From the NCBI GenBank assembly GCA_023657465.1, contig JAGTJX010000003.1, forward strand, positions 133,436 to 197,435: 64,000 nt of DNA, given 5' to 3'. The DNA is from Lysobacteraceae bacterium. GTDB lineage: Bacteria > Bdellovibrionota > UBA1018 > JAGTJX01. Positions 1 to 64,000 of this stretch are shown here, piece by piece. Every line of letters begins with the position of its first letter. Position 1 is the first letter of the stretch. The notes under the pieces were generated by a model that did no database searches, was not told where the DNA came from, and saw nothing but the letters and a program-made list of their open reading frames with translations. The position numbers were made by a program, and so were the translations under genes.

Positions 1-2
1 CG

Positions 3-263
3 GCCAAGAATAATTGGCGCTACAACAAAGCGATCATGGCCTACAGTGACTCATATAACTTTCATTACATTCTTTATGTAGTCGAATCAGATGGAATCGA
101 AACCGCTGTTAAACGTGCCATGACTTTTATTGGCGATTGCCAACTCAACTCAAAAATTGGCTTTATTCATGCGAAAGATTGGAAACAAGATCCAGCAACT
201 GCACCCATCAGGGGAAGACTTAATATCACTCACCTTGGAGGTCTTATGCAAAATGTAGCGTGA
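3..263 (+). CDS. 3' end of an unidentified gene (partial)
   Basis: An open frame enters from the left edge and ends at the TGA at 261-263, giving 86 residues. The first internal ATG is at 36, but the frame is open to the edge, so this is most likely the C-terminus of a longer protein. The fragment is rich in Tyr and aromatic residues (YNFHYILYVVESDG) and looks like a mixed alpha/beta C-terminal domain. It sits inside what appears to be an integrated element ahead of a serine recombinase, so a replication or mobilisation function is conceivable. I cannot assign a family from this fragment. Confidence 0.45.
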   Translation, partial: AKNNWRYNKAIMAYSDSYNFHYILYVVESDGIETAVKRAMTFIGDCQLNSKIGFIHAKDWKQDPATAPIRGRLNITHLGGLMQNVA

Positions 264-266
264 GGA

Positions 267-303
267 GACTTGTTCGCGAGCTAGTACAGCAGACGAACAA
301 GTC
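267..303 (+). terminator. Hairpin after the partial gene
   Basis: A perfect 10-bp inverted repeat (gacttgttcg at 267-276, cgaacaagtc at 294-303) lies four bases after the stop codon of the upstream gene. The 17-nt loop is followed by an A/C-rich stretch rather than a T-run, so a transcription terminator is plausible but not proven. It could also be part of the structured region that follows. Confidence 0.4.
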
Positions 304-360
304 CATAAAACAAAAACAGGTAAGAAATTTGAATTTTTATTTTTAATTTGAAGAACTTGC

Positions 361-470
361 CGCCGCCAATTCACACGCCTCCTTTCGAGAAGCATCCGTG
401 ACCACTCCCCCCCCAACGATGTTGAGAGGAAGTGGTCACGGATGGAAAGTTCGGGCGTGATGGGGCGGCG
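361..470. repeat. Long nested palindrome, possible structured RNA or att/ori site
   Basis: Three concentric inverted repeats can be read. The outer pair is CGCCGCC at 361-367 with GGCGGCG at 464-470. The middle pair is tcacacgcc at 371-379 with ggcgtga at 454-460, with a two-base bulge. The inner pair is a perfect 14-bp arm, 393-406 with 431-444 (catccgtgaccact). The 24-nt apical loop starts with eight C residues. The whole unit is about 110 bp, non-coding, and lies between the partial gene and the recombinase transcription unit. It could be a folded RNA, a recombination or transfer site, or a regulatory cruciform. Confidence 0.6.
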
Positions 471-512
471 GTATAAAGACTAATTGAGCAAACTAATGAA
501 GGAGAAAAAAGA

Positions 513-614
513 ATGGTAGAACAAAAAAGTTTAGGGGTAATCCATGGCAAAGTCGTGGGGAGACGTAACAGTATTAAATTTAAGAGAAAAAGAAATCGAA
601 AAGAAGGTCTATGA
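513..614 (+). CDS. Tiny basic ORF (33 aa), possible leader peptide
   Basis: ATG at 513 is preceded by AAGGAG at 499-504 with an 8-nt gap, the best ribosome-binding site in this leader. The 33-residue product has a strongly basic end (KFKRKRNRKEG). It overlaps the next ORF (544-738) in another frame. No family is recognised. The good Shine-Dalgarno sequence is the main argument that it is translated, possibly as a leader that tunes translation of the genes behind it. Confidence 0.4.
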   Translation: MVEQKSLGVIHGKVVGRRNSIKFKRKRNRKEGL

Positions 615-738
615 GCAAATGCTTGAAGAGGTGGCAAGAATGATTTATGATGAGGTCTGCCAGCTCCATAAAAATTCAAATCTCGACTCGTTAACTTTAG
701 AAGATGAAATCTTACAAAGGACGGGAACAGATGCTTAA
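544..738 (+). CDS. Small helical protein upstream of the recombinase
   Basis: A 64-residue, mostly charged and helical protein (for example EKEIEKKVYEQMLEEVARM). AGGGG at 533-537 with a 6-nt gap supports the ATG at 544, and an in-frame TAA at 538-540 rules out an earlier start. Its last codons overlap the proposed recombinase start at 731, which suggests translational coupling. It may be an accessory or regulatory protein of the element. The family is not recognised. Confidence 0.5.
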   Translation: MAKSWGDVTVLNLREKEIEKKVYEQMLEEVARMIYDEVCQLHKNSNLDSLTLEDEILQRTGTDA

Positions 739-2488
739 AGATCATAATTACAATATTGCGCTATACATTCGGGTTTCGACTGAGGAGCAAGCTTCAAACG
801 AAGAAGGTTCGCTCAAAAGCCAAGAGCAGCGACTTAGATCGGCGGTAGAGTTTCGAAATCGCCAAGCGAACTTCGGGCAGATCGTAGGCGTATACATTGA
901 CGCTGGGATTTCTGCAAAGGACATGAACCGGCCTAGGCTTCAAGATATGCTTCGGGACATTCGAAGTAAAAAAGTGAATCTAGTGATGGTAACCGAGATC
1001 ACAAGGCTTTCTAGAAACAATCGGGACTTCTTGGAAATGTGGGACATGATGCATGACCTCGGGTGCAGGTTTATGAGTCTTGGAAATGACTTCGACACCA
1101 CCACAGCCGCTGGTGAAATGCTGCTTTTTCAGATGATGAACTTTGCACAGTTTGAGAGGAAGCAAACCAGTGAACGTGTAACTGCAAATATTTTAGCAAG
1201 GGCCAGCCGTGGACTTTATAACGGCGGCTCAATTCCTCTAGGGTTTAAGAAATGTCATTCTAAAAATGGAAGTTTGGATGTTGATGAGCCTCATGCGGAA
1301 ACGGTACAAATTGCCTTTGATGCATTTTTAAAAGAAGGAAGCCTTTCTAGAGCTGCTCGCTGGTTAAATGATAACGGGTACAAGGCCAAAGCACATTTGG
1401 AAGGTGGTGGTTCCAGAATGAGGATTGGGCATTTTACGGTAGATAATCTGCAAAAGATGCTCAGGAACAAAGCCTACATTGGGATCAAAACTTACAACCA
1501 AAAAGGGGAAATAAAGGAAGCAAAAGCCGTATGGGATGGAATTGTAGATGAAACGATTTTCCATCGTGTAAATAAAATGCTGACCAAGAACAAATCAAAG
1601 CTGAAGCCGATTAAACCGAATTGCAAGCACCCATATCTTTTATCAGGTGTAACTTTCTGCATGACTTGTGGTGATTGTATGCCAGGAAAATCGGCCACAG
1701 GCAGAAACGGAAAAGTTCCTTACTATGAACATTCATGGGCAACCAAGCGAGAATCCACACTGACAAAGAAAACTTTTCAATGTGCACCCACTCGCGTTCA
1801 GGCCAAGAAAGCGGAAGCCTTAGTGTGGGCTGAGTTTTGTAAACTTTTAGACAGCAGGGATTTTCTTTTAATGCTTCAAAGCAAGGTAAAAGAAATCCAT
1901 TCGAAAAATGATGAAGGAACAGAACGGAACAAACTTAAAGCCAAACTCTATGGCATGAATTCGCAAATGGATGCGCTTGCAGAACGGATAGCAATTCTTC
2001 CTAGAGAAGTTTCGCCGGTGCCGCTGTTCAAACAAATGGAGAAGCTAGAGATCGCCAAAAAAGAATTGGAGGAACGGCTTTTAAAGGTGAAGGATTTGAA
2101 TTTGAGCGAGAGGCTTGTCTCCATTGAGACATTCGAGCAGTTTGCCCAGATCGCATCCAATACCTTAAAAGAAAACCCAGACTTCAATTTAAAGCGAAGA
2201 CTGCTTCAGAAATTCATCTATCGGGTTGAGATCGGAGTGGATTCTGTGAAAATTTACTGGAACTTAGATCAGGAATTCTTTGAGCGGGAGCTGAAAATAA
2301 AAAAGCCAGGAGCGCGAGATCCTGGCTTTTTAAAACTCTCTGCAAATTTTGGTTCGCAGAGCTTGACTAATGGTGCACTCGGAGAGACTCGAACTCTCAC
2401 GCTCTCGCATACGCCCCTCAAACGTACGTGTCTACCAATTCCACCACGAGTGCTTAGTAGAGTAGGGGTAATGCGTTTCCACCCCTGA
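731..2488 (+). CDS. Large serine recombinase (site-specific integrase)
   Basis: The likely start is ATG 731, behind AAGGA, rather than the in-frame ATG at 704. The N-terminal resolvase domain carries YIRVSTEEQ with the nucleophilic serine at residue 16, and later the arginine motif ITRLSRNNRDF. A recombinase domain follows (around 160-290). Next come a cysteine-rich zinc ribbon (FCMTCGDC plus a later Cys) and a coiled coil of about 70 residues. This is the architecture of large serine integrases that insert and excise phages or genomic islands. The reading frame passes through a strong hairpin at 2300-2331 and antisense through a tRNA-Leu gene before stopping. The last roughly 65 residues are therefore probably not native domain sequence but chromosomal DNA read after integration. 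The function of the catalytic part is clear; the natural C-terminus is uncertain. Confidence 0.9.
   Translation: MLKDHNYNIALYIRVSTEEQASNEEGSLKSQEQRLRSAVEFRNRQANFGQIVGVYIDAGISAKDMNRPRLQDMLRDIRSKKVNLVMVTEITRLSRNNRDFLEMWDMMHDLGCRFMSLGNDFDTTTAAGEMLLFQMMNFAQFERKQTSERVTANILARASRGLYNGGSIPLGFKKCHSKNGSLDVDEPHAETVQIAFDAFLKEGSLSRAARWLNDNGYKAKAHLEGGGSRMRIGHFTVDNLQKMLRNKAYIGIKTYNQKGEIKEAKAVWDGIVDETIFHRVNKMLTKNKSKLKPIKPNCKHPYLLSGVTFCMTCGDCMPGKSATGRNGKVPYYEHSWATKRESTLTKKTFQCAPTRVQAKKAEALVWAEFCKLLDSRDFLLMLQSKVKEIHSKNDEGTERNKLKAKLYGMNSQMDALAERIAILPREVSPVPLFKQMEKLEIAKKELEERLLKVKDLNLSERLVSIETFEQFAQIASNTLKENPDFNLKRRLLQKFIYRVEIGVDSVKIYWNLDQEFFERELKIKKPGARDPGFLKLSANFGSQSLTNGALGETRTLTLSHTPLKRTCLPIPPRVLSRVGVMRFHP
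2300..2331 (-). terminator. Rho-independent terminator of tRNA-Leu
   Basis: A 12-bp inverted repeat (core gccagga/tcctggc, 8-nt loop) has A/T runs on both sides. On the minus strand it lies 39 nt beyond the 3' end of the tRNA-Leu gene and is followed by a T-run. It also lies inside the recombinase reading frame on the plus strand, which supports the view that the element inserted next to this terminator. Confidence 0.8.
2371..2453 (-). tRNA. tRNA-Leu (anticodon GAG)
   Basis: The reverse complement folds as a class II tRNA of 83 nt with encoded CCA. The acceptor stem GCACTCG/CGAGTGC is perfect. The D arm contains GGTAGACA. The anticodon stem TACGT/GCGTA holds the loop TTGAGGG with GAG at 34-36. 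A long variable arm (tgcgagagcgt) and the T arm GAGAG/CTCTC with TTCGAGT follow. The long variable arm and GAG anticodon identify leucine. It has its own promoter and terminator, and the serine recombinase frame runs through it in antisense. Confidence 0.95.
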
Positions 2489-2494
2489 CGTCAA
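2465..2494 (-). promoter_or_regulatory. Promoter of tRNA-Leu
   Basis: On the minus strand TTGACG (2494-2489) and TACCCC (2470-2465) are separated by 18 bp. Initiation would fall a few bases before the tRNA 5' end at 2453. The -35 box is near consensus and the -10 box weak. Confidence 0.55.
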
Positions 2495-2498
2495 GTTG

Positions 2499-3122
2499 TT
2501 AGTATTCAATCCGAAGACCAAAGTGCCAGAAACTAAGAGCTCCGTTCCACCAGCTCCTGTATTCGGCTGTGAGATAGGATCTTAAGACCCCGTGATTGGT
2601 GAAGAACTGGCTAGCTGCGCTGCGTTCAATGATATTGAGCAAGAACCAGCCGCCCACTACGAGACCGGAAGTAGGGGTTCCCCCCGCAACTGTAGTGCCA
2701 CCGAAGGTCATAGACTCTGGAGCAAAGCTGATTCCAACCGGAGATAAGAATTCATATCCTACGACAGGCACGATCCACTGCTCGTGGAAGAACCGCGCTT
2801 GGTACTTCACCATGCCGCCACCATAGAACGTTGAAGCGGAGAAGAAGCTTGCTGCCATCGGCCCGAAGCTTAAGACACCTAAGCTCTGCATGAAGGTCGG
2901 CTGGATTTCGATTTGTAAGGTGAGTGGCTTGCCTAAGAGAGAGCCAGTACTCGTCTGTCCATGAAGGGCGCCGCCTCCGATTTGAACTCCCCAGAGGGGG
3001 CGCAAAAGCGCGTACTTCGGTAATCCAGGTATCGCTTCGATGCTTTCGAGATCTCCATCGCTTGCTGCCTGTGACTGACTCCCGATGAGTAAGAGTGCTA
3101 GGAAAACCAGCCTTGCTATCAT
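2499..3122 (-). CDS. Exported outer-membrane-like protein, unknown function
   Basis: The start at 3122 gives a clean signal peptide (MIARLVFLALLL, cleavage near SQA-AS) and removes the overlap with the plus-strand recombinase gene; longer frames to 3218 or 3152 exist but add a polar leader. The mature part of about 185 residues alternates aromatic and small residues as in a small beta-barrel and ends in EY. It is rich in Gly and contains IQIGGGALHGQ. No specific family is recognised. It is read divergently from the tyrosine recombinase-like gene. Confidence 0.7.
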   Translation of the reverse strand: MIARLVFLALLLIGSQSQAASDGDLESIEAIPGLPKYALLRPLWGVQIGGGALHGQTSTGSLLGKPLTLQIEIQPTFMQSLGVLSFGPMAASFFSASTFYGGGMVKYQARFFHEQWIVPVVGYEFLSPVGISFAPESMTFGGTTVAGGTPTSGLVVGGWFLLNIIERSAASQFFTNHGVLRSYLTAEYRSWWNGALSFWHFGLRIEY

Positions 3123-3173
3123 GATTATTATTCTGCCATTGACCGGAATCATTTGCGAACTTACTTTAGAGTT

Positions 3174-4052
3174 ATGAGTCAAACATTTGGCCGTGCGGTT
3201 CACAGTTTCATTGGGCATCTACAAGGGACAAGCAGGTCTCAGCAAACCATCGCAAGTTACAAGAGCGATCTCAATCAGCTCTCACTCTATCTCAAGAAGC
3301 GATTCCCCAAGGACTACGAGCAACTCTCGAAGCTCACTCCTGCAGTCTTAGGTGAATTCATGATCGCCATGGATCAAGCCAAAGAGAAGACCAACACAAA
3401 ACGTAGGAAGCTACTCACCATTCAGAAGTTCCTCCGCTACCTCTCGTCACGTAAGAAAATCTCAACTGTTCTCTCCAACCGTATTCCTACTCCTCATAAG
3501 ATTGAGAAGTCTCCTCAGATGTTCGAGTTGAAATCGGTGCTAACTGCAATCGAAAAACTTCCCGCTGATTCACATCTTCTGTCTCGCAACAAGCTCATAC
3601 TCTGGATGTTGGCTGAGACTGGATGTCAGGTGAGTGAACTCTGTGGACTGACGTTTGATGACTTCACTAATGGCGAGAGACCAAATGTGGTCATTACAGG
3701 TAAGAGCGCTCGCAATATTCCAATCTCTCAGGAACTTCGCATCGCTGTGTTTGAACACCGTCAATTCAGTGCAGGATCTCATTACTTATTCCGTGGGTTC
3801 AGCAGGGCTGGCGCTCTCCCAGGCAAGATCAGTGACCGCGCCATTGAGCTAGTCGTGAAATCTTACCGTGCAGAGTTAGGCGAGAAGAATCTCACTCCTC
3901 GTGCATTTCGCAGGACAATCGTCATGCAATGGTTTGAGCAAGGCCTCACGCAAGCAGAGATCAAATCAAGACTGGGTCTCAAATCAGACTACGCGTTTAA
4001 GCTCTACGAGCCTCTTCTCAAGCAGAATCACAAGAAACAAAACAAAGTCTAA
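3174..4052 (+). CDS. Tyrosine recombinase-like protein, catalytic residues degenerate
   Basis: The protein has 292 residues from ATG 3174 (a start 21 bp earlier is also possible), the usual XerC/XerD size. Residues 5-100 form the SAM-like core-binding domain, and the rest is the catalytic fold. The nucleophilic tyrosine is in place (Y278, nine residues after the LGL that replaces LGH). The lysine (K177, TGKSARNIP) and the second arginine (R246) are present. The first arginine is Gln152 (AETGCQVSELCGL instead of GLRVSEL), the box II His is Arg243 (TPRAFRR), and the later His is Leu269. Cleavage activity may be lost or altered, leaving DNA binding or an accessory role. No classical att site is seen. 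Its end overlaps the convergent glycosyltransferase by 4 bp. Confidence 0.8.
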   Translation: MSQTFGRAVHSFIGHLQGTSRSQQTIASYKSDLNQLSLYLKKRFPKDYEQLSKLTPAVLGEFMIAMDQAKEKTNTKRRKLLTIQKFLRYLSSRKKISTVLSNRIPTPHKIEKSPQMFELKSVLTAIEKLPADSHLLSRNKLILWMLAETGCQVSELCGLTFDDFTNGERPNVVITGKSARNIPISQELRIAVFEHRQFSAGSHYLFRGFSRAGALPGKISDRAIELVVKSYRAELGEKNLTPRAFRRTIVMQWFEQGLTQAEIKSRLGLKSDYAFKLYEPLLKQNHKKQNKV

Positions 4053-5251
4053 ATCCAAGAATTGAACCACATCCACTGCCTGAAGCTCTCCGAAGGGATA
4101 GGAATGCCTGAAAGTACTGGAAAGAAATAAACGAAAAAGAAGATGACTGCACCTAAGTACACCCACTTGAGCTTATGGAGATTGAGTTTCAAAAACGCAT
4201 ACGCTAGTGAGAACGAAAGCATCATTCCAGCTGGGTAGTAATAATAATAAAAGTGAACTTTCCTAGGAATGATTGCCCACGATAGCCAAAACAAGAAAAA
4301 CAGACCCACGATCCAGCGTGCGACACTGTTCTTTGATTTGAATGTATGCCAAAATGAAACTATCAAACTTAAGAGTCCGAACCACATGACCATTGGATTT
4401 CCAATGAGGAGTACACCTCTAACAATCTCGCCCTCCTTATCAAACGCGTACCAGATCGGGCGTATGGGGAAGATCCATGTCCACCAAGAACTCGTGTAGG
4501 GGTGAGGGCTCACTACTCTCTTCTGGCCTTCAAAGATCAGTTTCTGAAGAGTGAATATGTCCCAGAAGCTATAGTTCTCTTGTTTAAGCCATAAGAGTGG
4601 CAGGAACGTTCCAAAGTAAATTACAAGCGGAACTACTATCAGTGCGATCGCTCCATGCAGCCTATTGGATTTCCTCATTACGTAGGAAGCGAGATAGGGA
4701 AGGAAGAGAACCACCGCAAACCACTTAAACGAGATTGCAAGTCCTAGAGTAGCACCAGCAAGATAAAGGTAGAGTCGTAGCTTGCTCTTCGTGTGTTTCG
4801 GCTGACAAGACGACCAGAAGAATACAATCGACCAAATCATTGCAGCAAACATGAAGGTGTCTAGCATCGCGATTCTTGATTGCACGTAAAGCAAGTGATT
4901 GAACAAGGTGATGAGCATAACCCAGAGAGTGACTGATAAGGATCCAAACCAAATCGCACCGAGCACTCCTACACCAGCAAGAGTGACAACCCCTGCAACT
5001 GTACTCATGATTCTCCAACCCAGAGGCTCATCTCCGAAGATTCTAATGCCTAGAGCGATGAGTACCTTAGTTAAGGGGGGATGTTCCCAGTTTTGGTTTT
5101 TGCCACTGTTCAGGAATTGTTTTGCCGCAGGGACATAGTGAAACTCATCGAAGTTGGGCTTCAGCGGTGTTCCTAGCGCGAAGATGAACAGCATCCAGCC
5201 TAAGAACGAGACGAGTGTGATGAGGAGGATTGTCTTTCTACTGAGTCCCAT
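4049..5251 (-). CDS. PMT/ArnT-family glycosyltransferase (GT39-like membrane protein)
   Basis: A 400-residue polytopic membrane protein with about nine to ten hydrophobic segments. Between the first and second segments is the family hallmark loop with an Asp-Glu pair ([12 protein letters not shown]) followed by [15 protein letters not shown] and GDEPLGWR. These are features of dolichyl- or undecaprenyl-phosphate-linked sugar transferases that glycosylate proteins or lipid A on the outer face of the inner membrane. The substrate cannot be told from sequence. No sugar-carrier synthesis gene is adjacent. Confidence 0.85.
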
Positions 5252-5267
5252 TTATATCAATGCTAAT

Positions 5268-5711
5268 ATGAATGAAATCAAAGTATCAAGAAATGAACCT
5301 TGTCCCTGCGGCAGCGGAAAGAAATACAAGCGCTGCCACGGTGTAAATGCCCCTCCCGTTCTCAATGAACGCAAAGTAGCTCCAGGCGGCGCACTCCCAG
5401 GTGGTATGGATCCAAATGCAATGAACCCAGAGTTCTTGGCAGAGTTCACGAAGATGCTCTCTAAGCTCCCTAAGGGTCAGATGCAAAAGCTACAAACTCT
5501 TATGCAAAGAGCCTCCAAAGGCAAAGACGTGAGCGGAGCTGCGAAAGATTTCGAGCAGGGATTACCTTTAGAGTTACAAGAGATGCTGATGAATTCAGAG
5601 TTCAGCAAGCAGTTTGAAGAAGCTCAAAAAGCATCGGGTACTAGTGAAGTGAGTGCAGAACAGAAGGAGCCTTCTCGCATGAAGAAGTTCTTCTCTAAGT
5701 TTACAGGTTAG
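5268..5711 (+). CDS. SEC-C motif protein
   Basis: ATG 5268 gives 147 residues beginning right before the zinc-binding SEC-C motif ([17 protein letters not shown], residues 9-25). The frame is open upstream to 5154, but that part would run into the divergent glycosyltransferase. The rest is helical, rich in Met, Lys and Gln, with a basic tail ([11 protein letters not shown]). SEC-C motifs occur at the end of SecA, where they bind zinc and SecB, and in many small proteins of unclear role. Only 16 bp separate it from the divergent start at 5251. Function is unknown beyond zinc binding. Confidence 0.75.
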
Positions 5712-5817
5712 CAACTCAGCCGGACTAAAATCCGAACTTAGAAACCACTGCAAACAGATTCATCAAAATGAAGAGTGCTGAAAGTAAGTCGCGCATCGCA
5801 ATGCATTAATATATAAA

Positions 5818-6993
5818 TTAACGCGTCATGTCAACATACAAAGTCCCAAACTTTGGATAAGGACTATCACTTGTTAACCATTTTACTTTATTCGATCTTA
5901 AGTAGGGCGTGATCCAGTTTGAACCCAAGATTTGCTGCTGATGAATCTGTTTCTTAATCGATGTCAGTGAGCCAGATGAACCCAACCAGAGACTGTTATC
6001 AGAACGCTCGGAAGGGAAGTCTGCTACAGTCTTACTCTCCAAAACTGTGTGAGCTATTGCTCCGTTGATCCAATCATAAAACCATTCAGGATCTACAATG
6101 AGAAGAGTCTTGTCTCCATTCCAATGATCCCATCTCGGGTTGGTCCAAGGACCAAAAAACTGATTTTTCTTCTGAGAAACTTTTTCAATTTCAGATTTCC
6201 ATACTGGATCAAGTTTCACTCCTTCACCCTCAATGGGAGTAATGATTTCGAATGGTATCTTTCTTGTAAAGGAGAGATCAGTGAATATTTTTTCTGAGTC
6301 TTTACCCCAAATGCCTGAGCGTTCAAGCGCGCCAGCAGTAAAACTTGCACAACCGCCACCTGCAGCATCAACGCTTGATTTGCCCTTCAGAAAGGCTCTA
6401 GGTTGATAAACCAAGGTGTAATTCTTATATGCACCTGAAGACTCATAATCATCGACAAACTGAGCGAAATTTCTACAAACTTGGCAGCTTGTTTTCAATC
6501 TCAAGACTTTCACCATCTCAGGATGTGCGCCATAGGAGTCGAGCATATCTTGCACTTCCTGATCCGTTTCGAGATGACCATCGGTGTAGATCGAGACCGA
6601 CGGAACCAATCCCCCACCTTTAAATATTTGTTTGGCAGCCTGATTGTTTTTCTGACCTGTATGTCCAACCATGCGCTCACGCCTAAGGGAAGATTTCCAA
6701 TCTTCGCAGCCGCAAGAATATTTGAAAGAGACGTGACCTAGCATGGATTCATTTTTGTTGCCCAATTGGCCTGGAAGAATTCGATCAATTCTTGAAGTGA
6801 TGTAAGACTTGATAGTTGAGAAGAAGAGGGTCTTAGGTGAATCAAAATTAATACGAGTTGACGATCGGAAAACGAACAAGTCGATCGTAGAATCTCTCGA
6901 TTCCTTAGGTGCGGAATGGGCAGCATTAATAAGAAAATTTAACAATAAAATTGAAACAATGACTGTTTGCGTCATACTGGTCTTGGCGGTCAT
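5818..6993 (-). CDS. Exported protein, possible permuted papain-like hydrolase
   Basis: Taking ATG 6993 (6975 is equally possible) gives 391 residues with a signal peptide (SILLLNFLINAAHSA). A conserved-looking His lies in a strand (MLGHVSFKY, His87), followed by paired cysteines (CGC, then CQVC) and GGGCASFTAGAL with Cys215. The order His before Cys and the surrounding pattern resemble circularly permuted NlpC/P60-type enzymes such as DUF4105 or YiiX-like proteins. That assignment is an inference. It is divergent from, and abuts, the barrel gene at 6992. Confidence 0.65.
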   Translation of the reverse strand: MTAKTSMTQTVIVSILLLNFLINAAHSAPKESRDSTIDLFVFRSSTRINFDSPKTLFFSTIKSYITSRIDRILPGQLGNKNESMLGHVSFKYSCGCEDWKSSLRRERMVGHTGQKNNQAAKQIFKGGGLVPSVSIYTDGHLETDQEVQDMLDSYGAHPEMVKVLRLKTSCQVCRNFAQFVDDYESSGAYKNYTLVYQPRAFLKGKSSVDAAGGGCASFTAGALERSGIWGKDSEKIFTDLSFTRKIPFEIITPIEGEGVKLDPVWKSEIEKVSQKKNQFFGPWTNPRWDHWNGDKTLLIVDPEWFYDWINGAIAHTVLESKTVADFPSERSDNSLWLGSSGSLTSIKKQIHQQQILGSNWITPYLRSNKVKWLTSDSPYPKFGTLYVDMTR

Positions 6994-8437
6994 GGGCACC
7001 CATGATATAGGGAAAGTCTTCATTAAAGGAGAAAAAATCATCAGAGTTTTTACTGCCATCACCTTAGCCTTTTTGCATGCATCTCACGCACTCTCTTCAG
7101 AGATTCCTGTGAATACTTCTGCATATGAAGCTGCTCCGTCTGAGTCGACTAACCCCGATGGAATGAAACTCTCTTTTAGTAGCACCCTGTATGGCTACCG
7201 CTCACTCTACCAGCAAGAGTTTAATGCTCACGGAATCGGCAAAGCACAAATCGGCGCAGTGAAGGGTGACTTAGAATTCTTCGGGACTCTCGGTGTTCAA
7301 CCCAAAGGTACATCAGGATTCTTCGATGTCGCTGAAGGCGCAGTAGGTATTGCTCCTAAAGGCGCACCCGTTTCTGTCATGTTCGGCAGACACAAAGTGA
7401 CCTGGAGTGAACTCGATCAAGAATGGGCAACTGGGATCTGGGCTCCTCGTAACCGATGGGATTATTTGCGTCCGATCGAAGTCGGTCTCATTGGTGGATT
7501 CGTTCAAGTGAAGACTCCTCTGGTGACCACTGAGATTTTTGCTTCCCCCATATTCCTTCCTGAAGCAGGAGCACCATCGACACTCTCCAATGGTGCTTTT
7601 ACATCGAATAATCCTTGGTTCGTGCCTCCGACACCGTTTTTAAGCTTCAATCAACAGCTCGTGCCAGTGAAATACAGCATGGATAGCTTCAACATTGGTG
7701 AACTGATTTCTAAGTTCGGTGTGAGCGGAAGAATGAGAGTGGGTCGCGCAGACACTGGTCCCTATTTACAGCTTGCGGGTGGATACAAGCCCATGAACCA
7801 AATCATGTTGGGCTACGACGGATTACTCAATCTCGCGTCTCAAGAAGCAAATATTAAATTAAAACCCACTGTAGGCTATCAGCGTTTAGTAGGTGTCGAC
7901 GGAGGACTCTTGAACTGGAACGGCATCTCTCAGAGATTTTCGATTCTCTCAGAAACCGCGATCATTCCACCTAACTCAGATGGATACACTTACAGCCAAG
8001 CGCAAAACGCTATGAGCTACTCTACTCACACTCGGTTTTCACTCAGTGATCGAAATTCAGCGTTCATGAGCGTTGGATACTTGAGGAGAGTAGGGGGGAA
8101 TTCAGGAGACAAGGGCAAAGACGCGATCCCTGGAGAAAGTATCTTCGAAGATCGTTATACGTATTCTTCAGCTTTCAAACTAGCCGTAGCTTCTAACCTT
8201 GAGTTCATGAACCTTGCAGCGATCTACGCTGAGAGTGATCTCACTTATGACTTAGTCGAACAGCAAGAAGTCTTCCGAGTGAAGCTCACTTACAACAAGC
8301 CTCAATCAAACGTGAGTTTGCTCATTGGAATGGATCTACTAGGATCACAACTACCCTCATCTGTTTATAATCAAAGTTGGATAAGAAGTTTTAATTACAA
8401 CGACCGAGTGTATGGCGGCGTTTCGTATGTCTTCTAA
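6992..8437 (+). CDS. Exported porin-like beta-barrel protein
   Basis: The frame is open from 6809, but the first helpful Met before the signal peptide is ATG 6992 (hydrophobic FTAITLAFLHASHALS). A strong AAAGGAG at 7025-7031 precedes ATC codons at 7037 and 7040, so a non-standard start there is possible and would give a more typical signal peptide. The mature protein is Gly/Tyr/Ser-rich with many amphipathic strands and ends in YGGVSYVF, a typical outer-membrane C-terminal aromatic residue. No substrate can be named. The next gene starts inside its last codons. Confidence 0.75.
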   Translation: MGTHDIGKVFIKGEKIIRVFTAITLAFLHASHALSSEIPVNTSAYEAAPSESTNPDGMKLSFSSTLYGYRSLYQQEFNAHGIGKAQIGAVKGDLEFFGTLGVQPKGTSGFFDVAEGAVGIAPKGAPVSVMFGRHKVTWSELDQEWATGIWAPRNRWDYLRPIEVGLIGGFVQVKTPLVTTEIFASPIFLPEAGAPSTLSNGAFTSNNPWFVPPTPFLSFNQQLVPVKYSMDSFNIGELISKFGVSGRMRVGRADTGPYLQLAGGYKPMNQIMLGYDGLLNLASQEANIKLKPTVGYQRLVGVDGGLLNWNGISQRFSILSETAIIPPNSDGYTYSQAQNAMSYSTHTRFSLSDRNSAFMSVGYLRRVGGNSGDKGKDAIPGESIFEDRYTYSSAFKLAVASNLEFMNLAAIYAESDLTYDLVEQQEVFRVKLTYNKPQSNVSLLIGMDLLGSQLPSSVYNQSWIRSFNYNDRVYGGVSYVF

Positions 8438-10691
8438 TTTTTATAAAATCTTCATCGCTTTAATATTCTTATCAGCCTGCGGAGAAAAATCTCCTGCGCC
8501 AGGTGCTCGCGTTCTAGGCGGTGGCAGTGCTTGCGTGAAGCAATCTGCTCAAGGATTCTCTGATTTCATTGAAGGTGCCGCCAGTGATGACGATGTAAAG
8601 TCCATTTACCAGTGCATGGACTCTATGGTTCAGCTCTTCAAGGATCGTACTCAGGGAGCAGAGAAGGGGATCTATACCGAGAAGGAAATCCAAGACTTCG
8701 CCAAAACATACTTCTTTAAAAACGGAGTCAGCCCAGATCTTTGGAATGAACTTCTATTCGCAAAAACGATTGTTTTAGGTGGCAACACCACTTCACTGAC
8801 TAAGAGTGAACTGGAGAGACTGAGATCAATTATTGAATCCGCACGCACGATGTCTCTTGAGACTCGCACTTGGTTCCCTGTCACTCAACTCTCAAGGAAG
8901 TCAGATCTACAATTCAATAACGGAATGAAATCGATTTCAGATTTCTTAAGCGTACTCTTCATTGATACAAATAAACCGTATCCAACCGATAGGCTGAAGA
9001 AGCTTGTTTTGCTAGTTTCCAATCAGAGTGAATCCAGTACAGATTTTGCTCAATTCATTAACATGGGGTTGGCAAGTTATGAAATTTCGTTTCAACCGGT
9101 AGCCAATCCTACATTGGGTAAGAATAATATCCGCGAACTCGTAGAGCTCTCTAAGGATATTTTTAAAATAAACAAGTCGATCACTCAGTTCATGCAGCCT
9201 GACCAGAGCTTATTCATAGGCAAGGGATTAGAGAATGTTTACTCTGCAGGTATATCCCTCTTAAAAGTTCTCAATCGAACTATCGAACGCAGGTACTTAT
9301 ACTGGTTTAATAAAACAGGTAACAAGACCTCATCGCTGAAGAAAGCACCCATCTCAGTCAATGAACTTGGTTATTGGGTAGACCGCGTAAGCATCAATTC
9401 GAAGTTCATGGGTGTGACGACCAAGAGTCTTAAATCAATCCTTGAACCTACAGTGGTGAAATTCCTAGGATCAGGAAAATTCAATTCCATAGCCCCTTCA
9501 TGGATTGAAAACGTAAGGCTATTACTGAATTCGTGGTACTCGGAGCAGAAGTCTGTGAATCTCGCTTTCAAGATTGCTACAGGTACTGATGATTTTAAAA
9601 ACTTACGCGTCAGCAAATCTGCTCTTTTTGGTGCCCTTGAATCACAAGAGTACAATGATCTTTTGCTATCTGATGATGTGAAGTGGGACGTTGAGGCCAT
9701 GCTAGGAAGTGTTAAGCCAGTACTGGGATTTGAGAGTAGGGTGCTTTCTCTTGAACCCGAAGGACTACGCGCAGGAGTCACTCACTTTGGAACTTCATTC
9801 TACTTAGGAATAAGACTTGCTCTACAGAACTTGATCCAAGGTTATGCGGATTCCACACCCGGTGCGGATAACACTGTTCTCACTAGAGATGGATTGAATA
9901 GGGTCATCTCAGACATCACTCCATTAGGACTAGAGCTTCTGATTTTAGATCCTGAAAGTGTGGATGTTTATAAGAAGCGTTTCTTAGAAGCCAATCTCTT
10001 TTTGCCTTCTGCAACAGGCAATAACTTCGTCGATGTACAAGAGCTCTCTGAGCTCATAATTTATCTTTCTTCCGCAGGAAAGAAGGGTACTGACATCCAG
10101 AAAGACATCGCCCTTAAGTGTGCAGGCTTCGTGAGTGTCGCACCTGAGAAGTACGGCTATCCCAGGATCAAGAACGATTGTTTCAAAAAAGAATTCGTTC
10201 CCTACTTAGCTGAATATTTTAACTACCTACCAGATTTCTATGCTTACCTTAAGCCACTCAGTGGAATGGAGAAACAAGCGTTCTTCGATACGGTTCTTAA
10301 GGCTGGTAATCTCTATGCATCCGCAAAGCGCGATGAGATGTCTGAAGACGACTCACAAGGATTGGCAGCACTCCTGCAGTACATTGAAACACTCTTCTTG
10401 AAGTTCGATACAAATCATTCTGGAACGATTGACTATGACGAGTCTGCGATTGCCTTTCATCAGTTCAAGACTGAGCTCAGGATCATTAACTCTAAAGTCA
10501 GCAAGGTTAATGATGAGAAGCTCATTGAGATTTTCACTTATATCCTGGCCAATGGTAAGGCCCCTGATGTGTTCCAAGCAGCCTGGTGGATTACTAAGTC
10601 TTCTAATTACAAAACCAAGCGAGTCAGGGCGGATAGACTGCAGATCTTGAAGGTATTCGAAGCGATGGTATCAGGCGCTCGGTCGAATTAG
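8427..10691 (+). CDS. Large lipoprotein with an EF-hand
   Basis: ATG 8427 gives 754 residues (8412 is the alternative). A lipoprotein signal with lipobox LSAC (IALIFLSACGEK) is followed by a Ser/Gly linker and a long helical body. A canonical calcium-binding loop, DTNHSGTIDYDE, sits at 661-672 with Asp1, Asn3, Ser5, Gly6, Ile8 and Glu12 in place. It overlaps the upstream barrel gene, so the two are probably co-expressed. It likely sits on a membrane facing the periplasm or the outside. No enzyme motif is recognised. Confidence 0.75.
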   Translation: MSSNFYKIFIALIFLSACGEKSPAPGARVLGGGSACVKQSAQGFSDFIEGAASDDDVKSIYQCMDSMVQLFKDRTQGAEKGIYTEKEIQDFAKTYFFKNGVSPDLWNELLFAKTIVLGGNTTSLTKSELERLRSIIESARTMSLETRTWFPVTQLSRKSDLQFNNGMKSISDFLSVLFIDTNKPYPTDRLKKLVLLVSNQSESSTDFAQFINMGLASYEISFQPVANPTLGKNNIRELVELSKDIFKINKSITQFMQPDQSLFIGKGLENVYSAGISLLKVLNRTIERRYLYWFNKTGNKTSSLKKAPISVNELGYWVDRVSINSKFMGVTTKSLKSILEPTVVKFLGSGKFNSIAPSWIENVRLLLNSWYSEQKSVNLAFKIATGTDDFKNLRVSKSALFGALESQEYNDLLLSDDVKWDVEAMLGSVKPVLGFESRVLSLEPEGLRAGVTHFGTSFYLGIRLALQNLIQGYADSTPGADNTVLTRDGLNRVISDITPLGLELLILDPESVDVYKKRFLEANLFLPSATGNNFVDVQELSELIIYLSSAGKKGTDIQKDIALKCAGFVSVAPEKYGYPRIKNDCFKKEFVPYLAEYFNYLPDFYAYLKPLSGMEKQAFFDTVLKAGNLYASAKRDEMSEDDSQGLAALLQYIETLFLKFDTNHSGTIDYDESAIAFHQFKTELRIINSKVSKVNDEKLIEIFTYILANGKAPDVFQAAWWITKSSNYKTKRVRADRLQILKVFEAMVSGARSN

Positions 10692-11045
10692 TATTTAGCT
10701 TTACATAATATTTCTTATCAGAAGTTACGACTAACAATAGAACTTCAGAAAGGAATGAAGAGAAAAAGTTTAGCCTTGGTGAGCAATGCGAGTGACTTGT
10801 TCGAAACGAACTTCACTGTCGGAAGATTCAGCTTGGAGAGATGCGATCAAACTTCCTGTAAAAAGTGCTGCTGAGATGAAGATTCTGAGTAACATAGGTG
10901 CATAGAATAACAGTTTTCGGCTTATTTTGGCTTATGACTTGGCGCACATAGTGATGACGCTCAGTGCGGGACGGTATAGCGCTCCCCGATTAGTACACAG
11001 TCTATAAATAAGGCTAACACATACAGTCAAAGCCGGTATTTGGCC
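10692..11045. other. Gene-poor stretch holding one tiny exported ORF
   Basis: This 354-bp stretch separates the EF-hand lipoprotein from the convergent bamB-like gene. It holds the minus-strand 41-residue ORF listed separately. A 9-bp inverted repeat (aaataaggc at 11006-11014, gccttattt at 11043-11051) has a 28-nt loop and overlaps the bamB stop codon. The loop is long, so it is only a weak terminator candidate. Nothing else is evident. Confidence 0.5.
10770..10895 (-). CDS. Tiny exported peptide (41 aa)
   Basis: A 41-codon ORF begins at ATG 10895 and ends at TAA 10772-10770. Residues 1-22 form a textbook signal peptide (MLLRIFISAALFTGSLIASL, then QA-ES), leaving a polar mature peptide of about 19 residues (ESSDSEVRFEQVTRIAHQG). 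No clear ribosome-binding site is seen. The signal-peptide shape makes chance less likely, but such a short ORF needs expression evidence. No family is recognised. Confidence 0.45.
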   Translation of the reverse strand: MLLRIFISAALFTGSLIASLQAESSDSEVRFEQVTRIAHQG

Positions 11046-12206
11046 TTATTTTAAACGCTTTGGAGTGAGAGTGGCTACTTGGAATGCGTAGAGATTACCC
11101 CCGCCCGATAGCACATAAACACGCTTACGTTCTGTGTCCCATACAGGTGAAGAATTGAATCCTGAACCATAACCCGCATCGTATCGGCCAAGTAGTACTC
11201 CAGAGGACTTATCGAGCATGTAGAAGTAGCGATAGCTTGATCCTACGAAGACGTAAGTCTCAGTAACAGCAAGTTCAGTAGGGATTCCATTATCGAGATC
11301 GAACTTCCAGTTCACTTTGCCAGTAGTTTTAGCAAGCGAGTAGATCGTACCGTCGCTTGAAGGGTAGAAAAGATTCGCACCCTCCACCACTACAGCGTGT
11401 GAAGCTCCAGAATCCATCTTCCAAATCGACTCATGGTTCGCGCGTCTCAAAGCATTGAGTGTTCCGTCATAAGAAGGCACATAGAGTACACCTTCGTCGA
11501 TCACAGGATGCGCATCGACATCTGTGAACTTCTTGCCGTCATGGAGTTTCTTCTCCCACTTCAGGGCTCCGTCATCCACACCTAAGCTCACAATATAACC
11601 ATCGCTTAAGCCTGCAATGACTTCGTTGCCATCGACGAGGGGTTGAGAGGCTCCTAAGATCGTAGCACTTGAAGCTGCACGTCTACGGTAATGCCAGAGC
11701 CATTTCCCCGTGCCTGCATCAAACGCATAGATGCTGTCGTCACTAGCGGTGATGAAGAGTCTTCCGCTTTTGATTGCGGGTTTAGAAATAATGGGATTGT
11801 GAAGACTATAGCGCCAGTTCACACGACCGGTTTCGGCGTTGACTGAATAGAGGAATCCATCACCTCCACCGAAGTAAACAGTAGAGCGATCTAGCAAGAT
11901 CTGACTTTGAACTCCATGAAGGATAGGAAGCTCCCATCTCACTTCATGATTACCTACATAGAGAGAGGTGAGACCCTTTTCCCCTACTCCATAAACCAAA
12001 GTGTTTTCAAACCAAACAGAGTTGGAATGTTCTGATCCACGCTCGCCATCTGATGCGACATCTTCGCGAGACATGAGTGTCCACTTGCGCTCAAGTAGGG
12101 TTGTTTCTTTTTCTGTAATATCTGAATGAACGTTTCTACCTGCGCAGCTACTGACGAAACCACTAGCGATGAGTGCCAAGTAAACAAGCGGAGTTATTTT
12201 ACGCAA
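11046..12206 (-). CDS. bamB: BamB-like PQQ-repeat lipoprotein
   Basis: 386 residues with a lipoprotein signal (lipobox SSC at about 19-21) and then repeated beta-propeller blades of the PQQ type (YSVNAETGRVNWRYSL, YAFDAGTGKWLWHY, YSLAKTTGKVNWKFDL). BamB is the eight-bladed propeller lipoprotein of the BAM outer-membrane assembly machine. The blades, length and adjacency to yfgM and der, an order also seen in E. coli, support this name. It overlaps the upstream yfgM-like gene by 13 bp. Another PQQ-repeat lipoprotein remains possible. Confidence 0.8.
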   Translation of the reverse strand: MRKITPLVYLALIASGFVSSCAGRNVHSDITEKETTLLERKWTLMSREDVASDGERGSEHSNSVWFENTLVYGVGEKGLTSLYVGNHEVRWELPILHGVQSQILLDRSTVYFGGGDGFLYSVNAETGRVNWRYSLHNPIISKPAIKSGRLFITASDDSIYAFDAGTGKWLWHYRRRAASSATILGASQPLVDGNEVIAGLSDGYIVSLGVDDGALKWEKKLHDGKKFTDVDAHPVIDEGVLYVPSYDGTLNALRRANHESIWKMDSGASHAVVVEGANLFYPSSDGTIYSLAKTTGKVNWKFDLDNGIPTELAVTETYVFVGSSYRYFYMLDKSSGVLLGRYDAGYGSGFNSSPVWDTERKRVYVLSGGGNLYAFQVATLTPKRLK

Positions 12207-12763
12207 CGTGTGAGGCCTTCCTGAGCAAGCATTTTGAAAGTAGATTCTGTTGAGCTAAATGATTTTTCAAAATGAGATCTTGCTTCAGTACATTTGCCTA
12301 AAAGCTCAAACGTGAGCGCAAGAGCGAAGTGAGAAGTCATACTGTCTAAGCCACTGGAGTGCTTCAGATTGCCTTCATAGAGCGCAATCGCCTTCTCTGC
12401 TTCACCATGATTCACATAGAATTGTGCGAGCTCAGCTCGCGCGAGGAATGCAGCACGAGAAGACGGGTGATTTTCCATTACTTTTTTGAAGCCCGGCAAA
12501 ACGCTGACGATCGCTTCATCTACATTGAGCTTCTGGAACTCCCACTTGTTTTTTTCGGTGAGATCTGCCAAAATTTTATGCGATGCGTAGTAATCACTCA
12601 TTGCCTGAAGTGAGGTTGATTGTTGTCTAGAATTTACAAAACTAAATACCCCCACTCCACCAATGAGGAGCGCGATCAAGATCGTGATCATTTTGGAGTT
12701 TTTGAGTACCTGGCCAATGGCGCCACGGAGTTCGGGGCGCGTTTCAATAGTTGTAGTCGACAT
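12194..12763 (-). CDS. YfgM-like inner-membrane TPR protein
   Basis: 189 residues with a short cytoplasmic N-terminus, a single transmembrane helix at about 26-45 (MITILIALLIGGVGVFSFV) and a periplasmic helical TPR-like domain (AAFLARAELAQFYVNHGEAE and similar). YfgM is an ancillary partner of the SecYEG translocon and periplasmic chaperones. It is followed directly by the bamB-like gene with an overlap, as in E. coli. Assignment rests on topology, repeats and context. Confidence 0.75.
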   Translation of the reverse strand: MSTTTIETRPELRGAIGQVLKNSKMITILIALLIGGVGVFSFVNSRQQSTSLQAMSDYYASHKILADLTEKNKWEFQKLNVDEAIVSVLPGFKKVMENHPSSRAAFLARAELAQFYVNHGEAEKAIALYEGNLKHSSGLDSMTSHFALALTFELLGKCTEARSHFEKSFSSTESTFKMLAQEGLTRCVK

Positions 12764-12808
12764 ATTCTCTTTTTTTTAGAAGAGGACTTGGGTAAAGTCA
12801 AAACTATA

Positions 12809-13615
12809 GTGAAATTATCCGCGGTTCTACTATCACTCGTTTTTATGACTCAGGGTTCTTATGCACAGAACCTTCCTCAGAACGCAGGTCAGCAACCTCA
12901 GGCTCAAGCCGCAGCACCCACACAAGTACAAGCTCCGCAAGCTCAACAGCAACCTGCACAAGGACAGAACCAAAACCCATCTCCATCATTGGAATATCTT
13001 CCGACTCCTTACACTGAGTTCGGCGACTTCTCTGATCCCGAAGAAGAGCACGAGATGTCCCAGTTTTATAAACACGGTAGGTTTTTCGGTGTGAGTGTTG
13101 GATCAGGTTTTCATGGAGTCGAAGGCAACCGCGGCAATCTCTGGCGCGGTGGATTCCCTATGATGTCGTTTCGCATGCACTACTGGTTTGATTTTAATTT
13201 TGGACTCACTCTTGAATACGATACTGCCAGTCACTTCTACGAACCTGCAGAAGGAGAACGCGTGGATATCAACATGAGTCAAATCGGTCTCGCACTTAAG
13301 TATTACGTCGATGCAAGACGCTCTTCAGCTGCGATTGCGTTTTCGAATCCCTACTTCCTGCTTGGTTTTGGCGATTATTCAAAAATCGAGAAGAACTTGA
13401 GCACTGATGCCCAAAGCACTCTTAACACGATCGGTGGATCTGCAGGATTTGGACTCGAGTTCCCCATCACTCATAAAAAAACTTATTTTAATATCGAAGG
13501 ACGTGCGTTCTTCGTTCCGTTCACTGATCGATTGACAGCACCTATTGGTAGTTCACTCTCAGATCTTCAAGGCTTGTTCTACCAAGCGACCTGCGCTTTG
13601 ATGTTTACTTGGTAG
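12809..13615 (+). CDS. Outer-membrane beta-barrel protein with Gln/Pro/Ala-rich linker
   Basis: The frame is open from 12620, but the natural start is probably GTG 12809, which begins a signal peptide (KLSAVLLSLVFMTQGSYAQ) and leaves 45 bp to the divergent yfgM start. The first roughly 45 mature residues are low-complexity, rich in Gln, Pro and Ala. An OmpA-like or OMP_b-brl-type barrel of about 190 residues follows, ending in CALMFTW with a terminal aromatic. No precise family can be named. It sits between bamB and der, which are on the other strand. Confidence 0.7.
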   Translation: MKLSAVLLSLVFMTQGSYAQNLPQNAGQQPQAQAAAPTQVQAPQAQQQPAQGQNQNPSPSLEYLPTPYTEFGDFSDPEEEHEMSQFYKHGRFFGVSVGSGFHGVEGNRGNLWRGGFPMMSFRMHYWFDFNFGLTLEYDTASHFYEPAEGERVDINMSQIGLALKYYVDARRSSAAIAFSNPYFLLGFGDYSKIEKNLSTDAQSTLNTIGGSAGFGLEFPITHKKTYFNIEGRAFFVPFTDRLTAPIGSSLSDLQGLFYQATCALMFTW

Positions 13616-13639
13616 AGCTTCGCGATGAATAGCGAAGCT
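13616..13639 (+). terminator. Hairpin between convergent genes
   Basis: An 8-bp perfect inverted repeat (agcttcgc 13616-13623, gcgaagct 13632-13639) with an 8-nt loop starts right after the stop codon of the barrel gene and is followed by attta. It lies in the gap to the convergent der gene. The weak T-run leaves termination uncertain. Confidence 0.5.
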
Positions 13640-13685
13640 ATTTAGCGAGACGCTCCAACACTCAATCTGAGCAAGCAATGTCCAA

Positions 13686-15044
13686 CTAGTCCCTATTACT
13701 ATTCTTACCCTTAACGAACACAGTCCTAATCGGTGATCCCATATATCCCCACTTCTCACGGATCACGTTTACCATGTGACGCTGTAGACTGAAGTGAAGC
13801 TTAGCAGGATCATTCACATGGAATACGAATGTTGGAGGATGACGACCGCTCTGGTGAGCCATATAGACCTTAGCGTCCTTAGGATTATGAATCTCAATCG
13901 CGCGCTTGGCCCACTCTGAGAGTTCCTTAGTCGAGAGTTTCAACTTCTTCTGCTCAAGAACATCAAACACGAGTGCTTTCAGATCTTCGAATCCGCGGCC
14001 CTTCAGCGCACTTCCGAAAATCATCGGAGCATATCTGATGAACTGCATCTTCTCATAGATTCTGTCACGTGCTTCTTCTTGGCTGAATCCCTTGCCCGAA
14101 CGTTTCTGCGTGTCCCATTTGTTCACTAGAATGATCAGACTGCAACCATTGGCTTCAACGAGTCCGCCAATCTTCTCATCTTGATCCGTAGGACCTTCTT
14201 CACCATCGAGAACTAAGATAGCAAGGTCTGCTCGTTCAAGTGCCTTCTGAGACTGAATGACAGAGAGGACTTCTACGCCTTGTTCAGTCTTACTACGTTT
14301 ACGAATTCCAGCAGTGTCAATCAGGATCACGGGATGATCCCCCCACTGAATGAGTGAATCGACTGCATCTACTGTAGTACCAGCAATGGGGCTTACGACC
14401 ATGCGGTGTTCGCCAAGCAAATGATTGATCAATGTCGACTTGCCAACGTTAGGCTTACCGATAATTGCAATCCTTGGAGCTTCAAGCCACTTCTCAGACT
14501 CTGTATCACTCTCGAGTAATTCTGGTCGCTCTTCACGGATGCGTTCGATGATTTTTTCTTTCAGATCATCGATACCCAAATTGTGTTCAGCCGATACGGG
14601 ATGAAGCGATGGAAGTTTCATTCCATGGAAGTCATCAAGGCGTGAGGTGTGGCCATCAGAATCAATCTTGTTTACGATACCGAAGATGAGTTTCTTTTCG
14701 AAAATTCCTGCTCGCTTTAAACTCTTCAGTACGTGCATGTCATCCGGATGAACACCCATCTGACCATCGACTACGAAGAGAACTACGCTTGCGCTCTCAA
14801 GAGCGAGATTCACTTGATCTTCGATCTCAGCAGCGAATCGATCTCCCTCTAATCCCCCCGTGTCCACGATCTGCATGGTGTAGGGCTTCGCTCTCACCCA
14901 CCACTCGGTGATCTCGATGAGACGGTCTCGTGTGACTCCCGGCATGTCGTGCACGAGTGCGCGCTTCTTACCGAAGAGACGATTGAAAATGGAGCTCTTT
15001 CCGACGTTAGGACGACCAACGATCGCAATAGTGGTTACTTTCAT
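13686..15044 (-). CDS. der: GTPase Der (EngA), ribosome assembly
   Basis: 452 residues with two tandem GTPase domains, the mark of Der. P-loops are GRPNVGKS (10-17) and GKPNVGKS (196-203), with DTGG and DTAG switch motifs and NKxD motifs (NKID, NKWD). A C-terminal KH-like domain ends in a basic tail. Der is an essential GTPase for 50S subunit maturation. Its start overlaps the end of era by 4 bp, so it is the last gene of the iscR-to-der run. Confidence 0.97.
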   Translation of the reverse strand: MKVTTIAIVGRPNVGKSSIFNRLFGKKRALVHDMPGVTRDRLIEITEWWVRAKPYTMQIVDTGGLEGDRFAAEIEDQVNLALESASVVLFVVDGQMGVHPDDMHVLKSLKRAGIFEKKLIFGIVNKIDSDGHTSRLDDFHGMKLPSLHPVSAEHNLGIDDLKEKIIERIREERPELLESDTESEKWLEAPRIAIIGKPNVGKSTLINHLLGEHRMVVSPIAGTTVDAVDSLIQWGDHPVILIDTAGIRKRSKTEQGVEVLSVIQSQKALERADLAILVLDGEEGPTDQDEKIGGLVEANGCSLIILVNKWDTQKRSGKGFSQEEARDRIYEKMQFIRYAPMIFGSALKGRGFEDLKALVFDVLEQKKLKLSTKELSEWAKRAIEIHNPKDAKVYMAHQSGRHPPTFVFHVNDPAKLHFSLQRHMVNVIREKWGYMGSPIRTVFVKGKNSNRD

Positions 15045-15976
15045 TGGATCACCCAGCCTAATTTCTGAAGTTCTTTTTTGTTCTTAGTCCAGCCTGGGAT
15101 AACCTTCACCTTGAGCTCAAGGTGGATCTGGCCATCCATGAGTTTTTCGATTTTCTTGCGGGACATGATTCCGATGGACTTGATCTTTGCACCCTTAGCT
15201 CCAATCAAGATCCCCTTCTGTGACTCACGCTCGACACAGATCGATGCACTCACGTGCATGGGCTTCGTTGCCTCAGAGACTTTCTCAACGAGTACTGCGG
15301 TCGAGTATGGGAGCTCATCACTGAGTTGTCCTAGAACTTGCTCGCGGATCGCTTCCCCGATGAAAAATTTCATGGGCTTATCTGAGATCTGCTCAGGATC
15401 ATTGTAATACTGTGGACCTAGTGGAAGCTGTTCTAAACTCCAAGCGCGTAATTCTTCTACACCTGATTTATTCAAAGCACTGATCTGGAATGCTTGAGAT
15501 TTGAGCTTGAGTACTGGAGCGAGCTCGCGCTCTATCCAGCTTGTATTGAGACCGAGATCAGTCTTGTTCAATACAAGTGCAAGCGGTACTAAGCCTCCGA
15601 GAGCGTTCAATTGATCAATCACAGGTTGTTCATGGAAGAGTGAAGAGTTTGGATCGACGAGATACCAGATCACTGTTGGATCATCCTTCAGTGCTTGAGT
15701 GGCTTGTCCGACCATGGCTTCATTGACTCCGCCTACTTTGGCTCTATGGATACCTGGAGTATCGATGAAGATCATTTGGTTGCCGATGTCATCAGTGAGA
15801 ATTCCATGTGTGTTCCAGCGAGTGGTTTGAGCCTTTTCGGAAACAATCTGAAGATCCGATCCTAAGAGAGCGTTGAGCAGTGTAGACTTCCCGCTGTTAG
15901 GACGACCCACGATGGCAACGTAGCCAGATTTGGTTTTGTATTCTGTGTTAAATATACTGCTCATTTGATCTGTCAT
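15041..15976 (-). CDS. era: GTPase Era, 30S ribosome assembly
   Basis: 311 residues. The GTPase domain has P-loop GRPNSGKS (about 26-33), DTPG and NKTD motifs. The C-terminal KH domain carries GILIGAKGAKIKSIG. Era binds the 3' end of 16S rRNA during 30S maturation. It overlaps rnc upstream and der downstream by 4 bp each (ATGA type), which points to translational coupling. The rnc-era order is widely conserved. Confidence 0.97.
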   Translation of the reverse strand: MTDQMSSIFNTEYKTKSGYVAIVGRPNSGKSTLLNALLGSDLQIVSEKAQTTRWNTHGILTDDIGNQMIFIDTPGIHRAKVGGVNEAMVGQATQALKDDPTVIWYLVDPNSSLFHEQPVIDQLNALGGLVPLALVLNKTDLGLNTSWIERELAPVLKLKSQAFQISALNKSGVEELRAWSLEQLPLGPQYYNDPEQISDKPMKFFIGEAIREQVLGQLSDELPYSTAVLVEKVSEATKPMHVSASICVERESQKGILIGAKGAKIKSIGIMSRKKIEKLMDGQIHLELKVKVIPGWTKNKKELQKLGWVIQ

Positions 15977-16728
15977 TTGAATGTGGGTCCGTTCTCTAGA
16001 AGTTCTAATGCAAGTTGTGCTGCGTTTTGTTCAGCTTGTTTTTTGGATAATCCAAATGCTCTGCCTAGAACTTGTGAGTCTAGACGCACTTCAATTTCAA
16101 AAGTTTTGGTGTGATCGGGGCCTTGAGTACTCACCAAGATATACTGCGGAGTGAGCTTCAGCAGTGCCTGGGTTTTCTCTTGAAGTTTGGATTTGAAGTC
16201 ACGAAGCTGCGAATTCGGAGTATTAAAATTCAAGTAAGGTGCGAATAAATGTCTCACTACTGGATAGACCGCGTGGAATCCTCCATCGATGTAGATCGCT
16301 GCAATCAACGCTTCAAAGGTGCTAGAGAGGATCGATGGCTTCGTACTCCCCCCGGTGAGGGTTTCACCTTTACCTAGTCTCAAGTACTTCCCAAGCTCGA
16401 GTTGCTTCGTGAGTTCGAAGAGAGCGACTTCGTTCACAAGTCCTGCTCTCATCTTCGTGAGCTGACCTTCAGTGGCTTCGGGGAAAGTCTCAAGGAGTAA
16501 ATCTGAAATGATGACGTCTAGAATTGCATCTCCTAGGAACTCGAGTCTTTCGTTATCAGGGACATTGTTTTCATGGCCGTAAGACGTGTGAGTGAGTGAC
16601 TGGACGAGGATCTTGCGTTCACCGAATTGGTAACCGATTTTTCCTTCTAGAATTTGCAGTAATGATCCTAAGTCCGTCGTGGGTAACATCGCCTTGAAAG
16701 GATTACGATATGCGTCAAAATAAGTCAA
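15973..16728 (-). CDS. rnc: Ribonuclease III
   Basis: 251 residues. The RNase III signature ERLEFLGDAILD (60-71) holds the catalytic Glu and Asp residues, and the second acidic cluster is in FEALIAAIYIDGG. A double-stranded-RNA-binding domain fills the last roughly 70 residues, with the usual KKQAEQNAAQLAL helix. The enzyme cuts dsRNA in rRNA precursors and regulatory RNAs. The N-terminus has about 20 extra residues. It is coupled to mtaB and era by 4-bp overlaps. Confidence 0.96.
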   Translation of the reverse strand: MTYFDAYRNPFKAMLPTTDLGSLLQILEGKIGYQFGERKILVQSLTHTSYGHENNVPDNERLEFLGDAILDVIISDLLLETFPEATEGQLTKMRAGLVNEVALFELTKQLELGKYLRLGKGETLTGGSTKPSILSSTFEALIAAIYIDGGFHAVYPVVRHLFAPYLNFNTPNSQLRDFKSKLQEKTQALLKLTPQYILVSTQGPDHTKTFEIEVRLDSQVLGRAFGLSKKQAEQNAAQLALELLENGPTFK

Positions 16729-18143
16729 CTGATGGTGCGAGCTAAAAACGAAACATCGCCCGAAGCACGGTCGATAATAACTTCGTAAGGACGGGCAGAA
16801 ACCAGCTCGTTTGATGGGATTTCGCGGTCAAACATCACCTTGAGATAGTGAGGTGTATAACCAGAGTTTCCCTCAGCTAAGATGTCTTCAAGCTTGGGCT
16901 GTGACCTCAGAGTCTCATGATAAAAACCCTGTAATCGATTTAAAGAGAGCTCCATAAGGATCTTGGCTCTCTCTGATCGGATATGCTTGGGTACCGAGTA
17001 CGTAAGCTTAGTCGCTGGTGTCCCCACTCGCTCGCTATACGGGAATACATGGAGTCTGTTCCAATACTGGGTCTTCAACCAGTCATAAGTCTCCTGGAAC
17101 TCAGTCTCGCCTTCCCCTGGGAACCCTGTAATGAGATCCATCCCTACGAAGACTTGCCCCCCGGCCTTAGGCTTGAGCTTTGAGAGCTTAGTCAGGCAAT
17201 CTCTCGCTTGAGTCTCGTCATACTTGCGCTTCATGAGCTTTAGGACCTTGGAATGAGGGCTCTGGAGCGAAACATGGAAGTGAGGGCAGAAGCGGGAGTT
17301 AGACTCCATGAGCTCCATGAGTGGGTCTGTGATCTCAGTAGGATCAAGACTGCTCACTCTGAGCCTCTCAAGACTCGTATGATCTAGAATCTGCTTGATG
17401 AGCTCGTCAAGCATGAGGGTGCCGTTCTCACTCCAATCCGTCCCATAATCGCCAATATTGGTTCCGGTAAGCACTACCTCACGAACGCCTGCCTTCACCA
17501 GGTTGTTGATCTGATCGACGATGATCCTAGGCCTCAGGCTTCGATTAGGACCGCGTCCATAAGGAATAATGCAATAGGTACAAAACGAGTTGCATCCTTC
17601 TTGGATCTTCAGAAACACACGAGTGCGCGCAGTATTGCCAGATTCAAGCCATTGATCAGGATTCATCCCAATGGGCATAGGCCATTCGCGGTCTATGGGA
17701 TGCCTAGACTTTATATCTACATAATCCGTGACACTTCCAAGGATCTCAGCCTGAGTAGGTAATGCAGTCCTCTGCTCTAGTTTCTGAATAATGGTCTCGA
17801 TGAGCTCAGGCTTATTCTGATTGCCCATCACATAGTGGATGCCAGGGGCGCTCTTATAGGACGAAGGATCAACTTCTGCTCCACAACCAGTGAAGACTAC
17901 TGCAGTCTTTGGGTTCTTCTTAGCAACACGTTTAGCCACTCCACGAGACTGCTTGTCTGCTTCATTGGTGACTGTACAGCTATTCACAATGCAGAGATCG
18001 GCGTGGGAATCATCATACGCAGGAATCCATCCACGCTTCTGAAGCTCACTTTCCAGTGCTTGAGAGTCTGAGAAGTTGGCTTTGCAGCCCAAGGTTTTGA
18101 TTAAATAGCTTTTTGATAAATTATTCGTCTGCATAGGCTTCAA
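16725..18143 (-). CDS. mtaB: tRNA t6A37 methylthiotransferase MtaB
   Basis: 472 residues of the MiaB/MtaB/RimO radical SAM family. The N-terminal UPF0004 domain has its three iron-sulfur cysteines at C20 (TLGCKANFSDS), C56 and C87. The radical SAM triad is C184, C188 and C191 (CNSFCTYC). TLGCKxNxSDS and the overall pattern favour MtaB, which makes ms2t6A in ANN-decoding tRNAs, over MiaB. A C-terminal TRAM-like part is present. It follows the mnmA-like gene with a 23-bp overlap, so two sulfur-using tRNA enzymes share one message with a cysteine desulfurase. Confidence 0.9.
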   Translation of the reverse strand: MKPMQTNNLSKSYLIKTLGCKANFSDSQALESELQKRGWIPAYDDSHADLCIVNSCTVTNEADKQSRGVAKRVAKKNPKTAVVFTGCGAEVDPSSYKSAPGIHYVMGNQNKPELIETIIQKLEQRTALPTQAEILGSVTDYVDIKSRHPIDREWPMPIGMNPDQWLESGNTARTRVFLKIQEGCNSFCTYCIIPYGRGPNRSLRPRIIVDQINNLVKAGVREVVLTGTNIGDYGTDWSENGTLMLDELIKQILDHTSLERLRVSSLDPTEITDPLMELMESNSRFCPHFHVSLQSPHSKVLKLMKRKYDETQARDCLTKLSKLKPKAGGQVFVGMDLITGFPGEGETEFQETYDWLKTQYWNRLHVFPYSERVGTPATKLTYSVPKHIRSERAKILMELSLNRLQGFYHETLRSQPKLEDILAEGNSGYTPHYLKVMFDREIPSNELVSARPYEVIIDRASGDVSFLARTIS

Positions 18144-19245
18144 CTACAGCTCCGCCTAATAACTCTTGTTTGAAATAAAAGGCAACAGATTCCCCGAGAC
18201 CCACTTTACTGATGCTTGAGCCTAAGAGGAGCTTAACTCTACCGGTTTCAAAGAGCATGACCTCCCCAGAGAAAAGCTCCTTACGGGATTGAAACTTAAC
18301 AGAGACCATGTTCGTTTTCATTTGGTCTACAGGTATGATGAAGAATGCGCTCTTCATGATGAACCCTTTGTGATCAAGAAGCTTCTTAGGTCCGATCCTG
18401 AGCTCATTACTCTTGGCATCGAAGGATTCAATCACAAGGTACTTCGTGGGCTCAGACTCAATCTTAAGTTCACGCGTTCCTAAACCCAGAGGGTATCGGA
18501 ATAGACCATCGTGAGCGCCTACGATCTCTTGCTCAGCCGTACGTATAATCCCTTTACGAGTGAACTCATGAGGTAACCGGCGCGCGATCCAGTCCTGAGT
18601 TTCCTTGGAGTAAGGATCGAAGCAAGGAGCAGTCCTACTGAATATTTTCTCCTCTGAATCGACTTCAGCAAGTTCAAACTGTACTGCGAGTTTAAACAAC
18701 ATGGATTGATTGAGAGTGCCCAAAGGAAGAATGAGGCGTTTCAGAACTGATTGATCTAAGCCTACAAGAAACTCGCTTTCGTCGACAGAAGGATCCATTG
18801 CTTGGTACACATGAACCTTGTCACCCTCGTTGCTATTCATGAGTTGGGCGCAGTGACCTGTAGAGATCCATCTGATACCCATCTTATCAGCTGCAGCCAC
18901 GAGCGGCTCGAAGCAGAGTTTACCTTGGCAACGCAAACAGGGATTCGAGGTAAGTGCCATCGTACGCTCATGAAGAAATCTCTCTTCGACTTCGAGTTGG
19001 TACTGATCGGCGATATCAATGAAGTGAACTTCGATCCCGAGCTTACCTACAAGTTCATTGACTTGATCAACTCGGTTCGCTGTACAGGGGAAGAGCTTAG
19101 ATTCGCGCTTCGTGAAGTGTACCGCTGTGACTTGATATCCCTGCTTAGCTAAGATAGACGCAGCGATTGCACTTTTACTTCCTCCGCTGAATGAGAGAAG
19201 TACACGCTCACCTTTTGTGATTGCTGCAAACCCTTTTAGATTCAT
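18121..19245 (-). CDS. mnmA: MnmA-like tRNA 2-thiouridylase, altered PP-loop
   Basis: 374 residues, the usual MnmA length. Both expected cysteines are present: C106 (NPCLRCQGKLCF) and C208 (TAPCFD). The C-terminal barrel motif (LGESVAFYFKQELLGGAVVE) is typical. MnmA makes s2U34 in Lys, Glu and Gln tRNAs using sulfur from IscS. The PP-loop reads SGGSKS (20-25), not SGGVDS, so the usually conserved Asp is Lys. That is unusual for an ATP-dependent thiolase and could mean changed catalysis. The gene directly follows iscS with a 4-bp overlap. Confidence 0.85.
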   Translation of the reverse strand: MNLKGFAAITKGERVLLSFSGGSKSAIAASILAKQGYQVTAVHFTKRESKLFPCTANRVDQVNELVGKLGIEVHFIDIADQYQLEVEERFLHERTMALTSNPCLRCQGKLCFEPLVAAADKMGIRWISTGHCAQLMNSNEGDKVHVYQAMDPSVDESEFLVGLDQSVLKRLILPLGTLNQSMLFKLAVQFELAEVDSEEKIFSRTAPCFDPYSKETQDWIARRLPHEFTRKGIIRTAEQEIVGAHDGLFRYPLGLGTRELKIESEPTKYLVIESFDAKSNELRIGPKKLLDHKGFIMKSAFFIIPVDQMKTNMVSVKFQSRKELFSGEVMLFETGRVKLLLGSSISKVGLGESVAFYFKQELLGGAVVEAYADE

Positions 19246-20357
19246 TTGGGAGTGACCACCTTCGCTAGTTCAGCAACAAACCCGTCAAGCTCATCGGCTG
19301 TTGTAGTGAGGCCATAAGAAACTCTCAGCGAATGAATTCCATCTTGCTTTGGATACCCTAGCGCATTCACCACATGTGACGCTTCAATGATTCCTGAGGA
19401 GCATGCAGATCCTGCGCTTACAGCGAATCCAGCGACATCCATATACATGACAAGATCGAGATTATTTTTGATTCCTGTAATTGTGAAATGAGTAGTGTTG
19501 CAAACGCGCGGAACAGTCTCGCCGTTGATTTTTATTCCTGGGATCATTGATTTGAGTTTCTCTTCGAATGTGGATTGCAATCTGAAAAGCTGAGCGAGCT
19601 CATCACGAGAAGCAATGTGCTTAGACGCTTCAGCGCAAGCCAGAATCCCAAACACATTGAGCGTTCCAGTCTTAGGCTGAGTAACCTTGTTTGCTATCTT
19701 AGGATTGATCCAAGTGATCCCTAGTCCTGGGAGTCCACCGATTTTGTGAGCGGAGAACGTAATGAAGTCTGCATCGATCCGAGTCAGATCATTGGGCTCC
19801 TTGCCCCACGCCTGACAAGCATCGATGTGAACCCAAGTGTCTTTTTCTGCTTTGATTTTCTTGATGTACTCTTCTACAGGCCAAATCACGCCCAGCTCAT
19901 TGTTGATCCAGTGGAAGCTATAAACATGTTTTGGTTTTGGTTTAAAATCTTTGAGTGAGCCATCTTCATGCACTGGAAGTTTCACTACTTCGTAGCCGCA
20001 CTTTGCAAAACGATTCGCAGTATCGAGTGTTGCTTTGTGTTCAATCTCTGAGCAAACCCACGTGAGTTCATCTTGGCACTGTGAAGAAAGTTGGATTGCG
20101 TTCCAAACCCACTGTGTAGCTTCAGTTCCGGAGCCAGAGAATACGATTTCTTCTTCATTTGTCCGCGAGCCTTGAGAGAGAGATTTTAGAATTTGTTGTT
20201 TAGCTTTGCGAACGTGCTTGGAGAGTTCTTGTCCGTAGGAGTGAACACTGGACGGATTTCCAGTGAGGGAGGAAAACTTCGCCAGGCACCCCATCACAGA
20301 ATTGTGAAGGGGGGCACCGGCATTAAAATCAAGATACGATTGGCTCCTTAGCCGCAT
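19242..20357 (-). CDS. iscS: Cysteine desulfurase IscS/NifS type
   Basis: 371 residues. The PLP lysine is K205 in SAHKIGG, a conserved His is H107 (SEIEHKA), and the active-site loop SAGSACSSG holds catalytic Cys319. The N-terminus YLDFNAGAP matches group I enzymes. It releases sulfur from cysteine as a persulfide for Fe-S clusters and thiolated tRNA. It overlaps the IscR-like gene by 29 bp and the mnmA-like gene by 4 bp. No iscU or scaffold gene is nearby, so its clearest local customers are the tRNA enzymes. Confidence 0.95.
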   Translation of the reverse strand: MRLRSQSYLDFNAGAPLHNSVMGCLAKFSSLTGNPSSVHSYGQELSKHVRKAKQQILKSLSQGSRTNEEEIVFSGSGTEATQWVWNAIQLSSQCQDELTWVCSEIEHKATLDTANRFAKCGYEVVKLPVHEDGSLKDFKPKPKHVYSFHWINNELGVIWPVEEYIKKIKAEKDTWVHIDACQAWGKEPNDLTRIDADFITFSAHKIGGLPGLGITWINPKIANKVTQPKTGTLNVFGILACAEASKHIASRDELAQLFRLQSTFEEKLKSMIPGIKINGETVPRVCNTTHFTITGIKNNLDLVMYMDVAGFAVSAGSACSSGIIEASHVVNALGYPKQDGIHSLRVSYGLTTTADELDGFVAELAKVVTPK

Positions 20358-20844
20358 TTGCTACGTTCTCCACTGGTGGTACGAATGCTCCATCCATTGG
20401 TTTCTGGCTCGCTTTTGCAGGAGCTTCGATACCTTTGGCTTTGCGGATGAGTTCTCCGACAGAAGCATTAGCAAGATAATCCTGCATCAAGGTACCCAAG
20501 TTTTCAAAGTAAGATTTGGTGAGTAAGAACTCTACCGTGTCAGTTTTGATGTCGCCTGATCCAATGAGATCACGAGCTGGGTTGATGTTTTCACCCACGC
20601 TGAGCAAGATGTCTTTGACTGAAATTTCATCCATGGATCTAGCAAGGACGTATCCTCCGCCTGGTCCACGAACGCTCTTCACAACAGTACCTTTACGAAG
20701 TCTGCGGAAGAGTTGTTCCAAATAATGTAACGAGATACTTTGGCGTTCCGAAATCTCCTGGAGTCTCACCGGGAGTCCATTGGAGTTGAACGTGAGATCC
20801 AAAATTGCTCGAACTGCGTATCGTCCTTTTGATGTTAAGCGCAT
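20329..20844 (-). CDS. Rrf2/IscR-family regulator without cluster cysteines
   Basis: 171 residues that follow IscR closely from the start (MRLTSKGRYAVRAILDL), through the winged helix (SISLHYLEQLFRRLRKG) and the wing (SVRGPGGGYVLA). IscR ligates a [2Fe-2S] cluster with three cysteines and a histidine. In the matching stretch here (about 85-110) there is no Cys or His, and the protein has no cysteine at all. It therefore cannot sense cluster status in the known way. It heads the operon with iscS and probably controls it. AAAGGAAAG lies ahead of ATG 20844. Confidence 0.9.
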   Translation of the reverse strand: MRLTSKGRYAVRAILDLTFNSNGLPVRLQEISERQSISLHYLEQLFRRLRKGTVVKSVRGPGGGYVLARSMDEISVKDILLSVGENINPARDLIGSGDIKTDTVEFLLTKSYFENLGTLMQDYLANASVGELIRKAKGIEAPAKASQKPMDGAFVPPVENVANAAKEPIVS

Positions 20845-20905
20845 TTTTGTACTTTCCTTTCGTTCCCCTCTAATTCACGTAAATTCCACGCACCTTAGGA
20901 GTGAA

Positions 20906-20935
20906 TACGTATCATTTTCGGATTTGGGTTGTCAA
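20906..20935 (-). promoter_or_regulatory. Promoter of the iscR-like operon
   Basis: On the minus strand a perfect TTGACA (20935-20930) and TACGTA (20911-20906) are 18 bp apart. The -10 box sits in the palindrome atacgtat. The leader to the IscR-like start would be about 55 nt. An autoregulatory operator may lie here, but I cannot define one. Confidence 0.55.
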
Positions 20936-21040
20936 CTACTGCTTTAGACGCGTTGCGCATGAAATTAGCTAAGTAGCTATAATCGTTAGAACTAATGCTG
21001 ACATTATTTAATCAGGTATTGTGATGAAGTTCATTTGACT

Positions 21041-21802
21041 TCAGTTACAGGTGATTTGCTTAAGAATGGTTGCGTGTCCCTGCTTTTCAGCAGTACGTAC
21101 AATGCCTGATTTGTTCATTTTGACTGTGTTGGAACCCTGTGTACCTACAGATGTATGGGAAATATATTTTTTGAAACCAAATCGTTTACAGATATTCCTT
21201 AAATACTTAGGCTTCAGGGAGTTACCGAGAATATTCGTGTCCCATGAAGTCAAATAATTTGACGGGTCTTGAAGGTAGTAACTCTCTCCTGCATGAAGGA
21301 TTCTTGGGTATTCGATCGTGTATGTTCCGTCAGGGTTCCCAAATACTTTTTGAGCTAGGCCTGTAGTTCCTACGACATCCTGATCCAAATCATCAACAGG
21401 CTTGTCATAAACACAATATTCAAAAGCCCAAATGAGATTTGCACCATCGACTCCATCTTCGACTTGCTCTACTGCGACCATGGAGTTGGAAATGATTTTT
21501 GTTTTTGAATTGAAGTTAGATTCTGAATTAGATTTTTTATTCTTCCTGATTTCGGTTTCTGTTTGATCAGTCACTGAAGATACGTAAGAGAGTGCAAGAG
21601 CAGAAACTTTCTCTTTACCTGCTAAGATCAATTGCTCGCGGTAGGAAACTTGTTTCTTCAGATCATTAGAGAACTTGCCAGAATCCACAATGAAGCGCTC
21701 TCTATAGAGACGGCAGTCGCCCTTATTGGTCGTCTTCACACCGATATACTCTTGAGCTTGTGAAGAGCTAGTCAGTAGCAGAATAAGTCCTAATAGTTTC
21801 AT
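21041..21802 (-). CDS. Exported protein, unknown function
   Basis: ATG 21802, behind GAGG with a 9-nt gap, starts a compact signal peptide (MKLLGLILLLTSSSQAQ). ATG 21817 overlaps the previous stop and is the alternative. The mature protein of about 235 residues has a polar, Asn/Ser/Lys-rich middle (KNKKSNSESNFNSKTK) and several cysteines that could form disulfides. No domain is recognised. It is the last gene of a group of small exported proteins on this strand. Confidence 0.65.
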   Translation of the reverse strand: MKLLGLILLLTSSSQAQEYIGVKTTNKGDCRLYRERFIVDSGKFSNDLKKQVSYREQLILAGKEKVSALALSYVSSVTDQTETEIRKNKKSNSESNFNSKTKIISNSMVAVEQVEDGVDGANLIWAFEYCVYDKPVDDLDQDVVGTTGLAQKVFGNPDGTYTIEYPRILHAGESYYLQDPSNYLTSWDTNILGNSLKPKYLRNICKRFGFKKYISHTSVGTQGSNTVKMNKSGIVRTAEKQGHATILKQITCN

Positions 21803-21813
21803 ATCAATCGGCC

Positions 21814-22179
21814 TCATTTAGGTTTGTGAATCATTTTGCTAGGATCTCTAGCAATTAAATCAAAAAAATCAAAGTCCAATTCGAGCTTCTCTCCTACCCA
21901 CTCTGCACCTTCGCTATGATCCTTATAGTCATCGCCTGTATCCTCATGAATGAGTGTAGACTTCACTTCAGGAAGTTTTGAGAGTGCAGCTTTAAGAGGT
22001 TCAATTTCGTCAACTGTCAGGTGAAACTCAATCATAGGAAGCGGATGAGGCCCTACAGGACGACGTGCGATGCCTGCAAACTGCAATCCTGGAACTAGGT
22101 CTGCAAGCGTCTGCGCGAAGTCTCTCGATTGAGCGAGCTGATCAGGGGTGAAGTAAACATGTGCATGGTAGTGTTTCAT
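21814..22179 (-). CDS. DOPA 4,5-dioxygenase family protein
   Basis: 121 residues matching the small DOPA-dioxygenase-like family: the N-terminal YHAHVYF histidine pair, then PVGPHPLPMIEFHL and IHEDTGDDYKDH. Members are metal-dependent extradiol-type dioxygenases or close relatives. Many bacterial ones have no known substrate. There is no signal peptide, so it is cytoplasmic, in contrast to its neighbours. Overlaps with both adjacent genes (4 bp on the upstream side) suggest co-translation. Confidence 0.8.
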   Translation of the reverse strand: MKHYHAHVYFTPDQLAQSRDFAQTLADLVPGLQFAGIARRPVGPHPLPMIEFHLTVDEIEPLKAALSKLPEVKSTLIHEDTGDDYKDHSEGAEWVGEKLELDFDFFDLIARDPSKMIHKPK

Positions 22180-23198
22180 CGCTTCTTCTTTTTCTTAAAC
22201 GTTTTATTCCAAGTTCTTTCGATCCAGACTTTTGTACCATGACCTGATTGGAGACCCTTAGATCTGGCCTTCAAGATCTGGTAAGCAGACTTATTGAGAA
22301 CTTTGTTACAAAACTTCTGGAGATTGAGCATGTTAGGATCTTCAATAGAAACTTCAAAGCCAATCTTCATTTGCACAGTAGGTCTCAAGCATTGCCACGC
22401 TGAGATGCCAGCGCCTGCAAGTGCAGGAAGCGTGATCCAGTTATAAGCCTGCATCGCAGCTGTTCCAAAGACCCCCTTCAAGAGGAGCGGTGTGATCACT
22501 GTCTGACCCACCACTGCTGCACCGAGATCGATATTATCAACGGCCTTAGCACTGAGGAAGTTCACCCGGTCTTGAATATGATCTGCTACGTCCTTATCAG
22601 TTGCTCCGCCTGGAATCGCGTTGAGCTCACCTTTAGCGAAGAGATCAGAAAGGAGTTGTTTCTCATCGATCTCGCCTATCATTGCTTCTAGCCTTCGGTA
22701 GTCTTCGTTGCTTGCTAGGAGTTCTGGAGTGAGCTTCGAGAAATCGAGAGTTGTGAAATCAATTTGGTCTAATTTAGCGTCTTTTGCGATCGATGGATCA
22801 ATATCCCTTAGAATAGAAACGAAGACATCATCTGTGACTCGCTCTAAAATCATTTGCAGTTCATCTTGCATGTCGCTCATGTAGTTTTCCCATGAAGTTG
22901 ATTTCTTAGTGATTTCATCGAATTTTTTTAGATTTTCATCTCTAATAAACAGATCGATCACTGCGAGTGTAGCTTCTTGTTTACGAGTGCTACCGACAAG
23001 TCCTCTTACCCAAGATGATGCGAATACGAATTGCTTCAGTAGAGTGCGAGTTACTACGGTCGCGCCTATTCCACCTCCACGAGCGTTCTTGGCGATCAGT
23101 TCCTTACGCTTCTGGTGTTTCGCTGGAGTTGAGTCTTGAGCGAAGACTTGAGTGGACAAAGCTAGAATGCTGAGTCCTAATAAGATCTTGTTCTTCAT
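22176..23198 (-). CDS. Exported protein with two hydrophobic segments, unknown
   Basis: ATG 23198 is preceded by AGGAG at an 8-nt gap and opens a signal peptide (MKNKILLGLSILALSTQVFA). A longer frame to 23243 lacks this logic. The 340 residues are helical, with a central hydrophobic stretch (about 240-280, VITPLLLKGVFGTA) and a very basic end (KKKKKR). It may be a periplasmic or membrane-attached protein. No family is recognised. Its end overlaps the dioxygenase-like gene. Confidence 0.65.
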   Translation of the reverse strand: MKNKILLGLSILALSTQVFAQDSTPAKHQKRKELIAKNARGGGIGATVVTRTLLKQFVFASSWVRGLVGSTRKQEATLAVIDLFIRDENLKKFDEITKKSTSWENYMSDMQDELQMILERVTDDVFVSILRDIDPSIAKDAKLDQIDFTTLDFSKLTPELLASNEDYRRLEAMIGEIDEKQLLSDLFAKGELNAIPGGATDKDVADHIQDRVNFLSAKAVDNIDLGAAVVGQTVITPLLLKGVFGTAAMQAYNWITLPALAGAGISAWQCLRPTVQMKIGFEVSIEDPNMLNLQKFCNKVLNKSAYQILKARSKGLQSGHGTKVWIERTWNKTFKKKKKR

Positions 23199-23293
23199 AT
23201 GACTTACTCCTTTTTCATTCTGCACCGTTTCTTGGTCATCCAAGATATTGCGCTTTAATTTTTTGTGTTTAAAATCAAGTCAAAGTCACTAAA

Positions 23294-23734
23294 CTAGGGT
23301 TTATTACTGTCAATATACTGAAATTCCAATTCCAAATATTCAGCAAGGGTATCCTTGATTTGCTGGGATTGAACTGAATGCTTGCGATTTACACAATGGA
23401 TATTAAACCAACTATCACTTCCATCCTTATTGAAGCCTGGAAGAATAGCGCCTACCGCTACATCCCAAGGGCCAGTATTAGCGGTATATGCTTCAGTTGA
23501 AGTGCTAAGAATCCATCTAGCTGTATCCATATTAGCTACCAACTTTTGCCCAGACACCAGGCAGCCACCATCGTCGGTAAGAAGTTCAATGCCGTCAATA
23601 CCAGGATCTAAATCTTTAATAACTTTAATCGACTTCAATTGACTGCCGCCTGGAAAACTAACGGTAGTCTTTTCTTGTGCGAATGCTGGAATAGTGGATA
23701 TCATCAGTAATACAACTCGTAATAAATTTTTCAT
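23294..23734 (-). CDS. Small exported protein, unknown
   Basis: 146 residues starting with a signal peptide (MKNLLRVVLLMISTIPAFA-QE). The mature part of about 126 residues has two or three cysteines and polar strands (GPWDVAVGAILPGFNKDG). It lies in the same minus-strand set of small secreted proteins but is separated from its neighbours by about 100 bp, so it may have its own promoter. No family is recognised. Confidence 0.6.
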   Translation of the reverse strand: MKNLLRVVLLMISTIPAFAQEKTTVSFPGGSQLKSIKVIKDLDPGIDGIELLTDDGGCLVSGQKLVANMDTARWILSTSTEAYTANTGPWDVAVGAILPGFNKDGSDSWFNIHCVNRKHSVQSQQIKDTLAEYLELEFQYIDSNKP

Positions 23735-23850
23735 AAACTTCCTTCAAATTTCAATCCAATGATTAGCTACCTAATCTTGTTTTGAAATCCTTCGTTATTC
23801 CTCGCAAAACCGGATTTCCTAGGTGTTGTGATTTAATCTTTTGCTTTAAC

Positions 23851-23867
23851 GAGCACCCTACGTGCTC
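23851..23867 (-). terminator. Short hairpin after 23872-24432 gene
   Basis: A 6-bp GC-rich stem (gagcac/gtgctc) with a 5-nt loop lies a few bases past the stop codon at 23872 on the minus strand. It has no good T-run, so it is only a weak terminator candidate. Confidence 0.3.
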
Positions 23868-23871
23868 AACA

Positions 23872-24432
23872 TCAGGGTTTTCTGTTTCCAATTCCTATTG
23901 TAAGCCCGGCTCGAGCTGCCAAAGTATTTGAATCAAATTTATTGAAAGTTTGGTTACTCGCGCCAACTGTGAGATAGACTCGCTTGATCACTTGAGCGTT
24001 CACTAAGATCTCTGGACCAGCAACGAATTGCTCATCACTCACTTGCCACATAGTAGAATTCACTTGCTTCATCCCACCCATGATACTTGTTCCTTGAACT
24101 CCCACTTTGAGCTTGCCCTTAATTGCTGAGAGACCTGCGGATACCGCTCCCAAATAGGCTTCGCCGTCTTTGGAATTGATAAATGTTTTAGTGTTTGGAT
24201 CGAATTGAACACCTTGAATCTTACCGCCTTGAATTCCCAAGTAGATGGGTGCTCTACCAAATGGAACGACATCAACTCGAAGAGAGACAGCTTTGTATGA
24301 ATCAGATTTTTGATCATAGATTGCTGAAATAAAAAGGTTAGGATCGATATCTTTTTTCTTACGGTTCTGAGCATTCACATTCAACGTGAGAGACAGTGAT
24401 ATCGCCATCAATGCTAATAGTATTTTTATCAT
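23872..24432 (-). CDS. Small exported beta-rich protein, unknown
   Basis: 186 residues beginning with a signal peptide (MIKILLALMAISLSLTLNVNA-QN) and a basic patch (RKKKD). The rest has alternating strands (YLGIQGGKIQGVQFD, KLKVGVQGTSIMGG, RVYLTVGASN) that suggest an eight-stranded outer-membrane barrel or a soluble beta domain. No family is named. The divergent methyltransferase gene starts 50 bp away. Confidence 0.6.
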   Translation of the reverse strand: MIKILLALMAISLSLTLNVNAQNRKKKDIDPNLFISAIYDQKSDSYKAVSLRVDVVPFGRAPIYLGIQGGKIQGVQFDPNTKTFINSKDGEAYLGAVSAGLSAIKGKLKVGVQGTSIMGGMKQVNSTMWQVSDEQFVAGPEILVNAQVIKRVYLTVGASNQTFNKFDSNTLAARAGLTIGIGNRKP

Positions 24433-24482
24433 AAATTCATTCCTTCAAGTCATCGACCAACATCTCCTATAAAGCACACTCC

Positions 24483-25424
24483 GTGCCAGCTAAAGTCGCG
24501 TATACTAGAGATGAGTGGGTTTACTTGCCTAAGGGTTTGACACCTGAAAAAAAACTGAGCTATAAAACCCGGATGACCTCAACTCAAAAAGAAATCGAAG
24601 TTTCGTACGATGTTTCCAATGAATTCTTCAGTCTCTGGCTAGACGAAAGAATGCATTACACCAGCGCATTCTATCAAAGCGAAACAGACTCTCTCGAGCG
24701 CGCACAAGAGAACAAATCCAAGCGCCTCTATGAATATGCAGAGATGGACTCAAGCAAAACCATTCTCGACATCGGATGTGGCTGGGGCGCAAACTTAGAA
24801 TACATCGCTAGGAAGGGTGCAAAAGAAGCTCACGGCATCACTCTCTCCACCGCTCAACACGATGAGATCATGTCGCGCAAACTCCCTGGCGTTAAAGCTT
24901 GGGTATGCGACTACAAAGACTTCAAAGCTCCGTTCCTCTACGATGCACTCGTATCTATCGAGATGATCGATCACCTCTGCTCACCTGCACAAGCTGCGCA
25001 AGGCATGGCAGTGGAACTCTACCGCACATACTTCAACAAACTCGCTGAATGGGTGAAACCAGGAGCATGCTTCGGATTCCAAGCCATCCTCCGTAACCGT
25101 GTACCACGCACAAAAGCTGATCTTGAGGACTTAAGATTCACAGCTGACGTGATCTTCCCAGGCGGACTCAACCCACGTCTCGAAGAGCTCGTTGCAGCTG
25201 TAAACCCAAAATGGGAAATTCTGAAACTAGAAACTCGTCGTGAAGATTACGGCAAGACTACGGGCGAGTGGTTACGCCGCATGAAGATGAACGAAGATCA
25301 TATCCGCACCAAGTTCGGTAATCAGGTGTTCGATGATTACGATCGCTACTTATCGACTTGTGTGAAGGCGTTTGCAAATCACTGGTCTAGTGATGTGCAG
25401 ATGAAACTGAGACGGATCGAGTAG
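24483..25424 (+). CDS. Cyclopropane-fatty-acid-synthase-like SAM methyltransferase
   Basis: 313 residues from GTG 24483 (ATG 24573 is the alternative). The N-terminal SYDVSNEFFSLWLDERMHYT matches the CFA synthase signature. The SAM-binding loop LDIGCGWGANLEYIA and SIEMIDHL follow. The family methylates unsaturated acyl chains of phospholipids or related substrates. Compared with E. coli Cfa it lacks the large N-terminal domain, so it resembles the mycolic or short type. It is convergent with tsaE and overlaps it by 38 bp. Confidence 0.85.
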   Translation: MPAKVAYTRDEWVYLPKGLTPEKKLSYKTRMTSTQKEIEVSYDVSNEFFSLWLDERMHYTSAFYQSETDSLERAQENKSKRLYEYAEMDSSKTILDIGCGWGANLEYIARKGAKEAHGITLSTAQHDEIMSRKLPGVKAWVCDYKDFKAPFLYDALVSIEMIDHLCSPAQAAQGMAVELYRTYFNKLAEWVKPGACFGFQAILRNRVPRTKADLEDLRFTADVIFPGGLNPRLEELVAAVNPKWEILKLETRREDYGKTTGEWLRRMKMNEDHIRTKFGNQVFDDYDRYLSTCVKAFANHWSSDVQMKLRRIE

Positions 25425-25872
25425 TCTCTTTTTTTATTTCTAGATTAACTCTTATCGCATGAGGGATCTTACTGCTCCACTCAGGGAACTTGTCCGCCCA
25501 TTCAATGAACACTGCTGCGTAGCCGTCTCCAAGATAATCTCGCATACCCATCGATTCTAGCTCTTCCGCATGCTCAATTCGGTACCAATCAATGTGCGCA
25601 AGTGGGCCCGATGCGGATTCGTATTCATGAGCAAGTGAGAATGTGGGACTGCCTTTGAAATCTCCACGAGCACGAGCAACAGTGAGAAGTGCGCGCACGA
25701 GAGTCGACTTCCCTACTCCCATGGGACCATGAAGGAGAATCACTACAGGCTTGTGGTTGAGCTTACGGATCTCTGCCCACAGTTGAGCAGCCACTTCTGG
25801 AAGCTCCGACTCAGCGAATTGCTGTGAAAAGAGTAGAGACTCTGTTGTTTTTAGATTCGTGGATTTTTTCAA
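25387..25872 (-). CDS. tsaE: TsaE, t6A tRNA modification ATPase
   Basis: 161 residues. The Walker A motif LLHGPMGVGKSTLVRALL (about 47-64), FKGSPTFSLAHEY and HIDWYRIE are the TsaE signatures. TsaE works with TsaB and TsaD to make threonylcarbamoyladenosine at position 37 of ANN-decoding tRNAs. MtaB in this window uses that product as its substrate. It overlaps nnrD by 62 bp, consistent with being the final gene of the tilS-to-tsaE run. Confidence 0.93.
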   Translation of the reverse strand: MKKSTNLKTTESLLFSQQFAESELPEVAAQLWAEIRKLNHKPVVILLHGPMGVGKSTLVRALLTVARARGDFKGSPTFSLAHEYESASGPLAHIDWYRIEHAEELESMGMRDYLGDGYAAVFIEWADKFPEWSSKIPHAIRVNLEIKKETTRSVSVSSAHH

Positions 25873-27391
25873 AAGCGTGTCCGATCTTTTCGATAATATT
25901 TCCTGCCATCATGGAACCATGAGGATGAGCTTGAGCGGCGAGATCTCCAGCTAAACTATGCAAATAAACACCTAGAAGAGCAGAATGGTGAGCAGTGTAA
26001 CCTTGTGCAGAGAGTGCACCTAAGATTCCTGCGAGTACATCTCCCGAACCTGCAGTGGCCATTCCAGCATTAGGATAATGACTTAAGTATACTGGTTCAT
26101 CTACGCCACCGATCAGAGTCACTGCTCCTTTGAGTACGACTGTTGCATGAGTGAGTTCAATCGCCTGATGAATGGCGCCAATGGGAGAGAGAAGAATCTT
26201 GTCCTTGTCGACTTTGAGCAAGCGGCTCATTTCGCCTGGATGAGGAGTGAGGATACAGGGCGCTTGTCTACTTTTCACTCGCCCGTGAAATCCATGCATC
26301 GAGATGAGATTGATTGCATCCGCATCGATCACAAGCGGTCCTTGGTAAGTTTCTAAGATGGATTCGAGCAACTTCTTCGCTCGTGAGTCAGTACCTAATC
26401 CGGGTCCTAGTACTACCGCATTGAATGGCGAGAGAAGCGCATGAGGATCAGCTGTGATCTTATTGATATCTTCTATACCAATCGTCATCGTCTCATCTGA
26501 AACGTGAGCCATGAGAGGTTGCCAGCTCTCAGCCCAGGTCGCAGCAGTGACAAGTCCTGAACCTGTTCGATGGCAAGCTTTGCTCGATAAGGTGATTGCT
26601 CCTACTCTGCCTGGAGTTCCACCAATGAGGAGTGTGTGACCGAATGAATTCTTGTGTCCGTAAGGATCGCGATGTTTGATGAGTGGACGAACGTCCTTCT
26701 CACGAAGAAGCTTGATAGCTGAGTCTTGAGAGAGCTCGACAGGGTAAGAGAGCTCAAGATTAATGAGCTTGCCTCGAAGCTGCGCCCCTGGAGAGAAGAA
26801 GTGCCCTAGCTTAGGGAAGCCAAAACTCGCTGTGATGTCAGCTTGAAACGAAGTTCCTGCGACTGCTCCTGTGTTTGCATCTACTCCCGATGGAATATCG
26901 AGTGAGAATACGAAGCCTGCGTGTTTCTGAGTGAGTTCAATCACATCCGCGTAGAGTCCAGAAGTACCACCACTCATTCCTGTACCGAGCAGTCCGTCAA
27001 TAATATCGTAATGACCCGGATCTTGGTCGAAGAAGGTGCATAATGTGCTGATGTGTGAAATCTCGGTGACTGGGACGTTGATGTTCTTCAATACATTGTA
27101 ATGAGAGCTATTCGGTGATTTGAGCTTGGATGAATCCCCTGTGAGAAACACATGAGTTCTGCGACTGATGCCCGCAAGATGGCGAGCGATCACCATGGCA
27201 TCTCCACCGTTATTGCCTAGACCCGCAAGAATGATCACGGGTTTAGATTTCCCAGCGTCGGGTCGGTACTTTAAGAAAACTTCTACTGCGCGTGCACCTG
27301 CGATCTCCATCAGAATTTCAGGATTGATTCCGTATTGAGATTGGGACTTCTCGTCTATGAGTCTGATTTCTTCACGAGTAAAAATTCTCAT
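25811..27391 (-). CDS. nnr: Bifunctional NAD(P)H-hydrate epimerase/dehydratase
   Basis: 526 residues with both halves of the repair enzyme. The N-terminal YjeF_N epimerase domain shows GLGNNGGDAMVIARHL (about 56-71). The C-terminal ADP-dependent dehydratase shows NAGMATAGSGDVLAGILG, with GPGLGTD before it. It repairs damaged NADH and NADPH hydrates. It overlaps pdxJ by 4 bp and tsaE by 62 bp, an order common in proteobacterial relatives. Confidence 0.95.
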   Translation of the reverse strand: MRIFTREEIRLIDEKSQSQYGINPEILMEIAGARAVEVFLKYRPDAGKSKPVIILAGLGNNGGDAMVIARHLAGISRRTHVFLTGDSSKLKSPNSSHYNVLKNINVPVTEISHISTLCTFFDQDPGHYDIIDGLLGTGMSGGTSGLYADVIELTQKHAGFVFSLDIPSGVDANTGAVAGTSFQADITASFGFPKLGHFFSPGAQLRGKLINLELSYPVELSQDSAIKLLREKDVRPLIKHRDPYGHKNSFGHTLLIGGTPGRVGAITLSSKACHRTGSGLVTAATWAESWQPLMAHVSDETMTIGIEDINKITADPHALLSPFNAVVLGPGLGTDSRAKKLLESILETYQGPLVIDADAINLISMHGFHGRVKSRQAPCILTPHPGEMSRLLKVDKDKILLSPIGAIHQAIELTHATVVLKGAVTLIGGVDEPVYLSHYPNAGMATAGSGDVLAGILGALSAQGYTAHHSALLGVYLHSLAGDLAAQAHPHGSMMAGNIIEKIGHAFEKIHESKNNRVSTLFTAIR

Positions 27392-28152
27392 GGAGCAGTG
27401 ATCTCCGAGATCATCTCGCGCACCGCTTGATCCAGACCTACAATAGCTGCCCTACAAACAATCGAGTGACCAATATTGTACTCCTGAAAAAGTGGCTCCC
27501 TGGAATATGAATCCCACTCCCGGGATGCGAGAGCTGCAACATTACTATAATCGAGTCCATGACCTATGTGTCGTCCCAGTCCTAACTCAGCAGCTCTTTG
27601 TGAAGCTTTGATGATTCGATCAAACTGCTTTTGAATTTTAGTAGAATTAGGCTTCAGTAATTGCGTCTCATTAGCATAAGCACCCGTATGAATCTCAATC
27701 GCTTCGCATCCGAGAGCGTGTGCTGCTTCGACTTGCTTCACATCAGGCTCAATGAATGCGCTGACTTTTATTCTGGATTTATTAAGTCTTCCGATCACCT
27801 GAGCAGTGCGCTTCATGAGCTTGAAGATATTAAGTCCTCCTTCGGTCGTTACTTCTTGACGCTTCTCTGGGACTAAACAAGCCCAAGCGGGTTTTACTTT
27901 GATTGCGTTTTTCACCATAGGTTCTGAAAGACTCATCTCTAAATTGAGTGGGATTTTTAAATTTTTCTTAAGCATCACGACATCAGCGTCTTGAATGTGT
28001 CTACGATCTTCGCGGAGATGTACTGTGATCAGGGCCGCTCCTGCGTTCTCTACAATTTTTGCGCATTCTAGTAAATCCGGATACGGAGTGCCGCGCAGTT
28101 GCCTCAAAGTGGCGAAGTGATCAATATTCACACCGAGACGAGGACTATTCAT
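27388..28152 (-). CDS. pdxJ: Pyridoxine 5'-phosphate synthase PdxJ
   Basis: 254 residues. It begins LGVNIDHFATLRQLRGTPYP and has ITVHLREDRRHIQDADV, EIHTGAYAN and GRHIGHGLDYSN, which are the PdxJ fingerprints. It condenses 3-amino-1-hydroxyacetone phosphate with deoxyxylulose phosphate in vitamin B6 synthesis. 4-bp overlaps tie it to glmM and nnr. No pdxA is present in the window. Confidence 0.96.
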   Translation of the reverse strand: MNSPRLGVNIDHFATLRQLRGTPYPDLLECAKIVENAGAALITVHLREDRRHIQDADVVMLKKNLKIPLNLEMSLSEPMVKNAIKVKPAWACLVPEKRQEVTTEGGLNIFKLMKRTAQVIGRLNKSRIKVSAFIEPDVKQVEAAHALGCEAIEIHTGAYANETQLLKPNSTKIQKQFDRIIKASQRAAELGLGRHIGHGLDYSNVAALASREWDSYSREPLFQEYNIGHSIVCRAAIVGLDQAVREMISEITAP

Positions 28153-29573
28153 GCAAGTTCAGCCTGAATCTCATGAGCGATGTCACGAGCGAGTTTTTTG
28201 ATTTGAGCGAGGTTCTCGCCTTCGATCATTACCCTGGCGAGTGGCTCAGTGCCTGAGTAACGAACGAACACGCGGCCTTTTTCTTTCAGAGTTTTTTCTG
28301 CAGTAGAGATTGCACTAGCAATTTTAGGGAAATCTTTAAATGGAGTCTTCTTACTCACGCGTACATCTTCACGTGCTTGCGGGTAGAGTTTGATCTGTTT
28401 CTTAAGCTCAGAGAGGGGCTTGCCAGTCTCACGCATGGTCTCTAGAACTTTAAGAGCTGCGACGATACCATCACCTGTAGTGGATTGTTCAATGAAGATC
28501 AAGTGTCCGGATTGTTCACCGCCGAAGGTGTATGAATGCTTACGCATCTCTTCAACCACGTAACGATCACCCACTGATGCTCTTACCATGTCGATGCCGT
28601 GTTCCTTCAGAGTCATCTCAAGACCGATATTCGACATCGGAGTGGTCACGACGGTATTCTTATTCAGTAATCCTTTTTTCTTCATCTGAATCGCACAGAG
28701 CCCAATGATCTGATCTCCATCGACGATCTCGCCATTCTCATCAGAGAGAATGCAACGATCGCCATCTCCGTCGAGAGCAATACCGATATCCGCTTTCAGT
28801 TTTAGAGTCGCTTCTGCCATTTTTTTAGGATGGAGCGCTCCGCAATCTTCGTTGATATTGAGACCGTTTGGTGAGATCCCCTGACGAATGACTTCAGCAC
28901 CTAATTCTTCAAACACATGAGCAGAGATCTTGTAGCCAGCTCCGTTTGCTGTATCTAAAACAATCTTCATCCCCATAAGATCTTGATTCTTGGGGAAGAG
29001 ATTCTTTAAGAAAACAATATAGCGACCATGAACGTCTTCGATACGAAAGGCTTTCCCAACGAGATCGTGAGTAGGTCTGTGTTTCTCTAGTTCATCTGAG
29101 TACATGAGCTCAGTGATTCGATCTTCGACTGAGTCTGGAAGCTTGTAACCATCTGCTGAGAAAAGCTTGATTCCGTTATCGTAATAAGGATTGTGCGAGG
29201 CAGAGATCATGATGCCTGCGTCTGCGCGCATGGATTGAGTGACGAATGCAACACCTGGAGTAGGAAGAGGTCCGATCAGAATCACGTCCGCACCCATGGA
29301 GCAGATCCCTGAAGCGAGAGCCATCTCGATCATGTAACCCGATAACCTTGTGTCCTTACCTACGACGATCTTCGCCCTGCGAACTTCTGTGTCGCTGTAG
29401 AGAGGCTTGAGTCCCACTGGGAGAGAAGTTCTACTTTGGAATTCTTTGGTATTCTGGAGTACGTACGCCATCGCGCGACCCAGGCGCATAGCTACTTCTG
29501 GTGTCATCTGAGATTGGTTAGCCAAACCCCTGATCCCGTCAGTTCCAAATAATCTCTCGGCTGATTTCTTCAA
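28149..29573 (-). CDS. glmM: Phosphoglucosamine mutase GlmM
   Basis: 474 residues. The catalytic loop ISASHNPYYDNGIKLF places the phosphoserine at S126. The metal loop DGDGDRC and the C-terminal phosphate-binding loop RYSGTEP follow. It makes glucosamine-1-phosphate for peptidoglycan and LPS. A short insertion of about 20 residues sits near 43-65. It is coupled to ybbR and pdxJ by 4-bp overlaps. In other bacteria GlmM binds CdaA and lowers c-di-AMP synthesis, which suits this order. Confidence 0.96.
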   Translation of the reverse strand: MKKSAERLFGTDGIRGLANQSQMTPEVAMRLGRAMAYVLQNTKEFQSRTSLPVGLKPLYSDTEVRRAKIVVGKDTRLSGYMIEMALASGICSMGADVILIGPLPTPGVAFVTQSMRADAGIMISASHNPYYDNGIKLFSADGYKLPDSVEDRITELMYSDELEKHRPTHDLVGKAFRIEDVHGRYIVFLKNLFPKNQDLMGMKIVLDTANGAGYKISAHVFEELGAEVIRQGISPNGLNINEDCGALHPKKMAEATLKLKADIGIALDGDGDRCILSDENGEIVDGDQIIGLCAIQMKKKGLLNKNTVVTTPMSNIGLEMTLKEHGIDMVRASVGDRYVVEEMRKHSYTFGGEQSGHLIFIEQSTTGDGIVAALKVLETMRETGKPLSELKKQIKLYPQAREDVRVSKKTPFKDFPKIASAISTAEKTLKEKGRVFVRYSGTEPLARVMIEGENLAQIKKLARDIAHEIQAELA

Positions 29574-30478
29574 AATAATGTCACTCCAATAGTTTCAGGC
29601 TGAGTACTGACAAATCCAATATGCCCAGGCAAGCTCACCTTAGGCTTAATTTCATACACCCCTTTGGCCTTATCTCTCAAATCAATTTCTGCAAACACCC
29701 TAGAATGATCCAGTAACTTTATCGCCTCTTGAGAGGATCTGACGAGCACAGTGACTGTCTTCTCACGAACTCGGTACTTGAGGTGACTGAGCACTCGTAT
29801 CGTGACGTTCTTCACTTTGAAATTCGCGGACACAGGTCTAATGTCAGCTTTGATCTCTGGAGGTTGACCTTCAAGCTCTACGCTTGCACGAGCAGTATCA
29901 AGTGGAATTGCTTTTTGGAATCCTTGTTTGAGATCGGTAAGATCTATGGGAAGAGTGAAAATCTCAGCTACCATTTGGATTCTTGTTTTAGCTCCACGTA
30001 CTTTCACTGTCGCAGGCACTGACTCAATAGATACGAGTTTGTATCCTTCTGGCAAAACCCCTCGGGTCTCAATCTTCACAGGGAGTATTTTGGACTTCAT
30101 TTGTTCGAGATTCACCACGAGTGCATTCGGGTTCACAGAGAGAACCTTCACTCCGATAGGAACTCTCAAGCTATCTGAGAATAATCTGTAAGTGACCGCT
30201 CCAGGTTTAGCACCTTGAAGATTGATTCGGATCGGAGGATCACGGCGATCTAGAATCGTACGAATAAAGGCCTTGGGACCTGAGATACGAAACGCGACTC
30301 GGTCTGGAAGTTCATTGGACACCATGACGTCTTCGTTGGTCACAATCTCAATCGGGACTTCCTTCGTGACTTCAACCGTACGAGATCCCAGCACCACGAT
30401 CCACAGAATTACTGCGATGAGAATTGAAACAAGTTTTGTTCCAGCGTTATCAGTGAATATCGATAAAGGACGAGCCAT
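29570..30478 (-). CDS. YbbR-domain protein (CdaR-like)
   Basis: 302 residues with one N-terminal transmembrane helix (KLVSILIAVILWIVVLGS) and then three or four YbbR repeats (for example LPVKIETRGVLPEGYKLVS). CdaR in Firmicutes regulates the diadenylate cyclase CdaA from outside the membrane. Here it sits between cdaA and glmM as in that system. It directly abuts cdaA and overlaps glmM by 4 bp. Confidence 0.88.
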   Translation of the reverse strand: MARPLSIFTDNAGTKLVSILIAVILWIVVLGSRTVEVTKEVPIEIVTNEDVMVSNELPDRVAFRISGPKAFIRTILDRRDPPIRINLQGAKPGAVTYRLFSDSLRVPIGVKVLSVNPNALVVNLEQMKSKILPVKIETRGVLPEGYKLVSIESVPATVKVRGAKTRIQMVAEIFTLPIDLTDLKQGFQKAIPLDTARASVELEGQPPEIKADIRPVSANFKVKNVTIRVLSHLKYRVREKTVTVLVRSSQEAIKLLDHSRVFAEIDLRDKAKGVYEIKPKVSLPGHIGFVSTQPETIGVTLF

Positions 30479-31294
30479 TTAGATCCACCCTCGGATACGG
30501 CGTGGAATCTTCAAACGATTGCGAGCCATGGAAAGGTTCAGTAGGGCTGACAAACTCTGAATGAGTTCTGCTTCATTGAGATTGGTCATGAGCTTCCCGT
30601 TTTTAACCAAGTGAGCTTCCCCAGCCTCTTCAGAGACGAGAACTACGACAGCGTCTGTGTCTTCAGTCAAGCCCAGAGCCGCTCTATGACGAGTGCCGTA
30701 GCGCTTGTCGATATTAGGATCCTTAGAGAGTGGTAAGAAACATCCAGCGGCAGCGATGCGACCATTAGTGAGAATCACAGCTCCATCGTGGATAGGAGAA
30801 TTCGGAACGAAGATGGAATAGATCAACTCCGACTTCACCTTAGAATCAATGTAGGAACCAGTATCGATGAAGTTCTTCAGTCCTGTCTCGCGTTCGATCA
30901 CGATCAGAGCACCGATTCGTTCCTTAGCCATTCGTGAAGCTGAACGCGCAACTTCTTCGATCATCTCTCGCTCTTCGATGTCAGTGGTACCTGCGAAAAA
31001 CGGATTGCGCCCCACATGAGTGAGCGCTCGTCTCAAATCATCTTGGAATAAGACGATGACAATCAAGATCAAGTAGTCGAAGAAGTACGACATCAACCAA
31101 TGAGTAGTGAATAGCTCAAACGTGGAAGAGAGAAAAAACCCAATACCTAGAATTCCTAACCCCGTTAACATCTGCATCGCGCGTGTTCCGCGAATGAGCA
31201 GCAGCAAACGGTACACAATGAGTGCAACTATCCCTACATCCAAAACATCAATCCAACGAATGCTTGATTGAAGGTTGGCTAAGAGATCGGTCAT
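30479..31294 (-). CDS. cdaA: Diadenylate cyclase CdaA
   Basis: 271 residues with three N-terminal transmembrane helices (about 20-35, 42-60, 70-84) and a DAC domain. The two active-site motifs are intact: DGA at 170-172 (PIHDGAVILTNGR) and RHR at 202-204 (GTRHRAALGL). It makes the second messenger c-di-AMP from two ATP. The neighbours ybbR and glmM are its usual regulators. It overlaps ftsH by 1 bp. Confidence 0.95.
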   Translation of the reverse strand: MTDLLANLQSSIRWIDVLDVGIVALIVYRLLLLIRGTRAMQMLTGLGILGIGFFLSSTFELFTTHWLMSYFFDYLILIVIVLFQDDLRRALTHVGRNPFFAGTTDIEEREMIEEVARSASRMAKERIGALIVIERETGLKNFIDTGSYIDSKVKSELIYSIFVPNSPIHDGAVILTNGRIAAAGCFLPLSKDPNIDKRYGTRHRAALGLTEDTDAVVVLVSEEAGEAHLVKNGKLMTNLNEAELIQSLSALLNLSMARNRLKIPRRIRGWI

Positions 31295-33231
31295 TATGCA
31301 GGCACAGGAGCCGGATTACCCGCAGGAGAACCACTTCCGCGGCCTTCTGTTACAGGTGCAGAAGCTGAACCACTTCCTCCGGTATTCGTATTTGATTTTT
31401 CAAGCGGCGGTTTGCGTTCGATTTTTCCACCAGCGAGAATCGTGTCTACTTCAGAACCATCGAGTGTTTCATACTCAAGTAGAGCTGCAGTCAATGCATG
31501 CAACTTTGGCAATTGATCTTGAAGGATCTCGCGAGCGCGCTTGTAATTACGCTCGACGATCTCACGGACTTCTCGGTCAATAGTCTGAGCGGTGTCTTCA
31601 GAGTAGTCACGGGACTTACCAATGTCTCTACCCAAGAAGACTGATCCGTCTTTCTGTCCGAATGACAGAGGTCCAAGAAGATCACTCATTCCCCACTCAC
31701 AGACCATCTTACGAGCGATGTCTGTCGCACGGTCAATGTCATTGCCAGCTCCTGTGGTTTTCTGATTGAGAACTAATTCTTCTGCGATTCTTCCACCCAT
31801 GAGGAACGCAATCAAGTTCTCTGCCTTCACCTTGTCCAAGTTCATGCGATCTTCTTTAGGCAAGGTCTGAGTCACACCTAATGCCATTCCACGAGGAATG
31901 ATCGTGACCTTATGAATAGGATCTGTGCCAGGAAGATTCTTGCCCACGAGTGTGTGGCCTGCTTCATGGTACGCAGTCGTGCGCTTCTCTTCGTCAGTGA
32001 GAACGAGCGATCTACGTTCTGAACCCATCATGACTTTGTCCTTTGCGTCTTCGAGATCTACAAGCTCTAATGCCTTCTTCTCTTTGCGAGCTGCAATGAG
32101 CGCTGCTTCGTTCACGAGATTCTCAAGATCTGCACCAGAGAAACCTGGAGTTCCACGAGCGATCACTGAAAGATCGACCTTAGGATCAAGCGGAGTCTTG
32201 CGTGAGTGAACTTTCAAGATCTGCTCGCGTCCACGTACATCTGGAGTAGGAACGACAATACGTCTGTCGAAACGACCTGGACGTAAGAGAGCGGGATCTA
32301 GAACATCCGGTCTATTGGTAGCTGCGATCAAGATCACGCCTTCATTAGATTCGAATCCATCCATCTCAACGAGAAGTTGATTGAGAGTTTGTTCGCGCTC
32401 ATCATGTCCGCCGCCAAGACCCGCGCCTCGGTGTCTACCGACAGCATCGATCTCATCGATGAAGATGATACAAGGAGCGTGTTTCTTACCTTGTTCGAAT
32501 AGATCACGAACACGTGAAGCGCCGACACCTACGAACATTTCAACGAAGTCAGAACCTGAGATGGAGAAGAACGGTGCTCCAGCTTCGCCTGCGATAGCCT
32601 TAGCGAGCAAGGTCTTCCCTGTACCCGGAGAACCCATGAGGAGAACACCTTTAGGAATACGACCTCCGAGTTTAGTAAACTTCTTAGGATCCTTCAGAAA
32701 CGCGATGATCTCTTCTAGCTCATACTTCGCTTCTTCAATCCCTGCGACATCTTTGAACGTCACACGGTTCGTGGATTCAGTGAGCATGCGAGCCTTAGAC
32801 TTACCGAAGCTCATTGCCTTGCCGCCACCCGATTGAATCTGGCGCATGAAGAAAAAGAAGAAGAGGAACAAAAGTCCCATGGGTAACCATGAGATCAGCA
32901 TTTGCTGCCAGACAGGAGTCTTCTCAGCGCGCTCATAGTTCGGAGTGATCCCGTTCTCTTGAAGGATGTCGAAAATCTTAGCATTGTTCACGTCGCCTAC
33001 GGTTTCAAAATATCTACGTCCATCAGCAAGGGGTTCCTTGAGAGTTCCCACAATCATGCTGTCAGTACGGAAGGTGACTTCCTCGACTTTTTTGGTTTTG
33101 ACGAGGTCTACGAATTGACTGAATTTGAGTTCCTTTTTGTTCTTAGTGCCAGGATCAAAAACTTTGAACAATCCCGCAAACAAAAGAATAAGAACGAGCC
33201 AGAGTGCGATTGTCTTATGAGTTGATTTCAT
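31294..33231 (-). CDS. ftsH: ATP-dependent zinc metalloprotease FtsH
   Basis: 645 residues. Transmembrane helices lie at about 8-24 and 110-129, flanking a periplasmic domain. The AAA+ module has Walker A GSPGTGKT (200-207), Walker [12 protein letters not shown] and the second region of homology [20 protein letters not shown]. The protease motif is HEAGH. A Gly/Ser/Pro-rich tail ends the protein. It degrades membrane and short-lived cytoplasmic proteins. It abuts tilS and cdaA with 1-bp overlaps. Confidence 0.97.
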
Positions 33232-34148
33232 CAGATGTGTTTTTCCTTTTTACCCGGCTTCAGAGTCCAGGTTCCTTCTTTAATATTGTGCGTGAGTTTG
33301 GCACCGTTTGGAAGATCGATTGAGGTTTTAGCCCCATTTTGTGCCTGTCTTTGAACTTCTTTCCAATGGTTGCCTCGGATTTTTGGGGCTCCTAAACCCA
33401 ATAAGCATCCTAGTTCATCTGGTAAAATGGTGTCGCTTAAACCCTTTGTCAAACGAGCTAATCTTGCTTTCCATTGTGGGAATACCCGATCAAGTGCAGG
33501 CACTATGTTTTTACGCATGTTGGCTCTTAAATACTTAGGGTTACTATTAGTGCTATCAGTTCGGTAGGTTAGCTTTTCTTCCTTCAAGTACTGGATGATC
33601 TCTTTTTTGGTGACGTTAATAAACGGCCTGCATTCCACACCTGACCTGAAATTAATTCCGCCCCACTCATGGCTGGGTGCTCCTGTAAGGAGCTTCCAAA
33701 GCACTGTCTCAGCGACGTCGTCTTGGTGATGTGCAGTGAGAACTAACGCGTTATTTGACTCTTTAGACACTTTTTCAAAAATCTCTTTACGATAAGTCCT
33801 TGCCCGCTCTTCTGGGGATGCACCTTTTGTGAATTGCGATTCACGTTTGAGCCTTCGGGTAATGAAATCTGCACCTAGCTTATTAGCTAACTCCTTCACA
33901 AACTCTTCGTCTTGGTCTGACTCCCCTGCTCGCCATGCATGGTTCACGTGCAAGATTGTTACTCCCTGGGGAGCAATTTTGTGACCGTAAGTAGTAATCA
34001 AATGAGTAAGCGCGATACTATCTGAACCCCCTGAAACCCCGCAAAGGATATGCGAATCTATAGGTAAACTGAAGCCCGCATTCTTGAACTCTGCAATGAC
34101 TTTACGGATGAGCTTGCCGCCCAATTGACCTGGGACTTTTCGTTTCAT
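33231..34148 (-). CDS. tilS: tRNA(Ile)-lysidine synthase TilS
   Basis: 305 residues with the PP-loop [12 protein letters not shown] (about 39-50), HVNHAWR and [17 protein letters not shown], as in TilS. The enzyme converts C34 of tRNA-Ile(CAU) to lysidine so that it reads AUA. The protein is shorter than E. coli TilS and seems to lack the full C-terminal domains, as in many lineages. It heads the long minus-strand run to tsaE. Confidence 0.93.
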
Positions 34149-34175
34149 GGTTAGTCAAAAGCTATACCCTATCTC

Positions 34176-34204
34176 TTGATCTTAAGCCTACTTTGAATTA
34201 CACC
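34176..34204 (+). promoter_or_regulatory. Possible promoter of tRNA-Met
   Basis: TTGATC (34176-34181) and TACACC (34199-34204) are 17 bp apart, with initiation expected about 13 nt before the tRNA. The -35 box is fair and the -10 box weak. Confidence 0.4.
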
Positions 34205-34223
34205 TACCCTATCCTTAAGGTAC

Positions 34224-34300
34224 GGCTGGGTAGCTCAGATGGTTAGAGCGCCGCATTCATAACGCGGAGGTCGGTGGTTCGATCCCACCCTCAGCTACCA
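34224..34300 (+). tRNA. tRNA-Met (anticodon CAU), elongator type
   Basis: 77 nt with encoded CCA. Acceptor strands GGCTGGG and CTCAGCT pair with G-U at 1-72 and at 6-67. The D arm is gctcagatggttagagc, and the anticodon loop TTCATAA has CAT at 34-36. The T arm is GGTGG-TTCGATC-CCACC. The gaggtcgg...gttcgatccc body is typical of elongator tRNA-Met. It lacks the three G-C pairs of initiators. A CAU tRNA-Ile (the TilS substrate) cannot be excluded by eye. The 31-39 pair of the anticodon stem is A-C. Confidence 0.85.
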
Positions 34301-34322
34301 TTTTGCATATTCAGGAGCACCA

Positions 34323-35354
34323 TTGAAGAAGATCGTGATTCATTCTGCAGGCTCCTACGACAAACTCAAAATCGAAGATACTCCATCACCTGAACCTACT
34401 TCTCTCGAAGTTAGAGTTAAAGTTGCCTATTCCGGCATTAATTATGCTGACTCTGTTATCAGAATGGGGTTTTACAGCTCCGCGAAGGAACTCGTAGGTT
34501 GGCCGATCACTCCTGGATTCGAGTATTCCGGAACGATTGATGCCTGCGGATCTGGGATCACGGATCTTAAGGTCGGCGATCAGGTGTTTGGAATCACACT
34601 TTTCGGAGGGTACACAAGTGAGATCGTGGTGCCGAGAAGACAGATTTATCCTCTCCCCTCATTCCTCACCCTAGAACAAGCAGCAGCGCTCTCAGCTGTT
34701 TCTCTATCTGCATATTTTCCATTAATAGAAATGATGAAGATTCGTCCTGGAATGAAAGTACTCATTCATTCCGCTGCGGGAGGTGTTGGCAGCGCCATGG
34801 TTCAAATTGCCAAAGCAGAAGGTGCTGAAGTAACGGGTGTGGTCGGTAGCACTCACAAAGTAGAAGCAATAAAAAGACTCGGAGTAGATCACATCATTGA
34901 TAAATCATCGGTAGATCTTTGGGCTCATGCTAAAAAAATTGCTCCGGTTGGATTCAATGTCATTGCAGATGCTAATGGTGTTGAAACCCTTAAACAAAGC
35001 TATGAACATGTAGCGCAAGCCGGAAAGCTCGTGATTTATGGTTTTCATACGATGCTCCCCCGTAGCGGAGAGCGGATGAACTATTTCAAACTTGCTTGGA
35101 ATTACTTACGCACGCCGAAGTTTAGTCCAATGACTCTCACCAATCACAATAAGAGCATCCTTTGCTTCAATCTTTCATATTTGTTCACGAAGCTAGATAT
35201 TTTCGATGAGGGAATCCGCTATGTACTTGAACTTCTAGAATCCGGGAAAATGAAACCACCTCAAGTCACCATTTTCCCCTACGAAGAGGTAGCAAAAGCT
35301 CAGGCTACTTTAGAGAGCGGCAAAACCGTAGGTAAGCTCGTACTTAAGTTCTGA
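34323..35354 (+). CDS. Zinc-less MDR oxidoreductase (quinone reductase/VAT1-like)
   Basis: 343 residues from TTG 34323, which follows AGGAG at a 6-nt gap. The medium-chain dehydrogenase fold shows a GroES-like half (YSGINYADSVIRMGFY, PGFEYSGTI) and an NADPH-binding half (HSAAGGVGSAMVQIAKAEGA). Catalytic-zinc cysteines are absent, as in quinone oxidoreductases. Substrates are probably quinones or enones. It follows the tRNA-Met gene directly and may depend on its own promoter. Confidence 0.85.
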   Translation: MKKIVIHSAGSYDKLKIEDTPSPEPTSLEVRVKVAYSGINYADSVIRMGFYSSAKELVGWPITPGFEYSGTIDACGSGITDLKVGDQVFGITLFGGYTSEIVVPRRQIYPLPSFLTLEQAAALSAVSLSAYFPLIEMMKIRPGMKVLIHSAAGGVGSAMVQIAKAEGAEVTGVVGSTHKVEAIKRLGVDHIIDKSSVDLWAHAKKIAPVGFNVIADANGVETLKQSYEHVAQAGKLVIYGFHTMLPRSGERMNYFKLAWNYLRTPKFSPMTLTNHNKSILCFNLSYLFTKLDIFDEGIRYVLELLESGKMKPPQVTIFPYEEVAKAQATLESGKTVGKLVLKF

Positions 35355-35364
35355 GGCAAGAACT

Positions 35365-36507
35365 CTATTCTTGTCCTAATTCAACAGCGAACGCCAATCC
35401 CAGCTTAGCGAAGTCGAGACCGAACTCGAAGTCCGTGTTCTTATTGATCGCATCTTGAGACGTGTGGATCTTAGGATTGTAGTCATCCGCTTCAAAAGGA
35501 AATACCGATGAATATCCGTAAGAAGTCCAGCTCGCGTGATCGCTGCATGCATATCCGCAAGAGCTTGTTGTCCAGGGCAACTTCAAATACTTGTCTGAGA
35601 GCATCTGGGTGAACTTCGTCAATTCCTTGTTGGTGTTGTCCGTGATGAAGTGAATTTTGCGTCCATTGCCAGGGAATTGAGTCATATCGAACTGGATGAC
35701 AGCGACCACGTCGTCTTTATTGAGTTTTGCATCTTCTGCAATGTCTTGTGAGCCCAGTAAGCCCTTCTCTTCGCCTGCATAGATCATGAACTTGAGAGTA
35801 CGTTTGGGCTTGAATCCACTCTCACTCAGAACTCTGAAAATCTCAAGTACAGTAGAAGTCCCTGAAGCGTTGTCATCAGCGCCTGGTGCACGAGCATGTT
35901 CAGTCTTAGTGCCACTAGAAACAGCACCTCCGCCCCAATTAATAGAGTCACCGTGACCACCAATCACTACGATCTCATCTGCTAACTCACCTTGTCCCGC
36001 AATTGTCGCAATGACAGAAGGTTGTTTGAAGTTTTTGTGATCGAAGAATTCAACTATGATATCCTTACGTTTGTTCTTGTTTTTTTGAAATTGGGATGCG
36101 ATCCATTCCATCGACTGTACACCCTCTTCCGATTGGTAGTAACGATTATGAAATGAAGAGAGCTTCTCAACAGTAGCTTGCAACTTCTCTGAGCTTAATT
36201 TTCCCAAGAGCTCATTTACATCACGCATGAACATGGGAGTTCTATCTTCGAGTAAGTAATAGGCCGAAAGATTCTTCTTCGTGCTCACTCTACGTAGACC
36301 TTTAGAATTGACGAAGTCAGTGACGTCCATGAATCCGCCGCAGTGACCTTCTTCATGGGATTTGATCGCCAGAGCGCGGATTTCTTTTTCGGTCATCCAC
36401 TTCTGAACATTACCGATTTGGATGAGGCGCTCTTCTTGTTGTGCATGAGCGATCGTAATTGCTATTGAGAATGAAAGCATGAAAATAATAGTTAAGAGTC
36501 TGATCAT
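35365..36507 (-). CDS. Secreted M28-family aminopeptidase
   Basis: 380 residues with a signal peptide (TIIFMLSFSIAITIAHAQ). The M28 zinc ligands are visible in order: His and Asp in GGHGDSINWGG, Asp in PGADDNASGTSTV, the catalytic Glu pair in YAGEEKGLLGS, a later Asp, and His in CSDHASW. The closest well-known type is the Vibrio/Aeromonas leucyl aminopeptidase. It would trim peptides outside the cytoplasm. It is convergent with the oxidoreductase and divergent from the kinase. Confidence 0.9.
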   Translation of the reverse strand: MIRLLTIIFMLSFSIAITIAHAQQEERLIQIGNVQKWMTEKEIRALAIKSHEEGHCGGFMDVTDFVNSKGLRRVSTKKNLSAYYLLEDRTPMFMRDVNELLGKLSSEKLQATVEKLSSFHNRYYQSEEGVQSMEWIASQFQKNKNKRKDIIVEFFDHKNFKQPSVIATIAGQGELADEIVVIGGHGDSINWGGGAVSSGTKTEHARAPGADDNASGTSTVLEIFRVLSESGFKPKRTLKFMIYAGEEKGLLGSQDIAEDAKLNKDDVVAVIQFDMTQFPGNGRKIHFITDNTNKELTKFTQMLSDKYLKLPWTTSSCGYACSDHASWTSYGYSSVFPFEADDYNPKIHTSQDAINKNTDFEFGLDFAKLGLAFAVELGQE

Positions 36508-36588
36508 TTAGCCCCCCTGGCCTTTTAATTTAAATAATCGTGACATGAATTTGACGGTTGTACAGAAAATAAATAGAGTGGGCACTTC

Positions 36589-37542
36589 ATGAAAGCCAAA
36601 AAGACTTCAAAAACAGTGATCGCAATCGATATCGGCGGAACCAAAATCGCCTGCGCTGTCGTTTCTCGGGGCGGAAAAATTCTCTATAAAACCAAAGAGC
36701 TCTCGAAGATCTCTCAAGGAAAAGACTCTTTTATCGACCAAATTGAGCGCTTAGTTCATGGCGCGCAAGCTCATTCTTCTGGACTGAAGGAAGTAGGAAT
36801 CGCCTGCGCTGGTCCTCTAGATTCTTATGGCGGCGTGCTGTTAGATCCCACTAATTTCAGAACGAATGGCAAGACCTGGGGACTCTTCCCGATCTTGAAG
36901 AAGCTCCATGCCCGAATGCCTAAACTCACTTTCACCCTTGAGAATGATGCAGCAGCAGCAATCTTGGCTGAGAAGTGGATCGGAGCAGCTCGTCCTTACC
37001 AAAACGCAATGATCATGACCTTAGGCACTGGCTTAGGCGCCTCTGCGATGGTGAGCGGCTCATTGGTTCGCGCATCTCATAGGATCCATCCAGACGCTGG
37101 ACTCATCCTCGTCAACTACGACGATCTGACAGCCCCTTGCGGGAGTGGTAACTATGGATCAGCAGAGAGCTATCTCTCAGGTGGAAACTTCGTGAAACGA
37201 GCGAGAACCGCGCTGGGTAACCAAGACCTCAACGTCCACGATGTCTTAAAACTTGCGCGCAAGAGCCCCATTATTAAGAAAATGCTCTCAGAGTATGCAG
37301 AGGTGTTTGCAATCACCCTGTATAACTACGCTACGATCTATGGCCCTGAGATCGTGATATTAAGTGGAAGTTTCGCAGATGCCCATGCTCTCTTCCTACC
37401 CAAGGCTAAGCAGATCTTAAAGAAGCTCTTAGTCCGTAGACATGTGGGCAAGATCAATCTCATGCCCAAAATCGTGCTGTCTCCTCTGGGGAATAATAGC
37501 TGTCTCTTAGGTGGGGCATACGTCGCTTTTTTCGACCGATAA
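36589..37542 (+). CDS. ROK-family sugar kinase with reduced zinc motif
   Basis: 317 residues. The N-terminal phosphate loop IAIDIGGTKIACAVVS and the catalytic Asp region (LENDAAAAILAEKW) mark a ROK kinase such as glucokinase. LGTGLGASAMVSG follows. The usual zinc box (GEIGH, then CxCGxxGC) is altered to PDAGLILV and PCGSGNYGS. The ligand His and most cysteines are missing, so sugar specificity or zinc use may differ. A real kinase seems likely, but the substrate is unknown. Confidence 0.85.
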   Translation: MKAKKTSKTVIAIDIGGTKIACAVVSRGGKILYKTKELSKISQGKDSFIDQIERLVHGAQAHSSGLKEVGIACAGPLDSYGGVLLDPTNFRTNGKTWGLFPILKKLHARMPKLTFTLENDAAAAILAEKWIGAARPYQNAMIMTLGTGLGASAMVSGSLVRASHRIHPDAGLILVNYDDLTAPCGSGNYGSAESYLSGGNFVKRARTALGNQDLNVHDVLKLARKSPIIKKMLSEYAEVFAITLYNYATIYGPEIVILSGSFADAHALFLPKAKQILKKLLVRRHVGKINLMPKIVLSPLGNNSCLLGGAYVAFFDR

Positions 37543-37595
37543 TTATTTTTAGGGCCTGTTGACGCTGAGCGAATGTTTCGTTAGAACTGTGTTAC

Positions 37596-38810
37596 ATGAA
37601 GGTGTTTTTAGGACTAATTTTTGCTCTTTCTTTCACCCTCACACCTGCGCGCGCAGACTCATCGATCGACACTTACTCTAAGCTCTTCCCTCTCTTCATG
37701 GAATACTGTGCAGCCACTCAAATTAAGCCTCTCTTCGGTGAAGAGGGTGGATTCGGCGGACATGCAGTTATTTATGTTCATGGACTCTGCAAAAACGAAA
37801 ATATCGATTACCCAAGAGTTGAAGCATGTTCACGTATCCCACTTCAGAAGCACGTACATTCAGGAGTGGGCATCAGCGTTGATAAGTATTTCAAGAACGT
37901 AAACTGGGTTGCGGTACCTGGATATGACTTCTTCATTTCAGGGGGTTTGAATGCTACCGAAAAACTCACAGACAAAAGTTTAGAAAGGCTCATCGCTGAG
38001 ACAGTTGAGCTTGGAATTTTCAAAGGTGTGATCTACGACGAGAAGCAACTCGGACGCGAACTTCTCGAAGGCGACAAGAAACACGGATCACACTTCTATG
38101 AGGAAGGCATTGCGAACTCTGCAGTGGGAACGAACATGGCTCTGCAATGGGGACGCAACGTCGAGTGCATTCGACTACCGATCACAGAACCTCAGCTCTA
38201 CGCTGTGAGAGATTATCTCAATCGTTTGAATGAAAAGTATTATCAGAATCCACAGAAGCCTTACAACTGGAGTGCCTATTCCAATAACTGCACTCACACT
38301 TCATCCAACGCATTCTCAGCAATCGGCGCCAAAGAATACATCGAACCTGAAACTAATATCGCTTGGCAAGCACTGAACTTGGGCAATCCTGCCAACCCAC
38401 TTCTGACTCTTCAATACCTGTCACAGTACCAGATCTTAGGAGAAACGGCGATCGCTCCGGGGGGTGACTACGAGAAGACATTCAATGAATATCAGTGGCT
38501 TCCTGCTCAAGCAGGTGCACTCACTATTCAACATCCAGTATTTAAAAATAATACTCTTTTTAAGACAAATCTGAGTGCATCACTCCTACCGCCAAAACCA
38601 CTTTATCATTCTTACAAAATTTGGAATTTCCATAAAAACGGCGCACAATCAGTTGCGCATACGGATTTGGAAGCAAACTTGAATCTCTGGCTCTCTCGCT
38701 ACCGCGAAGCGGTGAAGACGGAGAGCTCGCTTAAGAAGCATTACATGAATTCAATTAAGTCAGTAAAATCTAAGTTAATTAAATTAAAAGAAGCTACTTT
38801 GAAAAAATAA
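37596..38810 (+). CDS. Exported DUF4105/permuted papain-like protein
   Basis: 404 residues with a signal peptide (MKVFLGLIFALSFTLTPARA). A His in a predicted strand (FGGHAVIYVHG, H56) and a Cys in a helix start (YSNNCTHTSSNAF, C232), with a Tyr/Trp-rich stretch before it, match the His-then-Cys order of DUF4105-type permuted NlpC/P60 folds. Such enzymes cut peptide, amide or ester bonds. This is a motif-level inference. Its end overlaps the convergent motB by 17 bp. Confidence 0.65.
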   Translation: MKVFLGLIFALSFTLTPARADSSIDTYSKLFPLFMEYCAATQIKPLFGEEGGFGGHAVIYVHGLCKNENIDYPRVEACSRIPLQKHVHSGVGISVDKYFKNVNWVAVPGYDFFISGGLNATEKLTDKSLERLIAETVELGIFKGVIYDEKQLGRELLEGDKKHGSHFYEEGIANSAVGTNMALQWGRNVECIRLPITEPQLYAVRDYLNRLNEKYYQNPQKPYNWSAYSNNCTHTSSNAFSAIGAKEYIEPETNIAWQALNLGNPANPLLTLQYLSQYQILGETAIAPGGDYEKTFNEYQWLPAQAGALTIQHPVFKNNTLFKTNLSASLLPPKPLYHSYKIWNFHKNGAQSVAHTDLEANLNLWLSRYREAVKTESSLKKHYMNSIKSVKSKLIKLKEATLKK

Positions 38811-39516
38811 CTTCAATCGTGCGCTCTTGATCAGAGGCGCCTGCGACTGGAGTTTTCATCACTGTCGTCGAGATGCGTTCTTCATCGACATATTTCTGAT
38901 CAGACAAATAACGAGAGAATGAAACCAGACGAGAGAGCGAGAGCTCGTAAGGAACTCCATCACTCTTACGTTCAAGCTTCACATTACCGTTATGACCTTT
39001 GAAAAGTAGTGCCAGTTGATCGATCTGTGACTTCCCTGCCGGAGTGAGATCATCAGATCCAGGAGCGAAGAGCACTTTCTCTTTCATCGAAAACTTCATG
39101 TACTCAATCGACATCGGAAACTTAGGATGCTCACGTACTGCGTCCTCTAAGATCACCGAAGGAACGTTCTTCGAAGAGGTTTCAGGATTCACAGCCTTGG
39201 ATGGTTTAGGAATGAGATCCTCTGGTATGAGACCTTCACTTCCGTTGAGAACACTCTCACCTGCTCCGGTTTTGTCACCCAGTGGTGCAGACTTATCGTT
39301 GAGATCCATTCTCCATGATGAAGTAGGACTATTGAAATAAGTAGCGATAGAGGCTTTGATTTCTTCATCCGAACCCATGAGCCACATGACCAAGAAGAAG
39401 CACATCATCGCAGTCATGAAGTCGGCAAACGCCACCTTCCAAGCGCCACCGTGTGCACCACCGTGTCCACCTTGGACTTTCTTGATGACGATGGTAGTGC
39501 CTTTTTTTTCTGCCAT
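38794..39516 (-). CDS. motB: Flagellar stator protein MotB
   Basis: 240 residues. One N-terminal transmembrane helix holds the proton-carrying Asp (AFADFMTAMMCFFLVMWLM). A Ser/Pro-rich linker and an OmpA/MotB C-terminal domain (LTPAGKSQIDQLALLF) follow. The usual peptidoglycan-binding signature is weak here. It lies 2 bp behind motA, and together they form the stator of the flagellar motor. Confidence 0.93.
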   Translation of the reverse strand: MAEKKGTTIVIKKVQGGHGGAHGGAWKVAFADFMTAMMCFFLVMWLMGSDEEIKASIATYFNSPTSSWRMDLNDKSAPLGDKTGAGESVLNGSEGLIPEDLIPKPSKAVNPETSSKNVPSVILEDAVREHPKFPMSIEYMKFSMKEKVLFAPGSDDLTPAGKSQIDQLALLFKGHNGNVKLERKSDGVPYELSLSRLVSFSRYLSDQKYVDEERISTTVMKTPVAGASDQERTIEVIFSK

Positions 39517-39518
39517 GA

Positions 39519-40388
39519 TTATGCTGCAGCTTTCCCTGCGCTAGAGGTAGCTGTATCGATCTCCTGGAATGACGGACGACATGAGGGAGGAATCGTTCGA
39601 CGAGCGAACTCTACGCAAACTTTTGGAGAGCAATCCTTAGCAAACGCAAGGATCGCGACTTTAATGACTTCTACATACTTACCGTGTTGAATATTGAGTG
39701 CATCCATCTTAGTAGCCAAGGGTCCTAAGAATCCGTATGAAAGTAGAATACCCAAGAACGTACCCACAAGAGCGCTACCAACTGAGTTACCGATGACTTC
39801 CTTACCTTGAGAGAGTTTACCCATGGTAATGACAACTCCGAGAACGGCGGCCACGATACCTAAACCCGGCATCGCATCACTGACTTTGTTCATCTGAGCA
39901 GGAGCTGCTGCCTCTGCTTCATGAGCTGCCTTGATATCTTGATCCATGAGGGCCTCAAGGTCGTAAGGGTTCATAGGTGAACTGATTTGAACTTTGAATG
40001 TATCTGCAATGAATGCAATCGCGTGATGGTTCGCAAGAACACCTGGATAACGTTTGAAAATTTCGCTGTTCTCTGGAGCTTCAACGTGAGGTTCAAGAGC
40101 AAGCGGATTCGACTTAGCAAGCTTGCAGAGCTCATAGAGACAGAGAAGAACCTCGATATACTCTTCTTTCTTCGGGTCATGAGCTTTAAAAACGCCTCCC
40201 AGCTGAGACATCATTTCTTTAATGAGTGGCATCGGTGCTGAAATGAGAAGAGAACCTAATGCAGAACCTGCAATGATCATGAGCTCGATCGGCATCGGAT
40301 GTAAGAGAGCATGAAGAATCCCACCCTCGAGCAAGAAGCCGAGTACAACGCAAGCTATAACTACTATTGCACCAACAATGACGAGCAT
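39519..40388 (-). CDS. motA: Flagellar stator protein MotA
   Basis: 289 residues with four transmembrane helices (two near 1-55, two near 165-225) and a large charged cytoplasmic loop between the second and third. GLGIVAAVLGVVITMG and VGSALVGTFLGILLSYG are typical of MotA helices 3 and 4. It pairs with motB to couple ion flow to rotation. Its start is 149 bp from the lolC-like gene, and that gap probably holds its promoter. Confidence 0.95.
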   Translation of the reverse strand: MLVIVGAIVVIACVVLGFLLEGGILHALLHPMPIELMIIAGSALGSLLISAPMPLIKEMMSQLGGVFKAHDPKKEEYIEVLLCLYELCKLAKSNPLALEPHVEAPENSEIFKRYPGVLANHHAIAFIADTFKVQISSPMNPYDLEALMDQDIKAAHEAEAAAPAQMNKVSDAMPGLGIVAAVLGVVITMGKLSQGKEVIGNSVGSALVGTFLGILLSYGFLGPLATKMDALNIQHGKYVEVIKVAILAFAKDCSPKVCVEFARRTIPPSCRPSFQEIDTATSSAGKAAA

Positions 40389-40537
40389 AGGTTAAACGTC
40401 CCTTCAGTAATTCCTAAAGAGCTTATCGTCAAAAATCGGTGGAAACTTGAGACGAAAGTCTAGTCGGGTATATGTGGTTGAGGCAGGTGGAAATGTTAAA
40501 CGTGTCTGAGCTGACACTCATTTCGGATCTATAAATT

Positions 40538-41812
40538 TTAGTTTCTAATCCCAGTCAGTGGATCCAACCTCGCAACTCTCAGTGCAGGAATGATACTTGC
40601 ACTCATTACGATGATGAGAGCAGTGACGAAGATTCCTGCAAAGTATGACGGCAGGATGATCACAGGAAGACTCCTATCATAATAGATATCAGGTAGTGTG
40701 ATGAACTGGTAGCGTTTGAGAAGCTGGCATACAGTGAACGAGGTCACAGTGCCTAAGAGCGTACCCAATCCACCAATCGTGAGTCCCTCCACTAAGAAGA
40801 TCCCCCCAATGTGTGGAGTGGTTGCTCCCATTGTTTTCAGAATTGCTATCTCTCTTCGCTTCTCCTGAACCATCAGCGTGAGAGTCGTCACGATGTTGAA
40901 GCTTGCGACCAAGATGATGAAGGAAAGTGCGATGAACATCAGGATGCGCTCAAGCTTCAGAGAGAAGAAGAGAGCTGCATTGAGATCCTTCCAGTCTTGG
41001 ACTTTCAGATCTGGGAGCTGTTTCTCAAGTTCTACTTTAAGTATTGATGCTTCTTCGAGATCGTCTACTCTACCTTCCCAATGAGTGATCCCAGTAGAAT
41101 GACGGAGGAAACTCCTCACTGCACCGAAGTCCATGAACACCGTGTGGAGCTCTTGCTCGGGCATGCCTGAAGAATAGATACCCGCCACAACGAAACGCTT
41201 AAGCCTAGGCACAAGACTCATCGGTCCTTCGGTTTCAGTAGGTGAAACAAGAGTGACAAAATCTCCAGGAATCAGTCCCATCTCATAGGCCATTTCCTTA
41301 CCTACGAATACTCTCGATGGAGGATACGATTCACTGCCTTCACGTTGCGAGAGAAGTGCAGGATCAGCCTTCTCAATCATCTGAGTCTTAAGTAGGTCCA
41401 TTCGCTCTGGAGGGATTCCCTTAGCGATCACTCCTGTGACTCGTCTTCCTGATTTCAGAATCGCTTCAGTCTGCAGAATGGGAAAAAGTTCCAGGGATGG
41501 GAAACGAGAAGTATCGATCTTACGCTCAGGAATCATTCCCTGCTCGAATCCTCGCGTAGTGGGTTTTGGTGTGATGAGAATATGAAGCTCAGTGTTCATG
41601 AGGCGCTTCTTTAGCTCCCCTTCGAATCCTTCCATAACAGAGAGCACGACACCCATAGCAGTCACCCCTATGAGCACACCCAGTACTGATATCCATGTGA
41701 TGAAGCTTAAGTATTGAGTGCTCTTCTTGGACGAGAGATACCTAAACGCAACTCCTCTCACCCAGCTTAAGCGGGTAGAAGTGATGACAGATTTAAGAAT
41801 AGAAACGTTCAT
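40538..41812 (-). CDS. LolC/LolE-type lipoprotein-release permease
   Basis: 424 residues from ATG 41812 (GTG 41824 also fits). One N-terminal helix (ITWISVLGVLIGVTAMGVVL), a periplasmic domain, and three C-terminal helices (FIALSFIILVASFNIVTTL onward) give the FtsX/MacB_PCD topology of LolC/LolE. The complex extracts lipoproteins from the inner membrane. No LolD ATPase is next to it. The start lies inside the end of the beta-oxidation gene. Confidence 0.85.
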   Translation of the reverse strand: MNVSILKSVITSTRLSWVRGVAFRYLSSKKSTQYLSFITWISVLGVLIGVTAMGVVLSVMEGFEGELKKRLMNTELHILITPKPTTRGFEQGMIPERKIDTSRFPSLELFPILQTEAILKSGRRVTGVIAKGIPPERMDLLKTQMIEKADPALLSQREGSESYPPSRVFVGKEMAYEMGLIPGDFVTLVSPTETEGPMSLVPRLKRFVVAGIYSSGMPEQELHTVFMDFGAVRSFLRHSTGITHWEGRVDDLEEASILKVELEKQLPDLKVQDWKDLNAALFFSLKLERILMFIALSFIILVASFNIVTTLTLMVQEKRREIAILKTMGATTPHIGGIFLVEGLTIGGLGTLLGTVTSFTVCQLLKRYQFITLPDIYYDRSLPVIILPSYFAGIFVTALIIVMSASIIPALRVARLDPLTGIRN

Positions 41813-44012
41813 TGTTCTTCGCACGTTTTACGAGACTTTCACACGGTGTGAATCTCGCTTTATTGACTGAGGATGCATATTTCTCAAGTGCAGCTACAAT
41901 CTTCGCTGCACCCACCGTGTCTGCGTACCTCATGAGTCCACCTCGGAAAGGAGGGAAGCCAGTACCCATGATCATTCCTAGATCAATATCATCTGGAGTG
42001 TAGACGATCTTCTCGTCTAAGCATCTCGTCGCTTCATTGATCATTGGATAAACGCATCGCTCGACAATCATCTCAGGTTTCATGGAGCCTGACTTTGGCT
42101 TGATTCCTAGGATGGTGAGTGTCTCAGGATCTGAGAATTTTTTCAGCTTGTCTGCTTCGCCTTCGTAGCGATAGAGACCTTTTTTAGATTTCTTACCGAG
42201 CCTGCCCTTCTCTACGAGCTTCTCGTTCTTTCCTGGTATTGCAAGTCTATCACCAAAAGCATCGTTGAGAATATGAGAAACTTTTTCACCTACATCGACA
42301 CCGACCTCATCGATGAGTTCAATCGGTCCCATCGGCATTCCAAATTTTTCCATAGCAGCGTCGATCTCTTCCATCGGTACGCATTCATTCATGAGGTGAA
42401 TCGCTTCGTTGAGGTAACAAGCAAGAAGTCTGTTCACCAAGAATCCTGGAGCATCTTTCACAACGATTGGCATTTTTCCTAATTGTTTTGAGAGCGCGAA
42501 CACTGTTGCAACTGCTCGGTCGTCCGTCTGATCGCCACGGATGACTTCAATCAGAGGCATCTTAGCTACTGGGTTGAAGAAGTGCATGCCTACGAAACGC
42601 TCTGGATGCTTAAGAGCCGTACCTATCTTCGTGATCGATAGAGAAGAAGTGTTGGAAGCAATCACAGTATGATCTCTCACATTACCTTCAAGCTCTGCGA
42701 TGACCTTCTTCTTGATATCGATATTCTCGACGATCGCTTCAACAACCACTTCTGTAGATTGGAATCCCTTGTAATCCACTGTTGGAACAATGTGAGAGAG
42801 CTTCTGCCCCCACTCACGCTCCGAAATCCTGCGACGTTTGAATTGTTTTTTGAAAATTTTATTAGCGCTCTCAACTCCGAGAGTGAGCGCTTGATTATTG
42901 AGATCCTTCATCCGAATATCAATGTCCTTCTCAGCGAAGAGTTGCGCGATCCCCCCACCCATCACTCCTGCACCAAGCACTGCAGCTGAGGTGACTGGCT
43001 TCACCTCTTCTTTTTTGTTTCCTGGAAGACCAGTTGCTTTCTTAATTCCCTCTGTGATGAAGAAAAGGCTCACTAAACTATTTGAGATCGATGTCGTCGA
43101 CATTCTGCCGAATCCTTCAGCCTCGCGCTTCATCGCACGCGTACGCCATGCTCCACGGATTCCTGCTCTGTAGCCTGTGCCTGTTTCTCGGATGATTTTG
43201 ATGACTTCTAGTGGTGCTGGGTACTGCCCCTTAGATGCTTTCATCACACTCTTGCGAGCTTGTGAGAAAATCACCGCTCGTCCTATCGGAGTTTTCTCAA
43301 GTAAAGTTCCTATAAATCCACCTGCTCCACCCAGAGCAGGTTTCTTGGCTATTCGCGCGCCTGATTTAAGGAGTTTCAAATTCGCTTTTACCCAATTACA
43401 TACTGAGGTTTCAAAATTCTCCTTGGGCAGAACTGCATCTGCGAGTCCCGTCTTGTACGCACGCTCTCCACTAAGTGACTTACCTGCTAAGATGAGATCA
43501 AACGCTTGAGCGATACCGATCTTCTGAGGCATACGCACGCATCCGCCCATTCCTGGAACGAATCCCAAGAGTACTTCAGGAAGTCCGATCTTAGCTCCAG
43601 GATTATTCGACATTACGATCGAGGTGGAGGCGAGTGAGAGTTCACATCCGCCACCTAAGCATGTGCCATTGATTCCCATGACGGTAGGAAACGGAAGGTC
43701 TTCCCATCGGTTGAGAATTGCTTGTCCCTGCTCTGCTAGCATCTGCGCTTCTGCTGGAGTCTTAGCGGTTTTGATGAGTTCGATGTCTGCACCAGCGATG
43801 AAGTTGCCTGGCTTACCTGAGAGGAATACGAGAGCGTCGATCTTGCCTCCGCGTCCCATCTCTTCTAACTTCGTGACGAGTTCTTTCATCTCTTCCATTA
43901 CTGGCCTACTGAACTTGTTCACCTTCTCGCCTTGAAGGTCGAAAGTAAGTGTGTAGAGATTCATTCCATAAGTGTTGGAGCGATTTTCGAGAGTGAATGT
44001 GGATGCTGTCAT
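41793..44012 (-). CDS. fadJ: FadJ/FadB-type enoyl-CoA hydratase/3-hydroxyacyl-CoA dehydrogenase
   Basis: 739 residues. The N-terminal crotonase domain has KPGNFIAGADIELI and GTCLGGGCELSLA. The NAD-binding domain starts AAVLGAGVMGGGIAQLFA (about 333-350), and two C-terminal helical domains follow. It carries out two steps of fatty-acid beta-oxidation. There is no thiolase partner in the window. Assignment as FadJ or FadB is not separable by eye; I use fadJ for the trifunctional alpha subunit type. Confidence 0.9.
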   Translation of the reverse strand: MTASTFTLENRSNTYGMNLYTLTFDLQGEKVNKFSRPVMEEMKELVTKLEEMGRGGKIDALVFLSGKPGNFIAGADIELIKTAKTPAEAQMLAEQGQAILNRWEDLPFPTVMGINGTCLGGGCELSLASTSIVMSNNPGAKIGLPEVLLGFVPGMGGCVRMPQKIGIAQAFDLILAGKSLSGERAYKTGLADAVLPKENFETSVCNWVKANLKLLKSGARIAKKPALGGAGGFIGTLLEKTPIGRAVIFSQARKSVMKASKGQYPAPLEVIKIIRETGTGYRAGIRGAWRTRAMKREAEGFGRMSTTSISNSLVSLFFITEGIKKATGLPGNKKEEVKPVTSAAVLGAGVMGGGIAQLFAEKDIDIRMKDLNNQALTLGVESANKIFKKQFKRRRISEREWGQKLSHIVPTVDYKGFQSTEVVVEAIVENIDIKKKVIAELEGNVRDHTVIASNTSSLSITKIGTALKHPERFVGMHFFNPVAKMPLIEVIRGDQTDDRAVATVFALSKQLGKMPIVVKDAPGFLVNRLLACYLNEAIHLMNECVPMEEIDAAMEKFGMPMGPIELIDEVGVDVGEKVSHILNDAFGDRLAIPGKNEKLVEKGRLGKKSKKGLYRYEGEADKLKKFSDPETLTILGIKPKSGSMKPEMIVERCVYPMINEATRCLDEKIVYTPDDIDLGMIMGTGFPPFRGGLMRYADTVGAAKIVAALEKYASSVNKARFTPCESLVKRAKNNERFYS

Positions 44013-44085
44013 AGTGAAAGAAGTTTACCCTAGGTTTGCCAAAAACGCGTCGCACAAAACATTCTAAACATATCTGAGCGCCTCT

Positions 44086-44176
44086 CCCTTATAGGATTGT
44101 GGCATGGTTGTGGCACGAAGAAGAACACTCAAGCTTAACAGATGCGTGCCACAGTCGTGCCACAATCCTATAAGGG
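44086..44176. repeat. 31-bp imperfect inverted repeat with TTGTGGCA-type motifs
   Basis: Arms at 44086-44116 and 44146-44176 are each 31 nt and differ at three positions, around a 29-nt centre. The outer parts (cccttataggattgtggca) pair perfectly. Each arm has two copies of TGTGGCA or its complement about 11 bp apart, so there are four in all. It lies 74 bp upstream of fadJ on the minus strand. An operator, a small mobile palindrome or an RNA hairpin are all possible. Confidence 0.7.
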
Positions 44177-44210
44177 TTTATTGAGTTGTTTTAGTTTATG
44201 ATCCCTGCAC

Positions 44211-44264
44211 AAAAAAAGAAGAGAGAAGACCTAAAGAGGGGGGCTCTTGAAGAGGTCTTCTCTC
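44211..44264 (-). terminator. Rho-independent terminator of the 44328-45458 gene
   Basis: A perfect 12-bp stem (gagagaagacct 44221-44232, aggtcttctctc 44253-44264), with a smaller inner stem (aagag/ctctt), is followed on the minus strand by a T-run at 44217-44211. Confidence 0.85.
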
Positions 44265-44269
44265 CCGTA

Positions 44270-44309
44270 TTAACCTAAGCTGTCTTTTGAGGAGTACGGC
44301 TTTGGTTAA
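44270..44309 (-). other. Second hairpin between stop codon and terminator
   Basis: ttaacctaagc (44270-44280) pairs with gctttggttaa (44299-44309) in a 10-bp stem with one T-T mismatch. It lies in the 3' untranslated part of the 44328-45458 gene, before the strong terminator. It may slow 3'-end decay or be a small RNA stem. Confidence 0.45.
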
Positions 44310-44327
44310 ACTTGGCTAACTAACGAC

Positions 44328-45458
44328 TTAGAGGAAGAGGTTGAGTCCCAATTGGAAGCTGTAGAAACCAGCTTGCGCAATTGAATTCGCCACTGCCATC
44401 TTGTCTAAATCCTGAATCGGCGTTCCGTAGAACTGATACACAGGCTGAGTCTGTCTTGCATTGAGCACGAAGCTGTATTTGCCTGTGAAGCCGACTGAAA
44501 AACTATTTCCTAACTTGAGTTCCACGCCTGCTGTGATTGAAGCTAAGTACTGCTCGAGTAAGTAGTCGAGGCCGTACATTTGCATTCCATACTGTGCGAG
44601 AGTGCTCTGAATACCTTGGCTGTAATTGATGAGTGATCTGCCGTAAGCTACGCCACCACCAGCAAACGGTCTGAACTTAGAGCTAGAAGGAGTGATGAAG
44701 AATCTCATCCCTGCTTCAAACAAATGCTGTTTGGATTCAAGCGCGTTGTTTCTGAATTGTGAATATTGATTCTGAAGGGCAAACACTGGAGAGAGCTGAC
44801 TGGGCATACTGATACCGTAGAGGCTGTAGGTATATCCTAAGTCAAATGCGAATCTACCAGAGTAACCGGAGAGGTTTCCACCGAATGCATAGTAAGGAAC
44901 TACATCCATTGGGTAATAGTTGCCATAACCGAAGTTTTGGTTATTCAACGCAATATTTGCAATACCGCCACGAGGTGAAATCGCAACTCTAAATTCATCT
45001 TCGCTTGGAGCAACTTCGCCAATCGCCGTTACTGGTGAAACACTGATCTGAGCTGGAGCAGCAGACACAGCCACAGGAGAAGCTTGTGAAGTCACAATCA
45101 TTTGTTGAGCTGGGATTCCTGCTACGACTGTACCTTGAGTGTCAGCTTTAATGAGTTCTTGAACTCTGCGATCTTCATCGCGGAGTCTTAAAGATTCCAT
45201 GCGAGCACTGAGAACGTCTTCTGCTTGCATTTCTTTTCTGATGCGCTCGCGTCTGATGAGTTCGGATCGTGTGAGTTGTTCTGTTGGTGCGGCTTGCAAA
45301 ACTTGTGGAGCTGCCTGAAGTACTTGTGGCTGAGCTACGACTTGAACAGGTTGTTGCTGAACAACAACTGGGTCAGCGTCATACACAAGGTCTGCGTGAG
45401 CTTGAGATAAGCTCGTAAGCATCGCCGCTGTTATCGCTAGAATCTTCGTATTTTGCAT
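44328..45458 (-). CDS. Outer-membrane protein with coiled-coil and barrel
   Basis: ATG 45458 follows GGGAG with an 8-nt gap and starts a signal peptide (AITAAMLTSLSQAHA). The mature N-terminus is rich in Gln, Val and Pro, with a tandem QVLQAAP repeat. A charged helix of about 50 residues (about 60-115) comes next, and then a Gly/Tyr-rich barrel ending FQLGLNLFL. It has its own consensus promoter and a strong terminator, so it is probably a well-expressed single gene. No family is named. Confidence 0.75.
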   Translation of the reverse strand: MQNTKILAITAAMLTSLSQAHADLVYDADPVVVQQQPVQVVAQPQVLQAAPQVLQAAPTEQLTRSELIRRERIRKEMQAEDVLSARMESLRLRDEDRRVQELIKADTQGTVVAGIPAQQMIVTSQASPVAVSAAPAQISVSPVTAIGEVAPSEDEFRVAISPRGGIANIALNNQNFGYGNYYPMDVVPYYAFGGNLSGYSGRFAFDLGYTYSLYGISMPSQLSPVFALQNQYSQFRNNALESKQHLFEAGMRFFITPSSSKFRPFAGGGVAYGRSLINYSQGIQSTLAQYGMQMYGLDYLLEQYLASITAGVELKLGNSFSVGFTGKYSFVLNARQTQPVYQFYGTPIQDLDKMAVANSIAQAGFYSFQLGLNLFL

Positions 45459-45503
45459 ACTTTTAGCTCCCACCGTTCATTCGGTACTATTTCCTTGACG
45501 CAG

Positions 45504-45532
45504 TGTTTACCAATCTAGACTCATAGTGTCAA
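45504..45532 (-). promoter_or_regulatory. Consensus sigma-70-like promoter
   Basis: On the minus strand TTGACA (45532-45527) and TAAACA (45509-45504) are 17 bp apart. Initiation near 45497 gives a leader of about 40 nt to ATG 45458. Confidence 0.65.
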
Positions 45533-45635
45533 CAACAAATAGCTTACTGCGTAATGAATGCATGATTTTTATGAGAATTACTGCTTTTTACGCATTTTAT
45601 TCGATTTGAAGGCTGATTTGAGCCCTGGAACTACA

Positions 45636-47492
45636 CTAGGGAGGCCTGATTCCGTGATCACAGAACCACTCCAATACAGGACGATCCAGCAGGTTCCCGT
45701 GCATGTAATTGTAGAGAGCGTGGTTGAGAACCTTCCCCAATCGGTCATGGTCCACTCCTGTAGGATCTACGAACTCGAGATCGTTTACAGCGAAGACTTG
45801 AGCCTCGCCTACTCCAGGCATTCCGCCAGTAATCTTGATTCCAAACTGTTCAGGATTCTTCCCTACTGGAGAGTGAATGGTCGCAGAAAACCTATGCCAA
45901 AACGCAGACTGAATAGAGTCTTTCTTGAAGAGCTTACGCACATTCTCTAGAGCTTCGATCGTTTCTTCCACTGTCTGAGTAGGAAAACCATACATGAGAT
46001 ACGCATGAACGAAGATTCCCGCACGCGAGAAGTTGGATGTGACTAGAGATACTTGTGCAAGAGTCACACCCTTGTTCATGAGCTTAAGAAGTCTGTCAGA
46101 AGCAACTTCAATTCCACCTGTGACAGCGATACATCCTGCATCCGCCATGAGCTCGGCAGTCTCTGCATCAAACTGCGGATCAAATCTTAAGTTTCCCCAC
46201 CAAGAGAATTTCAATCCTCGTTCGATGAGACGTTGTGAAATTTGTTTTAAGAGCGCAGGAGGAGCCGCTTCGTCGACAAAATGAAATCCGGTAGATCCTG
46301 TCTGTGAAGCGATCGTCTGCATCTGATCGATGATTCTGTCTGCAGCTACGGGCTCAAACCTAGAAATATAATCCAAGCTCACATCGCAGAAGCTGCACTT
46401 CTTCCAGTAACAGCCATGAGCAAGAGTCATCTTGTTCCAACGGAGATCTGACCACATCCTGTGCATGGGATTGAGCATCTCAAGCATCGAGATATATTCA
46501 CTGAGCTTCAATCCCTCATAATCAGGAGTGCCTGCGTTTTTGAAGGGAATATCGTGGAGTATCGCACTAGATACTTCAGTCACCACACCGCCTAAGAGCA
46601 TCTTCGTTCTTAGAAGCGGTGTCGATGTATTACGAGCTTTAATTCTCTCAATGAGCTGAAGAAGAGGACGCTCTCCATCATCCATCGTGATGAAATCGAT
46701 GAATTCAAAAAGGCGTGGCTCAGTGAGGCTGCGAAGTTCTGTGTTCACGAATCCCCCACCTAAGCACACTTGAGTTTCAGGTGAGTAAGACTTGAACACT
46801 TTTGCGATTCTAAGAGCTGCAGGAACGTTGCCTGGGAATGGAACAGTTAAGCACACCATCTCGGGAGCACCATGCTTCTGAATCGCACGCACGGTGATCT
46901 CTTCGATCCAATTTTCAATGAGAGTGATTTTTTTAGAATGAAGCCGTGAATGGAGTGGATCAAAACTTTTGGCAGATGCGGCTAATTTCTCACCGTACTT
47001 GGAGAACTGGAAGTCAGGATCAATCGCGTTTCTCACGACATCGACGATGTCATCTAAGAAAAGAGAAGCAATGTGCTTGGCTTGATCTTGAATACCTAAT
47101 TGACCGAAGGAATTCGCAAGCAACTCAGGATTCTCATTGACCGGTGCGAATCGTGGCCCTTCAGGTACGAGAGTTCGCTTCGCAAGACGGTACGCAAGAG
47201 TCGAATCCCTACCCTGCAGAAACGCAATCACCTGATCGATGGCAGAGATGTAATCCTTAATGTTCTCCTTGAAGAACTGGACGAAGGGTTCAGGGTGATT
47301 CTCTGGAATTTGTTTTGCGATCTCCTTCAATCCTTCACGAGAGAAGATCTTGAGTGCCAATTCTAAACTCCAGTCAAACTGAGTGACCACGGTCTCCGGT
47401 GAATGCTCACGCAGGAACCCCTTTAAGTATGCGGTCGCAGGGTACGGCGTACTGATTTGGGTCATCGGAGGTGTGATCAGCCAAAGTTTCAT
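45636..47492 (-). CDS. B12-binding-type radical SAM protein
   Basis: 618 residues. The N-terminal half resembles a cobalamin-binding-like domain (MVCLTVPFPGNVPAALRIAK, VCLGGGFVNTE). The radical SAM cluster motif is HGCYWKKCSFCDVS (around 355-368), followed by a TIM-barrel part and GGIEVASDRLLKLMNKG. No canonical DxHxxG cobalamin motif is seen, so B12 use is uncertain. The substrate is unknown. TTGACT and TACTCC, 18 bp apart just upstream, may be its promoter. Confidence 0.85.
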   Translation of the reverse strand: MKLWLITPPMTQISTPYPATAYLKGFLREHSPETVVTQFDWSLELALKIFSREGLKEIAKQIPENHPEPFVQFFKENIKDYISAIDQVIAFLQGRDSTLAYRLAKRTLVPEGPRFAPVNENPELLANSFGQLGIQDQAKHIASLFLDDIVDVVRNAIDPDFQFSKYGEKLAASAKSFDPLHSRLHSKKITLIENWIEEITVRAIQKHGAPEMVCLTVPFPGNVPAALRIAKVFKSYSPETQVCLGGGFVNTELRSLTEPRLFEFIDFITMDDGERPLLQLIERIKARNTSTPLLRTKMLLGGVVTEVSSAILHDIPFKNAGTPDYEGLKLSEYISMLEMLNPMHRMWSDLRWNKMTLAHGCYWKKCSFCDVSLDYISRFEPVAADRIIDQMQTIASQTGSTGFHFVDEAAPPALLKQISQRLIERGLKFSWWGNLRFDPQFDAETAELMADAGCIAVTGGIEVASDRLLKLMNKGVTLAQVSLVTSNFSRAGIFVHAYLMYGFPTQTVEETIEALENVRKLFKKDSIQSAFWHRFSATIHSPVGKNPEQFGIKITGGMPGVGEAQVFAVNDLEFVDPTGVDHDRLGKVLNHALYNYMHGNLLDRPVLEWFCDHGIRPP

Positions 47493-47581
47493 ATCCGTCC
47501 GGGAGTATCACGCATTGCGTCAGTAAGTCAAATCAGGCTGTTTTATGTAAAATCTTTGGAATTCCAATCTGGGATTTCAAA

Positions 47582-47959
47582 CTAGATCTTTTTAGGTCCG
47601 CTTGGTCTGGTCAGAATATAAATTCCCACGCAGATTAACGTCACGGCCTGCCCTACTTTTCCCCAAAACGGAATCGAAGGAATCGAGAGCGTGTAGAGAG
47701 ACCCCAAAAACATCATCGAGATCGACATCGTTTTTGCACGCTTAGAGATCGCTCCATGGCTTTGCCAGTTTGCGATCATAGGCCCGAAGCGTTTATTCGC
47801 GAGCAACCATGCATGGAGCTTCTCTGATCCCTTGGAGAAAAAATAAGCTGCAAGCAAAACAAATGGAGTCGTAGGCAGCAGCGGCAAGAAGATTCCGATA
47901 AATCCTAAAAAGAGTGAAAGCCAACCCAAGATGAGAAAAATGCTGCGCATAGGTGGCAA
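47582..47959 (-). CDS. DUF454 (YbaN-like) inner-membrane protein
   Basis: 125 residues with three to four hydrophobic segments. The family pattern LGWLSLFLGFIGIFLPLLPTT (about 11-31) and AAYFFSKGSEKLHAWLL is clear. Members are small membrane proteins of unknown role. ATG 47950, three codons in, is an alternative start. It is divergent from psd by 24 bp. Confidence 0.85.
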   Translation of the reverse strand: MPPMRSIFLILGWLSLFLGFIGIFLPLLPTTPFVLLAAYFFSKGSEKLHAWLLANKRFGPMIANWQSHGAISKRAKTMSISMMFLGSLYTLSIPSIPFWGKVGQAVTLICVGIYILTRPSGPKKI

Positions 47960-47983
47960 GAATCTTATGCTACACTCTCACTC

Positions 47984-48886
47984 ATGTCATCTGAGATTCA
48001 ATACTGGGATAGGAAATCTCAGTCGTACCAAATCGAAAAGGTTTACGGAGACGGAGCGATCAAATTCGCTTACGAGAATCCTTTTGGACGCTTCCTCACG
48101 GCTCATCTTTTCTCAAAACACTGGATCTCAAAACTCTACGGAAACACTCAATCAACCAAGAGTGCTGCAAAAAAAATCCCTCAGTTCATCAAAAAATTCG
48201 AAATCAACATGTCAGAGTATGAAGAGAAATCTTATGACTCATTCAATGACTTCTTCATCAGGAAATTCCGACCAGGCTTAAGACCATTCCCAAAAAATCC
48301 TCAAGAACTAGGTGCATTTTCTGAAGCGCGCTACTTGGCCTACAAATCAATAAACGATTCTCGTTCTCTGTATATCAAGGGATCAGAGACGAATCTCACC
48401 GAGCTTTTAGGGTCAGAATCGTTAGCACGTGAGTTTGAAGGGGGCGCACTTTGGATCGCACGCCTCTGCCCCGTAGATTATCATCGGTTTCACTACCCTG
48501 CCCTCACACGAGTTGTTTCCACCCAAAGACTTCCTGGACTACTGCACTCCGTCAATCCAATAGCCATGAAGTCTGTACCCAATCTTATTCAGAAAAACGA
48601 ACGTCACCTGACGATTTTAGAAACCCCAAAAGGTTCCAAACTCGCTTACCTCGAAGTAGGCGCGCTCATGGTGGGGAAAATCATTCAATCGAACTGCATT
48701 CCAGGCCAAGCATATGGGGCAGGCAGAGAAAAAGGCTACTTCCTCTTTGGTGCTTCAACCGTAGTTCTCCTTGCTCAAAAAGGCACATTCCGTCCTTCTC
48801 CCGATTTAATCGACCAAACTCAAAAAGGGTTTGAAACCCGAGTTCTTTTAGGCGAAAACATTGGGACAAATGTCACAACTGCATAG
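47984..48886 (+). CDS. psd: Phosphatidylserine decarboxylase proenzyme
   Basis: 300 residues. The catalytic Asp-His region is ARLCPVDYHRFHYP, with HSVNPIAM and the processing site FGASTVVLL near the C-terminus. The proenzyme cuts itself before the serine to make the pyruvoyl group. The usual Gly before that serine is Ala here. It makes phosphatidylethanolamine. It overlaps metH by 17 to 26 bp, depending on the metH start. Confidence 0.92.
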   Translation: MSSEIQYWDRKSQSYQIEKVYGDGAIKFAYENPFGRFLTAHLFSKHWISKLYGNTQSTKSAAKKIPQFIKKFEINMSEYEEKSYDSFNDFFIRKFRPGLRPFPKNPQELGAFSEARYLAYKSINDSRSLYIKGSETNLTELLGSESLAREFEGGALWIARLCPVDYHRFHYPALTRVVSTQRLPGLLHSVNPIAMKSVPNLIQKNERHLTILETPKGSKLAYLEVGALMVGKIIQSNCIPGQAYGAGREKGYFLFGASTVVLLAQKGTFRPSPDLIDQTQKGFETRVLLGENIGTNVTTA

Positions 48887-51800
48887 CGTCCAGAAACCTT
48901 ACCGAGCTCGTTCCAAACTCCTGATCGAAAACTTGAAAAACAGAATCCTCGTTCTGGATGGTGCTATGGGGACTGCGCTTCAAGATAAGAACCTCACTGC
49001 GAAAGATTTCGGAGGAGAAGCGCTCGAAGGCTGTAACGAAAACTTAATCCTCACACGTCCTGACATCATTAGCTCCATCCATGAGAACTACCTCAAATCC
49101 GGATGCGACATCATTGAGACCAATACCTTCGGTGGCACACCGCTTGTCCTTGATGAATACGGACTGGGATCCAAAACGGTCGAGATCAACAAAATCGGAA
49201 CTGAGCTTGCCGTTGCTGCTTGCAAAAAATTTGATTCAAACGACAAGCCACGATTCGTCGCAGGTTCGATCGGACCTACGACCAAGGCGATCTCTGTCAC
49301 TGGCGGGATCACGTTTGAAGAGCTCATCAAGAACTTCTACGCTCAAGCCAAGGCACTCTATGAGGGCGGCGCAGATTACTTCCTCATCGAAACTTGCCAA
49401 GACACCCGCAATATCAAAGCCTGCTTACTTGCAATCGATCAACTCAATGATGAAGTGGACGAGATCATTCCCTCTGCAGTGTCTGGAACCATTGAACCCA
49501 TGGGCACGATGCTCGCAGGCCAAAGCGTCGATGCGCTCATGGCCGCACTCTCTGGTCGTGATCTACTGTACTTAGGTCTTAACTGCGCAACCGGTCCTGA
49601 GTTCATGACCGATCACATTCGATCACTTGCACAGAATTCCAAATTTCGAGTTTCTTGCGTACCGAACGCAGGTCTTCCCGATGAAAACGGTCAATACCTT
49701 GAAACTCCTCAGATGGTGGGCAACATCGTTGACAGATTCATGGATCGTGGCTGGGTGAACGTCATCGGTGGATGCTGTGGTACTCATGCAGGTCACATTG
49801 CTGAACTCACAAAACTTGCAGCTAAGCACAAACCACGTGCACTTCCAGAAATCAAAAAATCTTTTCTCTCTGGCGTGGATTATCTTGAGATCACTCTTGA
49901 TTTAAGACCTGTCATTGTTGGCGAACGTACCAACGTCATTGGATCCAGGAAGTTCAAACGCCTCATCGTTGAAGAGAAGTTCGAAGAAGCAGCTGAGATA
50001 GCTCGCGCTCAAGTGAAGTCAGGCGCTCACATCATCGACGTTTGCTTGGCTAATCCAGACCGAGACGAAATCTCGGACATGAAAAACTTCATGGACATCG
50101 TGATCAAGAAAGTCCGCGCTCCCTTCATGATCGATTCCACTGACGAGAAAGTTCTCGAAGTCGCACTCACCTACTGCCAAGGTAAGGCCATCATCAACTC
50201 GATCAACCTTGAAGACGGCGAAGAGCGATTCGAAAAAGTTATCCCACTTGCGAAGAAGTTCGGCGCTGCCCTTGTCGTAGGTACTATCGATGACGATAAA
50301 CTTGCAGGTATGGGCGTTACACGCGAACGTAAACTCGAAATCGCAAAACGCTCCTACGATCTCCTTGTGAATAAGTACGGCGTCGAGCCTGAAGATATTT
50401 ATTGGGATCCTCTCGTATTCCCTTGTGCTACTGGAGACGCTCAGTACGTAGGCTCTGCAGTAGAAACCATCGAAGGCATCCGCCTCATTAAGGAAGCGCT
50501 TCCACGCACGAAGACTGTGCTGGGGATCTCTAACGTCAGTTTCGGGCTTCCTGAGCATGGACGTGAAGTTCTCAATTCTGTGTTTCTTTATCACTGCGTG
50601 AAATCAGGACTCGATCTTGCGATCGTGAACTCTGAGAAACTCGTCAGGTTCGCGCAAATCACTCCTGAAGAGCTCAAACTGAGCGAGGACCTCCTCTACA
50701 ACCGTGGAGCAGATCCGATTGCAGCATTCGCAGCTCACTTCCGTGAGAAAAAAGTCACAGTCAAAGTCGATAAGAATTTAATCCCTCTCGATACAAGGCT
50801 CGCGAATTATATCTTGGAAGGTTCCAAAGACGGACTCGCTGAGGACATCACCCTTAAGTTGAAAGAATCAAAACCACTCGATATCATCAATGGCCCTCTC
50901 ATGGCAGGCATGGACCGAGTGGGTAAACTGTTTAATGAAAACAAACTCATCGTTGCTGAAGTGCTTCAATCCGCTGAAGCGATGAAAGCAGCAGTTTCTC
51001 TCCTAGAGCCTTTCATGGAGAAGAACGAATCTTCTACTCGTGGTAGCGTACTGCTTGCAACTGTCAAAGGTGACGTTCACGATATCGGTAAGAATCTCGT
51101 CGACATCATTCTCTCTAACAATGGATTCCGCGTGATCAATCTAGGAATCAAGATTCCTCCAGAACAATTGATCTCAGCTGTGAGAAAACACTCACCTGAC
51201 ATCATCGGATTATCAGGTCTACTTGTGAAATCTGCTCAACAAATGGTCATTACAGCTGACGATCTCACCAAGGCCGGAATTCACACTCCGATGTTAGTCG
51301 GTGGAGCAGCGTTGAGTTCAAACTTCGTCGATCGTCAGATCGCTAAGAACTACACAGGTACTGTGGCTTACGCGCAAGATGCGATGAATGGACTAGAGCT
51401 TGCTAAGACCATCATGGATCCAGAGAAACACGAGCAACTTAAATCAACTGCGATCATCCGCCGTGAAGAACTTGCGAAGAAGATAGGAGTCGTGGTGAAA
51501 GCTCCAGAGATCTTCATCACAGACAAGCGTTCAAGCACAGTGAAGGATATTGAGACACCTCCTCAACCACAGGATTATCTCCGTCACATCATCAAGAACA
51601 CTCCGATTGAATCGATTTGGAAATTCATTAATCCCCTCATGCTCTATGGAAGACATCTAGGCATTAAAGGTGGAGTCGTAAGAAAACTAGGTACTCCAGA
51701 GATCAAGACACTCGAGCCTAAAGCGCATGAGATCTGGCTTGCAGTCGAGGAAGTGAAGGAACAATACAAGAACACTCCTTACATGCAGCCTCAAGCGGTG

Positions 51801-52400
51801 TATCAGTACTTCCACGCTACCGGCGATGGCAACACGTTGACTCTCTGGGATGATCGAGCTCAGAACAAACTCACAGAATTTAATTTTCCAAGACAGAAGA
51901 AGGAAGACGGACTCTGCTTAGCAGATTATGTTTCCCGCGATCTCTCTAGGAAAGACTCAGTCGCACTTTTCAATGTGACTGTAGGAAAACAAATCCGTGA
52001 ACTTGCTGAAGAAATGAAACAAAAAGGCGATTACCTCAAGTCACACATCATTCAGGCATTGGCACTGGAGAGCGCTGAGAGCTACGCAGAGTACCTCCAC
52101 TCACAACTTCGTAAGACTTGGGGATTCGCAGATAGCCCTGAGATGACCATGATGGAGAGATTCCAAGCCAAATACCGCGGTAAGCGCTACTCATTCGGCT
52201 ATCCCGCGTGCCCGAGATTAGATGATCAGGCTCAGCTCTTCCAACTCCTTAATCCTGAAGACATCGGAGTACAACTCACTGACGGATTCATGATGGACCC
52301 TGAAGCATCTGTATCAGCAATTGCATTCCATCATCCTGATGCTTTGTATTTCAGCGTAGGAAACACTGAAGGGGATACAGATGACAATCGCAGTAGTTAA
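48870..52400 (+). CDS. metH: Cobalamin-dependent methionine synthase MetH
   Basis: 1,176 residues from ATG 48870 (TTG 48861 also possible). All four modules are present in order. The homocysteine domain has GLNCATG and GGCCGTHAGHI for zinc. The pterin-binding domain has RTNVIGSRKF. The cobalamin domain has the B12 ligand motif DVHDIGKNLV. The reactivation domain has YGRHLGIKGG. It methylates homocysteine from methyltetrahydrofolate. No cobalamin riboswitch precedes it. The MetE-like gene overlaps its end by 20 bp. Confidence 0.96.
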   Translation: MSQLHSVQKPYRARSKLLIENLKNRILVLDGAMGTALQDKNLTAKDFGGEALEGCNENLILTRPDIISSIHENYLKSGCDIIETNTFGGTPLVLDEYGLGSKTVEINKIGTELAVAACKKFDSNDKPRFVAGSIGPTTKAISVTGGITFEELIKNFYAQAKALYEGGADYFLIETCQDTRNIKACLLAIDQLNDEVDEIIPSAVSGTIEPMGTMLAGQSVDALMAALSGRDLLYLGLNCATGPEFMTDHIRSLAQNSKFRVSCVPNAGLPDENGQYLETPQMVGNIVDRFMDRGWVNVIGGCCGTHAGHIAELTKLAAKHKPRALPEIKKSFLSGVDYLEITLDLRPVIVGERTNVIGSRKFKRLIVEEKFEEAAEIARAQVKSGAHIIDVCLANPDRDEISDMKNFMDIVIKKVRAPFMIDSTDEKVLEVALTYCQGKAIINSINLEDGEERFEKVIPLAKKFGAALVVGTIDDDKLAGMGVTRERKLEIAKRSYDLLVNKYGVEPEDIYWDPLVFPCATGDAQYVGSAVETIEGIRLIKEALPRTKTVLGISNVSFGLPEHGREVLNSVFLYHCVKSGLDLAIVNSEKLVRFAQITPEELKLSEDLLYNRGADPIAAFAAHFREKKVTVKVDKNLIPLDTRLANYILEGSKDGLAEDITLKLKESKPLDIINGPLMAGMDRVGKLFNENKLIVAEVLQSAEAMKAAVSLLEPFMEKNESSTRGSVLLATVKGDVHDIGKNLVDIILSNNGFRVINLGIKIPPEQLISAVRKHSPDIIGLSGLLVKSAQQMVITADDLTKAGIHTPMLVGGAALSSNFVDRQIAKNYTGTVAYAQDAMNGLELAKTIMDPEKHEQLKSTAIIRREELAKKIGVVVKAPEIFITDKRSSTVKDIETPPQPQDYLRHIIKNTPIESIWKFINPLMLYGRHLGIKGGVVRKLGTPEIKTLEPKAHEIWLAVEEVKEQYKNTPYMQPQAVYQYFHATGDGNTLTLWDDRAQNKLTEFNFPRQKKEDGLCLADYVSRDLSRKDSVALFNVTVGKQIRELAEEMKQKGDYLKSHIIQALALESAESYAEYLHSQLRKTWGFADSPEMTMMERFQAKYRGKRYSFGYPACPRLDDQAQLFQLLNPEDIGVQLTDGFMMDPEASVSAIAFHHPDALYFSVGNTEGDTDDNRSS

Positions 52401-53415
52401 TACAAAAGTTAAAACAACCGCGATTGGCTCACTCCCTCACCCGAATGTGGACTCAGCTCTAGAGTACTCGTTTCGTTTTGATATTCCATTTCTTCCGCAA
52501 CTCCCGATCCGTAATCCACGTGAATATATGATCCCTCAGTCTCTCTCTGGACTTCCAGGACTCAAGATTCAATCTGGCGGCATGGTCATGATCGATCTTC
52601 AGGAATGGGATCAGAAAGGCAAAGATTGGCAGGAGAAAGTAAAAACTGCCTTTGATGAATCTAAGCGAAAACCTCAAGCATTCGAAGATTTCGTCCCAGG
52701 AACTGATGTGTACTCCGCTTGGTTTCCCTTCCTCTGGGAAATCGAAGAACGCAAAACTCCTCTCGTTAAGATTCAAATGGCAGGCCCACTTACCACTCAG
52801 TGGGCAGTGAGCCTCTCAGATGGTTCTAAGATCGAGAAGCATCTTGATCTTTGGTCTACGATTCAGAATCACCTCCTCGCAAGGTCCATCGCAATGATTC
52901 GTAAAGTACGTGAGACGGGCGCAGAAGTTTTATTCTATTTGGATGAACCCGCACTCTTCACCTTTCAAGTCGACCATCCTAAGACACTCGTATCGTTTAG
53001 TGAGCTGGGACTTTTCATTAAAGTTTTAAAATCTGAAGGTGCAAAGATAGGGCTACACTGTTGTAGCAATACTCAGTGGGAGAAGGCACTTGCACTTGAT
53101 ATCGACATTCTCTCTCTCGATACGAATCTCTCTTTGGAATCTCTAGTGACTTATCAGAAGGCTCTTGCTCAGTTCTCAATGCGTGGAGGAGTTCTCTCAC
53201 TAGGCGTAGTGCCTACTGACTTAAGTTCTACTCAATACAAAGATTTGAATGGAGCGAATCTCGCCCAAGATTTACAAAGACAGCTCTCTTCATTTCCAGG
53301 GCTCATCTCGAATTGCATCGTTACACCTGCTTGCGGAATGGCACTGCTCAGTCCTGAAGATAGTGAGATCATCGCTGGGCTCTTAAAGTCCGTATCTAAA
53401 ACACTGACACAGTGA
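52381..53415 (+). CDS. MetE-like (core-MetE/UROD-MetE family) protein
   Basis: 344 residues that match only the C-terminal catalytic half of cobalamin-independent methionine synthase. TTAIGSLPHP opens it, MAGPLT and YLDEPAL follow, and the zinc-site pattern is HCC in IGLHCCSNTQWE plus Cys in TPACGMAL. The third ligand Glu appears as Asp. The N-terminal folate-binding half of MetE is absent. Short core-MetE proteins can take methyl from methylcobamide carriers instead. Overlap with metH suggests a shared task. Confidence 0.82.
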   Translation: MTIAVVNTKVKTTAIGSLPHPNVDSALEYSFRFDIPFLPQLPIRNPREYMIPQSLSGLPGLKIQSGGMVMIDLQEWDQKGKDWQEKVKTAFDESKRKPQAFEDFVPGTDVYSAWFPFLWEIEERKTPLVKIQMAGPLTTQWAVSLSDGSKIEKHLDLWSTIQNHLLARSIAMIRKVRETGAEVLFYLDEPALFTFQVDHPKTLVSFSELGLFIKVLKSEGAKIGLHCCSNTQWEKALALDIDILSLDTNLSLESLVTYQKALAQFSMRGGVLSLGVVPTDLSSTQYKDLNGANLAQDLQRQLSSFPGLISNCIVTPACGMALLSPEDSEIIAGLLKSVSKTLTQ

Positions 53416-53417
53416 TG

Positions 53418-54584
53418 TTATTTGGCGGAATCAAATTTCAAATTAATAAAATAAATGCCAGTACCATAACTGCTCATTTGCCCATCAAGCCAGCTCACAT
53501 CTTCAGCTTCTTCAGGATCAGAAGAGTAATTTGCAATGAGGAACTCATGTTCACTTTTTTGAATAATTGAAGCAAAAGCTGTATCTCCCCCTGAGGGTAG
53601 ATCTGACATCCATTCCACTTTTCTTTTAGCAGTATTGATGTGATAGAGCGCTGTACGCTTCGGTCTTAATGAATATCTAGTAAGAATAATCCATTTTCTA
53701 ATCGAGTCAGGGAGCCAGAGATTGAGTAGTCCGAAAGGTTTTCTTCCCACATCTCTTCTCGCTATCATATAGATCTCATCTCCATGCTTGAAGAGCCGAG
53801 GAGAGTCGTATCTCTTGGGATCACTCTTTTTTAGTGACTCCCATTGATTCAATTGATCTGTAGCGGCTGTAAATATTTGTGACCCATAGCCTGAAGCATC
53901 ACCGTCTTCATTTCGCCCTACAGCCCAGAATGTTCCGTCATCTTTGAATTCGAATCCGACTTCGGACACTCCGCCTACATAAAGATCGGCGCCTATCTTA
54001 GACCAATTAAACCCATCATTGGATTCTTTGAGTATGACTTCAATTCGACTCGCACCTGCATGATAGTGATTACCAATATATGAAGTAGCGTAATATTTAT
54101 TTTTTCTTTTTTTGATTTCCCAAACGATTTCTCCTTTTTCTCCCCATTCTTCAACTTCAGACCACTCTTTGCCATTGTGTGTGCGGGTTCTTAAGAGTCG
54201 ATTCGGTTCGAACTTGATAGGATTTGTGCCAGCTTCAAAAAAACTCAAAACTAACTCATCTTGAGTCACTAGAAAGTAAGGCTCTCTCACGTCTCTATTC
54301 AGACTCAGAATAGTTTCATGTTCCCAGGTTTTGCCATCATCTCCAGAAGACATGACTATGATACGAGCTTTCTTCGATGCGAAGTGTGTAGCTGAGTTTC
54401 TCCAGGCCATAAACAATCTTCTTTTGTATTGTTCAATGGCAACATTATTGTTTGACGCTCTCAATCGAACAGATCTTGGTAACCGGTCAGAGGGAACGAT
54501 TTTTTCAATATCTGAGAAAGTAAAAGATTCATAGCTATGGCTTGAATTCAGCGCAAATACAAAAAGAAGTACAATACTATTCAT
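53418..54584 (-). CDS. Exported sialidase-fold (BNR/Asp-box) protein
   Basis: 388 residues with a short signal peptide (SIVLLFVFALNSSHS). Two Asp-box-like repeats (SSGDDGKTWEH, SNDGFNWSKI) mark a six-bladed propeller of the sialidase or BNR type. A possible catalytic arginine triad cannot be assigned by eye. It may be a glycan-binding or hydrolytic exoprotein. It is convergent with the MetE-like gene, with only 2 bp between stop codons. Confidence 0.75.
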   Translation of the reverse strand: MNSIVLLFVFALNSSHSYESFTFSDIEKIVPSDRLPRSVRLRASNNNVAIEQYKRRLFMAWRNSATHFASKKARIIVMSSGDDGKTWEHETILSLNRDVREPYFLVTQDELVLSFFEAGTNPIKFEPNRLLRTRTHNGKEWSEVEEWGEKGEIVWEIKKRKNKYYATSYIGNHYHAGASRIEVILKESNDGFNWSKIGADLYVGGVSEVGFEFKDDGTFWAVGRNEDGDASGYGSQIFTAATDQLNQWESLKKSDPKRYDSPRLFKHGDEIYMIARRDVGRKPFGLLNLWLPDSIRKWIILTRYSLRPKRTALYHINTAKRKVEWMSDLPSGGDTAFASIIQKSEHEFLIANYSSDPEEAEDVSWLDGQMSSYGTGIYFINLKFDSAK

Positions 54585-54686
54585 GAGATCCTTCCTTGGA
54601 TTATAAATATTACTAATATAGTAAAGTATTAGAAGTTGATTTCAAAATAAAAAAAGTACATCGGTTAAGAACAGATTGAATCTGGT

Positions 54687-56138
54687 CTACTTTGACTTTT
54701 TTATCTTTTTCTTCTTAGATTTATTCTTTTTCGCTTTAACAGGGACTTCAGATTTAACAATGCCGTCTTCGTCATTCAAAGCTTCCTGCGTGTCCTTCAC
54801 CACCTGCTTCACATTCTTAATGATAGATGGACCAATGTTGATGATCTCTTTCGGAGCATTCTTAATCTTAATCCCAATCTTTCCTGGCAAATCTCTTCCA
54901 ACTTGCAGAATATTCACTTCCTGATCGGGATTATCTTTCACACGTTGCCACTCTTCACTTCCAGGTGTCAGAAGAGGCTTAGATAGTCCCGTATCATCAA
55001 TATTATTCACGTTAGGGAAGAACGTATTATCAAACTTACGGTTGAGTGATGGAATGAGATCTAAGAGTTCTAGAATCTTGATTGTATCAATACCAGCAGC
55101 ATAAATGATGTTTTGGTAAGTAGGTGCAGAAACATCTATACCCGCACCGAAATAGAATATCCAAGGATTCACTTGAAGCGCAGTCGTCCAATGTAGACGA
55201 GTACCCGCATTGTCTATTCTTGGAGTTTCAATATAAGTACCCATACTGATCTTACCTTTAAAACCTGAGAACTCTGCGAAGTTATAAGCAAGACCCACTC
55301 GGGGTATGAATCCCGCAATCGTTCCAATGGATGTAGTTTGCTGAGAGAGCAATCCTGCATTTTTTGTCACACCAATAAATTCTACTGCAGTTGCAAGTTG
55401 GAAATGTCGATTAGGGATCCAACCTAGCCCTAATGATGTCCTCCAAGGAGAATACGCTTCTTGGAAGAAGTCCGTAACGATTCCAGAGGATTGACTGAGA
55501 TTTCCTGGATAGTTGATGGGTGTTGTGAGCGTACTTGCGATAAAGGTTCTCCAAGGTAATTGATAGAGAGTTCCGATCGTGAAACCAGGTGCCATAATAA
55601 TATTGCTATTTAGTCCTGTTGATCGGTAGTTATGTCCTAAGATGAATCCCGCGCCGAGAGATAACTTGTCCTTAAAAAACACCTTCGATCCTGAGAAAAT
55701 AATTTCGCGAGTACTATTCTCAAGAGTTACGTTCTGACCACCGATCAAATAAGTACTCTGCTCGTTATGTACTGGCCTGATCGCAATTCCAAACCCGTAG
55801 GGATAATGCTGAGATGCGATTGAAGATGCCAGACTCCAATGTGCTTCATTGTTTGGATCCAACTGTCCGTTTTGAATCCACTGCCCATTAAAAGTTATCT
55901 TCGTTCCGCTAAAGGTCATAGCAAGACCTGCTGGATTCACAAATGCAGTGTCAGCGGTCATCGGTGCAGCAATGTTAGTTCCTGCCATACCGAGAGTCGT
56001 GATTCCGCCAATGATCGTACCTGAGTAAGCCGCAAAGCCCTGAGTTCGCGTTGAATAAGGAAGCGGATTATAAGCGTGTGCGCTCAGTGATACTAAGCTT
56101 ACCAGCCCAATACATAAGCGAACATGAGTGGAGCGCAG
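54687..56138 (-). CDS. FadL/OMPP1-family outer-membrane transporter, non-standard start
   Basis: The FadL hallmark N-terminus (NPLPYSTRTQGFAAYSG, then GMAGTNIAAPMTADTAFVNP) is read upstream of the first ATG at 55988. The signal peptide (VRLCIGLVSLVSLSAHA) is also upstream. The frame is closed by TGA at 56150-56148, and no ATG, GTG or TTG lies before the signal peptide. CTG 56138 would fit best. The barrel body and a Lys-rich tail (KKNKSKKKKIKKSK) complete it. FadL-type barrels take up hydrophobic compounds. It overlaps the DHS-like gene by 40 bp. Confidence 0.75.
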   Translation of the reverse strand: MRSTHVRLCIGLVSLVSLSAHAYNPLPYSTRTQGFAAYSGTIIGGITTLGMAGTNIAAPMTADTAFVNPAGLAMTFSGTKITFNGQWIQNGQLDPNNEAHWSLASSIASQHYPYGFGIAIRPVHNEQSTYLIGGQNVTLENSTREIIFSGSKVFFKDKLSLGAGFILGHNYRSTGLNSNIIMAPGFTIGTLYQLPWRTFIASTLTTPINYPGNLSQSSGIVTDFFQEAYSPWRTSLGLGWIPNRHFQLATAVEFIGVTKNAGLLSQQTTSIGTIAGFIPRVGLAYNFAEFSGFKGKISMGTYIETPRIDNAGTRLHWTTALQVNPWIFYFGAGIDVSAPTYQNIIYAAGIDTIKILELLDLIPSLNRKFDNTFFPNVNNIDDTGLSKPLLTPGSEEWQRVKDNPDQEVNILQVGRDLPGKIGIKIKNAPKEIINIGPSIIKNVKQVVKDTQEALNDEDGIVKSEVPVKAKKNKSKKKKIKKSK

Positions 56139-57079
56139 ATGGTTGCATCACTTTCTACAATGAATTTTGGTGTATCGATTCCTAGTTTAGCCCAAGTGAT
56201 TTTCTCATTGGGTACGGCGCCAGAATACGACCCATAGCTCGTGGTTGAATCACTGATCTGACAGAAGTAACTCCAGAGTTTAGGATTCTTGCCGAGATCT
56301 TTTTCCAACATCGGAACAACACAAATTGGGAAATCTCCTGCGATACCGCCGCCGATTTGGAAGAAGCCGATCGAGTTATTCTTCGAAGCACTCATGTACC
56401 ACTCGCAAAGTGAGGTCATGTATTCGATTCCAGTTTTAACCGTGTGCACGTTCTTCACTTCGCCTGTAATGCAAAAGCTTGCATACATGTTCCCAAGCGT
56501 TGAATCTTCCCAGCCCGGTACTACCATAGGGAGATTCTTCTCCGCAGCTGCAAGTAGCCAACTGTTCTTAGGGTCGATTTGGTATTCGTCTTTGAATTTT
56601 CCACTGAGTAATACTTTGTAGAAATACTCATGAGGGAAGTAGCGCTTACCTTCCTTCTCTGCTTGTTGCCATTCAGCTGCCATGACTTTCCAGATTTTCC
56701 TCATCGCTTCTTCTTCTGGAATACAAGTATCGGTCACGCGGTTCAGATTCTTCTTCAGTAACTCATGCTCTTGTTCAGGAGTGAGATCTCTGTAGTTTGG
56801 AATTCTGACGTAGTGATCGTGAGCCACTAAGTTATAAACATCTTCTTCAAGGTTTGCTCCCGTGCAAGAAATCGCATGAACCTTATCCTGACGGATCATC
56901 TCAGCAAGTGAAAGTCCAAGTTCCGCAGTGCTCATCGCACCTGCAAGAGTGACCATCATCTTATCGCCACGAGCGATGTGTTTCTTATACGCTTCAGAAG
57001 CATCAATCAACGTTGCTGAATTGAAGTGTCTGTAGTGATGTTTAATGAATTCCGAAATAGCGCCATTAGTATTCTTCAT
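56099..57079 (-). CDS. Deoxyhypusine synthase-like enzyme
   Basis: 326 residues of the DHS family. The NAD-binding stretch TLAGAMSTAELG and SCTGANLEEDVYNL are present, and the lysine that carries the aminobutyl group fits ITWAKLG near the end (SWGK in eukaryotes), followed by VESDATICAPLMFAYVLG. Bacteria lack eIF5A, so the bacterial branch probably makes a polyamine such as homospermidine or modifies another target. The gene is followed by the FadL-like frame, overlapping it. Confidence 0.88.
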   Translation of the reverse strand: MKNTNGAISEFIKHHYRHFNSATLIDASEAYKKHIARGDKMMVTLAGAMSTAELGLSLAEMIRQDKVHAISCTGANLEEDVYNLVAHDHYVRIPNYRDLTPEQEHELLKKNLNRVTDTCIPEEEAMRKIWKVMAAEWQQAEKEGKRYFPHEYFYKVLLSGKFKDEYQIDPKNSWLLAAAEKNLPMVVPGWEDSTLGNMYASFCITGEVKNVHTVKTGIEYMTSLCEWYMSASKNNSIGFFQIGGGIAGDFPICVVPMLEKDLGKNPKLWSYFCQISDSTTSYGSYSGAVPNEKITWAKLGIDTPKFIVESDATICAPLMFAYVLGW

Positions 57080-57100
57080 GGGAAGAAAACTACCGCTATT

Positions 57101-58024
57101 TTATTCTCTCATCAACTCTAAACGTTGAATTCTCATCTCAAGCGGAGGATGAGTAGAGAATAGAGCGAGTAGCCCTCCCCTACTGCCCGAGATCTTCATC
57201 GCTTTGAATGCAGGTGCATCATGTGTAGGATCCTGGATTCCGCTCACGGATTTAAGTCTTTCGAGAGCTGCAATCATCTTGTCACGACCTGCAAGCTTCG
57301 CTCCTCCAGCATCTGCACGGAATTCTCGGAAACGAGAGAACCAAGCCACCACCATAGAACCCATGATCGTGAACACGATCTCAAACACGAAGCTCATGAT
57401 ATAGAACATCGGACCATTGAAGCCGCTTGACTCAGAGTCATCGTCACTGCGACGTTGAGAAAGAGCAAACGCAAGAGCTCGAGAGAGGAACATCACAAAC
57501 GCGTTGATCACACCTTGTATCAGAGTGAGTGTGACCATGTCGCCATTAGCGATGTGAGCGACTTCGTGACCAATCACACCCTCAACTTCTTCACGCTTCA
57601 TACGATCTAGCAGTCCAGTGGATACAGCCACGAGTGAAGAGGACTTAGTAGCACCGGTAGCAAACGCATTTGGCTCTGGAGAATCGAAGATTCCTACTTC
57701 TGGCATCTTAGGGAGGCCCGCAGATCTTGCAAGATTGTGAACCATTTGCACTAAATCAGATAAATGATGATCGTGAGTTTTAGGATCGATGATCCTGACA
57801 CCCATCATGGTCTTGGCCATGAACTTCGACATCAGTAGACTGATGAAGGATCCACCCATACCCCAAACCAAACAGAATGCTGCGAGTGATTGATAGTCCA
57901 TGCCTCGAGCGGTCAGATAAGGACCTACTCCGAGAACGTTCAGCACGATTGAAATCGTCGCCATCACGAGAATGTTGACTAAAAGAAACAGGAAAATTCT
58001 TTTGAAAAAGACCATTTTTGTCAC
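57101..58024 (-). CDS. htpX: Membrane metalloprotease HtpX
   Basis: 307 residues with two N-terminal and two central transmembrane helices. The zinc motif is VIGHEVAHIANGD, and the third ligand Glu follows in FSRFREFRADAGGAKLAG. HtpX is a heat-shock-type protease of misfolded membrane proteins that acts beside FtsH. GAGGTG lies 7 nt before ATG 58024. Confidence 0.95.
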   Translation of the reverse strand: MTKMVFFKRIFLFLLVNILVMATISIVLNVLGVGPYLTARGMDYQSLAAFCLVWGMGGSFISLLMSKFMAKTMMGVRIIDPKTHDHHLSDLVQMVHNLARSAGLPKMPEVGIFDSPEPNAFATGATKSSSLVAVSTGLLDRMKREEVEGVIGHEVAHIANGDMVTLTLIQGVINAFVMFLSRALAFALSQRRSDDDSESSGFNGPMFYIMSFVFEIVFTIMGSMVVAWFSRFREFRADAGGAKLAGRDKMIAALERLKSVSGIQDPTHDAPAFKAMKISGSRGGLLALFSTHPPLEMRIQRLELMRE

Positions 58025-58120
58025 CTCTTTAAGATAATAAGATGGCTACCCCCCTTGTACCTGTCAAGCGAAACCGGTATGAGAATCGTTAGCTCAATTG
58101 AGCGGGGGGGGGAAGTAAAA

Positions 58121-59527
58121 ATGTCGAGTACTGTTCTAACGGATTCTATAACTACATACACAAATAAAGACCAAGAGATTAATAAGTTTCCACCACAAAT
58201 TTATTACATCGTGGGAAACGAAGCCGCTGAGCGTTTCAGCTACTACGGAATGAGAAGCATTCTGTTTGTGTTTATGACTCAAACACTCCTCATGCCAGCA
58301 AATGAGGCGAAGAGTGTTTATCACCTCTTCATCAGCGCTTGTTACCTCTTGCCATTACTTGGCGGGTGGCTAGCTGATAAATATTTTGGAAAATATAAAA
58401 CGATCCTAGCTCTCTCTACTTTCTACTGCTTCGGTCACGCGGTTTTAGCGATGTGGGAATCCAAAGAAAGTTTATTTGTAGGCTTGGGTTTAATCGCTCT
58501 GGGATCTGGCGGGATCAAACCTTGTATTTCATCTTTCGTAGGTGATCAATTCACAGAGAAAAACAAACACCTCATCAACCGAGTCTATGACTGGTTCTAC
58601 TTCTCGGTGAACTTCGGTGCTTTCTTCTCAAGCTTACTGATTCCTTTCATCTTGCCACGTTTCGGTTCAGGTGTTGCGTTTGGAATTCCAGGTATTCTTA
58701 TGGGTCTAGCGCTCATCATTTTCTACGTTGGACGCAAACACTACGTAAACATGCCTCCAACATCGGAGACGGGTGGAACGAGTTTCCTGACTGTTATGTT
58801 CTACGCTCTCACTCATTTAGGTGCAGATCGCAAAGGTGGCGATAGCTTCATTGATGTGGCTCGAAGCAAGTACACCATAGAAGACGTGGATGCTGCGAAG
58901 GCCGCTTGGAATATTTTCAAGCTCTTCACTGTCATCGCTCTCTTCTGGGCGCTGTTCGACCAACAAGGCGCTAGCTGGACTGAACAAGCTGCGAAGATGG
59001 ATCTGAATGTATTCGGTTACAAACTCGAAGCTTCACAAATTCAAGCGATGAACCCCATCATGGTCATGCTGCTCATCCCACTCTTCTCGGGATGGCTCTA
59101 TCCTTTCATCACAAAAATGGGATTTGAATTGACGATGCTTCGTAAGCTTTCCATTGGAATGCTACTCGCAGGTACTTCCTTCATCAGCATGGGGATATTC
59201 CAAGTACTCATTGACGGAGGAGCTAAACTCTCTGTTGCTTGGCAGATCCTTCCATACTTGGTTTTGACCATGTCAGAAGTAATGGTCTCTATCACTGGAC
59301 TTGAGTTTGCGTACACCCAAGCGCCTAAGTCCATGAAAGGCACCATCATGAGCTTCTGGCTACTCACAGTGTTTGCAGGGAATCTCCTCGCAGCTACAGT
59401 AGCGGCACTCAATAAGTTCAAGGGACCGATGGAGTTTTTCTTCTTCGCAGGTCTGATGACTGCTGCAAGCTTTGTATTCATCTGGGTAGCCTCCAGGTAC
59501 AAAATGCGCGATCAGCTAGCTCGCTAG
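58121..59527 (+). CDS. POT-family proton-coupled peptide transporter
   Basis: ATG 58121 gives 468 residues (upstream TTG 58055 or ATG 58079 are in frame). About 12 to 14 transmembrane helices are visible, with the PTR2 signature YYIVGNEAAERFSYYGMRSI containing ExxER. GLGLIALGSGGIKPCISSF is the second family block. It imports di- and tripeptides with protons. The Shine-Dalgarno region contains nine consecutive G residues (58104-58112). It is divergent from htpX. Confidence 0.93.
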   Translation: MSSTVLTDSITTYTNKDQEINKFPPQIYYIVGNEAAERFSYYGMRSILFVFMTQTLLMPANEAKSVYHLFISACYLLPLLGGWLADKYFGKYKTILALSTFYCFGHAVLAMWESKESLFVGLGLIALGSGGIKPCISSFVGDQFTEKNKHLINRVYDWFYFSVNFGAFFSSLLIPFILPRFGSGVAFGIPGILMGLALIIFYVGRKHYVNMPPTSETGGTSFLTVMFYALTHLGADRKGGDSFIDVARSKYTIEDVDAAKAAWNIFKLFTVIALFWALFDQQGASWTEQAAKMDLNVFGYKLEASQIQAMNPIMVMLLIPLFSGWLYPFITKMGFELTMLRKLSIGMLLAGTSFISMGIFQVLIDGGAKLSVAWQILPYLVLTMSEVMVSITGLEFAYTQAPKSMKGTIMSFWLLTVFAGNLLAATVAALNKFKGPMEFFFFAGLMTAASFVFIWVASRYKMRDQLAR

Positions 59528-59539
59528 TCACTAGATAAC

Positions 59540-59569
59540 AGGAGGGGCATCTTAACAGGTGCTCCTCCT
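59540..59569 (+). terminator. Terminator between convergent genes
   Basis: aggaggggcatc (59540-59551) pairs with ggtgctcctcct (59558-59569) in a 12-bp stem with two G-U pairs and a 6-nt loop, 13 bp after the transporter stop. It lies between the transporter and ribH and may serve both strands. Confidence 0.6.
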
Positions 59570-59578
59570 CATCTAAGT

Positions 59579-60001
59579 TTAAAATTTGCTTAGCAACTTC
59601 ACACTCTTCACAACAGCAAGTGTCGCTTCTCTACCTTTGTTGTCAGTATTAGAACGAGATCTGAGAAGTGCTTGTTCTTCATTGTAAGTGGTGAGAATCC
59701 CAAACCCAATCGGTACTCCTGTTTGCAAAGCAACGTTTTGTAATCCATGAGCAGTTGCATCGGAAATGTACTCGAAGTGTGCAGTATCTCCCTTGATCAC
59801 GCAACCTAAACACACGACGCCTTGGTACTTACCAGACTCTGCAATCTTCTTCGCGATGAGTGGCATTTCGAATGCGCCAGGTGCTACGAATAAATCTTTG
59901 TCGAAAAACGGAATTTCATTCTCAGCAAGAATCTCTTTTGCTCCAGCAAGGAGTCCATCAGTTATTTCTTTATGATATTTGCTCCAGACAATCGCAATCA
60001 C
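59579..60001 (-). CDS. ribH: 6,7-dimethyl-8-ribityllumazine synthase RibH
   Basis: 140 residues with FDKDLFVAPGAFEMPLIAKK and GCVIKGDTAHFEYISDATAHG, the lumazine synthase motifs; catalytic His is in GDTAHF. It condenses the ribityl pyrimidine with dihydroxybutanone phosphate. It is the last gene of the rib operon and overlaps ribBA by 4 bp. The protein seems a little short at the N-terminus compared with E. coli. Confidence 0.95.
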   Translation of the reverse strand: MIAIVWSKYHKEITDGLLAGAKEILAENEIPFFDKDLFVAPGAFEMPLIAKKIAESGKYQGVVCLGCVIKGDTAHFEYISDATAHGLQNVALQTGVPIGFGILTTYNEEQALLRSRSNTDNKGREATLAVVKSVKLLSKF

Positions 60002-61206
60002 TGCCAGACCCCTTGAATCTCATTGAGAATATGCCCCATCTTTGTGAGCTTAGTCGAGAGGTAGCGAGAGTTGTGAGCATTCGGTTTTGCTTCTAGCGAC
60101 TGATGTGAAAAAATCGTTACTCCGTAATTTTTGAGTTCTTTTATTTTAATCGGATTATTGGTGAGGAGTGAGATTTGGGTCACACCGAGATCCTTCAGCA
60201 CTCGAGCTGCAAGGACGTAGTTTCTGATATCATCTTCCAAACCCAGAGCATGATTCGCTTGCACTGTATCCATGCCCTGATCTTGTAGAGCGTAAGCACG
60301 GATCTTGTTCACGATTCCAATTCCCCGACCCTCGTGCTGCTTCAAGTACACCAGCACTCCGCTGCCAGCTTCACCCATGAGTCTCAAAGACTCTGAAAGC
60401 TGCCATCCGCAATCACATTTGAGTGAGCCTAAAACATCACCTGTGAAACATTCGCTATGCACTCTCACTAGAGGTGCCGGATTGGACTTCAGATCGCCTA
60501 CTTGAATAGCGATGGCTTCGAATTGCTTGGTCTCATCTTCATAAGCACCGATAGTAAGAAGTCCAAACTCTTCTGTAGGAAGTTTTGAAACAGCTGAATA
60601 CAAGCCTTGCTTCTCATTTTCAATTCTATACTTAATCAGGTCGTGAATCTTGACGATTGGAATGTCCCACTGAGCTGAGAATTTCTCGAGATCCTCACCA
60701 CGAGCCATCTGTCCATCGTCACGAATGATTTCGCAGATCACAGCTGATGGCCAGAGCCCTGAAAGCTTCATGAGATCTACCGATCCTTCAGTATGACCCT
60801 GACGAGTGAATACGCCATTCTCTCGTGCCTTCAGAGGAAAAATATGACCAGGAGAAATAATGCTATTAGGGCCAGATGCAGGATCAGAAGCCACTCGTAC
60901 AGTAAGTGCACGATCATATGCTGAGATTCCAGTCGTCACACCCGTAGCAGCTTCAATCGATACTGTAAACGCTGTCTGTTTCTTAGATTGATTCTTAGTC
61001 ACCATCATAGGAAGCGCCAAACGCTCGATCTCAGATTGAGACATCGCTAGACAGATGAGCCCACGTGCATGCATCGCCATGAATTGAATCGCTTCTGGAG
61101 TAACGAGTTCACCACTGAGAATCAAATCACCTTCGTTCTCACGACCTTCGTCATCTACGAGAATGATCATTTTGCCTGCACGAAGTTGATCTATAATTTT
61201 TTTCAT
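59998..61206 (-). CDS. ribBA: Bifunctional RibBA (DHBP synthase/GTP cyclohydrolase II)
   Basis: 402 residues. The N-terminal RibB domain has LVDDEGRENEGDLILSGE and HTEGSVDLMKLSG. The C-terminal RibA domain has VHSECFTGDVLGSLKCDCGW with the three zinc cysteines, and QHEGRGIGIVNK. It supplies both precursors of riboflavin. It overlaps ribE and ribH by 4 bp. Confidence 0.96.
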   Translation of the reverse strand: MKKIIDQLRAGKMIILVDDEGRENEGDLILSGELVTPEAIQFMAMHARGLICLAMSQSEIERLALPMMVTKNQSKKQTAFTVSIEAATGVTTGISAYDRALTVRVASDPASGPNSIISPGHIFPLKARENGVFTRQGHTEGSVDLMKLSGLWPSAVICEIIRDDGQMARGEDLEKFSAQWDIPIVKIHDLIKYRIENEKQGLYSAVSKLPTEEFGLLTIGAYEDETKQFEAIAIQVGDLKSNPAPLVRVHSECFTGDVLGSLKCDCGWQLSESLRLMGEAGSGVLVYLKQHEGRGIGIVNKIRAYALQDQGMDTVQANHALGLEDDIRNYVLAARVLKDLGVTQISLLTNNPIKIKELKNYGVTIFSHQSLEAKPNAHNSRYLSTKLTKMGHILNEIQGVWQ

Positions 61207-61802
61207 TGAGTGACAGCCCTCGTGAGTTTCTCTACATACTTAGCTAAAATATCGACTTCAATATTCACAAGAGAACCTAATGCAAGCTGTGAAAGTGTGG
61301 TCACAGTCCAAGTATGAGGAATGATCATGAGTGAGACGATATCCCCTTCAATAGAATTTATGGTGAGGCTCACTCCTTGAACAGTGATCGAACCCTTCTC
61401 TACGCAATATTTTTTGAGATTAACTGGAAGAGTGATTTTGAGTTCTTGTGAGTCACCCACTTTGAGAATGGACGAAACTGTTCCAACTCCATCGACATGT
61501 CCTTGCACCCAGTGACCTGACATGCGGTCACCGAATTTTACTGAGCGTTCTATATTGATCAAATTTTGTGATTTTATATTTTTAAAGTGTGAGCGAGTGA
61601 GTGTTTCATCACTTAAGAAAAACTGTGCTCGCTTCTCGTTTCGATTCCAATCAGTCACCGTGAGGCAAACACCATCGCAGGCAACGCTCTCGCCTAATGC
61701 AAGATCGTCGTTCAAATCTATTTTAAGATCCAATGTGATTCCTGCCTGAGAGGGCTTGATCTGGGTGACTAAAGCTGTTTGTTCAATGATTCCTGAAAAC
61801 AT
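61203..61802 (-). CDS. ribE: Riboflavin synthase alpha chain
   Basis: 199 residues with two lumazine-binding repeats. It starts MFSGIIEQTALV, with SVACDGVCLTVTDW, GHWVQGHVDGVG and SLTINSIEGD as family marks. It dismutates two lumazines to riboflavin. It overlaps ribD by 34 bp and ribBA by 4 bp. Confidence 0.95.
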   Translation of the reverse strand: MFSGIIEQTALVTQIKPSQAGITLDLKIDLNDDLALGESVACDGVCLTVTDWNRNEKRAQFFLSDETLTRSHFKNIKSQNLINIERSVKFGDRMSGHWVQGHVDGVGTVSSILKVGDSQELKITLPVNLKKYCVEKGSITVQGVSLTINSIEGDIVSLMIIPHTWTVTTLSQLALGSLVNIEVDILAKYVEKLTRAVTQ

Positions 61803-62743
61803 ACGTTCGTTTTAATCTCAATCTGGTCTGGCTCACCGTTAATTATGGCCTGTCGTATTATCACAGATTCATTCCAGATGCCCAATGCAAATACCGCCTG
61901 CGTTAGGCTCACTCCTGCCTCGACTAAGACCTGTGTAACTCCTTGTTTACCCAGTCTTTTTAGTTCAGTGAGATAGTCATGTCCCACCCTATATTTGGGG
62001 TCAGGAACCCTGCCTCGTCTGTCGAGGACGACGAGTTCGCGTGAAGGAGCGTCCTCATGGTCGGGAACATGCCTCACTGTAAACTCGGGTTGATCAGCAA
62101 GCACCGTTCCGCTACCTGTAATGATGGCTCCTGATTCACGCCTCAGTATATGAGCGATCACAAGCGAGTCATTTGAAGTGAACGTCTTCTGTCCAGCCGC
62201 AGGAATCATGGATCCTTCTCTGTTCAATGCGACTTTCACAATCACAAAAGGTAATCCCGTTCTCACCCAGTGGAAGAACGGAGCATTCAGTCTCACCACA
62301 CTTTCTAGAACTTCAAGATCTCGTGCAGGAGACTCTTCGTAGCAAACGACTTCTTTACCCGCTTCCACTAACTTCGCATGCCCCTTCCCACCAACAAGCG
62401 GGTTGCAGTCTTTCTGTCCATAAATGACGCGCTTTATCTGAGTTTGCTCTTCAAGTGCGTCTGCGCAAGGTGGAGTTTTGCCGTGATGAGAACAAGGTTC
62501 AAGCGTCACAACCATTGTCACACAATCACTGAGTCTGCCCATTTCAGTAAGTAGCTCTATGAGTTCTCGCTCAGCATGAAGCTTTCCAGCATGTTTATGG
62601 GCAGCTACTGCGATGATCTCACCCTCATGATCCAGAGCTGCAGCTCCGACAGCTGGATTAGGACTTGTAGCGCCAACATATTGCCGGGCACACTCTACAG
62701 CAGCATTCATCGCTAAGTTAATTTTTGTAAAATTTAAACTCAT
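61769..62743 (-). CDS. ribD: Bifunctional deaminase/reductase RibD
   Basis: 324 residues. The deaminase zinc site is HAERELIELL and EPCSHHGKTPPCADAL. The reductase half has ALNREGSM and ITGSGTVLADQPEFTVR, and is somewhat shorter than in E. coli (about 367 residues in total there). It is the first rib gene. Only 21 bp separate it from the divergent gene at 62765, leaving no room for an FMN riboswitch. Confidence 0.94.
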   Translation of the reverse strand: MSLNFTKINLAMNAAVECARQYVGATSPNPAVGAAALDHEGEIIAVAAHKHAGKLHAERELIELLTEMGRLSDCVTMVVTLEPCSHHGKTPPCADALEEQTQIKRVIYGQKDCNPLVGGKGHAKLVEAGKEVVCYEESPARDLEVLESVVRLNAPFFHWVRTGLPFVIVKVALNREGSMIPAAGQKTFTSNDSLVIAHILRRESGAIITGSGTVLADQPEFTVRHVPDHEDAPSRELVVLDRRGRVPDPKYRVGHDYLTELKRLGKQGVTQVLVEAGVSLTQAVFALGIWNESVIIRQAIINGEPDQIEIKTNVCFQESLNKQL

Positions 62744-62764
62744 TTCGGGTTATTTTTATAACAG

Positions 62765-64000
62765 ATGACAGAAACAAAACCAATAGAGCTTCACATCATT
62801 TCCTTTGCCACAAACACTCACTTTGACTCTTGCATTGCTCTATTGAGAAAAGACAGTAAGCGCCCGATTCAATTCCTGAAAAACTCATTTGAAGTGATAC
62901 AGACGCATAAACAAGTTGAAAAATTCGTTCTCATATACCACCTGGATAAACTCAAAAAAATAAAAGACCTCTACAGAGTGCACCATTATCTCAAGACTCA
63001 TAAGGAAGGAAAGAACTACAGCCTTTGTGTTGTCAGCAGCATTCACCATCCCAAACTCCAAGAATTAATACAAAAAATTGGGTGCAATGATTTTATTAAC
63101 TTAATTACAAACCCCAGAGCCTTTCGTCTTAAAATCAATAGAATCTGCGAAAGATTAGAACTCGATAGAGACTCACTTTTTAGAGGAAATCATTACTCTG
63201 AAAGAACATCAAAAACAGGAAAAGTAAATCGAGTAGGCCCTATAGAAATGTTATATGACTACTGGTCTTACGCTAAATGGTCAGTATTTAAAAAAGTTAT
63301 AGGTTATTGGATTTTTGAATTAAAGGGGCCCTCACCAAACGTTGGTCGATGGATTGAATCTGAACAAGAAGGCGAATGGCACAGTGGATACTTCTGGTGG
63401 ACACCACACGATATGGATCATCCATTATTTAAAAATCAAAACGGAGCTTGGGTATTCAAATCTAAAATTATCCCTGAATATAAAAATCAATTCTGGAGTT
63501 TTGTAGGTCAAGAAGCAGACCTAGTCTATATAGACCCCTACCAAAACCCCAGATACAAAGTCAAAACCACTTCAATGGGTAACCTTGAAGTTGCATCAAA
63601 TTCATTAACAAATGAAGAAATCACCCCATTGATTGATAAATCATACGAGTATGAAATTAAAATTATAAATAAAGCAAAACCAGGCTTTATTGGCGAAATC
63701 GTAAAATCAAATCCTGTCGAAAATATAAATACAGAATCAGAATCTGCTCTTACTCAGCAAGAAATCAAAGAACTTGACTCACTTTTTGATGAGTTAAAAA
63801 CTGTCTCTCCTCTAGATTCTCCACTTATTGACCCAATTGAAGTATTATTTAGTTCAAAAGGCGCAAATGAAACACCAGTTGTATTAGTAAGAGATAAATC
63901 AAAATCAGAATCCAATACAAGTTTTATTTCGAACAAAGAAATCTTTAAGAAAATAGTAGATAAGAAAACACAAGAAAATTTCCTCATAGAATCTGATCAT
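62765..64000 (+). CDS. Partial gene with degenerate receiver-like N-terminus
   Basis: An open frame from ATG 62765 to the right edge gives 412 codons without a stop. Residues 1-130 have the alternating strand-helix rhythm of a receiver domain (LHIISFATN, KFVLIYHLDKLKK, SLCVVSSI, GCNDFINLITNP), but a clean acidic pocket and phospho-Asp are not seen. A Trp/Tyr-rich domain follows (about 165-270, GYFWWTPHDMDH), and then a Ser/Glu/Asp-rich linker. The gene is more AT-rich than its neighbours. A pseudo-receiver signalling protein is plausible. The remainder lies outside the window. Confidence 0.6.
   Translation, partial: MTETKPIELHIISFATNTHFDSCIALLRKDSKRPIQFLKNSFEVIQTHKQVEKFVLIYHLDKLKKIKDLYRVHHYLKTHKEGKNYSLCVVSSIHHPKLQELIQKIGCNDFINLITNPRAFRLKINRICERLELDRDSLFRGNHYSERTSKTGKVNRVGPIEMLYDYWSYAKWSVFKKVIGYWIFELKGPSPNVGRWIESEQEGEWHSGYFWWTPHDMDHPLFKNQNGAWVFKSKIIPEYKNQFWSFVGQEADLVYIDPYQNPRYKVKTTSMGNLEVASNSLTNEEITPLIDKSYEYEIKIINKAKPGFIGEIVKSNPVENINTESESALTQQEIKELDSLFDELKTVSPLDSPLIDPIEVLFSSKGANETPVVLVRDKSKSESNTSFISNKEIFKKIVDKKTQENFLIESDH

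Follow-up and report, generated by a model that had tools for sequence, protein, structure and literature searches.

The window, by which we mean the whole stretch of 64,000 nucleotides analysed here, carries a long palindrome beside a fadJ-like gene, and the question is whether this palindrome is a multi-site operator of that gene, as the earlier note on this DNA had proposed, or a small mobile palindrome, which the same note gave as the other option. The genome that holds the window (G000) comprises 2.83 Mb in four contigs. The features of the region are the following:

41793-44012, minus strand: fadJ-like ORF of 739 aa with enoyl-CoA hydratase and 3-hydroxyacyl-CoA dehydrogenase domains, 73 nt from the palindrome
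44086-44117, plus strand: left palindrome arm, carrying TTGTGGCA twice in direct orientation, at 44097-44104 and 44108-44115
44118-44144, no strand assigned: loop of 27 nt, the sequence of which changes between copies
44145-44176, minus strand: right arm, the mirror of the left arm, with TGCCACA motifs at 44147-44153 and 44158-44164
44221-44264, minus strand: perfect hairpin of 12 bp with a T run after it on this strand, read as a terminator by eye
44328-45473, minus strand: neighbouring ORF of 381 aa, ending 151 nt from the palindrome

The near-perfect inverted repeat that had been described at this site is real: the two arms are 32 nt each, stand 27 nt apart and pair at 29 of the 32 positions (91% complementary). 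Also, the four TGTGGCA-type motifs are present, two per arm and 11 bp apart. All three arm mismatches fall within the 4-nt spacer between the motifs (TGGT vs CGAC, compared by eye), and the earlier description of motifs kept and spacer varied holds. Among the three inverted repeats of the window (at least 20 nt, arms no more than 400 nt apart) this palindrome is clearly the best, the other two being 74-75% complementary. Its RNA fold (-56.2 kcal/mol, z -9.28) was equalled by 0 of 200 shuffles, and on both strands the folding is much stronger than that of shuffles; the expectation for the motif doublet under shuffling is 0.00. A known RNA family was rejected as an identity, with no Rfam match at gathering score: the four matches for positions 43900-44400 of the window are all to microRNA hairpin families and all far below the gathering scores. 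Concerning the neighbours, the palindrome does lie just upstream of the beta-oxidation gene. The ORF at 44328-45473 is without a Pfam match, its outer-membrane look being judged by eye only, and the hairpin at 44221-44264 is likely the intrinsic terminator of this gene.

Further copies were sought with a sequence-only arm model, built from 21 of the arms of G000 and applied to 150 first-look candidates per genome, a number at which weak arms could escape. The model found 25 arms in G000 at 16.3-37.9 bits, with the next best match at 11.4, and its best score in 20 relatives was 13.3 bits. Of these arms, 24 combine into 12 inverted pairs and one stands alone. Eleven of the 12 palindromes are gene-less, with near-constant arms and differing loops; in two pairs (C1:224611 and C2:296364) the left arm is without the second motif. 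The suggestion of a small mobile palindrome therefore came close, and to it can be added that the genome holds 12 paired copies in which arms are kept and loops differ. The only unpaired arm found (L054, C2:709104-709132) lies 52 nt from a uvrC-like ORF, as judged by eye.

The position of these copies bears directly on the operator proposal. Eleven of the 12 elements lie in gaps between ORF calls, and the remaining one (L014) reaches into the 5′ portion of such a call. Based on mechanical ORFs as gene calls, seven elements lie between convergent genes, four between tandem genes and one between divergent genes. The convergent share is higher than in the window, both among all neighbour pairs (10/56 vs 7/12, p = 0.002) and among gaps of more than 30 nt (4/18, p = 0.007). 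The neighbours of the elements have no common lipid pathway, and the genome-wide search for copies, which the earlier note had offered as a test of the operator, found them not grouped at lipid genes (by eye; few neighbours are lipid-like). We rejected an operator upstream of fadJ because of where the other copies sit, and the window palindrome probably does not serve the beta-oxidation gene as an operator. The arms could well act as binding sites all the same, namely for an XRE protein that is encoded within one of the copies and is described below.

The excess of convergent gaps, together with the strength of the hairpins, would also suit bidirectional terminators or RNA-stabilising hairpins between convergent genes. 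However, TTTT within 12 nt outside the arms was found in 0 of the 24 outer flanks of the G000 elements, the primary sequence of the arms is conserved, a cognate gene is present, and the window copy stands downstream of an apparent proper terminator. We regard this explanation as very improbable. Another type of structured site is the attC site of integrons, the ends of which carry a GTTRRRY core (RYYYAAC on the other strand). Searched on both strands, the core occurs once each in three of the 12 elements and is missing from the other nine, and an integron attC site was rejected on this basis.

The gene is found in the pair at C2:319095-319633, an element of about 540 bp which encloses an ORF of 170 aa; the ORF starts in one arm (the true start is uncertain) and stops in the other. 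In eight of nine elements examined, those of relatives included, the ORF reads on into the downstream arm, whose translation supplies its C-terminal tail; the exception is L061. The 170-aa protein contains a C-terminal XRE helix-turn-helix (HTH) at residues 101-151, and HTH_3 and HTH_31 are matched by all 25 members of its family. The PDB profile matches of the HTH part include XRE regulators such as C.AhdI, SinR and HipB. The protein shares their DNA-binding domain by sequence; it differs in its extra N-terminal part, and in having sites on both sides of its gene and between convergent genes.

Concerning the N-terminal part, no Pfam or PHROG family was matched in more than one of the 25 members (best E 0.023), and the best E against solved structures (PDB profile) was 0.35. 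Y1_Tnp is missing among the matches listed for the 25 members (25 of 26 families). The AlphaFold2 model, made from a 4-row alignment, has a mean pLDDT of 61.6; the HTH blocks (83-90) are confident and the N-terminal part (38-66) is not. In the alignment of the 25 members the invariant residues G94, R101 and E126 are all in the HTH part and R35 is the only nearly invariant residue of the N-terminal part, which makes a catalytic N-terminal domain less probable. Searches with the G000 protein gave no relative in viral contigs and no match in phages, and a search of plasmids with the protein of L079 yielded four matches to the HTH part, all of them weak. Similar recognition helices, IDRTHLS in G000 and IERTHLS and VDRTHLS in G013, go with the related motifs TTGTGGCAT, TTTGGCATTGTGGCAT and TTGGCGTTGTGGCGT; a fourth protein, with TRTHVIR (G003), goes with an arm that differs (all picked by eye). 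This parallel of helix and motif in three distant proteins is a hint that the protein binds the arm motifs.

Since XRE proteins are mostly regulators, the protein might simply repress itself and the genes beside the palindromes, which would then be the operators of a regulon. The PHROG matches of the protein, mostly transcriptional regulators, point the same way, as do the spacing of the motif doublets by one helical turn and the window copy lying upstream of a gene. However, with seven convergent elements, four tandem and only one divergent, the copies are not distributed as promoter sites; the XRE gene has an arm at its 3′ end as well, within its last codons in the eight elements mentioned above; and the changes mirrored between arms, to which we come below, fall outside the motif. 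A regulon is thus an unlikely explanation of the family.

The search with the G000 protein gave matches in nine of 20 same-order genomes, some of them to the HTH part only, and several of the matched ORFs are flanked by long inverted repeats whose sequences differ widely. A profile made from 11 members was compared with 368 genomes of the phylum, nine candidates being scored per genome. At E below 1e-19 there are 25 matches, which run the full length, in 19 genomes (one to three per genome, a single one in G000), all in the same order of Bdellovibrionota; the weaker profile matches listed cover mainly the HTH part, and a few of them extend back as far as profile position 40. A flanking inverted repeat is present in 18 of the 24 testable members, from 11 genera, vs one of 11 HTH-only XRE controls (Fisher p = 5.6e-4), the controls being those HTH-only matches for which a locus was returned, a subset of such matches. 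The test was made with hand-set core coordinates on 24 of the 25 members (L102, at a contig end, was omitted, and L068 stands for L069), and its result is unchanged with flanks of 400 or 700 nt. Eleven of the 24 members had suggested the idea; among the 13 first seen after it was formed, nine have the repeat (p = 0.0045). The six members without a flanking repeat are L071, L076, L079, L083, L084 and L087.

The sole control with a repeat is L094 (1227-1806, in G364, a genome of another order), an XRE gene between 34-nt inverted repeats. Its N-terminus has no match to the family profile. Judging from L094, the arrangement of an XRE gene between inverted repeats may be wider than the family.

Gene-less copies are found in relatives as well. 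The arms of 14 elements were compared with 12 genomes, and pairs were picked out of the match table by hand. There are 100 matches: 27 fall at the genes proper, and 71 of the other 73 are in the arm's own genome; the two foreign matches place a G013 arm in G010, which belongs to the same genus. The matches include 24 gene-less inverted pairs in five further genomes (eight in G003, six each in G010 and G013, three in G009 and one in G032), and all 24 share one polarity, that seen around the gene. The six pairs of G013 divide into three, two and one of three arm types, which match its three genes. In three of the 12 genomes (G015, G022 and G035) the arm is found only at the gene, and G030, G034 and G351 have single further arms only. 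The further copies inspected in G006 are direct tandem arrays rather than hairpins. One such array (L166, G006:C1:10600-10780) repeats the motif from the arms of the G006 gene at intervals of about 57 bp.

Three orthologous sites were found, with both flanks alignable at one and one flank at the other two. In an orthologous gap of the two genomes of one genus, the palindrome lies within 606 bp in G010:C100, and in G013:C241 the same flanks align and stand 31 bp apart. The additional DNA of G010:C100 comprises more than the palindrome, and loss in G013 is as possible as gain in G010.

Within a copy, the arms are closer to one another in sequence than to the arms of other copies. Arm identity within vs between copies is 0.946 vs 0.860 in G000 (0/20000 permutations, n = 10 complete pairs) and 0.957 vs 0.875 in G003 (1/20000 permutations, n = 9), in a permutation test that disregards the kinship of copies, so that a few inherited mirrored changes could inflate the result. 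The changes common to both arms of a G000 copy occupy six positions (3-6, 17 and 18), all outside TGTGGCA. It therefore seems to be important either that the arms pair or that one is copied from the other. The loops behave differently from the arms: eight loops of G003 (67-223 nt) can be aligned only over short words, and a second match at E below 0.01 was found for none of 15 loops in four genomes, a set with one of the 11 gene-less loops of G000 and no G010 loop, the other G000 loops being compared by eye. Captured DNA was rejected as the nature of the loops, no source being found with 40 of 61 first-look candidates scored in G003.

Short gene-less elements with terminal inverted repeats in intergenic gaps also call MITEs to mind, here those of an ordinary transposon of which the autonomous copy would have been lost. 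Target-site duplications are not seen, however: at the 12 G000 elements no offset gave clearly higher identity in true than in mismatched flank pairs, a comparison with approximate outer ends and no significance test. The compared loops have nothing in common, and the constant partner of the repeats in 11 genera, while the arms differ, is an XRE gene and no known transposase. That the elements are MITEs is in our judgement extremely improbable.

Dispersed palindromes are common in bacterial genomes, and in the well-studied case of REPINs the cognate protein is a HuH transposase. Rickettsia palindromic elements, ERIC and Correia elements are likewise small dispersed palindromes and resemble the family described here; we know of no cognate protein gene inside them. 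The closest description is that of REPIN-RAYT systems. According to PMC3116915 and PMC8266576, these are extragenic inverted doublets that form hairpins, their ends being conserved and their spacer less so, and the linked gene occurs in one or few copies, the repeat type being particular to the cognate protein. Compared with REPIN-RAYT systems (REPtrons) as described there, the likeness lies in the inverted doublets with a variable spacer (12 pairs in G000 and the 24 gene-less pairs of the relatives), in the extragenic position of the repeats and in a linked gene at one to three per genome. The differences are that in place of a HuH Y1 transposase there is an XRE protein whose N-terminal part is an orphan, that copies are few (12 in G000), that the gene lies inside the same arm pair, and that the stems are about 30 bp long with tandem motifs.

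The layout would allow the elements to be the REPs of a Y1 (RAYT-type) transposase encoded elsewhere, with the XRE gene as a passenger, and it fits the REPINs of PMC3116915. A Y1_Tnp match is indeed present in G000 (C2:508923-509156; L236, a single Y1-like ORF of 178 aa), and 11 of the 12 genomes have some. However, TGTGGCA is absent on both strands from the 3,234 bp in which the Y1 gene of G000 lies, and no arm-model match is near this gene; G035, with three family members of which those tested are flanked by repeats, has no match to Y1; and the gene within the repeats is the XRE gene in 18 of 24 cases. We consider the passenger explanation quite unlikely. Because the gene is of XRE type, the Y1 gene of G000 is without the arm motif and G035 is without a Y1 match, the family is a REPtron in layout but not one in kind; membership of the REPIN-RAYT/REPtron group was rejected at the defining protein (XRE, not Y1 HuH).

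The explanation that we find likely, from sequence comparison, is a family of dispersed palindromes that has a cognate XRE protein of its own, REPIN-RAYT-like in layout, with an unrelated protein and no recognisable transposase. At the level of sequence, this is a repeat family with a gene in one copy and a parallel in other genera, with genome-specific and mirrored arms, and with unrelated loops among those compared. Among the open-access papers listed in our searches, preprints being outside the scope, none was seen to connect an XRE protein with dispersed palindromes, and the family is filed here as a new kind on this thin literature basis.

According to this explanation, the window palindrome would belong, as a copy without a gene, to a hairpin family that has a protein of its own at its centre. 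The XRE protein probably binds the tandem motif in each arm, and the inverted arm pair would be the unit that is kept and multiplied, with loops free to vary and copies occupying intergenic gaps, mostly at 3′ ends. The mirrored changes suggest that a folded strand matters (a DNA hairpin or cruciform, or RNA); alternatively, one arm may be copied from the other during the making or repair of copies. Since the protein has no recognisable catalytic domain, it would either recruit a host or trans-acting enzyme or employ its orphan domain; given the Y1-like genes in 11 of the 12 genomes, a Y1 enzyme that acts in trans is conceivable. A more specific proposal is a mobile or self-maintaining repeat of a new kind, in which the one small XRE protein would itself, via the orphan N-terminal domain and with no transposase fold known so far, drive or guide how hairpins with its sites are copied, one arm serving as template for the other so that arms but not loops are inherited; we put this forward tentatively and consider it rather doubtful.

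With a cognate XRE protein as the centre of the family, an unrelated DNA-binding protein would fill the place of the HuH transposase, with arm sequences that differ across 11 genera. If confirmed, a REPIN-like layout has arisen independently with another protein, and the multiplication or persistence of repeats without a recognised enzyme becomes a testable question. Also, the family offers 18 natural pairs of protein and site for reading XRE specificity.

A second palindrome family, CACTGGCCCATTTTGGGATTTGGCAT, adjoins the first at about 1489-1550 of L195 (G010:C13), and the gaps of L195 and L193 are rich in CCGGTACCGG-like and GTCACTGG-like repeats.
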